DNA of 64,000 bases, from NCBI RefSeq assembly GCF_016859285.1, contig NC_053413.1:16139501-16203500 (forward strand), in the 5' to 3' direction. Positions 1-64,000 of this stretch are shown one piece after another. The translations under genes were made by a program, and so were the position numbers. Under the pieces are notes generated by a model. The model was not told where the DNA came from. It searched no databases and saw only the letters and a list, made by a program, of their open reading frames with translations. Position 1 is the stretch's first letter. Each line of letters opens with the position of its first letter. The DNA comes from Xiphias gladius. Lineage: Eukaryota > Chordata > Actinopteri > Istiophoriformes > Xiphiidae.

Positions 1-43
1 CATCACCCTGGAACCAGCCCAGCTTCTAAAAGGGGACATCATG
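1..43 (+). CDS. tns3: tns3 exon, C2 domain (cut by window start)
   Basis: Reads [14 protein letters not shown] from base 2 and ends at a GT donor (44). It continues in frame into IKCYHK of the next exon, as in the tensin C2 domain. Confidence 0.9.
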
Positions 44-2608
44 GTAGGGAAAGAAAGAAGATGCCTTTTCAAAGATTCTGACATCAGTTCTCATCGAAGT
101 GATCGTGATGTTTTTGCATTTTCTCTTGTAGATTAAATGCTATCACAAAAGTGACCTAACTTCAGAACGTGAAGTTATTTTCCGGCTACAGTTCCACACG
201 GGAGCAGTGCAGGGCTACAACCTGATGTTTGAAAAAGAGGACATGGAGACTGCCAGCAAAGGTAGACCTGGAAAAAAAAAAAAAAACCCTGAGAGCAGGT
301 CTCAGCGTGCCACCACTAGTTTATGGCAACTCCTCTGCTTCATGCAGCATCTGCAGGGCTCAGTCTGGACTTAATTTAGACTTGGCACTTAGAGACCAAT
401 AATCTTGTTTTCCTAAACATGTTACGTGTACGGAGAGAATCCTGCTCACAGAGTGCACCATTCATCTTTCCATTTCTGAATGGCAACAGCATTCCCGTTT
501 GTGTTTATATTCCAGATCACAGATTTCCAGATTATGGTAGAGTGGAACTGGTGTTCTCCGAGGGACCAGAGAGAATCCAAGGTAGATTCCTGACTCTTCA
601 GACTCGGTTGGAAAAGTAGACACAGTGTTTTGTCCATTTTTCCCTTTGTGCTGTCCTGTGCTCTGTCCCTCCCCTTCCGCCCCCTGGTGAGAAGGGATGT
701 GGAGTGCTGCAGCGGGGAAATGTAGTGTGAAGTGTGTGCTGACAGAGAGGTAAAGAAGCACAGCATGTGCTGCCCCAGAGCCCCACGGGAATCAAACTAT
801 GTTGTATGGGTCTGTATGTGTGCATATATTTACTTGTTTGTCCTGGAAACACCTTTCCAAAATGTGACAATATTTTATGTCCCAGTGACATAATGAAAGA
901 TTTCTGCTAAGGTAAGACTGATTTGTTTGGCATACGCTGGTCTTTTTAATCAAAAATGTTATATTTCCAATCATTGTTGTCCCTCAAAAATACGATATAG
1001 ATATGATTTCAATCTACAGCTTCAGGGCTCACAGTTAAACCTTGAAAACAGCCTGTTTTGGGTTTTATTCGTTGTTATATACCCATGATATGCTGATATG
1101 GGAAATTCTCTTATTTGTTTTTTGCTGAGAGTTATATAAAAAGAAGGATATCACTGACATAGTTGTATGCTGAATATGAATCTACAGCCAGGACATAGTT
1201 AGCTTAACTTAGCAAAATCATCGGAAGCAGGAGATAACAGCTAGCCTGGCTCTTTCGCAAGTTAAAGAACTTTTGTCTATCACCACCTCTAAAGCTCACT
1301 GTTTGAAACATTATATTTGGTTTGTTCATTCCTTACAAAAGACAAAATGTTAAAATGACTAATTCTTTTTTTTTTTAACCTTTGGACAGCGCCAGGCTAG
1401 CTGTTTTCCCCTGCTTCTAATCTTTCTGCCAAAATAACTGCCTGATCACTGTAGCTTCATGTTTAGCATGAGAGTGGTGTTCTCATATAACTCTTGGCAA
1501 GAAAGTGAACTAACATATTTTCACGAATGTGTAAGTACTCATTTTAAGGCTGCTTTTAAACTGGAAAATGCAGTTTAAAAAAAAAAAAAAAGAGGGAATC
1601 ATATCATTGAGATACCACTCCACTGAAAGCCAATAATATCAAATTTTATTGCCAAACCCTAATTATCAATGCAAAACTATACTGCTCAGTCAAAGCCTAC
1701 TTTCTCCTCCTTTGAGTCATTACAGATTTTCAGAAAAAAATAAGAATACAGAAAAAACAGCAAGACACAGTAGCTACAATAATTTTATTTTTGGGTCCAG
1801 GTGCCGACAGGTGGCAAAATGGAGCAGACGTTATTGTGGACTACAACACGGCAGATCCTCTAACCCGCTGGGACTCCTACCAGAACATCTTTGATGGTGA
1901 AGGTACTGTTGCTACGCTGCTTCAGTCACTACATGACTCACGATACTTTGTTATAACAGTGCCAAAGTCTTCCTAAGACTTCCTGAGCAAAAAATGTCAG
2001 TGTTTTATGTACAGAAGAAGAATGCATAGGGTGTTGTTTAGGCATTAAAGTCCCCTCTTTTCTCTTGCTGTTGCCTTTCTGCTATTCAGCGTGTTCTCTC
2101 TGTTTCTCAAATTACATAAACACACACACAAACTGTCTTTTTCTCTCAGGGAATTAACACAGAGTGACAGGTCCTGTGCCCCATGTTATTGAGCGACTAC
2201 AGTGTGATTGCATTAACATTCACACACAGTCACCACTAGCTTGGTTTATGTTGCAGTCAATGGTGGCAGGAGTTATTACTCATGGGTGGGACATAAAGTC
2301 TTGTTTCCACAGAGCCTGCCTAAGTTTTTATCATGGCGAAGAAAGGAAATGGAAGCTAAAATTTACCTCGGTGTAAGAAAGTCTTAAGGTTGCAGTATGA
2401 CTGGTATGACAACCAGTGTTGTTTCTGTGTGAAGGACAGGGAGGAGTGTTGTTGTATGTGGGGAATGCTGGTTTCAGAGGAAAGGCAGCCAGTTCTCAAG
2501 AGTTTTCAATTTTGTTGTTTCATCAAATGAATAGGCATGCTTTAACCATCCCACACACACAGACACACACACACACACACACACACAGTCTCAATAGCGC
2601 CCACACGT

Positions 2609-2665
<57 letters not shown>

Positions 2666-5600
2666 CACTCAGAGCCACCCTGTCGGGGTGTCCCGTCCGC
2701 GCGGCGGTTGTTGCTCTCCACTCAACCACAGAATTCACAACAACCTCCCAGAATAGAGCAACGTGGTGGTGCCATTAAAACACAGATCCACCCTTTCCCA
2801 GTATTCATTGAATGCTTTTATAAGCAGTTTGATGAAAACGAGCTGCCCTTTTTATTTTGGTTTAAATTATTCCAACACATTCATATAGGATTTTATGCAC
2901 ACCTCTGGCAATGCAATTAAAGAGCAACATCTCAAATTTAAGAATTCATCCAAGCACAGCCAAGAAAGAAGCAATATTTTCTCTTGCCTTTATTCCAAAG
3001 CATTCATGTGGGATATTTACAGCCTTGTTTTCTCATGTAAACACTACATCTGAGAGGGAAGACTGGGAGCTCTGTTGAAATTCTACATCTACTTACCACC
3101 AGTCCTCTGGCAGGTCCAGTTTGCCTCTTAGAGGCTGTCACTCAGAGGCTGGTAAGGAGAGGGAAGTCTTAAAAACTCTTTGCCACTGTGGTGCTAAGGC
3201 TGTGAAAAGAAAACCTCATTTACTTCAATGGCTTTTCTTCAATCACCAGTGAGAGTGTGTGTTTATCTTCATGTGTGAATTTAGATCCGAATTTTAAAAG
3301 ATTGTTTTTCCAGAAAGTTTGTTTACTTGAGTTTACACTCAAAGCAGGTTATCATCTTTGAGTGGCTTGGGTAAAAGCTGATTGTGGAAATGAGTAGTTT
3401 AATTTCATGAATGGTTATGTTTATGGCTCATGTATAAGGTAAAATTAAGTGGTAACATTACTGCTGCCACTCCAGTATAATGGAAGTGAATGGAATATTG
3501 TTTGTTGGGCTCCCAGCATAAAACAATTTTGAAAATTCAACGGCAACATTTCTGTCCAGAGGAGGTGTTCCTGCTAGACTGAATAATCCACAGACCTTGC
3601 TTTCAATACGCAATTTTTAATGGAAATTGTCTCTGTGGTAGGATGAAGTTCCAATAAAAACTCCTCATAGCAACAAACATCTAATGTCATGGTTATAACA
3701 AATCCTCTCAATATCTGAGGAAGATTGGAATACTATATAGGAAAATGTAGTGATTTAGTGTAGTGATCACAAAGTTGAATTCTTTAATTTATTATTGTCT
3801 CTCAGGGACGAAACCAATGATGGCGGCAGTGTGGTTGAAAAAAAATGATGATAATTTTCATATTTTCTGGGCACGCCCTTTAATTTTTCAATATTTGCAA
3901 AGATCATTAAATAGATAATGAAAACATTTGGAACAGAAGTTCTTTTGTCACATTATATAACTGGGCAAAATCCCAGTTAAACCTATGGCAAATGACGAAT
4001 ATAGTTTTGGTCTTCTTGCTAGACAGCCATCAAATGGAAATTGCTGCATATAAACACTCTAACCAAGGACGATTGGATGGAAATTGTTAATTAAGTAAAC
4101 CTATCCGTAAGACTATGATATGAACAATTTGAAAAATACTGAAAATATGACTATGTACAGTATGTGCCTGTAAGATGTAACACATTACATGTCATTCAGA
4201 GTTCCTGAATGTACAACTATTTTGTTGCCCATATCAAACCCACTCATTTTGCTTGAAAAAATTTGCTAAAAAAAGAGAGAACTGAGTAGAGAAAAGTCTG
4301 TAGATTGTCCACAGTAAACAGGGTGTTGTTTTTTTTTTTTTTTTTTAATGTATTTTTTCTATGTTTTTGAGCACCACTAACAAAATCGGATTCACCTACA
4401 TTGTATTGGAGTAAAGGCAAAATTCTCAGTGATGAACTCTCAAAATCTGAGCGAATAAAACTATTTGCATGGTTTAATACTACTATGGATGAGTAGTTTG
4501 TTCCTCTCTACACTTTCTGTATTTACAGTATGTCCTTCACATTAGTACACAGGATTTTAAGAGATACATTTCTTAGAGGGATGTCGTTTACACATTGGAG
4601 GCACATGTAAAAGCTTGGGCGGAAGAAAATGACGATGATGATCATCATTATGCTTTCAACTCACAGTTCTGGCATTCAGGAGGTGCGGAATGGTTGTAAC
4701 TGAGAAGGAATGGAAATGGTTGGGTAATTGCATGGCCATACACAACCAGACTTCCTCCTGCGATACGAGAGCAGCTAGAGAAACAATTCTGATCTTGCCT
4801 CTCTCTGCGCTGTAATTGGTGGATTATTCAGGGACTGACCATAACACAACAACCAACATCATGAATGCTTGATATAAATGGTTGGACTGATTTTCTCAAG
4901 TTCACTTGTTAAAAACATATTTGGTCAACCATTCATTGGTTTGTTAATGCCAGAGTAATCCCAATAGGTGAAACAGTTTTTAAAACAATTGTTGAACCCC
5001 ATAATTAAGTTTAAAGCACATCTGTTTCATGGCAATACTGTACATGAGAATGGCAGGCATGTAATTTCATGACACACAAGGGTGAGAGAAAAACAACTGG
5101 GCTGCTGCTTTTCGTGAAAACTGCTTAGAGCTCCAAGTAAAAGGCAAGGATTGCTTTAATTAAAAAGTGTCTTTTTAGAGAGTGAAAAAGTCTGGAGCTG
5201 CAGGAATGTTGTTTTTATTCTCTGATCCTCTCTGGGCCGCCCTCCCAGGAGGGTAGTCCCCTAATGCAGGGCAAGAGGTCTGGTTACTGCTTTCCTCCGG
5301 CCCGCCCCCACCCTTAAACCCCACCCCACTTGTTTACATTCCTCTGCCCTTATTTGGAGATCTCAAGGTCCCCCCTTGTGTGGAGTGCAAACACTCTCAC
5401 CTTCTCAGCAGAGAAAGAAAGCAGGGCCAACATATTGGAACTCTCTTGATTTGACCCTGACCATTATCTGCTGGCTACAAGCCATGTCCGCTCGCGGGCG
5501 TCTGTGTGGCCTTTTCTCCTCTTTAGGTTGTGCTTTACGGGACACGGGGATTGTCTTGTGTGCTTACCTGGCAGTGGCAGCGAAGGTAAGAGATTTTGTT

Positions 5601-8600
5601 TGAGACAGATGGGTGGCCAGGATGGGAAGGGAGAAGAAAAGAGAGGCAGGTCGACAGGGGTGACAGAGATAGAGAAAGATGGCCAGTGTTGAGGGAGAGG
5701 GGAAACATACCTTCCTAGAGGGAATGTTATGACAGGGATTTGTTGGAAAACTCCTGGTGGAACTGACCTGCATGGAGGCCTGAGCTGAGGCTTCTCAAGG
5801 CCGAGTGCAGGTTCCACTAGTGTGCTTTTGTGAGCCGGGGGGTGGTGGGGGCCAGGCCATTAATTCAGGAGCTTTCTTGAGAAAAGGAGGAGGGGGAGCT
5901 TTTATCATGCGTGTCTGGTATTTAGATCCTCCAGTCATGGTTTGACTGGAAGGCAACTACTTAAAGCGGTAGATTGAGGGAGAAGTATGGGAGTCATGTT
6001 CTGGGTCTTTTGTTGAGGCAGAGGGAGAGTGACAGTGGAACAGCAGTTTCACTTACTTGGCCACACTGCTCACATGCACTTGGAATTCTTCTCTAGCCCT
6101 CATTTAGCGTAAGTCTAGCAAGGCTGAACTTGAGTTTGTTTTTTCTGTTATATTTTTATTTTTTTACCGTTGTCTGTCGTGATGGATTTGACTCTTCCTT
6201 GCGAAATGACTGACCTCTGTGATTTCTTTTTTACTTCTGAGGATTAAGGAGGTTGTTTGGACATATGTTTGGGGTCAAGGGGCAAGCAAGAGAGAGTAGG
6301 GTGGCTTAATAACAGCAGAGTGAGGAATGCAGGGGTCAGACTCTGAAGATCCAGAGCCATCTGACTCTTGTAGTGGCATAAAGAAGACTTAACATCTCTT
6401 ATATAACCTGAGCTAGTCTGCTGTGCATGCTGCAAACACTAGCACCTTGGCAGTTCACCTGATGGCCTGATGGGAGACAGAGAAGCTGTCATAGAAAAAT
6501 GAATGGAATATCTTTGATGGAAATAAACTGGATTAGAAAATAAACATTCTGATCATCTGGATTAATTGACCAAGTATTATTTTTCTGATACATGTAATTA
6601 CGTAGTTTGTCTCAATTTAGTAACATGATTCATGTTTTTCTCTCCCAGTGTATTAATGTACTACTTGTTTGTATTCTGATGCTATGTGTTGTCTGGAATG
6701 TTGTCTTTGTCAGGTGAGGTGCAATTGTAAGTAATGAGCTTTGTCAGTTACAGGTTTTGAATGATGGAGTTTGTGAAATGACATGACTGTGCATATTAAT
6801 AGAGTCTTGTCCGTGGTTTTGTGCCGTTTGTGTTTGTCTGTGGGAGTCTCTGCTGCTTGTGTGTCTCTGTGTGTATGTGTGCCCATACCAGCTGACTGTA
6901 TGAAGCGCTGCATCTCTTCTATTTTGCAGCGCCACGATCTCAAGGCCTAACCCAGGACAAAGCCTCTAACAAGAGGAGCCCCAGCGGAGGAGACGCAACG
7001 CTGGGCCGAGGGGCCCGCACAACTTCCACCACCTCTAGCCCTGACCACAGCGACCACGCCCTCTCTGTCAGCAGTGACTCGGGCCTGTCTAGCACTTCCC
7101 TGTGGGCAGACAGACCCACACCTATCACCACCGCCACTACTGCCACCATCAGGCCAAACCAGGGCCCCAGCCAGCAGGAAAAGGTCCAGCTGAAGCGCCT
7201 CCTAAGCGGCTTTGGTCTTGAGGACCCCTCACTGGAGGAAATGGATGATCAAGGCCCTAGGGTGGGCATCCAGCAAATAGTCCCGGCCCAAGTGCACATC
7301 AACGGAGAACCCCGTCCCAGAGAGAGGGAAACAGACATCCTGGATGATGAGGTCATTACAGGTCACGATCTACACAGCGTGGACAGCTTGGGGACCTTGT
7401 CGTCCTCGTGCCACAAGAGCAGCCAGAACTCCCTGCTGTCGGATGGCTTTGGCAGTCCTGGAGGAGAGGAGCAGCAAAACCAAAACCAGCTACATCTTCA
7501 CCATCCTGCACCCCCTCCCATGGAGGAATATGAGAGATCTTATGCTGAGGCTAGAAGGGGCTGTTTGAGCTCCCGGAGCAACTCTGTGGCCTCCTCGAAT
7601 CCCAGTAGTGCTCCCATGCCCAACCAGCATGTCTACAGACAGGGAAGCTATTCCACACAGTCCTGGGTTCGCCAGCAGCAGATGGTCGCTGCACAGCAGT
7701 TTATCTACATGCCAGAAGAAGGAAATGATACTGAAAGATACCCAGGGAACAAGCAGGGGAGCATTTCACCCAAAGCAGGCCTACCCGCTGAACCACAGGT
7801 CCCTACTAGGGACACAGCAGTGGATGCTCTGAGAAATACAGCACCCTACAAGGAACAGACAACATTAAACAATAACAACAACAAGCGGGATGAGGAGTTC
7901 AAATCTTTAACAATGGACATCGACAACTCCATTGATCAGCTCAACCAGCTGATCATGGACCTGGATCCCACATTCGTGCCAGTTTCAAGCCACAGCAGCT
8001 CCATTAAGAGGAATGGCAGCACGCATGCAAACAGCTCAGGCGGCAAATGCTCAAACGGCATCAATCTCAGATTCAACCATAATAATGCACCAACCCTGAC
8101 AAACACACAGCAGACAGGTAAGATAGTCAGACAGTCTGGGTGTGGTGGTGGTGATGATGTAGTCTGGAAGTGTGGTTGTGAAAAGAAATGTGACAGATCA
8201 TTATGAAAGCAGAAAAGTTGTTTTTGCTGGAGATGTCTAATAAACATGGCAAAGATATCAGTTAAAAAACAACTTTAATGAACATGCTAAGAATATTTTA
8301 AAACAGAGTAGTTCCTCTCAAACAGCACCACCTTTTCTTCTCCTGCACTACAGAGTTCACTTAACAAAGCACACCTTCTCTCCCTGTCCCACCTGGCGTG
8401 TTTTAGTGTCAGAAATAGCAGGGTTGTTGCCAGGTTTTCAGATGTTTTCAGTAAGTTTCTGAGGATGGAGTGCTGTCCAGACTTGTCGGTAGAGCTATCT
8501 GACTACAGGATCAGTATGTTACATGAAGAGAGGGAGAGCAGCTGTCATCGACCTTTCTGAACATTGCCGTCTCTCAGTGTTGGATTATAGAGATTGCATA

Positions 8601-11600
8601 CTGAGGAATACAGATATTTACAAAATCAAAGTCCTTAAAATCGGACTTCCCCAAGACTGACAGCTTATTTTTGTGTGTAGAAGTTTTAAGCATTATGTAT
8701 ACCTCTAATAGCTGCTCTCCTTATTACTGTGGCATGTTGTTGTTGCATTGCACTTCCATCTTTTCCAGGCTTTTTTTTTCTTTTGAGTACTTATCAATGA
8801 TATGTTACTCTAATACTAAAATGTCTGCTTTGATTGTTGTTAGGTTTGTTGTGCTTACAGAGGTTATGCAACGTAATGACTTTTGTATCTACAGTAAATA
8901 TCCACCAAAGCTATTTCCTCTCCATTCATGTTGAAACTGATCCCAGGACCATATTTCTGGATGCAGTCTATGATTTTGAAACACTCCAAAATAATTCCTT
9001 TCAGTAACTGTATGTCTGCTTCTATCACCAAGCTGTAAACACTTTATAGAGATTTCTAGATTACAAAATTCCACTGTTTTATCTTAAGTTTGTTTCCCCC
9101 ACAGCGGTGGTGATAAACATAATGAGTGGTGATAAACATAATAAGAAAAATGTCACAACATTTTGTAATTTTTTACCATGTAATGTTGATGACTATCTTT
9201 TTCCAGTGTAACAAAGATCACAGCCTTTTCATGTCATATTTGGCTCACCCTTAATGTTAGGAAGTAAAGCACTGTTGACTCGAAGATAGTAATACTACTG
9301 TTGGTGCAGGAGCCCTTCTCTAGGGCTCCATTGCATATTTTTTTAGCTGAAAACCAGTGAGGCAGAGAAAATGCAGAAAGCTGTAGGGATGTTAGCAGCG
9401 CATGAATCACACTCCAACATGTACCTGTGGTTGCGCGCGGGGGGGGGCTAGGATGAGGAGGCCTGAGGAATTTCCAAAACAGGAACAAGTGAGCCCGGAG
9501 GCGAGGTTTTTTCCATTTGATTCCAAAGGCATACCTGTCTCTGCATATCAACTACAGAGAAGTATCATTCCAAGAAACAAACGCAGAAGGCTACAACTTA
9601 GCTAATTCACAAATAACCTATAGGAAGTAATGGATTGTTTGCTTTTTATGTAGGCTTTTATAAGTTTACACTAGTGATATGAGTCATGGCTCAGAGTCAT
9701 TCTGCAGAGCTGTGTTATTACATGAAGCTGGAGCAAAAGTTATTTTTGATAAAGGAGGGCTGATTTACATTTTTTTTTTTTTTCATCTTATGGATAATAC
9801 ATGACTATCTGCCAAGTCATTTTGACACCTTTAACTGGATTAAGGAAGAAAAGAAAAAGAGAGAGATGACAGAGGTTACAGTATTTATGTTGTCTTAAGG
9901 GCACTAGGGCTGTCAATCAGCAACTGATGAGAAGTGACAAAAAGTAATTAAGGCGGGGGGTGACCTCCACCGGAGGCCAAAGAAAAGCCTGCAGGAGAAA
10001 TCTGGTCCAATAAAAAGTTCTTTACACCTTCATGGCTTGCAGGAGGCAGTAACATTTTTGTTATATTTATATTATATTTAGTAGATTTTTTCCAAACACA
10101 GTTTTGGCACAAGAACCAAGAAAACAGAACATGTTTTGCAAAGTGCATCTGTAGTTGATATCAGAGTTGCTACGTTTATGATTTGTGAAAAAAAATGTAT
10201 GTCCCAGTCTAAGATTCCTCTTTAGTATCGTTGGGTGATATGCATAAAATCGTTTATCACAATGTGTATAAATTATATATCTAGATATGTGTCACATTTT
10301 CATATAAATCAAGGAATTTACGAAACCAGTTACAACTAAAATAACCACACGTAAGTGTCTGTTTTTGACTCATCCGGTGAATTAAATACCCGACAAATCA
10401 AAGTATTTATTCACATTAATCAAAACCTGTGCTCACTGATCTGCAGCATTGCTAACATTGGCCTAATACAGTGATAGTAAGGGAACAATTACTGTTAGGA
10501 AATTGTGTGGCTAAATATCTATTGCCTCACAGTACTATATATGTTATATTGCCCAACCCTGCTCTTGAGGTCATATTAGGTTACAGAAATGATGGCACTG
10601 AGTCATTGGAGAGAAAGAGAGTTTGTCTTTGTTGAATGATAGTAACTGAACCCTTCAGATCCATGCTTGCCCGTGCCCATGTCTATTTCGTACACCTCTT
10701 AACCAACACCCAGACAAAATACACACATTCTCTGGATATGTAATACAGATAAATACCAACTTCTGCAGACTGATGCATATAATGCAAGAGGAAAAACTTG
10801 CATCCCTGAAACGCATGCATGGAGAAACACTGCCAAGTATGCATGACACTGTCTGTGTCATCCATATTCCCCTGTGGACCAAGTGAGTAATGATCCCCGG
10901 CATTAGTACTCCTGCACCATTAGCATTCTTCAGGGCTGAGAGGCTGGAGCTCGCTGGGAGGGCTCAAATTAACACCCTGGTGCTGAGTGGCGGCACTCTT
11001 CAGAGTACTCACAACATTGACACGCACATACTCCACACCCTCCAGCCCACCAGCCAGAACCCTGGAATTCCTCAGCTGTCCTCTCAAAACATGACTTTAG
11101 GCAGTACCCTGGGGCTAGCGGTGTGGTCATTTCACTTTATGGACTGACTTAATAAAAATGTCATCAGCTCCAAACTTTTTACAGAGAGAAGTCATGAAAG
11201 TAGCTAACCCGGTTCACAAAAGTGACTACAACAATATGTGAAATCAAATTAGTGTGATTGTCAGAGCACAAAATTTAATTTAGTAGTTTGCAAAAAATCA
11301 GAATTATAATTCTGAATTAGAATTACAAATTCAGCTGAATCATATAATAATGATATGATCTCCTTTCTAGTTATGGTTTCTCAAATTTTTGTTGTCCAGT
11401 TGAATATTTCTGAGCTAGCTGTAATTGAAAAAACTTCACAAAATTACAAGACACCATGTTGTGAAACTGTTGTAACATTTTGCTGAATCATTTTCTAAAA
11501 AGTACCAAAGGTCAAAACACTATTATTTTTGCCTTTCAGTGTTTTTACGTACTTTACTTCCTTGAAATCTGGTAAAATTGAATGAACTGCTTGCTGCTTT

Positions 11601-14600
11601 CTACCTGTGTGTATCCAGCTGTCCAGTCTAGTGAGGGGCGGGTGGGTGTCACACGGAGTTTGAGTCGCCAAGGAAGTGATGCCACAGATCACCCAGGCTT
11701 CTGTAGTTCAGGGTGGGACGGGACAGAGGAGTACAGGGGCCAGCGGACGTACTCCCCCCGTGTTCCACAGTCCCAGGTAAACACAGTATGTGTGTAATGC
11801 TCAATGTTGTTTTTCCCATTAAATTCTATTGTGAACGGATTCTTACTGTACGTGCCTGTGTGTGTGCTGTTTTTTTTTTCCAGCATCCCCTTTTGTACAG
11901 GAGTGACAGTGCTGACTACAGGGCCCAGGGCCCAGACATGGACAGTGGGGTCGAGGCCGGGAGTGACATGACTCCACCCACTCCTGCCTTCCCCATCTCT
12001 CCACCTACACCGTATGGTAAGTACTGTATTTTTCCTCTTTCATTGTGAATAGGCTCCTTTTGTCGGTGTGATTGATTTTTGCATGTATTTGTGACCAGCT
12101 TCATTTGTTAGGTTTAATTTAATGTCCCTGTCCCTGTTTCCTTTGTGTTTTCAGTGAAAAATATGTCAGAATTAAATCACAACAGGCAAACGCCATCTCC
12201 TAGCATGCAGTCGTATGGAGGCTACAGAACAGACCATGGTAGGTTCAAATCTCTTCAAAATGCAAAACTAGACTCACTACTTCGAGAAAACAGAACATTA
12301 CATGAAGCTGTTATGAAAAGTCTTCAGTCTGAGGGCAGAAAGTGGTTTTTCTTTGTGAACTTAACAGCAGCAGTTAAGAATAGACACAGAACAGTGGAAT
12401 GCAAAAACAATTCTCCATATAATTTCACAGTATTATATTTAAAATACAGATATGTCATTGTATAGTGAAATAAAAATACGGATCATTTTACCTTTTTACA
12501 AGCCTATGGATTTGAGGCTCCATATTATTCAAAGTTAAACAACTAAACAAAGTGCTGTGAAGAACAAAAAAATATTAAGACTGCATTTCCCCTATTCTTC
12601 TGTTAACTTACTTGTGTCTTTTCCCCTAAATCAATTTAAAGATAGTGAGTGACATAAAGATGCAGTGAGTGGGAGGTAATTGCAAGAGTTTTCTTTCATG
12701 TCTGCCCTGTGACTGCCTGTTTGGTTCCACTGTCTCATTAGAACAGAACTATTGGAGGGCCCCCTTGCTTTACCTAAGAACAGTGATGTTGTTGTTCGTG
12801 GAATTTTAGTGGTTTTGAGACAGAGGCTGAAAACAAAGACATCCCATAAAGGCAAAAGCAGGAAGATTCCTAACCGGTCACAGCCCTTTTTGTTTGGTTT
12901 TTGGAGAATGTCTGTGTGGTCACGGCCTGAAGAGAAAACTTTTTTAGACATAACAGTGTTGTTGTTCTTTAGATTAAAAGCGAGCCCCCCCTGTGTTTCT
13001 TTGTGTGGATGTTTTTTTCTGTGGTGTTTATCTGAGCTGGAACACTCCCTGGCTGTAAGATTGTTCTCAGAGATGGGAAAAGTTGTGCATTTGTAGCACT
13101 TTGTAGCAGCAGCATTTGTGGACTTCGATGTAAATTCCCACAACCTTTCATGTTGTTTTTTATTGTTTACTCAATCGTAATGATAGAAATATGTAAAATA
13201 TATGTAAAACTGGTATGAAGCCTTCTTTGCTGACTTTTTTGTCGCATCCCGGATGGTTTCAAATTACGTTAGCTGTGTTTTATTTTACACGTTTTTGGAT
13301 CAGTGTTGTCACAGAAGCACAAGATTGTACATGTGTGGAGCTACCCACATATACGTAGATGGATGATCTCTCCATGAACCTAACCTTTACTTTCATTTTC
13401 ACTCTACTTTGACCTCTTATTGACTTGTTTCCATAGAGATCTACAGTATGTCCAAAGTTTTTAGGGCATAGGAGCAGATCTTTGCCCCTACTGTGCCTCT
13501 TACTACCTCAGACATCCAGGCAAGAATCACCACATTCAGCCCTGCCACATCTCCATGGATACTGTGGGTCAGAAAACATGACACAAAAAAACATTTGTCT
13601 CCGTGTAAACAGAGAGGAAACAGGGACAAGAAGAAACCAGCAACTCGTTCAGCTCTGCACTTCTCACTCCTATAAACCTTACCAAGAGAGAACCTGGCCG
13701 TTGACTGAGTTGGACCATGAGCTTTTCGATTTGGGGCTGTCGGTGGCTTCAGGCTATGGCTGATTAAAATAAAGCTTCTAGATAATCAGAGGACTTTTAA
13801 TTTCTAGCTGCAATCGAATTTGATTTGTTGACTCTGTGGGTTGTGTCAGTGGTAATTGGTTACTGGTTACAATATTGATTGTTTGTTACTGGAAAGAACC
13901 CAGAACTCTTTCCTGAGGGATTTTTGTCCTTTCTCTCTGGCTGTTTTTTCAGCAAGTGTATCTTTGTTTAATTCAAGTTCTTAAATTTGTTTTGTGCAGC
14001 TTTTCTCTCTCCTTCTTTGTATTTATTTTCATGTTTGCACCATTTAAAACAAAAACAGCTCCATCCTGTGAATGTGTTCTAAAATATGCTCGAAGAACTC
14101 AATTTGTTTTCTTTCTCTCACACAGAACCGCGGGAATATTCAGAGATGTTGGGCCATGTTGGAGTTGACAGCTTGCCAGACTCCATCAATTGCCACAGGA
14201 CGCTAAGTGCTACACACTCTGCTTCCATTGTTGGGACCCTTCAGCGGACAGACAGGTAGAATTCTGACCCCTACAAAAACTTAAAGCAGCATTAACCATT
14301 TTATCACTGGCCATCCCAAATTAAAAGGTAGAATGTAGGATCACTTGGATAACCAACACCAGCAGCCCTTTAATATTAATTACAAGTCTATGAGTCTTCA
14401 GTTTTAGTGTTAATACCAAAGATTAAACAATATTGATTTACTGTATGTCAGTGACTTTTTTTGTCTCAACTCAAGCTCATCCATCAATCAGTCCTGGCCA
14501 GACCATCCCGTCCTGAGCCGCCACTCCTCTCTGAGCAGCTACACCTCTACCAGGCAACCACCGCAGCTCTCCATGTCACTTGACTATGGCCATCACTCTC

Positions 14601-17600
14601 CTCCCCTGCACCACCCCCATATCCACCCCGCCCCCAACGCCCACAGCTCCCCTCGAAGCAGCCAGCGAAGCCGCATGGCTCACTACGTTCTCAGCCAAAG
14701 TCCAGCTCAAAGCTTTGACGAGCAGGATGACTCTGGTGTCAGCTATGGCACGGACTGCCCAAACTCTGGCTCTTCTCTTCTGGGAAATGGAGGCATGGAC
14801 AGGGATCTTTTGAACTCCATGGATGGGCAGAATCAGTCACAGACCCCCCAAATGCAGCCCCCACTTCTGCCTGAGAAGAAGAGGGCGTCAGACGGGGAGC
14901 ATTCGCTGGGAACAGCCTCTCCAGCCCACAGTGGGTTCTCGAGTCCCCACAGCGGGAGCTCAGTTAGTATTCCCTTCCCCAACATTTTGCCTGACTTGTC
15001 AGCTCAGACGCCAGGCACAGCGTCACCTCTGCCAGGTAAGCTAAGGTCTGCTAAAGAAACTATTGGCCTCATTGGTGTCACTTAAGGTGATGAGCACACA
15101 AAAGAATGCTGCTAAGACTGTTTGGGCCTATTATTGTGTGTTTTTCAGATGTACTGGCTAGCAAGCAGGTTACTGTAAAATTTGTGCAGGACACATCGAA
15201 ATTCTGGTATAAGCCAGATATCTCAAGAGACCAAGGTAGGTTTCCCAGTTTCCAATTTCTATCCTAAGTAATAAAAGGAAATGCAACTTTTCTGCAGAAC
15301 TGTAGAGCAGCTTCATAACTATGTTTCTCTCCCCTCAGCAATTTCAGTCTTGAAGGACAAGGAGCCTGGCTGCTTTATCGTGAGGGACAGCCACTCCTTC
15401 AGAGGGGCCTATGGACTGGCAATGAAGGTGGCTACACCCCCACCCTCCGTTCTCCAACAGACCAAGAAAGGTACGACATGTGAATGTCTTGTGCATTGTA
15501 TTATTTGAGCAAGTAATATTCTTAACTTTTTCTCTTTGAAGTTCCGTTAGTTAATGGAACAATTCAACATTTTGGGGAAATGCACGCATTGCTTTCTCTC
15601 CAAGAATGACATAAAAGGATTGATACCAGTCTCATATCTGTGCATTAATCATGTAGCTGACGTCTGGACATGGTTAGCCTAGTTTATCACAAAGACTGAA
15701 AGGAGAAGGGGGGAAACAGCTAGAGTGATACGGAACTTCTCATCTGATTCTCAGACAGGAATGAAATATGGATTAAATCCATATTTCCATAAAATTTTGA
15801 AAAGTATTCTTTCAGTTATAATGGTGAAGGTATCAGGTCCACCAGTGTTCATGGGAATCATACATTACACAATCCCGCACAAAGCCATCTACAGTTACAG
15901 CCCACTGTACTCACCTTCATGGTGGAACATGAGAGCATCCTCTTCTGTTTGTGTGTGAGAGCTCCTCGCTCTGTGTTTCTCTCGTGGCCATCATAGTGAT
16001 GAAGCCACACAGAACCCTATTGCCTGATAGTCTTAGATGTGCAGCTAATGTTTCACCCCTTCACAAAAGATGTCCCGAGTCCATAAGCCTACTCTGATCC
16101 CAGGGCCATCTCCCGGGAAGCTCCCTGCCCCACATAACTAGATGTTATATCCAGGGACTAGGTTCAAAACAGGCTGCTTGGATATTAATCCCTAGTGTGT
16201 TTGTTTCAGGAAATACGGAAGGGGATTTTTTTTTTTTTGGAAAGAAAACAAAGTGTCTAGAGGAATCTGTCCAAACATTCTCTGGCCATGATTCGACATG
16301 AAAACAAAGGCTGATTGAGTGATGATACAGAGTCTCATACATCAGTTTTTCTGTTTTAAAAAAGGGCCAGAGGGACGTTAAATCCCACACAATGTGTTCC
16401 AGAGACAAGTTGGATTATTCATAAGATTTTATTTTTTAACAAAAACAACACAAGAAGCGACAAAGGATTCCCTTATACCCTTCCTCTACCAGCCCACCAC
16501 ATCGTTCAACCCTTCCATTTTATCCTCCGCTCGCACCTGTCCTTTTGTATGCTCTCAGCCCTACGCAGTCTAACGGCACCTGTGGTGACATCATGACTTG
16601 GTCTTTCTCCACACACTCAGTTTGGGGCATTGTGGCTCCTTATAAGTGTGAAACCCTATCCACTTTAAGGAGCGGGCCTTTCTCCAAGCCTTTGTGTCAA
16701 GACATTCCTCACATAGACTCCTCCTGCCCCCTTAGAGGCGCTTCTGTGGAATCATAATCCCATTGATCTCTGGAGAGGTCGAATGTAATGATTTAACATG
16801 TTTTATGTAACTTTTCAAGGCTGGGAAACTATATGTTGTGCTGAGATAAATGCTTGGAGCACTGATTTAGGTCAGAGTAAATCTAGGGTGTCAGATAGAG
16901 GACAGTTTTGCTAAAACAGAGGACAGGCAATTATGCAGAATTAATTATCTCTCATATCTCTTTCTGTATCCTCTGTCGGTCCTTTTTTTTTTTTAACAGG
17001 AGGCGATATATCCAATGAACTAGTACGACACTTCCTGATCGAGTGTACACAGAAAGGAGTTCGGTTGAAGGGTTGCCCAAATGAGCCCTATTTTGGTGAG
17101 TGCCTGCTCTGTTAAAACAGTGACAGCTCCTGGCTGTTGGGCTACAGCGCACCAAAGATCAAGCATCCATGCACAACACTGCCCTCTACTGGTCTGTGGT
17201 GTATTGTATCAGTGGCTAGTACAGGATAACTACAGCATCTTTGCAGCAGACAGTTGAGTTGATGTGGCAAAGTGATTACGTGGATGATCAACCAAATCAA
17301 CAAGATTGTCGTTCCATTGATTGTATTTCCTATAATACAAATGAAATATTCACTTTAATCAATCATTTTTTTTTGTCATCTTTTTAGTAATAGCAGACGA
17401 AATACAAAACAAGTGGTTGATGTGGCCATGAAGCATCAGTTTGATTTCATATGCTTTTCTTTTACAGGAAGCTTAACTGCGTTGGTCTGCCAGCATTCAA
17501 TCACTCCCTTGGCCCTGCCCTGTAAACTTATTATACCTGACAGAGGTAAACATTCACACAGTCATACAGTTTTATTTTCTTGGGGAAGATTATGGTCAAA

Positions 17601-20448
17601 AAAGAAAATAAGCATCATTTAGGCTTTGTGGCTACCCATATCTGCCTGTCTGTGTGTTTAGCTGTCTGGCCATTTAGTCATTTTATTTGTTTATGTATCT
17701 GTTGTGGTTTTACTAAATAATCTCAGTAATGGTTTGTTGTTCTTGATCATAGATCCTCTTGAAGATGTTGTGGAGAATACCTCACAATCAGTCACCAACT
17801 CTGCTGCTGAGCTGCTAAAACAGGGTGCAGGTAGTCAAGCGTCTAACATCACTTGCTATGAATAGTCATTATGACAAAGTAGCGATGGCACTGTACATAA
17901 ACACTGATGCAATCCTTGTGTGCAGTTTTGGAAATGAGTGCATCCACACAGAGCCCGTTTTTCTTTTCCTGTTATTATGGACATTGGCACTGTATGCACT
18001 TGCTCTGCAGTTATTTGCACCTAGCTGTTTTGACCTGAGAGTAATTCGAATCTGTGTGCTCCTGCAGCCTGTAACGTGTGGTACCTGGGCTCAGTGGAAA
18101 TGGAGTCCCTGACGGGCGTCCAGGCAGTACAGAAAGCCACCAGTATGACTCTGAGCTCCAACCCTCCACCAACCTCCACCGTGGTCCACTTCAAAGTTTC
18201 GTCCCAGGGAATCACCCTCACCGACAACCAGAGGAAGTAAGTACCAAACACACTTTTATACCATACATACATGCAATGATCCACTTCTCACAATAACCAT
18301 GATTTTGTCTGTTTTTAGGCTCTTCTTCAGGAGGCATTACAATGTCAATACAGTCATATTTTGTGCATTGGACCCTCAAGATAGAAAGTGAGTATTGCTG
18401 ATTTAAAGTCTGACCACCAGATTGAATATCAGATTGTTAGTCATGACAATTGGTAGGCAAACCTGTTATTACTCCAAGAAGGAGTGGCATGACAAACTAT
18501 TTCCTAGGTAATTACTGCTTGAGCAAAAAATTACATAAGCAAAGGAATATCAGCAAACCAAGGATGGCACTGTTGTACAATGGTTAGCACTGTTGCCTCA
18601 CAGCAAGAAGGTTCTGGGTTCGAACCCCAGGTCTGGCCAGGTCCTCTCCGTGTGGAGTTTTCATATTCTGCCTGAGGATTTCCTCTGAGTTCTCCAGCTT
18701 CTTCCCACAGTCTGAAGACATGTTAGGTTTATTGGCAGCTCCAAATTTCTCATAGGTGTAAACGTGGGTTTCACTGGTTGTTTGTCTCTTAGTGTACGCC
18801 CTATGATAGACAAAGATAAATAAAATTTAATTTTATTGATTATTTTGAACGTGCAAGTGGAGGCTCTGTGTATTTGATAAGTTGTAATAAGACAATAACT
18901 AAGTAATCCTCCCAACTATTATCCTCTTTTTCACTAAACATAGGTGGAAAAAAGATGGCTGTCCTTCAGCAAAGTAAGTAAATTATTATTTTTTAAATAC
19001 ATTAGCTTCAGAAAGTATTGAGATCCATTCATTTTTTCACACTTTATTCTGCTGTAGATTTAATTCTAAATTGATAAAATTCCCACGTCTACACCCAGTG
19101 ACCCATAATGACAAAGTGAGTACATTTTTTTTTAGATTTTTGGAAATTTATTAAAAATAAAAAACTGAAATCTCACAAATACAAAGGTATTCGGACCCTT
19201 TTACAGTACTTTGTAGAAGCCCATTTGGCATTAGGTACAGCTTCAAGTCTTCTTGAGTAAGTCTGTACAAGCTTTGCACACCTGGATTTGTTCAGTTTAT
19301 CCCATTTTTCCTAGCAGATCCCTTCAAGCTCTGTCAGAATGAATGGGAAGCATCTGTGAACTAGCACCTTAGGTCTCTCCACAGTTGTTCTATGTGGTTT
19401 AAGTCTGGGCTTTGGCTGGGCCACTCAAGGACCGTCAGAAACTTGTTAAGTAACCCCTCCAGAGTTGTCTTGTTTGTATGCTTTGGGTCACTGTCTTGCT
19501 GAGAGGTGGACAGTCGCCCCATTCTCAGGTTGCGTGCATAAAAGCCCGATTGATGCAGTGCTGCTGAGGTGCTCGTCCCTCTGGCAGGTCCTCCCATCTT
19601 TGCAGAGGACTTCTAAAGGTCTGTTAGAGTGACCGTTGGGTTCTTGGTCGCCTTCCTGACCAAGGCCCCTCTTGCCCCGTTACTCAGATTGGCCAGGCGG
19701 CCAGCTCTAGGAAGAGTCATGGTGGTTCCAAAATGTGCTCCCTGGAACACCCAAGAAATTATTTTATACCCTTGCCGTGATCTATGCCTCCCTATATTTT
19801 TATTGCGGAGGTCTAAAGTGTGTTCCTTGGATTTCATGGCTTGGTTTTTGTCCTGACATGCACTGTGAATTGTGGGACTTTATATACACAGGTGTGTGCC
19901 TTTCTATACTAAGTCCAATCAATTCAGTTTGCCACTGGTGGACTCCAGTCAAGTTATAGACACATTTCATGGATTAATTAAACCCAAGTGGATGCACCTG
20001 ACCACAAATGTAGCACAGCAAAGGAAATGAGAGACTTCAGATGTTGATTTCTAATAAAGTTGCACATATTTCTGAAATACGTTTTCACTTTGTCATTATG
20101 GGTTACTGATGTCACTCAATTGGCAATTTTATCCATTTAAGATTAAATCTACAACAGTACAAATTGTGCAAAAAGTGAAAGACTCTGAGTACTTTCTGAA
20201 GCCATTGTACCTACAACCAGAACAGCAGTTATTTTTAAAGGGACTTGGTCAGTTTGAGACAGATGACAGTGCAGCTATTAAGTACTTTGCTCCACCTTTG
20301 CAGGATCTTCGGCTTTGTGGCTAGGAAAACTGGCACTTCCATGGACAATATATGTCACCTGTTTGCAGAGCATGACCCTGAGCAGCCAGCGAGTGCCATT
20401 GTCAACTTTGTGTCCAAGGTGATGATTGGCTCGCAGAAGAGTAAGTAG
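1..20448 (+). CDS. tns3: Tensin 3 (partial, 5' end outside window), 19 coding exons
   Basis: Focal-adhesion adaptor linking integrin beta tails to actin and tyrosine-phosphorylated partners. Exons seen: 1-43, 132-261, 516-581, 1801-1902, 6930-8117, 11619-11776, 11884-12016, 12155-12238, 14126-14255, 14476-15035, 15149-15235, 15339-15470, 17000-17095, 17468-17545, 17753-17830, 18068-18236, 18319-18387, 18944-18973, 20304-20448. Joined, they give one open frame of 1,158 residues. Domain order: end of the PTEN-like C2 domain, a long Ser/Pro-rich linker with the tensin-3 blocks [16 protein letters not shown] and [15 protein letters not shown], an SH2 domain with FIVRDS, and a PTB domain ending [13 protein letters not shown]. 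The C-terminal half follows human TNS3 closely, which separates it from TNS1, TNS2 and TNS4. The phosphatase-like domain and first exons lie before base 1. A 21-residue human exon (LYAKVRKK region) was not found, but exons 4 and 5 still join in frame. Confidence 0.96.
132..261 (+). CDS. tns3: tns3 exon, C2 domain
   Basis: Starts after TTGTAG with IKCYHKS and contains [15 protein letters not shown], a highly conserved tensin C2 strand. Ends in phase 1 at a GT donor. Confidence 0.95.
516..581 (+). CDS. tns3: tns3 exon, C2 domain
   Basis: 66 nt, phase 1 to 1, encoding [19 protein letters not shown] and a few more residues. Flanked by TTCCAG and GTAGAT. Confidence 0.95.
1093..1526. repeat. Fold-back (long inverted repeat) element, full copy
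   Basis: Left arm about 1093-1260 contains GAAGCAGGAGATAACAGCTA followed by GCCTGGCTC. The right arm about 1373-1526 reads as its reverse complement (CAGGCTAGCTGTTTTCCCCT). The arms also share the GAGAGTTATAT / ATATAACTCT ends. A spacer of about 110 bases separates them. Arm motifs recur at 15560, 44090 and 56562, so it is a dispersed repeat, here in a tns3 intron. Confidence 0.8.
1801..1902 (+). CDS. tns3: tns3 exon, end of C2 domain
   Basis: 102 nt, phase 1 to 1. Contains [19 protein letters not shown], the conserved end of the tensin C2 domain. Acceptor GGTCCAG, donor GTACTG. Confidence 0.95.
2550..2662. repeat. (CA)n microsatellite, interrupted
   Basis: Two CA runs (about 2550-2586 and 2612-2662) separated by a GC-richer segment with CGTACGCGCGCA. 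Confidence 0.95.
5281..5360 (+). promoter_or_regulatory. Possible intragenic promoter with CArG box in tns3
   Basis: A GC/C-rich block has CCGCCC- and CCCCACCCC-type Sp1/KLF sites. It is followed by a perfect serum-response-factor CArG box, CCTTATTTGG, at 5348-5357. A consensus donor (AAG|GTAAGA) lies about 230 bases on, at 5585. Sites are seen; promoter function is inferred. Confidence 0.3.
5376..5585 (+). other. Possible alternative 5' exon of a short tns3 transcript
   Basis: Bounded at 3' by a strong donor after 5585. ATGs at 5376 and 5484 share a frame that would hit a TAA soon after joining to 6930, so they would act as upstream ORFs. Translation could then start at the first ATG of exon 6930-8117 (7241, GAAATGG context). 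No cDNA evidence is available. Confidence 0.2.
6930..8117 (+). CDS. tns3: tns3 large linker exon
   Basis: 1,188 nt, phase 1 to 1. Encodes the low-complexity linker with conserved islands: [51 protein letters not shown], the [11 protein letters not shown] and [13 protein letters not shown] blocks, [12 protein letters not shown], and an acidic-hydrophobic helix [16 protein letters not shown] that resembles the LD-type motif of tensin 3. First in-frame ATG is at 7241. Confidence 0.96.
8118..11618 (+). other. tns3: tns3 intron 5
   Basis: Non-coding apart from the hAT-like miniature element at 10229-10560. The open frame near 10890-11147 has no phase-compatible splice entry and was not called. 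Confidence 0.7.
10229..10560. mobile_element. hAT-like miniature inverted-repeat element
   Basis: AT-rich element of about 330 bases with imperfect terminal inverted repeats: CGTTGGGTGATATG at the left and TATATTGCCCAACCCT at the right. These ends resemble short hAT-type elements common in fish. No transposase is present. Confidence 0.5.
11619..11776 (+). CDS. tns3: tns3 linker exon
   Basis: 158 nt, phase 1 to 0, Ser/Arg-rich ([26 protein letters not shown]). Acceptor TATCCAG keeps the frame open; the next AG a few bases on would put a TAG in frame. Sequence identity to other tensins is weak here, as expected for the linker. Confidence 0.82.
11884..12016 (+). CDS. tns3: tns3 linker exon
   Basis: 133 nt, phase 0 to 1, ending in [17 protein letters not shown], which matches the STPAFPVSPETPY block of human tensin 3. 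Strong polypyrimidine acceptor. Confidence 0.93.
12155..12238 (+). CDS. tns3: tns3 linker exon
   Basis: 84 nt, phase 1 to 1, beginning [20 protein letters not shown]. Follows TTTTCAG and is followed by GTAGGT. Frame runs on from TPY in the preceding exon. Confidence 0.85.
12239..14125 (+). other. tns3: tns3 intron 8
   Basis: About 1.9 kb with no recognised repeat family and no supported exon; open frames here are on one or other strand without coding resemblance. Confidence 0.6.
14126..14255 (+). CDS. tns3: tns3 linker exon
   Basis: 130 nt, phase 1 to 2. Encodes [20 protein letters not shown] and a Ser/Thr-rich stretch. Acceptor CACACAG, donor GTAGAA. Confidence 0.85.
14476..15035 (+). CDS. 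tns3: tns3 linker exon before SH2
   Basis: 560 nt, phase 2 to 1. His/Ser/Pro-rich, then the conserved [20 protein letters not shown] and [20 protein letters not shown] blocks just before the SH2 domain in tensin 3. The acceptor is CTCAAG, weaker than its neighbours, but phase and homology support it. Confidence 0.93.
15149..15235 (+). CDS. tns3: tns3 exon, start of SH2
   Basis: 87 nt, phase 1 to 1: [20 protein letters not shown]. The FWYKPDISR block opens the tensin SH2 domain. Confidence 0.97.
15339..15470 (+). CDS. tns3: tns3 exon, SH2 core
   Basis: 132 nt. Contains [19 protein letters not shown]; the Arg of FIVRDS is the phosphotyrosine-binding residue of the SH2 fold. Confidence 0.98.
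15560..15735. repeat. Fold-back element, left-arm fragment
   Basis: Same family as the copy at 1093-1526: ATTCAACATTTTGGGGAAAT, then a TAGCTGACGTCTGGACATGG block, then GGGGGAAACAGCTAG. Only one arm is present, in the tns3 intron between SH2 exons. Confidence 0.55.
17000..17095 (+). CDS. tns3: tns3 exon, SH2
   Basis: 96 nt, phase 1 to 1: [20 protein letters not shown] then NEPYF. Long T-tract acceptor TTTTAACAG. Confidence 0.97.
17468..17545 (+). CDS. tns3: tns3 exon, end of SH2
   Basis: 78 nt: [20 protein letters not shown], the invariant C-terminal segment of tensin SH2 domains. Confidence 0.97.
17753..17830 (+). CDS. tns3: tns3 exon, SH2-PTB junction
   Basis: 78 nt, phase 1 to 1: [11 protein letters not shown] then [11 protein letters not shown], typical of tensin 3 between SH2 and PTB. 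Confidence 0.95.
18068..18236 (+). CDS. tns3: tns3 exon, PTB domain
   Basis: 169 nt, phase 1 to 2: [20 protein letters not shown], then [19 protein letters not shown], the first half of the PTB domain. Confidence 0.97.
18319..18387 (+). CDS. tns3: tns3 exon, PTB domain
   Basis: 69 nt, phase 2 to 2: [20 protein letters not shown], a PTB core strand. Confidence 0.97.
18563..18811 (+). repeat. tRNA-like dispersed repeat (SINE-like)
   Basis: Contains ACAATGGTTAGCACTGTTGC and GGGTTCGAACCCCAG, the latter a good pol III B box. It continues with GTGTGGAGTTT, CCCACAGTCTGAAGACATG and a TTGTCTCTTAGTG tail. This matches a very common teleost interspersed repeat. It lies between tns3 exons 17 and 18. 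Confidence 0.7.
18944..18973 (+). CDS. tns3: tns3 30-nt micro-exon, PTB domain
   Basis: Only 30 nt, phase 2 to 2, encoding [10 protein letters not shown]. It matches the KWIKDGPSSK segment of human tensin 3. Upstream intron carries a tRNA-like repeat and downstream intron a Tc1-like element. Confidence 0.92.
18998..20209 (-). mobile_element. Tc1/mariner-like element with decayed transposase
   Basis: About 1.2 kb bounded by inverted repeats: TACATTAGCTTCAGAAAGTA at the left and its near complement ending GAAGCCATTGTA at the right, with TA at both ends. On the minus strand, broken frames encode transposase pieces: [11 protein letters not shown] and [18 protein letters not shown] near 19380-19500 (the catalytic region), and [13 protein letters not shown] with [10 protein letters not shown] near 19680-19780. 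Frames are interrupted, so the copy is dead. It sits inside the last tns3 intron. Confidence 0.92.
19361..19837 (-). pseudogene. Tc1 transposase remnant
   Basis: Two minus-strand frames (19613-19837 then 19361-19597) cover the helix-turn-helix region and the DDE-type C-terminal region. They are separated by a stop or frameshift, and large parts of the roughly 340-residue protein are missing. Confidence 0.85.
20304..20448 (+). CDS. tns3: tns3 terminal coding exon, end of PTB
   Basis: Reads [20 protein letters not shown], then [19 protein letters not shown] and IGSQKSK, with TAG at 20446-20448. Same ending as human tensin 3 apart from the last residues. Confidence 0.97.
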
Positions 20449-21250
20449 GACAGAGCTGATCTCCTGGACAGACTTTTACTAATAGCAGAAACAACAAATA
20501 AAGACTGAGGCTGAACAAAGGTCAGAATGTCAGGACTGGAGATGTTAATGACCTGAACATTAACCCTGGATATTAACTGGATATTTTATACATTATGATC
20601 ACTTACCAGCACCAGGACATTCGATTACACCTTTTAATAGAAAAATATAAATCTTCTTCTATTTTGTTACTTTTAATTCCTGTAAAATGAACTGTAAATT
20701 ACAAAATTCTGAAAACATCAAAATCATAAGAAATGTGTATTTTTTTTCTACTGGTTTACAACAGTAATGTCTTATATAGTTAGATGTATTCAATCTCATC
20801 ATATTTTAAGTACATAACACAAAAGCTGCTTTTCATGTTCATGCGAAATGTTATAGACAAATCAAGAAAACTCTAAGTTTGCATGTTATTTTTTTTCCTA
20901 ATATTTAACCAAAACAAGCTTCGTTCAAGCTATTAATATCCTGTAAAGTTGTAGCCGATGTAGAAGCACCTCTGTGCCGCATCTGATCAGCATGCAGTAT
21001 TTCTTCGTGGCGTTAAAGATGTGCAAAGGAAGTGCAGCAAATATGTATAGTTTGGACTCTAGGACTGGCTACATCTCACACAGGATTATCTTATTTTATC
21101 TATGCAATGTCAAATTTTATTTTTTTAAACCGTGGCCTTCTGTACATGTGCAGCATGTATGTGGCTTCTCTGAACTTGTTAAATCATTTTCTTCTTAAGA
21201 TGTGTGTGAATATGACCACTTTTAAAGCTGTCGGCAACAGTTAAATGAAA

Positions 21251-21313
21251 GCGTGTGTGCGCGCGTGCGCGCGTGCGTGCGTGCGTGTGTGCGTGTGTGT
21301 GTGTGTGTGTGTG
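21251..21313. repeat. (GT/GC)n alternating purine-pyrimidine tract in tns3 3' UTR
   Basis: Starts as mixed GTGCGC repeats and ends as (GT)n. The strictly alternating G-C/G-T composition has high Z-DNA-forming potential. Confidence 0.9.
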
Positions 21314-22059
21314 CTGAAATGAGAGAAATAGGAAAATATTTTAATTAATCGCTAATATATATTGACTCGACAGGAGTTAGTAAAAAACACATCAGTGCTT
21401 TGTGTAGAAGATAGTGGCATCCACTCACAGCTGCCAAATTTTACTTTGTTTTGCCCTCTTTGTGGGGCCACATGGCCACTAATGGCACTGCAGTGTTTGA
21501 GTATTAAAAAAATAAATCAATGTACACCATTTTGTACATTTAATTTGGCTTTTTAAAAAACACACAGGCTGCTATATTGACAGAAAAAATGCTGTCATTG
21601 TGTTAGTGGTTAAAAAGTTCTTGGAGGAATACTAAAGGAAGAAAGCGCTCATTGTTGGAATTGCACAAATAAATTTGGTACTTTGGTACATATTCAGCTG
21701 GTCATCTGTCAATGACATATACAACATACTTGCTCTGGGAGAAAGAGAAAAATGTTTACTATCCCAGCTGAGTGTTTGTTCACATAGTATATGAGATGAT
21801 GACAAAACAAATCATTCCTTTCGACTATTTTTGTTTGTTGGGCAGCCATTGTATCCAGAGAGGGACCTACCACCACAATAAAGCTCAGTTGATATTCTTA
21901 TATTGATTATGTACACATTTGTTATGTTGGTATCATTTTTCATGACATATTATCTGTACCTCATACTTATCTCATACAATACTGTGCCTCTGTTTATAAC
22001 ATGCTACATGTGAACGGTTTATTTGTATATTGATATTGCATTGTTTGTTGTGTTCTGTA

Positions 22060-22065
22060 AATAAA
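22060..22065 (+). terminator. Distal poly(A) signal AATAAA of tns3
   Basis: Canonical hexamer about 1.6 kb after the tns3 stop, last of several in the 3' UTR. Cleavage expected 15-30 bases later. Confidence 0.55.
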
Positions 22066-24057
22066 CTAAAGGAAACGTTTATGTAATCTAGGTGATCCGT
22101 AAACCCCTTAAATTAAAAGTTCGACATGGGCATTTCGTTTCCTCATCGGTTGCTTTTTGGTTGTTAAAATTATTTTATTCCATATTCCCTGACTGCATTT
22201 GTAGCTATATTCTGTATTAGCTTGTGCGAGCTCTTCATTTAAGTTTTTAACGGCTGCAGCTTTCCATCTCGTGGAAATATTGTAGATGTCTTGTGCATCA
22301 TTTTATATTAATTTCCTTAAAGTTTAGAATCGTTTTAGGAAACTTTGTAAACTTTCTGGGTCTCTGGGTTTAGATAATGCTTGGTTACACAACACGAGTT
22401 TGTAATGACAGACCCACTGGCAGGCTGTGCACTGCTGAACCGAAGACCCCGTGCACAGGTCTTGCCTGGTCTCAAGTCGCAGCCTCAACAGCTGGAGTAT
22501 GAGTCACAGGAAGGTTTCCAGCTTTAGTGTCTTCCAGTGGTAGCGATTATTCCACAATACAAAGCAGGAGGGGAGACAGATCATGACACTTCTGCCCAGT
22601 CAGGAAGGAGGTAACCCTGCTGGAAACATATTTACTTTCATTGTAGAGGAAGGAATAGCTTCAGTTCAGTTTGCAGCCAGCAGAGGACGCTAGCAACACA
22701 AAACTTCGAACCTGCACATTGTTGGAGAGGTTTTGTGACGTGGCTGATTTTTCACAGGCAAGATTAACTTTTTTTAAGCTGTAGCTTAAAGGTGAGATAA
22801 TAATTGTTTGAGACCAAAGTGGACCACCACCACATCTTTTAATAAGGCTGACACGCAGTGGTCTGCGTCTGCGTCTTTCTCTTTCCCTGCATATGCACAC
22901 ACCCGACACGCACACACGTCCATTCTCTCATTTGAGAAGTGCAGTACAAGAAAACTGTGCCGCCACGCAAGCCGGGACAGGTGCTGAGAGGGAATAAAAT
23001 TGAAGAGCCAAGCCTAAAAGGGAGGAAAGGTATAATGGGGTAGACCCTTCCTCCTCCCCCCTCACTACTGTCCCTCTGCAGGTGGTGAAAGTGAAGAATT
23101 CCCGGGGAGGGCAGGAAGGAAGTGAAGGCCCAGGTGTGGCGACAGCAGAGAGCCCAGAGCCCGTCTTCCTCTGTTATTTAGTGCAGAGAGGCCTCGAAAT
23201 AAAAGAAGCCGGGGAAAGTCCAGAAAGCCTAGCAACATTATTAGACTACAGAGGAACCTGTCAGCAGAGACAATATTTCACACATTTAATAACAGTCTGA
23301 GTGAGCATGAGAGAGCGGGCCTAGCTCTATAGTGCAATAATTCCCCATCAAGCTTGATTTATATGTCTTAATACTTACTATTACCTAGCTTATTAATAAT
23401 AATGTAGGAGAACTACACTGCCCAAAAGCAGAATTAAATTTATTTCCCAACCCTTAACCAGCACATGGCCACCACTGATGAGCTTCTTTAATGTAAACAC
23501 TGCTATTGTATTGACATTCCTGACCTGACCAAGGACCCGTAACAGACACTGATTAAGCCTGTCACATACAGTATGCCTGTCTCAACAAATACCAGCTTTC
23601 CAATAAACGCCATAGATTTACACCAGTCTCCTCAAGCAGATTGAAACCAATCAAGTTTCGTTTTGCAGATAATGCGGAGGTGAAAGGCCCTGTTTATCAG
23701 GCTGACAGAACTCATTATCATTCCTCAAGCACCCCAGCTCTGCTGCATTTTTACGACCACTTAATTAGAGGGGCAGGGCTCATCTCTTTCCTCTGAGGCA
23801 GAACAAAGGTTGAGGGGCAAAAATAGAAAGTTCACTCTGGGATGGCTGCCCAATTTGGGGCTCCTGTTTGGCTTTCAGCAGACACAGAAACCTCAAAACG
23901 CACTGAGATAAACTGGGCTTTCATATCAAGCCACGTAACAGTTCACGTCAGGTCAAAATGAGGGGATGTTATGGAGTGAAGTTGATGCTTATTAACGAAT
24001 ACTTGGTATAAGTAATATTTTTTTCTCCAGAATCATTCAAAAAAATTCTAAAGTCTG

Positions 24058-24098
24058 CTTATTATTATTATAATTATAATTATTATTATTATTATTAA
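24058..24098. repeat. (TTA)n low-complexity run
   Basis: Imperfect TTATTATTA / TAATTATAA run. Confidence 0.85.
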
Positions 24099-26686
24099 AC
24101 AGTTTGTGATGTATTGCTGTCATGACCGCACTATAATGTGAGCTATTAAGCGGAGGGTAGCAAGTTACAGAGCTCAGGGGTGACAGGTGTCCCCCGATCT
24201 TCTCAAGGATAATGTGGTCTTGCAGGGACCACGGTCATGGTCAGTGAACTGGAAAAAACAAGCTGTGGGGTCAAGCACTGCCTTTGTGAGTTTGTGTTAC
24301 ATCACGGTTTGAGCGAAGGTGTAAAAAGTGACGATGAGCTCAAGGATGCCTTCATCAAAACGTCCGATCATGTTCCAAGTATATTAATTTTAACAGATTT
24401 TATACTGAATGTTATTTAACACTGTTAATTGTCTTAAAGTGGATATAGAAGCAAAACATTTTTCACGCAAGACGTAGAGACTCTGCCTCTTTTTTTATTT
24501 TACAATAGGTTTGCACTGCCACTTGAAGTGTCAGAAGCTGGAGGATTTAACAATTTATCCTTCACCTTTCGCTATCTGTTTCCACTTTTCTGCACACTCG
24601 CGGAATATTATTCACATGCTGTCAATCACAGCACAAGGTGTTTAGGTGTTTCAACTGACTCAGGTTGGTGGGAGACGGTCCTCTGCAGTTGCCCCATCAT
24701 AGTTGGCGGTTTATTTGTTATTGTGACCATAAATATACTAAAGATGAGATCGACTCAATTTGTAAATTTGTAATCCTGATTAGTACGTTTATTTCCCTCT
24801 AAAAACAAATGTGGATATATACTTTTTTTTTTTTTTTACAAGATCATATTTTTCCTTTTTTTTTTTTTTTCAAATTAGCTGAGCTACTCCACAATCTTTT
24901 CATGTATCCCCCGGGCAATTTGCAGCAGTAAATTGGGGTACAAGTGCTCCTGGTTGGGAATCACTGTACTGGAGAGGGAGAGAAGATGAAATTGTCATGA
25001 CTTGTCAGTGATCATGGCAATTTTCCACTTTCTTAAGCGAGCAGGGAAGCAGTGAAAAATCCCTCATGTCAGTGGAAATTAAACATCTGGATGTGTTGGG
25101 CATATACTGTACCTTGTAACCGTCATTTACCTACTATAGATGTTTCCTCCCCTTGGGCTTATCCCAATTCACTATAACATGGGCGGGAAAAATAAACTAG
25201 ACAAAAACAAAGAAGCTACACATTAATAATTACATATTATTGCATAAAAAAGATAAAATGATAGAAAGGAAATGGTAAGGAATATGGTTTAAATAACAGG
25301 AAAAAGTATAAAATAAATTTGACTTGCATACTGATACTTAAGAAAGTAAATTAGATTAGGTTTCCACCGTTGGGTGAACCTGAGACAGCTATATCTTTTT
25401 ACATGGACTGTGATAACTCTGTCTTTTCTCTCCATTTCAGCACCGAACCACATTTTGAAACCACAGACCACTATCACTTATAAAATAAATGGAGCATTGT
25501 ACAGCCTGCATCTGCAAGGGGACAGTTCCTCCTCCACCTACTATAATTTTGTGTTTGTTTACGATGAGTGATGGTGTGTCGCTGTCAGTGAGAAAAGGGT
25601 ACAGGCCTGTGGAAGAATAAATTACATGTATTGTTGTCTTTTTCTTTTGTATTTAAATCATTTGACACCATTGTTCTGGATGAAAAACACTCAGGCAAAA
25701 AAAAATGATACAATGAAGCATGAATGAAAAAGTGCTTTTTACTCAATTAGAAACAGTTTGCCAGTATTTGTTTACATTAAAACCATGCTTTACATGTGAT
25801 TCATTCATTATTAGTCTTGAATAAAAAGATTCAATGACAGAGTGAATGAGTTAAGGTGAGAAAAATCAGAATAGTTATGTTTTGCAGATGAGGAAATGTG
25901 TGTGAATATGCGTTCAAAAGTCCTAATATGTGTACACAAGACAGAGAAATACAGACACAGGAAGTGATGCAGTCTGGGGGGGGGGGTCGCGGCCCAAAGT
26001 GAGCGGCGCCACTCTCAGCCCACTTCCGAGCACTCTGCAATCCGTCAGGCTGAGTGCTGAGAGCTCCTCTCTCTCTGTCCTCCACTTCGCTAGGGCTTAA
26101 TTACAGCCTTGGACTGCCTCAGGGGCCAAGCCTCCAGAAATGGGGACCATGACAGCTCCACGAACAGACCACTCCAGAAAAATAATTAACCGACCCTGGA
26201 ATTACATGAAAGGTGGCCTTTGCCCTTTTGGCTCTTTTTTTGTTTTGTTTTTTTTGTTCACCATTCAAACCACATCTAATAATCGGATAATTGTCAAAGC
26301 ACTGTATGGGTGCCAGTCAGAACAGAATCAAAGGGAGGAGCTGATCATATTAATGACAATAGAGATCTTTGCATCCAATTCATCTGTGATGAGAGCCTGC
26401 TCGAAAAAGCTCCCAGACAGGAGCACCTATACGAGAGATGGTCATGAGACAATGGGGACAAAAAGAATAACAGTGATCGTGCCGGACTTATCATGTGATC
26501 TGCGGCAGTGTCATTCCCAAACAGCCCCCCACCCCCCCACCCCCCCTCCTCTTTTTCTCCAACACACCTCCATACAGTATGTATGCTCCACACATGCACA
26601 GACACACGTGGACCCCCACTGCCAGACCAAATTGCAAGCAGGAAAGGTAAAAAAGTTGGTTGGTGTTTGAGAGTGAGGCGCTTGCA

Positions 26687-26688
<2 letters not shown>

Positions 26689-26749
<61 letters not shown>

Positions 26750-26755
26750 ACACAT
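26689..26755. repeat. (CA)n microsatellite
   Basis: Nearly pure CA run of about 60 bases with one T interruption near the end. Confidence 0.95.
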
Positions 26756-28499
26756 CCTTCTCCTGGGTTAACCCAGACATGCTCTGCAGACCTCCAGCTG
26801 ATTAAACTATGTGCTTTTCAATCTGCGAGCTTTGGCCCTTGCTGCAGATTCTTGCACTTTTCCCTGTCACTACAGTAACCCCATCCCCTGAATCTCTGCA
26901 CTGCACTCAGACAAAATCCCACCACAGAGCCAGAAGTGGGGGAGCTGCCAAAAGAAGCATTGTAACACACAGCATACATCAAAAACAATCCCCCAAGTTA
27001 CTTTTTAGTGAAAGGAATGCTAATAAGGCATCCTGATTATACATCAATAATGAAAACTAATGTAAACTATTTTTCTCCCTGCCATGGATTGAGTCAAGTG
27101 AACCTATACAATATCGTTGGTCAACTGGGCCCTTAACAGTTGGAGTTGCTGTGTTCTAATGTTAAAAACCAGGATAGAAGTATAATAATAAAAACAGCAT
27201 CATGAAAATAACCACTCACAATTACTCAGAGCAATAACCTGTGGATTTAGTAAAACTGAAGATGAAACTGGGAAAATGCGTGACGTTCAAGTGCAGGTAT
27301 TCAGTAGCTAGTTTATATTTAGCTAAGGGCTCCAGTGCAATAAGCTACAGTAAGCTACAGCCTGGTGAGGCCAATGCAGGCCAGTCTCAGAGCTTCAGGC
27401 GAGCGTATCTGATTTGTCCAAATCATCTTAAAACAGTGGAAAATTGTACGGGATTAGAATTTGACAAGCGCTTGTGGTTGGCCCGCGTAGCCTTTGACAG
27501 CAGGTTATGTTAAACACATGTACAGTAATATCCTGTGTGTGCAAAGGCACATTCTTCACACTCCCTCTTTATTGAGTGGCTGCTCTGCGGGACGACATTC
27601 CTTCAGTACATTGCTCCCTGTGCCCGACGCTCTCCTCTGCTATGCTGAATATGCACAGGTGGCTGTGAGACCCCCATCCAAAGAGCTCTGAGCGGAGGAG
27701 AGGGAGGAAAATCAGCGAGCTTTTTTCAGCATATGAAACAAATGTTTGGCATTCCACCGAGCACTGCTCTGCTGTAGACCTGTCTGTTAACTGGCGGCAG
27801 TACGCCAGGGCTTGTTGGCAACTGATTTGACTTTGAGCTTCCAAGAAATTTCAAAAGCAAAGAGGAACTGTACACCTCGCCTCACCTGCTGTTATTCTTT
27901 TGAGGTACTTTGGACATTCCTTGCTGGTGTATTCCCCCTCTCATCTGTAACCAATTAATAGTGGACCTACAAACGCTACAGATGTAATTACTCAGGAATT
28001 TTCTCACTTACACGTGTGGTATGTGTCCTTATTTTAAGGTCTGCATTGTAGCACTGACAAATGACCAGAACAGGCCCAACTATGTCGCACATCCTAACAA
28101 CAAGTTCAGAGACAACTGCTCCACTGAATGTGTGAGGAACAGGTACACGAGGTGCTTTCTTTGATGACACAAAAACACTGAGTACCATATGGGCAGGCCA
28201 CCTTGAATTATGCGTGGCTGTCGGGTTTCCTCCTTGTCATGAACAACACTGATTGTGTGGACTGACTGCAGAAGGTCTGGTGGCTGAATTATATTCTGAC
28301 CTTCATCTGGCCATCATGAAACCGGTATATTATAAAATGGCATCGCCGGGATCTTCTTTGTTTCATTTACAAAACTCGGCCTCGCGACAAGCATCGAATC
28401 TGCAAATGAGGCCAGTTTAATGGTACTATTGACCAATTGCAACCTTTTGAAGCCACGGTTCTGCAGAGGACCAAGTTCTTTGAGAGATATTACATACTA

Positions 28500-28880
28500 A
28501 GTGTATAAATTCCCGTTTTATAAATTGATGGAAGAAGTCAATTGTACTTACAAGTTTTAAAAGTAAAAGCCCTCCTTATTTAGACTGATAAACATTATAA
28601 TGTTCTTACTGATAAATTAATGTGTAAGCAGCATTTTTATATTCTAGATGGTCAGGCAAACAATTACACACACAGCTGGGTTGTTTCATGTCCAAAAAGG
28701 CACCATATATAGTAAGATAACCATTTGTTTTTTATGCAAAATATTATTTTGCAAAGTGCCCAACAACTATAGCTGTCAAATAAACGTACTGGGATAGAAG
28801 TGTAAAGTGTAAAGTGAAGTAGGCTTGCAATTACCAGAAGAAGTACTTGAGTACAGGTTCTTAGTTACATTCCACCAAAG
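28500..28880. repeat. Dispersed teleost repeat fragment(s)
   Basis: Segments such as AAAAGTAAAAGCCCTCCTTA and, on the other strand, TGGAATGTAACTAAGAACCT with ACTCAAGTACTTC resemble the ACTTTACTCAAGTA family also seen at 38310-38620. Boundaries are uncertain. Confidence 0.4.
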
Positions 28881-29056
28881 GTTTTGTACTTGTTATTTAA
28901 TTCCTCATCTGTTACCGGGCTGCACTGTTGTACCTCACAGTGTATCAGGAGCTTGAAATAATCATCTTATGTATGGACTGGTCACAGTTTATGCGCTTAA
29001 ACCATAACCAGGTCATGCAGGGTCATGCGCAGCAGCCTCTTGGGTCCCAGATCAGT

Positions 29057-29059
<3 letters not shown>

Positions 29060-29089
<30 letters not shown>
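29060..29089. repeat. (CA)n microsatellite
   Basis: Pure CA run of about 30 bases. Confidence 0.95.
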
Positions 29090-29091
<2 letters not shown>

Positions 29092-29662
29092 CAAACACAT
29101 ACTCAGGTGAATACTACACGGAAAATAGGAAAAAAAAAAAAACACAAACATATGGCAGATAAAGCTTCCTACGTTCACTGCAAGTATCCCCGACTCACTG
29201 AAAAATTACATGCACACATACTGGCGCCCCCTGCGAATGAATCCGCGCATCGCAGAGGCTTGGCTCTACCGTGTGTGGGCTCTTCAAACTGAGACCTGAC
29301 ACACATTAGAACCATTTCTTTGGCTATTTCTCACGGGTTGCATGGTCATTTCCTAGAATGTGTGTCTGATAACCTGCCGCTCTGCATTACATATTAGAAT
29401 TTGGGCTATGCAGGATATTCAGACCTCAACCAAATCCCTCAGCTAAGGTCAAAAAAAAAAAAAAAAACTGCATCGGCCAATCACTGTTCTTAAACGTATT
29501 TCATTCAAAAATCAGTATTAACGAGCCATACCGTAAATGTTGCCCCACTGGTCTGCACGTTGCCCCGGCACATTGCTCTGGTGGTTTAAAAGGAATAACG
29601 GAGTCGAGGCGATTCATCAGTAGACCACAAGCTATTCGTGGGTGTGACTACAGTCTGGGGTC

Positions 29663-29670
29663 TATATATT
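29663..29670 (+). promoter_or_regulatory. igfbp3: TATA box of igfbp3
   Basis: TATATATT about 120 bases before the start codon. Transcription would begin near 29693, giving a 5' UTR of about 90 bases. Mammalian IGFBP3 also has a TATA-containing promoter. Confidence 0.55.
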
Positions 29671-29785
29671 GAGATGTTTTGGCCGGTGGCTTTATCTGAA
29701 TGAGAGAGCAGCTGACCAGAGAAAGGTCACCACGGTAGGACAGTGCGCGTCCTCACTTTGACACCATATGCTCCCAGACGCCACA

Positions 29786-30158
29786 ATGGATTCCCGTTTT
29801 CGCGCACTTTGCGTGACATTTGTCCTGGCCTCGTTCACCCGGAGGTCAGGTGCGGTCGGACCGGTTATCCGATGCGAGCCATGTGATGCCGGAGCGCGGC
29901 TTGTGTGCAAACCTTTGCCCAAGGACTGCGCCGAGAAAGTCCGCGAACCGGGCTGCGGCTGCTGCCTGACTTGCGCGCTGAGCTTCGGCCAGCCGTGCGG
30001 CGTGTACACCGGGAGATGTGGCTCCGGACTGACTTGTCAGCATCAGCCCGGAGAGACGAAGCCTCTGCAGGCGCTGCTGGAGGGACGGGGGGTCTGCGCG
30101 AACGCCACGAACAAGAGACCAGCCGCCAGACCGACACCTCCGGTCAACGAGCTACCAG
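29786..30158 (+). CDS. igfbp3: igfbp3 exon 1: signal peptide and N-domain
   Basis: 373 nt ending in phase 1. Encodes the signal peptide, GPVIRCEPCDAG, EPGCGCCLTCALSFGQPCGV and RGVC, for twelve conserved N-domain cysteines. Donor GTAAAT. Confidence 0.96.
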
Positions 30159-33100
30159 GTAAATCTTGCGCGTGCACCCTCGCTCCATTTGCGTCCGCTT
30201 CGCACTTTTGGAAAACTCGTCACTGTTCAGTACAGGTTAGTCGTGTCCACCGACGGTCGTTGCAATAACTCTACAGGCTTTTGATTTATTACCCGCTGGA
30301 ATCTGCAAGCTTCCAATGGCAAGGAAATGTGTGTTGATAGGACGCAGAGGGGCAGTTACATAGCTTTGGATGTCAACTGGGCAAGATGGCCCTAGTGTAA
30401 TGCACGGTCAGTAGTCAGTGTATGGACTCGCAAGCGCCGAGCAACACGTTTTCAATGGCACAACACAAGTCCCTCTGAGAGCCACAGTCGCTAGCTGATG
30501 TCACTCATTAATTGCTCTTCATTTATGGAAAGAAAGGGGTGGAGGATGAGACGGTCTGGAGCACATTTAAGGAAAGATCTGCGATGCCCAGGGGAACTTT
30601 GACTGTGCAACAAAAGCGGTGCAGAAAGGTGCGAGGACACGAGACCTCCCTGGATCAATTACCAAAGACTGAATGTTGATTAGGTGATATAGCTGTTTAG
30701 CTTGGGCCCCCAAAAGGGGGACTAAGTGGATTCAACGTTTGAGGCAGAAACACATTTGGAATGTGACAGCGGTCATATTGCATGTTTCTGTTAATTTCCT
30801 GTCAAAACTGAGAGATAGATATAATTTCAGGGCGTGCTTCTGAAAAATGGAATACTCGTGTCCCCCAGGCTGATCTCCGGCTGTAAAAGTTAAATACGTC
30901 TGAATCAACATTAAAGAGTACTCCCTTAAATGGAAGATTATATATCCCAGTTTACTGTTTTGCGAATAAACACATGTTGTTCTCAAACCTCAGCAGAGAA
31001 TATTGACACTCAGGACGAGGAGCGGAATTCCACCGGCTCAGGCCTTCAGATCTCGTACAGCACCCACAGACCCATGGGACCCCTGAGACCTCCGCTTCAC
31101 CCTTTTTTCCCCTCTGCAAAGTCAGCAGTTATCCTGAGACGGGAGCAGCAGAAGCGAACCCAGAGCTTTAAAATGGAGGAGCTCCCAGGACCACTCATCA
31201 CAGACCAGCAAAACTTCTCTCTAGAGACCAAACAGGAGCCTGAGTATGTAAGTACCACAACCAATATTTTTCTGCCTTCAGAGCACACTGGAGTTATGTT
31301 TTTCCCCTCTTCCTCTGAGTTTTGGTGTTTTTCTCCCCGCGCGGGTGATGAAATGTGTTGGGTAGCGGTGCCGACGGCTGGCAGGCTTCGTGAGCAGTAG
31401 AGTGGCATGGCAGCGAGCGGGTACGATGGCCCTGTGGCTGACCTGGGTCAGGCGGTTGTTTGGCCACAAGGCGTCCGCGTGCCGGGTGCACTGAGAGCCA
31501 GTGAATGATGGATTGGCCTATGCGAGTGCCTGTTGGGAAGCCCTGCTGCTATTTTGATCTTCTCTTTGGACAGAGAAGTGAGCACACACTAGTAATGGGC
31601 TTTGACTGGCTGCTTTGATTAGTGACTGGAGTACTTGGACTTGAGGAAAAGCCTTTTGGCTCTCTCTTTGAGCCCTTTGAATTCACTTTATCCCCCATCC
31701 TTTGTGTAAAGTGTAGGAGTTCTAAGCAGCTTTGGAAAACTGTTAAGCCCCCGCAAGTCGGTCAGTTGAATTCATTTCTCACCCGTCACCTCTTTCATAT
31801 TGCAGCCACCATTGTTTAAGTATTACAGCAGAACAGTGTGTGATGCAGCGTGAGCCAGCTTTGTTAACGTCTTTATTTACAAAACCATTAAATCTGTGTC
31901 AAAATCACGCTGCTGAGGGGAAATACCTTGAGCTAACGGCATTAGCTGCATTCAGATTTGTTGAAGTGCTCTCGAGTTCGAGCTGGAAACAAGCATTCAA
32001 GTTATGGGGAAAGTGCACTAACTTCTTATGTGTTCCCTCATCTGTAGGGTCCCTGTCGGAGAGAGATTGAGAGCATTCTCAGCAGCCTCAAGATTACAGA
32101 CATACTCAACCCCAGAGGTTTCCGCATACCAAACTGTGACAAGAAGGGCTTCTATAAGAAAAAGCAGGTAAAACAGCACATTCAAAGGCCCATCATTTGA
32201 TACTGACTACAGGATAATTATAGATTCATGCATCAATTTCAAGAGAGACTGCACATTATTTAAAGATCTGCTTAAAAAAAAACAGAAAAACTTTCAACTT
32301 GTTTACTACTTTAAAAGCTGCACAAAGAGAACACGCACCTCCCTTTTCACAGGCTACATTAATAAAGATTCAATGCTAAATTCTAGAGACTCAAACTTTA
32401 GGTCTCCTGCAGCCCAATTACAGATTTGTAGCTGTCCTACAGTATTCATTGGTAGTTATTAGAGCCTCATCATTGCACCACCACACCAGTGAGGTAGACC
32501 CTAGCCGCTGACTCTGGAGACAGGAACCACAGGGGCCAAACCCCAGTGGGGTTGACGGCTGGGACGATGGCCGTTTAACGGGAACCCTCCCAGGGAGACA
32601 GACGTCAAGGTGGCCACCGGCACCCGATGCGCTCGCCCCATAATTGCTGGACTTTTGAGAAGCAGGCACAGAAATAGAGCTGCAGCCATCCCCACGCTCA
32701 CATGGTTCACCCACGATTGGGTTGTAATAAATGAGTGGTTCTGACGCATTCATATGGAGGCACTTAGGGCTCCCGCGCCACTGCATCACTGAAGCAGCTT
32801 TTCTTATTACATAGCAGTCCCTCCTGCTTAATGGAAGTGTTCTCTTTGACCTGCAATCATCTTATAACCAGCCTCACAACGCCAGGCTCATTGTCTTTGT
32901 TTATGTAGAATGGACCTAGTGTACCATGCTGAGCCCTCAGGCGCTGAAGGAGTGGCAGACCTTTCATGTTGGTCAGTTTAACTTGGACGTTTTTGCATGA
33001 TTTTAAGCAAAAACTTCTCTTATTGCGGCTCTTGATAACAGTAAATGTCTTTTTAGAGTAGAAAAAAACTACTCTGCAGATTCCACGCTGGAGGCAGATC

Positions 33101-33970
33101 AAGTCAATTCAATTGTGCTTACATTTTTGATTACTGTATTAGTTTTCCTACCATCCAATTTGTGATACTTTTGTTTTGCAGCGGAAATTTTAAATCCCTT
33201 ATGATACATTTCTGTCCTCACAAGATGCAGACAGACCCTCGATCAAACCCCTATGAAATATCGAACTAAATAAGGATGTCCTCCCTCCTGATCAGCTCTG
33301 ACTCCTCTGTGGAGCAGCAGCACAGTTGCTTTAGCCCTTGAAATGAATGGCTGCATGTTTTACTAGAGTGGAGGTTGACCTTTAGTAAAATTGGCAGTAA
33401 AATAACAGCCCTTGGGTAGCTCCACAGACTCTGTAAGTCATTTGTAGTACCCATAATTTGGAGCTGTGGGGTATAATCAGCAACAGATGATTCGTACTGG
33501 CCACCAGCTTCTGAAAATAGATCTTGGTTCTCAGTTGTTCACAAACGGGACTAAGCAAATATTTTACCAGGTTTCTGTTTACCTTAAAGGTCTCTATATG
33601 TGTGTGTAACAGGAGGTAGACCATAAAAGCAGCTCAAAATACCACAGCGTGTTGGATAGCCAAGGCTGCATCGACTCAGCACAATCTGACCATTAATGCC
33701 ACTTAACTATTGCTGTTCTACTTCATTGAGTAAAGTGGCTCGTTACCCATAATGCTGCATATTCAACTGGATTTACACATTTAGCAGCCTTCCCCCTTCT
33801 ATTTCTCTTCCCTCCTTTCACCCTGTCCCTTCTTTCGCTTTCAGTGCCGTCCATCCAAAGGCAGAAAGCGTGGCTTCTGTTGGTGTGTGGACAAATACGG
33901 GCAGCCGTTGCCAGGTTTTGATGGGAAGGAGCGAGGAGACGCCCAGTACTACAACTCCGAGAGCCAATAG
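29786..33970 (+). CDS. igfbp3: Insulin-like growth factor binding protein 3
   Basis: Secreted carrier of IGF-1/IGF-2. Coding exons 29786-30158, 30994-31247, 32048-32167 and 33845-33970 join to 290 residues (human 291). The ATG at 29786 was chosen over 29768 for its Kozak context (CCACAATGG) and because a signal peptide follows directly. Order: signal peptide (about 1-25), N-domain with all 12 cysteines and the GCGCC motif, variable linker, then a thyroglobulin type-1 C-domain with CWCVD. The basic stretch KKKQCRPSKGRKRG, typical of IGFBP-3 heparin, nuclear-import and acid-labile-subunit binding, spans the last splice. Oddity: the sixth C-domain cysteine is Tyr (residue 284). Four exons in the family pattern; next gene igfbp1 is tail-to-tail. 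IGFBP5 also shares the basic region, but synteny with tns3 and igfbp1 favours igfbp3. Confidence 0.95.
30994..31247 (+). CDS. igfbp3: igfbp3 exon 2: variable linker
   Basis: 254 nt, phase 1 to 0. Ser/Thr/Pro-rich linker (SGLQISYSTHRPMGPLRPPL), ending KQEPEY at a GTAAGT donor. The acceptor is a tandem CAGCAG; using the second AG (start 30997) would drop one Ala and keep the frame. Confidence 0.9.
32048..32167 (+). CDS. igfbp3: igfbp3 exon 3: C-domain
   Basis: 120 nt, phase 0 to 0: GPCRREIESILSSLKI, then PNCDKKGFYKKKQ. This is the first half of the thyroglobulin type-1 domain. Confidence 0.97.
33845..33970 (+). CDS. igfbp3: igfbp3 exon 4: C-domain and stop
   Basis: 126 nt: CRPSKGRKRGFCWCVDKYGQ, PLPGFDGKERGDAQ, YYNSESQ, TAG at 33968. 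The codon at 33947-33949 is TAC (Tyr) where the family has Cys. Confidence 0.97.
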   Translation, partial: CRPSKGRKRGFCWCVDKYGQPLPGFDGKERGDAQYYNSESQ

Positions 33971-34885
33971 GAGCAGAGCAGGACGGAGGGAGGGAGGGTG
34001 GGAGTAAGAGCAAGAAGAATTGTAAACAAATGGAGACACTGAGGATATTGGGAGAGAGGTCAAGAGATGGCTCAACCGATATGTGGATGTTTGCTATTTC
34101 TATCTGTTGCCTGTGGGACCTTTTTCTGAGGCAAGGGGAACAGAGGAAGAATACCAGGAGGAAAAAGCCTCCGTGTTGCAGATACAGTCTGTACTTTTCT
34201 GTGACAGATGGATGCTTTATAAGCTTTTTGTCTCTCACCCAACCTGGACAGCTTCTGAGAAGAGGATACACTTAAAGAATTTATCTCAGAGACCTTGCTC
34301 TGATCATAAGACACAGAGACATTTGTACTTGTCAGAAACATTGATGAGAGTGCTCTTCATTTACGCACAATCAAGTGGCATTGCACATGTGTACATGCTT
34401 GTGATATGTAATCATAATTGTATGCTTGTGATTTGTTATAAAGACATTGTGTGTGGTCGTGACAACCATAAAATGTATGTATGTCTGAATATGTCTCTCA
34501 GAGTAAATATGCGGTGCCTTACTATGGATTCCTGTTCTATGAGTTCCACTTTTTGCAGTTGCTTCCTGCTCCTCAGGGAGTTGGATTAGACCGTACAGCT
34601 TGAACACTACAGTGCATATGCAGTTTTTACTCTGGATCTCAAGCCACAGAAAGAAAAAGAGGGACATTTTCTATTATCTGTACCGTGGTTGTTACTGTTT
34701 CTGTTGTCAATTTGCATAAGCTTAATTTTTGGGATAAAGGCCACAAACCATTATCTCTGATCTCTGTCTAGCCAGTGATAATGTTCATCACTTGCCTTGA
34801 TTTAAGTAAATATACTGTTTGCATGTACAATGCAACCCTCAGAAGTCTATTTTTACTTAATAAAGGCAGTATAAAATGATACAGG
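33971..34885 (+). other. igfbp3: igfbp3 3' UTR (predicted)
   Basis: Runs from the stop to the AATAAA at 34859. No other coding signal is seen. Confidence 0.65.
34859..34864 (+). terminator. igfbp3: Poly(A) signal AATAAA of igfbp3
   Basis: Canonical hexamer followed by a T-rich then TG-rich downstream element (TTTTTTGCAGTGTGAG). Confidence 0.7.
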
Positions 34886-34959
34886 TATTTCATTTTTCAT
34901 TTTTTGCAGTGTGAGAGAAACCAAATTGGGAAAATACTTTAAAACATGACACCATCATG

Positions 34960-35881
34960 ATGAAATAATATAATATTTAATTTGATGTACATCCACAGAA
35001 TTAGACTATATACATTGTTTCAACAAAACCAATAATGGAATAGCAGCATTCCTGGCAAATAGCATTCACAAACAATTGGGTCCACTGCACATGACCTCAA
35101 CAAAAAACAAAAGCATGAAAAAAAGCATGCAACACGACTGAATCGTAATAAATACTAGAATAGAAGCTAAAATAGGTCAAAACACCACAATGACCCTCTA
35201 GACAAATAAAAAGGTGAGAAAAATGTGTAGCTGAGTTTAGCCCTCAGCGACCCTCTGCTAAACCTGTGGACCTGCAGAGACTAGGAGAGGTAGACAAATG
35301 CGGACGAACCCATGCCAAACCTCACAGTGGCTTGGATGAGCCCTGATATGTTTGTACTTGGCCACTGTGCACATACTTCTGGCACTTTAAGTATTTCCCC
35401 CAATACCCATTGAGGAAACGCCAATGGAGATACATTCAGACAATGTCAACATGTTGAATGAATGAGCGGCTGTGTTGTTTTGTGCCATGCACAGCTCCAG
35501 TTTTGAATGAATGAAAAAAACTGATGCTGAAGACTCTGAAATGGGCTTGGCATAGCTGCGGACCTGTGGTTTTGAGCAATGGAGTTATTTAGTCAGAAAC
35601 ACAAATGTATACAGTGTTGCCCTATTTACAATTGAAAAAAATAGGCAAACATATAAAAAATCTAAAAACGACAAATGGTTAATGCTAGGAAGAATATACA
35701 AGTAGTGAATAAATAAGTCTTGTCACATACATCATGTAAATAAAATGAATAAGTGTGTTTTTGTAAAATGAAGACAGTTCATCAGGTGGTTGCATGTAGA
35801 TATTAAGTTAAGAAACGTGTGCTTGTATCTGTATGTGTCTGTATATGCATCTGGGTTTATGATTGAGAACGTGTCCGTCTC
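34960..35881 (-). other. igfbp1: igfbp1 3' UTR (predicted)
   Basis: AT-rich, gene-free sequence between the igfbp1 stop and the candidate ATTAAA. Extent is inferred. Confidence 0.5.
34976..34981 (-). terminator. igfbp1: Candidate poly(A) signal ATTAAA of igfbp1
   Basis: TTTAAT on the plus strand, i.e. ATTAAA on the minus strand, about 0.9 kb after the igfbp1 stop. No closer canonical hexamer was seen on this strand. Confidence 0.4.
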
Positions 35882-36007
35882 TCAGTGCGTAACTTCTTGA
35901 TGACACTCTGAATCGCCAAGCAGGTCACTCGATCCTGGGATCTTCTTCCCGTTCCAGGAGGAGACACACCAGCAGCGAGCAGGCGGTCCGACCAGAGATG
36001 ACTCACA
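35882..36007 (-). CDS. igfbp1: igfbp1 exon 4: C-domain and stop
   Basis: 126 nt: CESSLVGPPARCWCVSSWNG, KKIPGSSDLLGDSEC, HQEVTH, TGA. CWCV is intact and the last Cys is present. Confidence 0.97.
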   Translation of the reverse strand, partial: CESSLVGPPARCWCVSSWNGKKIPGSSDLLGDSECHQEVTH

Positions 36008-37026
36008 CTGAAGGCGTAAGAGATGGGAAACCACATGAGTAAATCCGCCGGTAGCTTCAGACGAATCTCCTTCAACAGGTGGACGGAATTTTATTTTTGC
36101 GAAATATTCTCACCTGTTTGGCCTTGTAGAAGCCGTGCTTGTCGCAGTTGGGGAGGTAGAAAGTTGTGAACTTCTCTCCTAGTTTCTGCTGAGAGCTGGC
36201 GATCATGTCCAGTGCGCTGTGCAGTTCAATGTGACAGGGTCCCTGTGCAAAAATAGAATGAGTGAGAACAGTGAGAACTACACTCACACATGAACAGGTG
36301 TTTATAGAGAGATAACTGGGATTTATATGTCTATATAAATCCCGGTTATCCCTCAAAACCAAGTGCTCCCTCTTGTGGAAGGAAGGTATATTTCTTCAAA
36401 TCATCTTCACGAGTCCTTGTTTTTTCCTCACCTGTTGTACCAGTTTGTTGCGGATAGCATTGACCTTGGCCTTGATGCTCTCGTGGCCCTCGGCAGTGTC
36501 TTGGTGGTCAAAGGGAAGGTTGAGACCCAACAGGTAGTGCAGGGAGCCGTGGTCAGGGACTACTTCAGTATCCTCTGTAAAATAATGTTGGAGTGCTGCT
36601 TAAGTTCAGTGTAAAGTATAGAATTGTATGACCATGAAAGTTGGAAGAAGAATACGTAAACCCTGAGAAACTTAGATTACCTTGGCCCAGGTCTTCAGTG
36701 CAGACCCCCTGTCCCCTGGTCAGAGCGGCGAGAGGTCTGAGCTCACCAGGCCTGGGAGTGCAGCGGAGACCCTCACCACAGTGGGCTGTGTGAACTCCAC
36801 AGGACTCCCCTCTCTCCAGAGCGCAGGCCATGCAGCAGCCACAGCCAGGCTCCCTCAGGACCTGCCTGCAGTCTGGTGGGATGGCAGGACAGTTGTTCAG
36901 TTTCTCCTGCGTGCAGGGGGCACAGCGGATAGGCTCCGGTACCACCACTGGGGATGACCTCACCACGGCTAAGACAGCCAGAACCGCTCCTGCCACAAAT
37001 GTCAGCTTCTCATATAATCCGGGCAT
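35882..37026 (-). CDS. igfbp1: Insulin-like growth factor binding protein 1
   Basis: Secreted, mainly liver-made IGF carrier; in fish and mammals it is induced by fasting, hypoxia and stress and limits IGF action. Coding exons in transcript order: 37026-36681, 36574-36432, 36242-36114, 36007-35882, giving 247 residues. Order: signal peptide (MPGLYEKLTFVAGAVLAVLA), N-domain with 12 cysteines (RCAPC, GCGCC), a short linker containing HYLLGLNLPFDHQDT and ESIKAKVNAIRNKLVQQ typical of fish Igfbp1, and a thyroglobulin type-1 C-domain with FYLPNCDKHGFYK, CWCVSSWNGKKIPG and all six cysteines. The mammalian RGD near the C terminus is replaced (LLGD). Neighbouring igfbp3 and adcy1 match mammalian synteny. 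Whether this is the a or b paralogue cannot be told. Confidence 0.95.
36114..36242 (-). CDS. igfbp1: igfbp1 exon 3: C-domain
   Basis: 129 nt, phase 0 to 0: GPCHIELHSALDMIASSQQK, then FYLPNCDKHGFYKAKQ. Confidence 0.97.
36432..36574 (-). CDS. igfbp1: igfbp1 exon 2: linker
   Basis: 143 nt, phase 1 to 0: EDTEVVPDHGSLHYLLGLNL, then PFDHQDTAEGHESIKAKVNA and IRNKLVQQ. Acceptor TTACAG, donor GTGAGG. Confidence 0.95.
36681..37026 (-). CDS. igfbp1: igfbp1 exon 1: signal peptide and N-domain
   Basis: 346 nt, ATG at 37026. Contains PEPIRCAPC, EPGCGCCMACALERGESCGV and RGQGVC. Ends in phase 1 at GTAATC. Confidence 0.96.
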
Positions 37027-37130
37027 CTCCAGTCCTCAGAAAAGTATGTTCTTTCTTTTGGACTCGCTTCTGCAAACTGCTCTGTATGACTGTAGTTTTC
37101 CTTCTGAAGTGATTTCTCTGACCCAACTGT

Positions 37131-37137
37131 ATTTATA
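37131..37137 (-). promoter_or_regulatory. igfbp1: TATA box of igfbp1
   Basis: TATAAAT on the minus strand about 105 bases before the ATG, giving an expected start near 37105 and a short 5' UTR. Just upstream, 37161-37175 has an HNF1-like AATGATT core. CAAAACAA at 37305-37312 resembles the insulin/FOXO response element of mammalian IGFBP1. The two upstream sites are suggestive only. Confidence 0.6.
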
Positions 37138-38309
37138 TGGAGATCTGGCCTCCAGAGAGGTAAATGATTGACAGAGTGACCACAGATATAAAATATTTTC
37201 GACAAAGCTGCCGTAAACGGTGGATGACCCTGCTTGACGTACGTAGATCCACGTTCACAAGGTCTGTTGTCAATATTGACTTTGGAACATAAAGTGATTG
37301 TACATCAAAACAACCCTGTTTTCGGACAACCAAATTACTGATCTTTGTCTTTACCTTGAGGTTATGAAAACAATCACTTGAATACTGCTTTTCGAAAAAA
37401 AGTATCAATAAAGTCGTGAATAATAAATAACATCCACAATAAGGAATACTAGATAATCCAAGGAGTTATAGGCCACGAGATAATGACTGGTGATTAGAAA
37501 AACTCCGACTGTGACTGCTGTCGTCAAATACCTATTTTGTAAAGTAATGCTGACTGATATTGTGCTTCGACACTGTTTTGACACTAAAACCCTATTTGTC
37601 CCTTTAGTCTCTTTGGTGAAGGTTCCTCTTATCAGGCAGACAGATAAACAAGATCGTTGCATAACCCTAGCATTATGGATTGCTCTGCTAGAATCATAAC
37701 ATGTTTGTCTGAAGAAAGACGCTAGTAACGGGTTGTTTCCTTGGTGTAGTATTTGTCATAACTATCTATGGCGAATGCCAAATACCTCGGCACAGTATGT
37801 GCGATATACACACCAACACCACTCATGCTGTGGACCCTACCTGACCCCAGACTTTTCATTTTCTACGATTTTTGTGGTTTTTTTGGAACAGAGAAGTCCT
37901 GATATTTAACCCCACTGACTGAAAATGTAAAGTGCTGAACAACACAGAAATAATGTTTCAACCAAGTAAGACCAATAAAGTGATCAGGATTAATCACTAA
38001 AGTGTTTTTATTATTAGTATTACAACGTACGTTCCCGGAAACCCCACTATGTGTACGAGAATGAGATGATGGAGACGAATATTTAGCTGTGACTCTTCAT
38101 GCACGGTCCTGGATGCTGTTGGTGGTGGATTTGGGCTTACCACAAAATGACAAATAATAAAATGATTATAGGGGCTGTGCGTATACTGTGCATGCGTTTG
38201 ACGGGAAGGTTATGACTGAAATGGTTTTGGCTTCAGACAAAACTATTTAGGAGTTAGTACAGAAAAAGAAACTGATTATGGTATAATTACCGAGAGTGTA
38301 TTGGTTGTA

Positions 38310-38620
38310 AAAGAGCAGTGGAGGAATGAAACTAAGCAAATATACTCAAGTACAGTACTTACAGTACTCTGCTCGACTGTTTCATACTTTTACTTTACAA
38401 TATGTGAGAAGCAAATATTGTACTTTTTACTGTACTGTATTTTTACTCGACACCTGTAGTTACAGATACAGTGTAACATTTTATGCACAAAACCAGTAAT
38501 GAACTCATAAAATTTGATGCATTGTTATAAACTAAACAACACTTGACTGACGTGCATTTGGAAATATTATTTGCTTTTATGTGTATAGTGATAAAGCATG
38601 AGACAAGCATGAGTGAATTC
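38310..38620. repeat. Dispersed teleost repeat (ACTCAAGTACAGTACTTACA family)
   Basis: GTGGAGGAATGAAACTAAGC, then ACTCAAGTACAGTACTTACA and GCAAATATTGTACTTTTTAC. This pattern is widespread in percomorph genomes; family name not assigned. Confidence 0.55.
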
Positions 38621-38855
38621 ACCAAAAATAGGTTTAATGTATCTATCTGTCAACTATTTGACTGTGCTCTCAGAGAGCTTTGGCCTCTCATACAGTATTT
38701 TACACTGGCTTTTAGATCAAAGAACACCAACTTGAAAAAGAAAATGGGTTCAAGTAGAAGCCTTAGGCCTGTTTGGGTTGACATTTCAATTATTACCAAC
38801 AGATAAAAAGGAATATACCGGTTTATTAGTTACATGTACTTGATGTCTGAAGGAA

Positions 38856-38869
38856 GGGGGGGGGGGGGG
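38856..38869 (+). repeat. G homopolymer run
   Basis: About 14 consecutive G residues in an otherwise AT-rich stretch. Confidence 0.9.
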
Positions 38870-39064
38870 TAATTGCACAAATGACAAAAGTAATTACAAC
38901 AGAATAATAGATAAAAATCAATGTGTTTGATATTACACATAATAACCACAACTTAAATAAGTTGACAGGAATGGAACCAATTTTTTAATCATGCATTTAA
39001 CTTATTATGAAACTGATATGCCTTATTGTACTCTGATTGTACCTAATGTACTTGTTTCTTTTTG

Positions 39065-39070
39065 TTTATT
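39065..39070 (-). terminator. Candidate poly(A) signal of the small three-exon gene
   Basis: AATAAA on the minus strand about 210 bases after the predicted stop at 39278. Confidence 0.5.
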
Positions 39071-39277
39071 CAGTGATAATGACAAAATAAAACAAAACAA
39101 AAAAATACACAGTGACTTACACATTACACATGGACTTTAGTCTCTGGCACTGCCAACTCTTAATGCTATTTTATTTTGTGAGGCATTTGTTCTACATTCA
39201 GTATTCACCAAGGAGATCAGTGCTTGATTTGCCCAACATGTTCCACGTTCACCTTGTGAGGCCTGCGATGATTTGTG

Positions 39278-39373
39278 TCACTCAACCACCAGTTGGTGTG
39301 TTGTTGCCTCTTCGATGTTGACCATCAGATCCATCAGCCACTGAGGAAACAGCTCCTCCTTGGAAAGATTTTT
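39278..39373 (-). CDS. Unknown gene exon 3 with stop
   Basis: 96 nt: KNLSKEELFPQWLMDLMVNI, EEATTHQLVVE, TGA. Acceptor CATGTCCAG. Confidence 0.72.
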   Translation of the reverse strand, partial: KNLSKEELFPQWLMDLMVNIEEATTHQLVVE

Positions 39374-40040
39374 CTGGACATGTGTGGGGGAAAAAAACCC
39401 CCGTTATAATCCATATTTGTTTAGAGGTTAAATAATCTTTGCTTACAATGAACACTCACAACCAGTGACGATGCCTTGTGGCGTTTCCTGTTTGTCTTCT
39501 TCTGCACTGATGGTTTAGGAGGTGTGGGTTGGTGCCATCTGATCTTGGAAATCTTAAAACAATTGATCATCACCTCTTTTTCACCCAGGCTGTGTGTTGT
39601 TCATCCGAGCATAAAATGTGATAAAAAATGCTTACCTTTATCCTCAGCTTCCTACTACTGGACCACTTCTCGTTTCCTAACTTTGGCTGCCCAGGGGGTG
39701 TAGCTTCATCACTTAAACCCACTGCATGTGTGCTCAGATCTGACACTGAGAAATTCTTCGTTTTTTCCTGGTGATTGCTGGTAGATCGCTTTTGAAGAAA
39801 ACTCTCTTGGCTGAAGGAATGAGACAGTCGCCTGGGTCTCAGAACCCTCAGCAGAGCATCATCGTCTTCTTCTTCTTCTTCTTCTTCTTCTGCACTCTTA
39901 TCTTCTGCCATTACGTCCTCTGTCTCCACACCTACGTGAGTTTGAGAATCCTCCTCTCCTTCTCCTGTTTTGCTTCGTCTGATTTCATCTTCGTGCTCTG
40001 ACTCTTCCTGGATGGGCTCCAGATACGGCCTCTGTTCCAT
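39278..40040 (-). CDS. Small acidic/basic protein of unknown function, candidate ccdc201 orthologue
   Basis: Three exons in transcript order, 40040-39636, 39552-39460 and 39373-39278, each joined in phase 0 and giving 197 residues. The N-terminal half is acidic (IQEESEHEDEIRRS, then SAEEEEEEEEDDD from a GAA/TCT repeat). Next come an Arg/Ser block (RVLRPRRLSHSFSQESFLQK) and a basic segment (VQKKTNRKRHKASSLV). The C-terminal exon looks folded: KNLSKEELFPQWLMDLMVNI then EEATTHQLVVE. No signal peptide or membrane segment; likely nuclear or cytoplasmic. Clean donors (GTAAGC, GTGAGT) and a good poly(A) signal argue for a real gene. I do not recognise the sequence. Human CCDC201, an oocyte-expressed protein of about 187 residues, lies to my knowledge at 7p13 near this block, so it is the best candidate, unproven. 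Confidence 0.72.
39460..39552 (-). CDS. Unknown gene exon 2
   Basis: 93 nt: ISKIRWHQPTPPKPSVQKKT then NRKRHKASSLV. Acceptor GTTTTAAG, donor GTGAGT. Strongly basic. Confidence 0.68.
39636..40040 (-). CDS. Unknown gene exon 1
   Basis: 405 nt, 135 codons. ATG at 40040, reading MEQRPYLEPIQEESEHEDE. Ends SSSRKLRIK at donor GTAAGC. Confidence 0.75.
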
Positions 40041-40423
40041 CAGTTACAGTCATGTTATTTTGAAGAAAGACAGAATTAACATGGCAAGTCGACTTAATGA
40101 TGAATTTTCAGATTTTTTTGAATTGTGGCTTATTTCATATGAAAGATGGCCTTTACTTGAGCAAAAAAAAAAAAAAGTGGATTAAAACTTACATTTTGCT
40201 GCTGAATGTCCATTTGGCTGGATGACTGAACTTTCCTGATGTGTAAAGATCCTGCAGTTTCAGGTTTTCATTAGCTGATTATTCCCATCAGGTGTGGAAG
40301 CTTAACTACGGACAGATGACAGGTGGTGATGTCCTGTAGTGTAACCTGATCCAAAGGTTCTACAATATCAAAGCTCTGTGTTGTAATAAATTTCAATTCA
40401 AAAACAGGTTTTAACTTGTTATT

Positions 40424-40692
40424 TTAAAGGGACACCTCCACTTTATGAAGGTTTAATCATAAGGAGTAGCACTTAGCCTGTGAAAACAGTTAAATGATAT
40501 GTTTCAACTGTGAAAACAGTTGAATAATATGTTTTGTGGCTCTGGAGGGAGATTTCCAAAGTAAAAGAAAAAACAAGATATCTCTGGATATCTCAGCCTC
40601 AGCTGCTTTGATTTTGCACATTTTTTTTTAACCTCCGTTAACTCAAATTTTACGGAAGTGCAATACAAAATTTCTGGAGTACCCCTTTAAGG
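40424..40692. mobile_element. Miniature inverted-repeat element
   Basis: About 270 bases ending TAAAGGGACACCTCCA at the left and GGAGTACCCCTTTA at the right, which are imperfect inverted repeats. Internal phrases TTTTGTGGCTCTGGAGGGAG and GATATCTCAGCCTCAGCTGC match a repeat common in percomorph fish. Confidence 0.55.
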
Positions 40693-41920
40693 TTCTGTAA
40701 TTTAAAATAGAGAAAGTGTTCATTTGGTACACTTCCAATACTGGTAAATTAATTTCACTTAACTTGTACAACCCATATGATCTTTAAGTCTGTGCACAGC
40801 CGGTCAGGCAAAGATGCATTATGAAATTTGTCATATACGAAGCACATTTTTTCCATGAATAAGAAAATAATGAATGAAAACTCGTATCATAAATTCAACA
40901 CAAAAAAAACATTTGTCTCTGTTTTCCCTAAAATTTGAACCAAATTATAATATAGTTCTTTCCAGGAGCCCTCCTCGGAAATGATCATAAAAACACAGCT
41001 CCATACATTAAAGCATTATCCAAATTCTTGTAGGTTTTTATTTTTGTTTTTCTTGATTGTTAAAATGTACCCTAATGTAAGTGTAATTATTAATGAATGC
41101 CACGGCCTAATTTACTCATCATGACCCTTTTTAGCCCTGATGACACCAGGGGGAGTGTTGTTTGTGAACCATCATTTACTTTGGATTCCCTTCATTGCTT
41201 AATGTCAACTTTAGTTAGGAGTCAGGGGGTTTGACCATGACAGTGATAACAACAGCTGCACTTTTTCAGCTACTTTCTGTAAAGTAAGAACTCCTTTAAG
41301 ATACACCAACATTACAGTGCACTGCAAATGATCAATAGCTAACCAGAATTTCTTCTATTTTATCCCAAAGCAAAACAAAAAAAATATTGTACTATACTGA
41401 AAATGGTTGAGCCAGGCTTTTGTTGACCTAACGGTTACACTTGGTGAACCCCAGACAAACTCCATATCAGTGCTGTGGAAAACAATTTTGGCCCCTGCTC
41501 TGTATTTGTGACATGGTGACATTAATCTGGCTATGGGCCGTGGAAGTACATCACTTGCTATAATAAACCTGTCATTGTCTGCCATATTTTGCTGATTAGA
41601 GTGAAAGCTGTTATTTTAAGAGCCTTAAACTAAGGTGGCACACATGAAATTTTATAGAGTGGAACTAACAGGGGGAACTGCCCATGAAAAATTATATGCT
41701 GATCTGCTGATCATCTGCTGTGCAGGGGGGGGGCAAGATGTAAATATTTCAGGTTGGAAAATTTCATATTGCTCATGTTTAAAAATCAACAAAAAGATCC
41801 TTATTCAGACTCCCAATTCCCATACACTCCTCGTTTTATATGTCGGTGGCCAAAAAAAGGTTACCTTTTTACTGACATTCACAGCCATACTCTTTTGATA
41901 TTTTATACACCAATTTTGTC

Positions 41921-41926
41921 TTTATT
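41921..41926 (-). terminator. adcy1: Candidate distal poly(A) signal of adcy1
   Basis: AATAAA on the minus strand, about 1.66 kb after the adcy1 stop. A proximal AATAAA is at 43467-43472. Which is used cannot be told. Confidence 0.35.
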
Positions 41927-43466
41927 ACAAAATATTCAATAACCCAACTTTACACTGTACAAGATACAACATAGTTTACAGCTTTTGGCTATTTACAAAA
42001 AGTATGATCTGCATATCAAAGTGAATATATCTAAAAAGGCAGGTTGCAATCACTGTAAGCTTATTGAGTAAGGCAAAAACTTGAAACATGATGTATTTAC
42101 ACTTTTGCAGATCAAGTAAAAGTCTTATACGCTGATAAAGATGATATCTGAAGATATCTGAAGCGCCTCACATTTCTGAGACTGTAACTGAGAGACGTGC
42201 TAAAGCTCATAGTTTTTGAGGAAAACTCAAAATGTAGCTTCAATATAGCGAAAAGCTGGGGTACAGCAGCCAGACACTGCGCCGAGAAAATATATGAATG
42301 TATATGGATCATTTGCAGAGGCCGTGAGTGAAGGACAAGGCTGTGCATTTGTAGACGCGGTGTGCTTATTGTATGTGCTCAAGTCATGGATGTGATCTCT
42401 TCTGTGTGGATAAATGGCTTATTTGAGTCTTTTGGATGTCTATACATTTGTGTGCACCGTACATAGATGTGTGTCGGCCCTCTATGTGGAGTATTTGTCA
42501 TTAATACTTTGTGACTGGTCCCGTTTTGGCATTAACTAGTTTCCATAGCAGCCCACATGCACCTAGCAGATTTAATCTTTACATTTACACATTCCTGTGT
42601 TCCCTTTATTTACCTGTAACTACCTCCTTGGTATCTAAGCCACCACTGTCTGTGTGTGCACTTAACACATGCCACATTGCATGAAACCACTGTGAATCAG
42701 GGCAATGTAAGGACATCAGGTAATCAGGGAAACCTTATTTTGTCTCTCTGGGGTTCAAAAAAGACACTTGAGCCTACTGATGGTGTCTGAAAAAAATATG
42801 TTCAACGTACTGCCACGTCGTTTCTCTTCTCTTGTATGATGAGGCAATATAAGCCGTAAAACTAAAGATCTATGGAAAGCTTAATACTTTGGTTTTCTTT
42901 CAACAGGAGTTACTATGGCTGTCAACTCTTATAAAGTCATGCACTATCAACTGTAAATATGTCTCAGAAAAAGCCTATTTCATCCAGTGAGCTCCGAGGA
43001 TAAAAAAGTATTTTTGTGCTGTTTTGTTACAATTCAGAATTAACCACACATGCATACACACACTCACAAGTACACACATGCATGCTTACATGCACCAAAA
43101 GAAACAACACCATTTTACACTGTAAATAATGCAATGTATCCTTGGCATAATCAGAAAGACAGTGCAAAAGCAATAGCATGATCAGTCTCTTTCTGGATAT
43201 CAATGCACATATCCCTTGCACACGGAATATGTAGTACATATAAAATGAAGATGCACATTATAACTGGATGTGAGGGGACCCAGGAAAACCACAAATCTAG
43301 TTATATGGTATAGAGATGTTATAAGAGGATTTGAGATTTCGGGTATCTTTGTTCTTCTCTCCACGGTTGTCTTCCAAGAGTGGCAAACAGTTCAAAGCAA
43401 GTATGATTGTCCATATCACCATGTCATTTCTCTGGAAGTTCATATCCTGAATGAGCATATTCTGGG

Positions 43467-43472
43467 TTTATT
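43467..43472 (-). terminator. adcy1: Candidate proximal poly(A) signal of adcy1
   Basis: AATAAA on the minus strand about 110 bases after the adcy1 stop codon. Confidence 0.35.
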
Positions 43473-43582
43473 CCAGTAGCTCAGGATTAATAGGAAATAC
43501 CTGGACAGCCCTGTCTTCTCTAGGCCAACAACCAGGGTTTTCTTTCCTTTTTTCGGCTATGTTTATATTCCTGGTTTTCTTC

Positions 43583-55597
<12,015 letters not shown>

Positions 55598-56561
55598 CTG
55601 TCAATCAAAAAAGACAGAGAGAAGAGAGAAAAAGTCATTCTGTAAATCCATCTTTACCTCGGAGTTTCATCACATACAAATCTTGCTATAGTAGTTATGC
55701 CCTCTTAAAGTATGAAAAATGAACCTTTAGTCATCATGCTGAGCTTATTTATTGTTCCCAACAGAGTGCAAAAATGCAGCATTCCCCCAGTTTAATCAAA
55801 GACCCATGGTGTTTGATTTAAAAATTTTAACATTTAATTATAGTTTATCAATTACGCTGATCCATATCCATGAGTGTAATTTGTAAGTGTAGCTTCAAGC
55901 TACCCAGTGCTGCATTTCCCAAGGTCAACTGAGTCAATGGTGGAGGAGTGATGGCTTTTTAAACTGGGAAGGTTTTACCTTAAATTGTAAAACTTTCATT
56001 TTAACACCGTAATGTTTACAATGTGTCAGAATACGTCATCCTTCAACATATTAGGCAAATTAATTGGCTGAGATTTAAAGAAATTAAAATTGCAACAATA
56101 CAGTTCTCTCATTTGAGTCTACACTAAGTATATTTTGCTGTATATTTTGTAAGGATTGCTGAATAGCAAGACGTATACTTTGACCTACAATAACAGTATG
56201 CCTATAAGGACAGTCAATGTAATATTTTGTAAAACAGTAGATTTCTAATCCTGCTAACTTCTGAAAATCGGACCAGTGGTGTCTGAGATATCAAAACTAA
56301 CAAAACCACAGAGACAGATCTATTGGCTCCATTTTCTATGTTCATAGTATTCATGCAAATGAAAATGAGATAGAAGTAGAAGTAGTCCACGTGTCATATA
56401 AAGCTGAAACCCTCTATCACAAAAACCTAAATTCAACTTACGGCAGCAATTCCTCTTGATGTTCCTATGAACACAACTGTCCCTGTGTACTTGTATTAGG
56501 GTCTTGTCAAATGGGATCCGGTCCACACTAGTATTTTCACCAAAACATTTTCCAGCCTTTT

Positions 56562-56672
56562 ACGTTTAGCTAAGCTAACCAGGAGCTGGCTGTAGCTTTG
56601 GCGTACAGACATCATAAAACTCTCGGCAAGAAAGCACATTTCTGTATTTCCCAAAATATCGAATTGTTGCTT
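56562..56672. repeat. Fold-back element, right-arm fragment
   Basis: TTAGCTAAGCTAACCAGGAG ... AAACTCTCGGCAAGAAAGCA ... ATTTCCCAAAATATCGAATT is the reverse complement of the element end seen near 15560. Confidence 0.55.
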
Positions 56673-59600
56673 CTCTTCCTTCTTCCTAGAGTCAAGGCAT
56701 CACAACGGTGCATTCCAACACCGTTTGCATCAGAAAAGCAGGTTGGCTTTTTATCACTGCTGCTACAGTGATGTACCCAACCATATCTACGAAGGTATGT
56801 ACATCATAGAAGGATAAATTGAGAGTGACTCCATGTATAGGAGTCACCTATGTGGCCAAAAAAAATCACTAAAGGTACAAATCAAAATAAAAGTCCGATA
56901 AGACAGATAGAATAGAAATATGCTGTGAATCTGCACATGGACCGATATTTGTGTTGCATGTGCACTAGCCCATGCAAACTCTTGCGATTTTAAGCTTACC
57001 CCAGCACAATGCAGCGCTAAATCAACGGATCAGTCTCACTTTAGGGAATGAGGTGAGTCACTCTCTCACTTTTTAGGGACAATGGGCAGTGGCATGAAAA
57101 GGCGGCTTACAAATATAACCCATTATCAGAGGATATGAGCAACAGACATTCATTTTACCAAGGAGACCGGGTTACCGTGGACGCCTTCTCATAACCCTTT
57201 ATTGTTTCCATGGAGGTAATGGGATCTCTGGCCATGCATGTGAAGAGCACAAAGACTCATGATTATGCACATTGGTGGGCACAAGACAAGACGGATGCTC
57301 TATTTTTAACAAGCTAGCCATGTGAGTTTCAGAAAAGAGAGATCGCAAGGGCTTGTTAGCGGCAACTGTCTACTACTACTATTGTGTAGTTTTTACACGC
57401 TGTGGTCATGCTTTCTGAGTGCTCAGTGGCATGGAGGCACACGTGCTGTTCACGTAAAATATTGTATATCCTTAGACACAAAGGAACAAAGGAAAGAGCA
57501 CGCACATGAGACAATACAGAGAGAAGTATCGTGTACACTGTTGAGCAGCTCTCTGTTGTTTTGCCCTGTGGAAGATGTTTTCTGTTAAAATATTGTCTGC
57601 AACATTGAATTCAAAATTGGAATAGTGACTGTTGATCCAAAATTAGGATTAAAATAATTTGAGATACAATAATTATAAGCTATATATTATACACATTAAT
57701 GTCACGGTTACTTATTGATGTCAACTTATGTTATTTTCTCATAATGTTTACTATATTTTTAAGCAAATGCATTCATCTTTATAGAATACATGTCTATGCC
57801 TCATATATGTTTCCTTTGTTACTTCGCTCTATATTGGTCTCGGTATCTTTCTACATTTGATATATATATATTTTGTATCTATCTATATCTTATTCATACC
57901 TCCCTGGTTTGTTTTTGTGCTGATGTAATATTTAATTTCAGTCCTGAGGATCAAAAAAGTGTTATTTAATCCTTTCTTAAAATAAAAAGAATTTAAAACT
58001 GACTTCATGGTCAGTTGAATGAGCTCTTTGTTAAAATTAACAACAAAATATCTTAGCTTCAGAGTTGTTGTTTTTTTTCTGTAATTGAACACTGAAACAC
58101 TGAAAATACAGAGCTTGTTTTTGATTTCGGCTTTTTTGAGAGTTACTTCACTCCACCATACTCAAGATCAGGCTAGACTCCTTTTCTCTGTTCACTCTAA
58201 GTGCACAGCTCCATTTCAAATAGACACCTTAGAATGGACGTCAAAAGCAAGATGTGAGCCACATAGAGCAGGTTTCAAAAGACAAGGCTATTTACATAAA
58301 TATTTCAGTTTGGTATCCATTGAGCTGGATCCTAATTTATTTACTTATATAGCAGCTATTTGAATTCTTTGTGATGACACTTAAATGCTCTACAAGTCTT
58401 TCTCTTTTTTATTTAACAATAAAAAACTTTTTTTTTTTATTGAAACAGCACCGATGAGGTCTCTTTGGGGTAACTCAGGTCATAGTGGAGCAGTAGCAGA
58501 TGGTACTACACTGCATGGCTAAAGCTAAAGGACACAGGGAAAGCCCTGGTACATACAGAGTCTCCTCCTCGGTACTTTTCCTGTGCTTATCTGCACTGTG
58601 AGGGTTTAGGAGCTGATTCAAACCCAAGCAGGATTACCACTGTCATGTGACTGAAGCATTGTGGGCAATCTGGGTGGTAATCAGCGCAGGAGAAAGATGG
58701 GCACAGTCTATTAGGGACTTGAACCAAACTGTAATACCTTTTTCAATTTCCATTAGACTGGAGGCACAAGAAACAGTATTACTTAGAGCAGAGGGAGGTT
58801 ATTTTTTTACTGTTGATAATTCCAAAAATTTGATAATTTAGGTCATGTTTTCAGTGTGGTCAGAATATATTCAGAGCAGAAGCGGTATCCTTGCATATGC
58901 TTGAAGGGATGCAAATTAGCAAACACTTCAGTGAACACAGACAAACAGAAGGAGACAGAGAGGAGAGAGGGTGAGACAAGGAGAGAAATACAGGGAGGGG
59001 AACATTCAGTAAATTATTATGAAGGAAAAGATGAGCCAGCTGAGAGAAGCAGCAGTTAATTTCCTACAAGTCTCCAAAGGAGAGAGCAGCAGTCTTTGAT
59101 ACAACGACAAAGATCAGTGCTGTGTACACATTATTGATGGGGCTAAAGATTAGGGCTTCCACTCCTGTAACTTTGGGAAGCTGTAAGGACACGAGACAGA
59201 ACGCGTGCTTGCTGCTGTCTATCTCTAAATCTGCCCTCCGTTGGCTTGAACACTGTGGAGCAGCAGAACCCAGCTGAGAACGACTTTTCCTAATTCCAAT
59301 TAAAAGCAATCACACTATTTCATGCATTTTGTAACAGGCCATTATATATATTCAACAAAAACTAATGTTTTTCCAATGTGCCTTGGCTTGTTGAAGGATT
59401 TCATGTCAACATTACATCAATATGGGAAGAGAGTGATTCATTGCAATGGGCCTCTGTAGGGCAAAATCTTTAACAGCACTACCACTGTCAACATTTCCCG
59501 TACTGACTTCTCTCCACCTCTGCCTGCATCCAAGAAAGCAGTGACTAGGTGTTTCCCTTTTTTGTCAAAAGTTCTCTTGTTGAATTGAATGAATGTAAAA

Positions 59601-60229
59601 TAATTTATGTGCAATAACAAATGAATAACATATCAACACTTCCTCCACCCGCCTCAACCTGGTGGGTTGGAGCAAGTGGGTGTTGGAGATCTGTGAAGCA
59701 AACCTATTAATGTAGATATATTTAACAGATGTGACAAATAACAAATAATTTTAGATTTTCAAGACTGTTTTATTTTCATGGGTGGTACTGGTTTTCTGAA
59801 TATTTGATCAGCAAATTTTTGGGAATGACATTAGAAAATGGGTTGAAATGAATTTGGGCGGCTGTTAACAGACTTTAGGACACCCAAGCAGCCTACAGTA
59901 CATGTGTGAGAAATAGTGCAAACACGCACGCACACTGAACCATCTCTGAGGTGATATTTTTCTCTATCTTCTAACTTAATTAATAGTGAGTGACTGTGAT
60001 ACAGCAGATGTGGCAATATCATATAATTAAGTGAAAGAATAAGTTCTCTATCAAAGTAAATGATAAACAAAATTTGTGAGGCCCACTGTCACAATATTAA
60101 TAAACACCTTAAGTACACTTAGGAGCATTGTAAATACGGTATAGCCAGGGACAGCCTTTCAGTGAAATCAGTATTTAGCTGAGCAATTCTTATGGACTGT
60201 AATAAGGACTCCATGGATTTAAAACGTTT

Positions 60230-60500
60230 TATTAAGTCTTTTGTGGCTCTGGAGGATCTTTTTTTAAGTCAGAAAAATAGCCCTGATGATACCGTAGTGA
60301 TGCCTTCAGGGTTATGTCTGTGTGTGTGTGCTTGGAGACTACTAATTGATAACAGAAAAGGCAGTGTAATAAACGGGGGTTGTGGAGTTTAAAAGACAGA
60401 GAGGGTGTAACACAAGATGCTACAGATGCATTATGGGAAGCGTGGGATGCAGTCAGGATATCTTGGCCTCTGCAGCTTCAGTTTGAACGTCCTTTTAAAA
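60230..60500. repeat. Dispersed teleost repeat
   Basis: TTTTGTGGCTCTGGAGGATC, then GCTTGGAGACTACTAATTGA and GCATTATGGGAAGCGTGGGA. I recall this pattern from other fish genomes; no family name assigned. Confidence 0.45.
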
Positions 60501-61640
60501 ATTTAACTCATATTAGCATTATGGAAGGACACGCTACTTTATATTCACTGCAATAGCAACCATATTATAATTTTTTTTTTTTAATTTTATTTAATTTTTT
60601 GGATTTTTTTTTCAAGCTGGCTTGTTTGGTTTGGGCTTTTCTCCAGTCCACAGTTTTTAGCATACAGGCATCTGAGGGAAACTGAAGGACTTGACAGTGA
60701 TCCTTGCACCTGCTCATGAGACAAACCCAAACAGGGTTATTTGAGTAGTGTTTACACCCAGACTTAAGTTTCTGGCAGGCAGCTGTCACAGTGTGGACAG
60801 TGAACAGTCTTTGTGCTTAATCTATAAATAATACTTTTTTTTTTGCTAGCATCTTAACCAGTGGTACCACCCTTCTGCTTAATTTTTTTTTGTATTATGT
60901 AAACCTGCATCTGTACTAATGATCTACAGCATAAGGGCGTTTGAACAGTTTTTTACAAGTTAACTTTATTGCAACACAACACTTTCCTTCAATTTCAAGT
61001 TCAATTTCTTCCACTGTTTTGGGAATCTTTGCAAGAACGAGTTTCCTCAGAAACAGACATCACAATTGAATTTGCGTCTCAGGTTACTTATGACTAGATG
61101 AGCATTTGCTTTGTCAGCTTTTCCCAATAACTGATTAAATACTTACAGTATCGTTTAAACAGGGAATAATGGTTCGACAACTGAATGTCAAATATGCTCC
61201 TTGGGGGAATTGTTATTCTCTTGAAAATAGAATAAAACAAGTGTAATGACACAAGGATACAAATATGGCAATGAATAATTTAAACTTCGGCATGCATTCA
61301 TGCACTGCACATGCGATGCAGGATGTTTTGTAAGCTTCGGAGGTCACATATGTTTGAATGAAAAGGGAACTCTGACTTGTCGAGGAAGTAAGAGACAGTA
61401 GATAGATACATCACTGAGCCATCCTAAAAATGGAAACACGAGAAAGGAAGAGAGCTCAGAGAACCACAGGGCATAAAAGACACAGTTGAGGGAAGTGGGC
61501 TGCTGTATGTCAATCAAAACGCTGAGAGACAAGGAGCGGAGGAGTCTGAAAGCTGTGATGCAGGGAGGTGTTGCGAGAGGGGAGAAGAGAGAGACAAGAA
61601 TGAAAAGCTTTGTGAATCTCTGCCATGGAAACAGCAACAA

Positions 61641-61641
<1 letters not shown>

Positions 61642-61703
<62 letters not shown>
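61642..61703. repeat. (CGCA)n(CA)n microsatellite
   Basis: A few CGCA units grade into a pure CA run. Confidence 0.95.
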
Positions 61704-61706
<3 letters not shown>

Positions 61707-62989
61707 AATACATGTATACAGACACAAAAGTACATCCAGTCCAGAGCTATTAATGTTATATAGCATCACAACAACCATCAAACTAATCAAGGAGTCCCTG
61801 TCACAACAGAAGCTGTTGTTTCAGGTTCCGGACAGACTGTTGGAAACTCAGCCAGGGAGAGGAAGTGTTTATAGAGTGAAGGGGCCTGAAGATGATCAGC
61901 TGGTGCGTCAGTTTACATTCTAGTTATCATCTGCTTCAAAATGTTTCTCCCTCTTCTGTTACTTTACTTCAAAAGCAAATACTGTCATTGTTATTGTGAA
62001 TGCTATGTTAAACTTTAATGTATTTACGCTACCAAAAAAAAAAAAAAAAATCCTACCGACAGAGAAAATTCAATGTCTCTACAGTAAACTCAGTCAATTC
62101 AGCCATGAATAAAATAACCACGGTGCCTGCTGTGTGACTCAGTCTGGTGTTATATTTTCACTGTTTCAACAAAGACCAAGTTTGGGTAGTGATAAGGTTT
62201 CAGAGCTTTCCTGATATGTTTGCGCCCCCTGTCCTCGGTCTCAGCGGTAGTCGGCAGATTCTCAGCCTGGTGGTGAAGAGTCATAATTACTGCCAGTTTG
62301 TGTTCTTGTGGGTGGTGGGAATCAAACAGCAAACACTGATCAGTGTGAGTCGATTTCCTGCAAACTTCAATTTTCAAGCTACCCCCTACTTAATACGGCA
62401 CAGTCCAGGAAGGCAAGAGTATTTTTTTCTGTGATTCCTAAGGTAAAAGTGATGCTGCTGTCAAGTGGGTTGCTGAATTTAGAGAAGGCTCTCATTTCTA
62501 AACATATCTGCATATCAACATGGGTACTGAAACCAACAGCTAGGTATGATGAAACACTTCAAAGTTCTCCTTCCCTCTGCGTCCATACTGATATTTTCAA
62601 CAATGCATGTTTTTGGGTTGATCGGGGCACATACCCCAGGATAAGAGTAGCTCTGCATAGGCTTGAAACTGCAACCCAAATCCAGCCAAGACCTGTGTCT
62701 TTAAGACCTGGCCTGGCTGAACTTGACTAGTACTGCCACAATTGAAAATCCCTGACCATTAGCTTTGCGGGACTAATGTAGCACATTGGCAACACAGTCC
62801 GTCCCTCTAGGCATGGCATATCTACTTGCAACACATGGAAGAACATGGACTGCTGGCACGGTCAAAAAGAAAAATTTCTTTAAGCTGCACTAATTTATAT
62901 AATTATATTAACAGCTGGTAAAAAAATTTTGTGTAATATGGAACCCATGGGGAATTATTACTTTACTCTACAATTCCCCTAATCCCTCT

Positions 62990-63175
62990 AGTGGGCGACT
63001 GTGGCTCAGGAGGTAGAGCGGGTCGTTTGCTCACCGGAGGGGCGATGGTATGATCCGCGGGTCCTCCAGTCCGCTGTATCATCTGGGAGTGTGTGTGTGT
63101 GTATGAATAGGAAAGCGCTAGTCGATATGACCAGAGAAGCGCTGTGTAAGTGCAGCCCATTTACCATTTAAACCT
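62990..63175 (+). repeat. tRNA-derived dispersed repeat, internally deleted
   Basis: Head GTGGCTCAGGAGGTAGAGCG resembles a pol III A box, followed by a degenerate B box (GGTATGATCC). A GTGTGTGTGTGTATGAATAG segment and the tail GTGTAAGTGCAGCCCATTTA then CCATTT follow. A common percomorph repeat, about 190 bases here. Confidence 0.6.
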
Positions 63176-64000
63176 TTGGAGTGTTTTAGAGTTTTTTCAC
63201 GGCTGTCATCTAATTTGTTTTCAGCAGCAGCAGGCAGCAAAAAATTTTAAACCCACTGTATGCTACCTGCCCAACACCAAAGCAAAGACAGACAGTTAGC
63301 AACCAGCTGGTGAGCATAGTGGAGTATTAAGCAGCTAAAGAGACAAATATTTCCCTTAAGAGATGGTGGAGACAAACACAGAGCTTAAAGTAGAGTGAAT
63401 GTTGAACTTAATATTCCACAGGGGGCCAAAAACACAATTCCCCATAAATGCTAGATGGGTTAATAACATGCTAACACACAAATATAAGTCACATATATAG
63501 GTTTGCAATAGTTTACATTAGTTTGAAATTCTCGCCAGTGCACTTTTGAATGTACTGGTCCGTCTCTTTGACAGAGGATGCGTAAACAGAAATAGCGCAT
63601 TCCTTTTGTGAACATTAGGGATGAATGATAGGGATATAAGGCTACCTGTGGTTGATGAGGAGATGAGATGGCAGGCAGACTGAGTGAGTGAAAGCTTTCT
63701 GATATAGCCGGGTTCATATTTGTTGCCTTATCATCCTTTATTTTAAAATCTGTGTTGAATGGCTTGAGGAGAGAGAGAGGAGAGGAGAGGAGGGGAGTGG
63801 AGACTTGGTGTACTACATCAGCAGCACTCGAGGAGAACACTGTGTTCCTGGCCCACTTCTCGTGCAGCTTGACAAGTCCAAAGAGTGGACAGGTGGTGTG
63901 GGGATGGTGCTGGAATGGTATAATGAGATGATAACCAATCGCCATGTGGCATCGCCCGCTCTTCGTATGGAACGAGAAGAGTCTGCGTGCCCACAGTGAC

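Follow-up and report, generated by a model that had tools for sequence, protein, structure and literature searches.

A compact gene on the minus strand of the window (the whole 64-kb stretch of Xiphias gladius DNA analysed here) is very probably the fish orthologue of CCDC201, because the order and strands of the surrounding genes agree with the human locus and its last exon aligns to the end of a provisional human CCDC201 sequence. Both the fit in synteny and orientation and the ungapped alignment of exon 3, which none of 20,000 shuffles equalled, uphold the orthology that a first-pass annotation of this DNA had put forward.

Gene model and genomic neighbourhood

Direct translation of three coding exons, all in phase 0, between positions 39278 and 40040 of the minus strand gives a protein of 197 residues with an acidic first half carrying eight consecutive glutamates, a basic middle (KKTNRKRHK) and a final helix. 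The layout given in the first-pass annotation (three phase-0 exons, 197 residues, octa-Glu repeat, basic middle and C-terminal helix) was thereby reproduced in full, and the poly(A) signal it had placed nearby is present in two copies (Table 1).

Table 1. Coordinates of the candidate gene, its putative upstream elements and its neighbours in the window.
Feature	Position	Strand	Details
Tensin-like gene, SH2 exon	15275..15505	+	SH2 match of 21.3 bits (cut-off 21), E 3e-4; taken as tns3 by place
igfbp3	29762..33967	+	IGFBP domain exon and thyroglobulin-1 exon; best match IGFBP3, 5e-37
igfbp1 (presumed)	35885..37035	-	IGFBP domain exon 36568-37035; thyroglobulin-1 exon 35885-36109
Two AATAAA poly(A) signals	39065..39175	-	Starts at 39175 and 39070, 103 and 208 nt beyond the stop
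Exon 3 including stop	39278..39373	-	96 nt; KNLSKEELFPQWLMDLMVNIEEATTHQLVVE, then stop; conserved C-terminal helix
Exon 2	39460..39552	-	93 nt, 31 codons; basic patch KKTNRKRHK; alternative start 39543
Exon 1, coding part	39636..40040	-	405 nt, 135 codons; ATG at 40040; acidic, octa-Glu, RRLS site
Candidate upstream coding exon	40193..40213	-	MDIQQQN; donor AAT/GTAAGT, top 1.5%
Two CACCTG E-boxes, candidate FIGLA sites	40289-40294, 40320-40325	-	0.16 expected in 300 bp
adcy1 (presumed), 3' part	43586..45403	-	Cyclase catalytic exons 45239-45403 and 43586-44038; best PDB match adenylate cyclase type 5

The genes of the window follow one another as tensin (+), igfbp3 (+), igfbp1 (-), the candidate (-) and adcy1 (-), with the two IGFBP genes arranged tail to tail. 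For the IGFBP gene on the minus strand the best PDB match is IGFBP5, followed by IGFBP3, IGFBP1 being absent among the six matches, and we take this gene to be igfbp1 from its place and a presumed likeness in sequence; the type 1 subtype of the cyclase neighbour is likewise presumed. When flipped, the window agrees with the presumed order and strands of ADCY1, CCDC201, IGFBP1, IGFBP3 and TNS3 on human chromosome 7. The genes stand close together, as suits a fish genome. The earlier placement of the gene between igfbp1 and adcy1 is borne out by both order and strands, where the human side and the subtypes of these two neighbours are presumed.

Three further observations concern the surroundings of the gene. 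The tensin-like gene lies at 14414-15505 on the plus strand, to the left of igfbp3. In the cyclase exon at 43586-44038, the end of the cyclase domain is followed by a long tail that is first rich in Ser and Ala and then acidic. The plus strand also has an extended tract of low complexity (49756-50576), whose four overlapping open frames of 117-155 codons look like a repeat and not like genes.

Splice sites were scored with simple matrices and ranked against the 7,653 GTs and 8,445 AGs of the window. The exon 1 donor (AAG/GTAAGC) belongs to the top 0.14% of the 7,653 GTs, the exon 2 donor (GTT/GTGAGT) to the top 4.5% of window GTs and the exon 3 acceptor to the top 3.3% of the 8,445 AGs, and these three sites deserve the description as clean that they had received. 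The same description does not suit the exon 2 acceptor (TTTTAAG/), which is at the level of a random AG, with 49% of the 8,445 AGs doing at least as well; 9 nt further on, another in-frame site (TTCCAAG/, 39543) obtains a better score (21.5%).

Judged from the sequence, the start of the protein is ambiguous, and lengths of 197 or 201 residues are both possible. The candidate upstream exon, read from 40213 to 40193 and joined in phase 0 to position 40031, would give the 201-residue alternative by way of a weak acceptor (GGAACAG/, 46% of AGs scoring as high). In the 201-residue model, the ATG at 40040 used by the 197-residue model falls inside an intron.

Coding potential and likeness to human CCDC201

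The length of the open frames alone is not beyond chance. The window contains 12 stop-to-stop frames of at least 157 codons; Markov simulations gave a mean of 1.1-2.2 such frames per 64 kb, and at least one was present in 36, 48 and 55 of 60 simulated windows for orders 1, 2 and 3, respectively. Codon bias favours coding only mildly, with 4.9% (n=265), 15.9% (n=14,467) and 9.9% (n=13,790) of non-genic stop-free stretches scoring as high as exons 1, 2 and 3, respectively. For exon 2, two other frames beat its own, and for exon 3 the correct frame is the highest by a small margin. ORF length and codon bias were rejected as proof of coding, being too weak for that purpose; the candidate rises above chance because exon 3 matches CCDC201 at the syntenic place.

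The human CCDC201 sequence used in these comparisons is provisional: it was set down once the fish tail was known, and its independent check covers length alone; it counts 187 residues, equal to the published length (PMC6886504), which also bears out the earlier statement that the 197-residue fish protein is of similar size. All 31 residues of exon 3 can be aligned, without a gap, to the end of the provisional human sequence, with a blastp E value of 8e-7 in this single-pair comparison. Within its core of 20 residues, 10 are identical to the provisional human CCDC201, an agreement found in 0 of 200,000 permutations, and the impression of a conserved C-terminal helix is confirmed to this extent. 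At the expected position, the basic patch of exon 2 was compared with provisional human residues 126-160, and 144 of 20,000 shuffles were as good; against the whole provisional human protein the number was 1,517 of 20,000, with the exon's own frame the best of six. The first ~140 residues had no similarity to the provisional human CCDC201 beyond chance (554 of 5,000 shuffles), and similarity above chance is confined to the last ~57 residues. The comparison of the translation with CCDC201 that had been suggested, with emphasis on exon 3, was successful for that exon, though against a provisional human sequence, and not for the N-terminal parts. Such N-terminal divergence is expected of a fast-evolving disordered region, so full-length similarity was not taken as defining.

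The fish protein and CCDC201 (human, 187 aa; mouse ENSMUSG00000087512) have in common the place and orientation between IGFBP1 and ADCY1 (human side presumed), a similar length, the basic patch, a single RRLS and the C-terminal helix QW...NIEEATxHxLxxE. RRLS is the sole RRx[ST] site in both the fish and the provisional human protein, and the aligner leaves the two sites unpaired. They differ in the N-terminal ~140 residues, which are not alignable beyond chance, and in the octa-Glu run of the fish protein as opposed to a Gln-rich run in the provisional human CCDC201. The C-terminal ends differ as well: the fish protein stops directly after VE, the provisional human CCDC201 adds DD, and the rodent proteins are described with an extension of ~30 aa beyond the tail (PMC6886504).

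The first-pass annotation had called a chance ORF unlikely on account of the splice sites and the poly(A) signal. A length within chance, a modest codon bias and a weak exon 2 acceptor weaken that argument, and the same features would suit untranslated open frames that came together by chance or belong to a decayed gene. This reading is nevertheless highly improbable given the homology of exon 3 in the correct frame, on the correct strand and at the syntenic place, the advantage of exon 2's own frame over the other five against the provisional human CCDC201, the strong exon 1 donor, the good exon 3 acceptor and the poly(A) signals.

A Pfam search with the whole 197-residue protein matched no family, and the best result of a PDB sequence search with the whole protein was REF6 at E 0.67, over the Glu-rich and following part. 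PDB sequence searches with the fish tail and the sororin tail returned nothing, and a search for relatives in viral contigs gave 600 pattern matches, none of them confirmed. In a limited literature collection we found no paper containing the exon 3 peptide or the phrase 'domain-containing protein 201', and none bringing together CCDC201, zebrafish, oocyte, ovary and teleost.

The terminal helix and its possible partners

Between the fish and the provisional human protein, it is chiefly the last helix that has been kept, along with the basic patch. An AlphaFold single-sequence model of exon 3 alone has a helix at residues 5-30 of 31 with a mean pLDDT of 88.8; a short lone peptide is easily drawn helical. 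We take the human stop-gain allele of CCDC201 to be Arg162Ter, a name with no occurrence in five papers searched for it; residue 162 of the provisional human sequence is an Arg, located just before the conserved helix. Homozygotes for the stop-gain are described as reaching menopause nine years early (PMC12680335, citing Oddsson et al.).

FIGLA control is reported for the mouse Ccdc201 locus, and the E-boxes upstream of the candidate, as putative FIGLA sites, would agree with it. Counted from the upstream ATG at 40213, the two CACCTG E-boxes are located at -76 and -107. Since the window contains five CACCTG pairs within 60 bp, the pair near the candidate gene is not unique. A CATCTG E-box is also present at 40313 on the minus strand, and together with both CACCTG it falls within 37 bp, just 5' of the candidate first exon.

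We consider it rather probable that CCDC201 acts through a docking helix as a disordered adaptor of the oocyte. In such a mechanism, FIGLA would turn on transcription in oocytes via the E-boxes just upstream, yielding a small, mostly disordered nuclear protein whose basic stretch may assist import into the nucleus or contact with chromatin. Docking on a partner complex would fall to the terminal helix, the presumed essential part, and the presumed Arg162Ter would truncate human CCDC201 just before it.

One candidate model for the helix is Sororin (CDCA5), in which a basic stretch is likewise followed by a C-terminal helix of the form W-x3-Phi ... A ... L-x-Phi-E with identical spacing. The animal Sororin box is given the consensus [W/F/Y]xxxPhiNxxFxE[A/Phi][E/D]x[F/Y]ELxPhiE, preceded by a basic stretch in vertebrates (PMC10656103). 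The linker between basic stretch and box is given as 10-20 residues (PMC11148194), and the 16 residues from KKTNRKRHK to the W of the fish protein are within this range. Without gaps, the fish tail fits the consensus at 7/12 positions, the provisional human CCDC201 at 8/12 and a likewise provisional human sororin at 10/12, and all 7 fish matches also hold in the human CCDC201. The fish tail is the only one of 2,180 C-terminal 20-mers, taken from all six reading frames of the window, to reach 7/12, and composition shuffles attain the observed score in 23 of 5,000 cases for the fish and 17 of 5,000 for the provisional human tail.

These values, the position of the box after a basic stretch and an end in VE like that of sororin would be in line with CCDC201 being a diverged relative of sororin, or a mimic of it, that is specific to oocytes and whose helix, seated on the SMC3-kleisin neck, prevents WAPL from releasing cohesin while the oocytes are arrested. 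Silva et al. allow for such a factor: one of their two options is a yet unknown sororin-like protein that protects Rec8-cohesin in oocytes (PMC7147110). We nonetheless regard a sororin-like function as unlikely. Where Sororin has the phenylalanines F241 and F247, the fish and the provisional human CCDC201 alike carry Ile and His; Thr takes the place of the acidic residue, and the Asn is missing. In fission yeast, F299, D303 and Y305 of Sor1 are reported to be needed for function (PMC11148194), and by our own mapping these would correspond to the replaced helix positions. The FGF, YSR (vertebrate sororins) and KEN motifs had 0 matches in the fish or the provisional human protein. The Pfam family Sororin_C (PF25220) reports sororin (4.8e-11) but none of three CCDC201 tails and not the provisional human protein as a whole, in a search where HMMER filters hide weak scores. 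The chance per tail is 1.5e-4 for a fit of at least 7/12 and 9e-6 for at least 8/12, corresponding to about 3 and 0.2 per 20,000 proteins, which is not significant for a resemblance chosen out of many possible ones; of all 20-mers in the window 10/48,628 reach 7/12, the fish tail among them. The extension past the tail, by 30 aa in rodents (PMC6886504) and by two residues in the provisional human CCDC201, also argues against the sororin-like reading. Given the replaced key phenylalanines, the absent motifs, the lack of a Sororin_C report and the chance rate, the protein is therefore not classed as sororin, though it might act like one. Fish sororin itself was rejected as an identity for the candidate by the Sororin_C result and the replaced Sororin-box residues. 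In the limited literature collection, we found no paper naming both CCDC201 and sororin. A vertebrate-wide guard of oocyte cohesin, in which a divergent Sororin box shields REC8/RAD21L cohesin against WAPL throughout the prolonged arrest and the stop-gain deletes the box, appears doubtful to us.

We lean slightly towards the terminal helix being a docking motif for another partner, e.g. an oocyte transcription, RNA or cytoskeletal complex, with no link to cohesin. The helix has fixed residues of its own, N-I-E-E-A-T and H, where sororin differs, and what CCDC201 does in oocytes is called largely elusive (PMC12884753). The provisional human tail also has a sub-threshold match to the BCL7 N-terminus (Pfam BCL_N, E 0.045; 14.1 bits, cut-off 25). 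However, the BCL7-like ERVRQWE is not kept in the fish protein (EELFPQWL), the fish tails have no BCL7 match, and BCL_N was rejected on the grounds that the fish protein does not have those residues; no database match obtained here points to any partner. Both the sororin-like and the other-partner explanation are readings of the partner and no alternatives to orthology with CCDC201.

Meaning of a probable fish ccdc201

A description from 2019 has CCDC201 conserved as far as birds (PMC6886504). With an orthologue in fish, the gene would reach beyond birds and trace to the ancestor that all bony vertebrates share, and this extension to fish, anticipated in the first-pass annotation, is supported by synteny and by the alignment of exon 3 to the provisional human sequence. 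If a sororin-like function were true, it would bear on why REC8-cohesin resists WAPL in mouse oocytes, a question described as open in print (PMC7147110). The discovery of the gene, very probably fish ccdc201, is in itself modest; its use lies in reaching past birds and in isolating the likely working part. A true orthologue would mark the last ~50 residues as that part of CCDC201 and would allow fish knock-outs to serve as a laboratory model for a human infertility gene.
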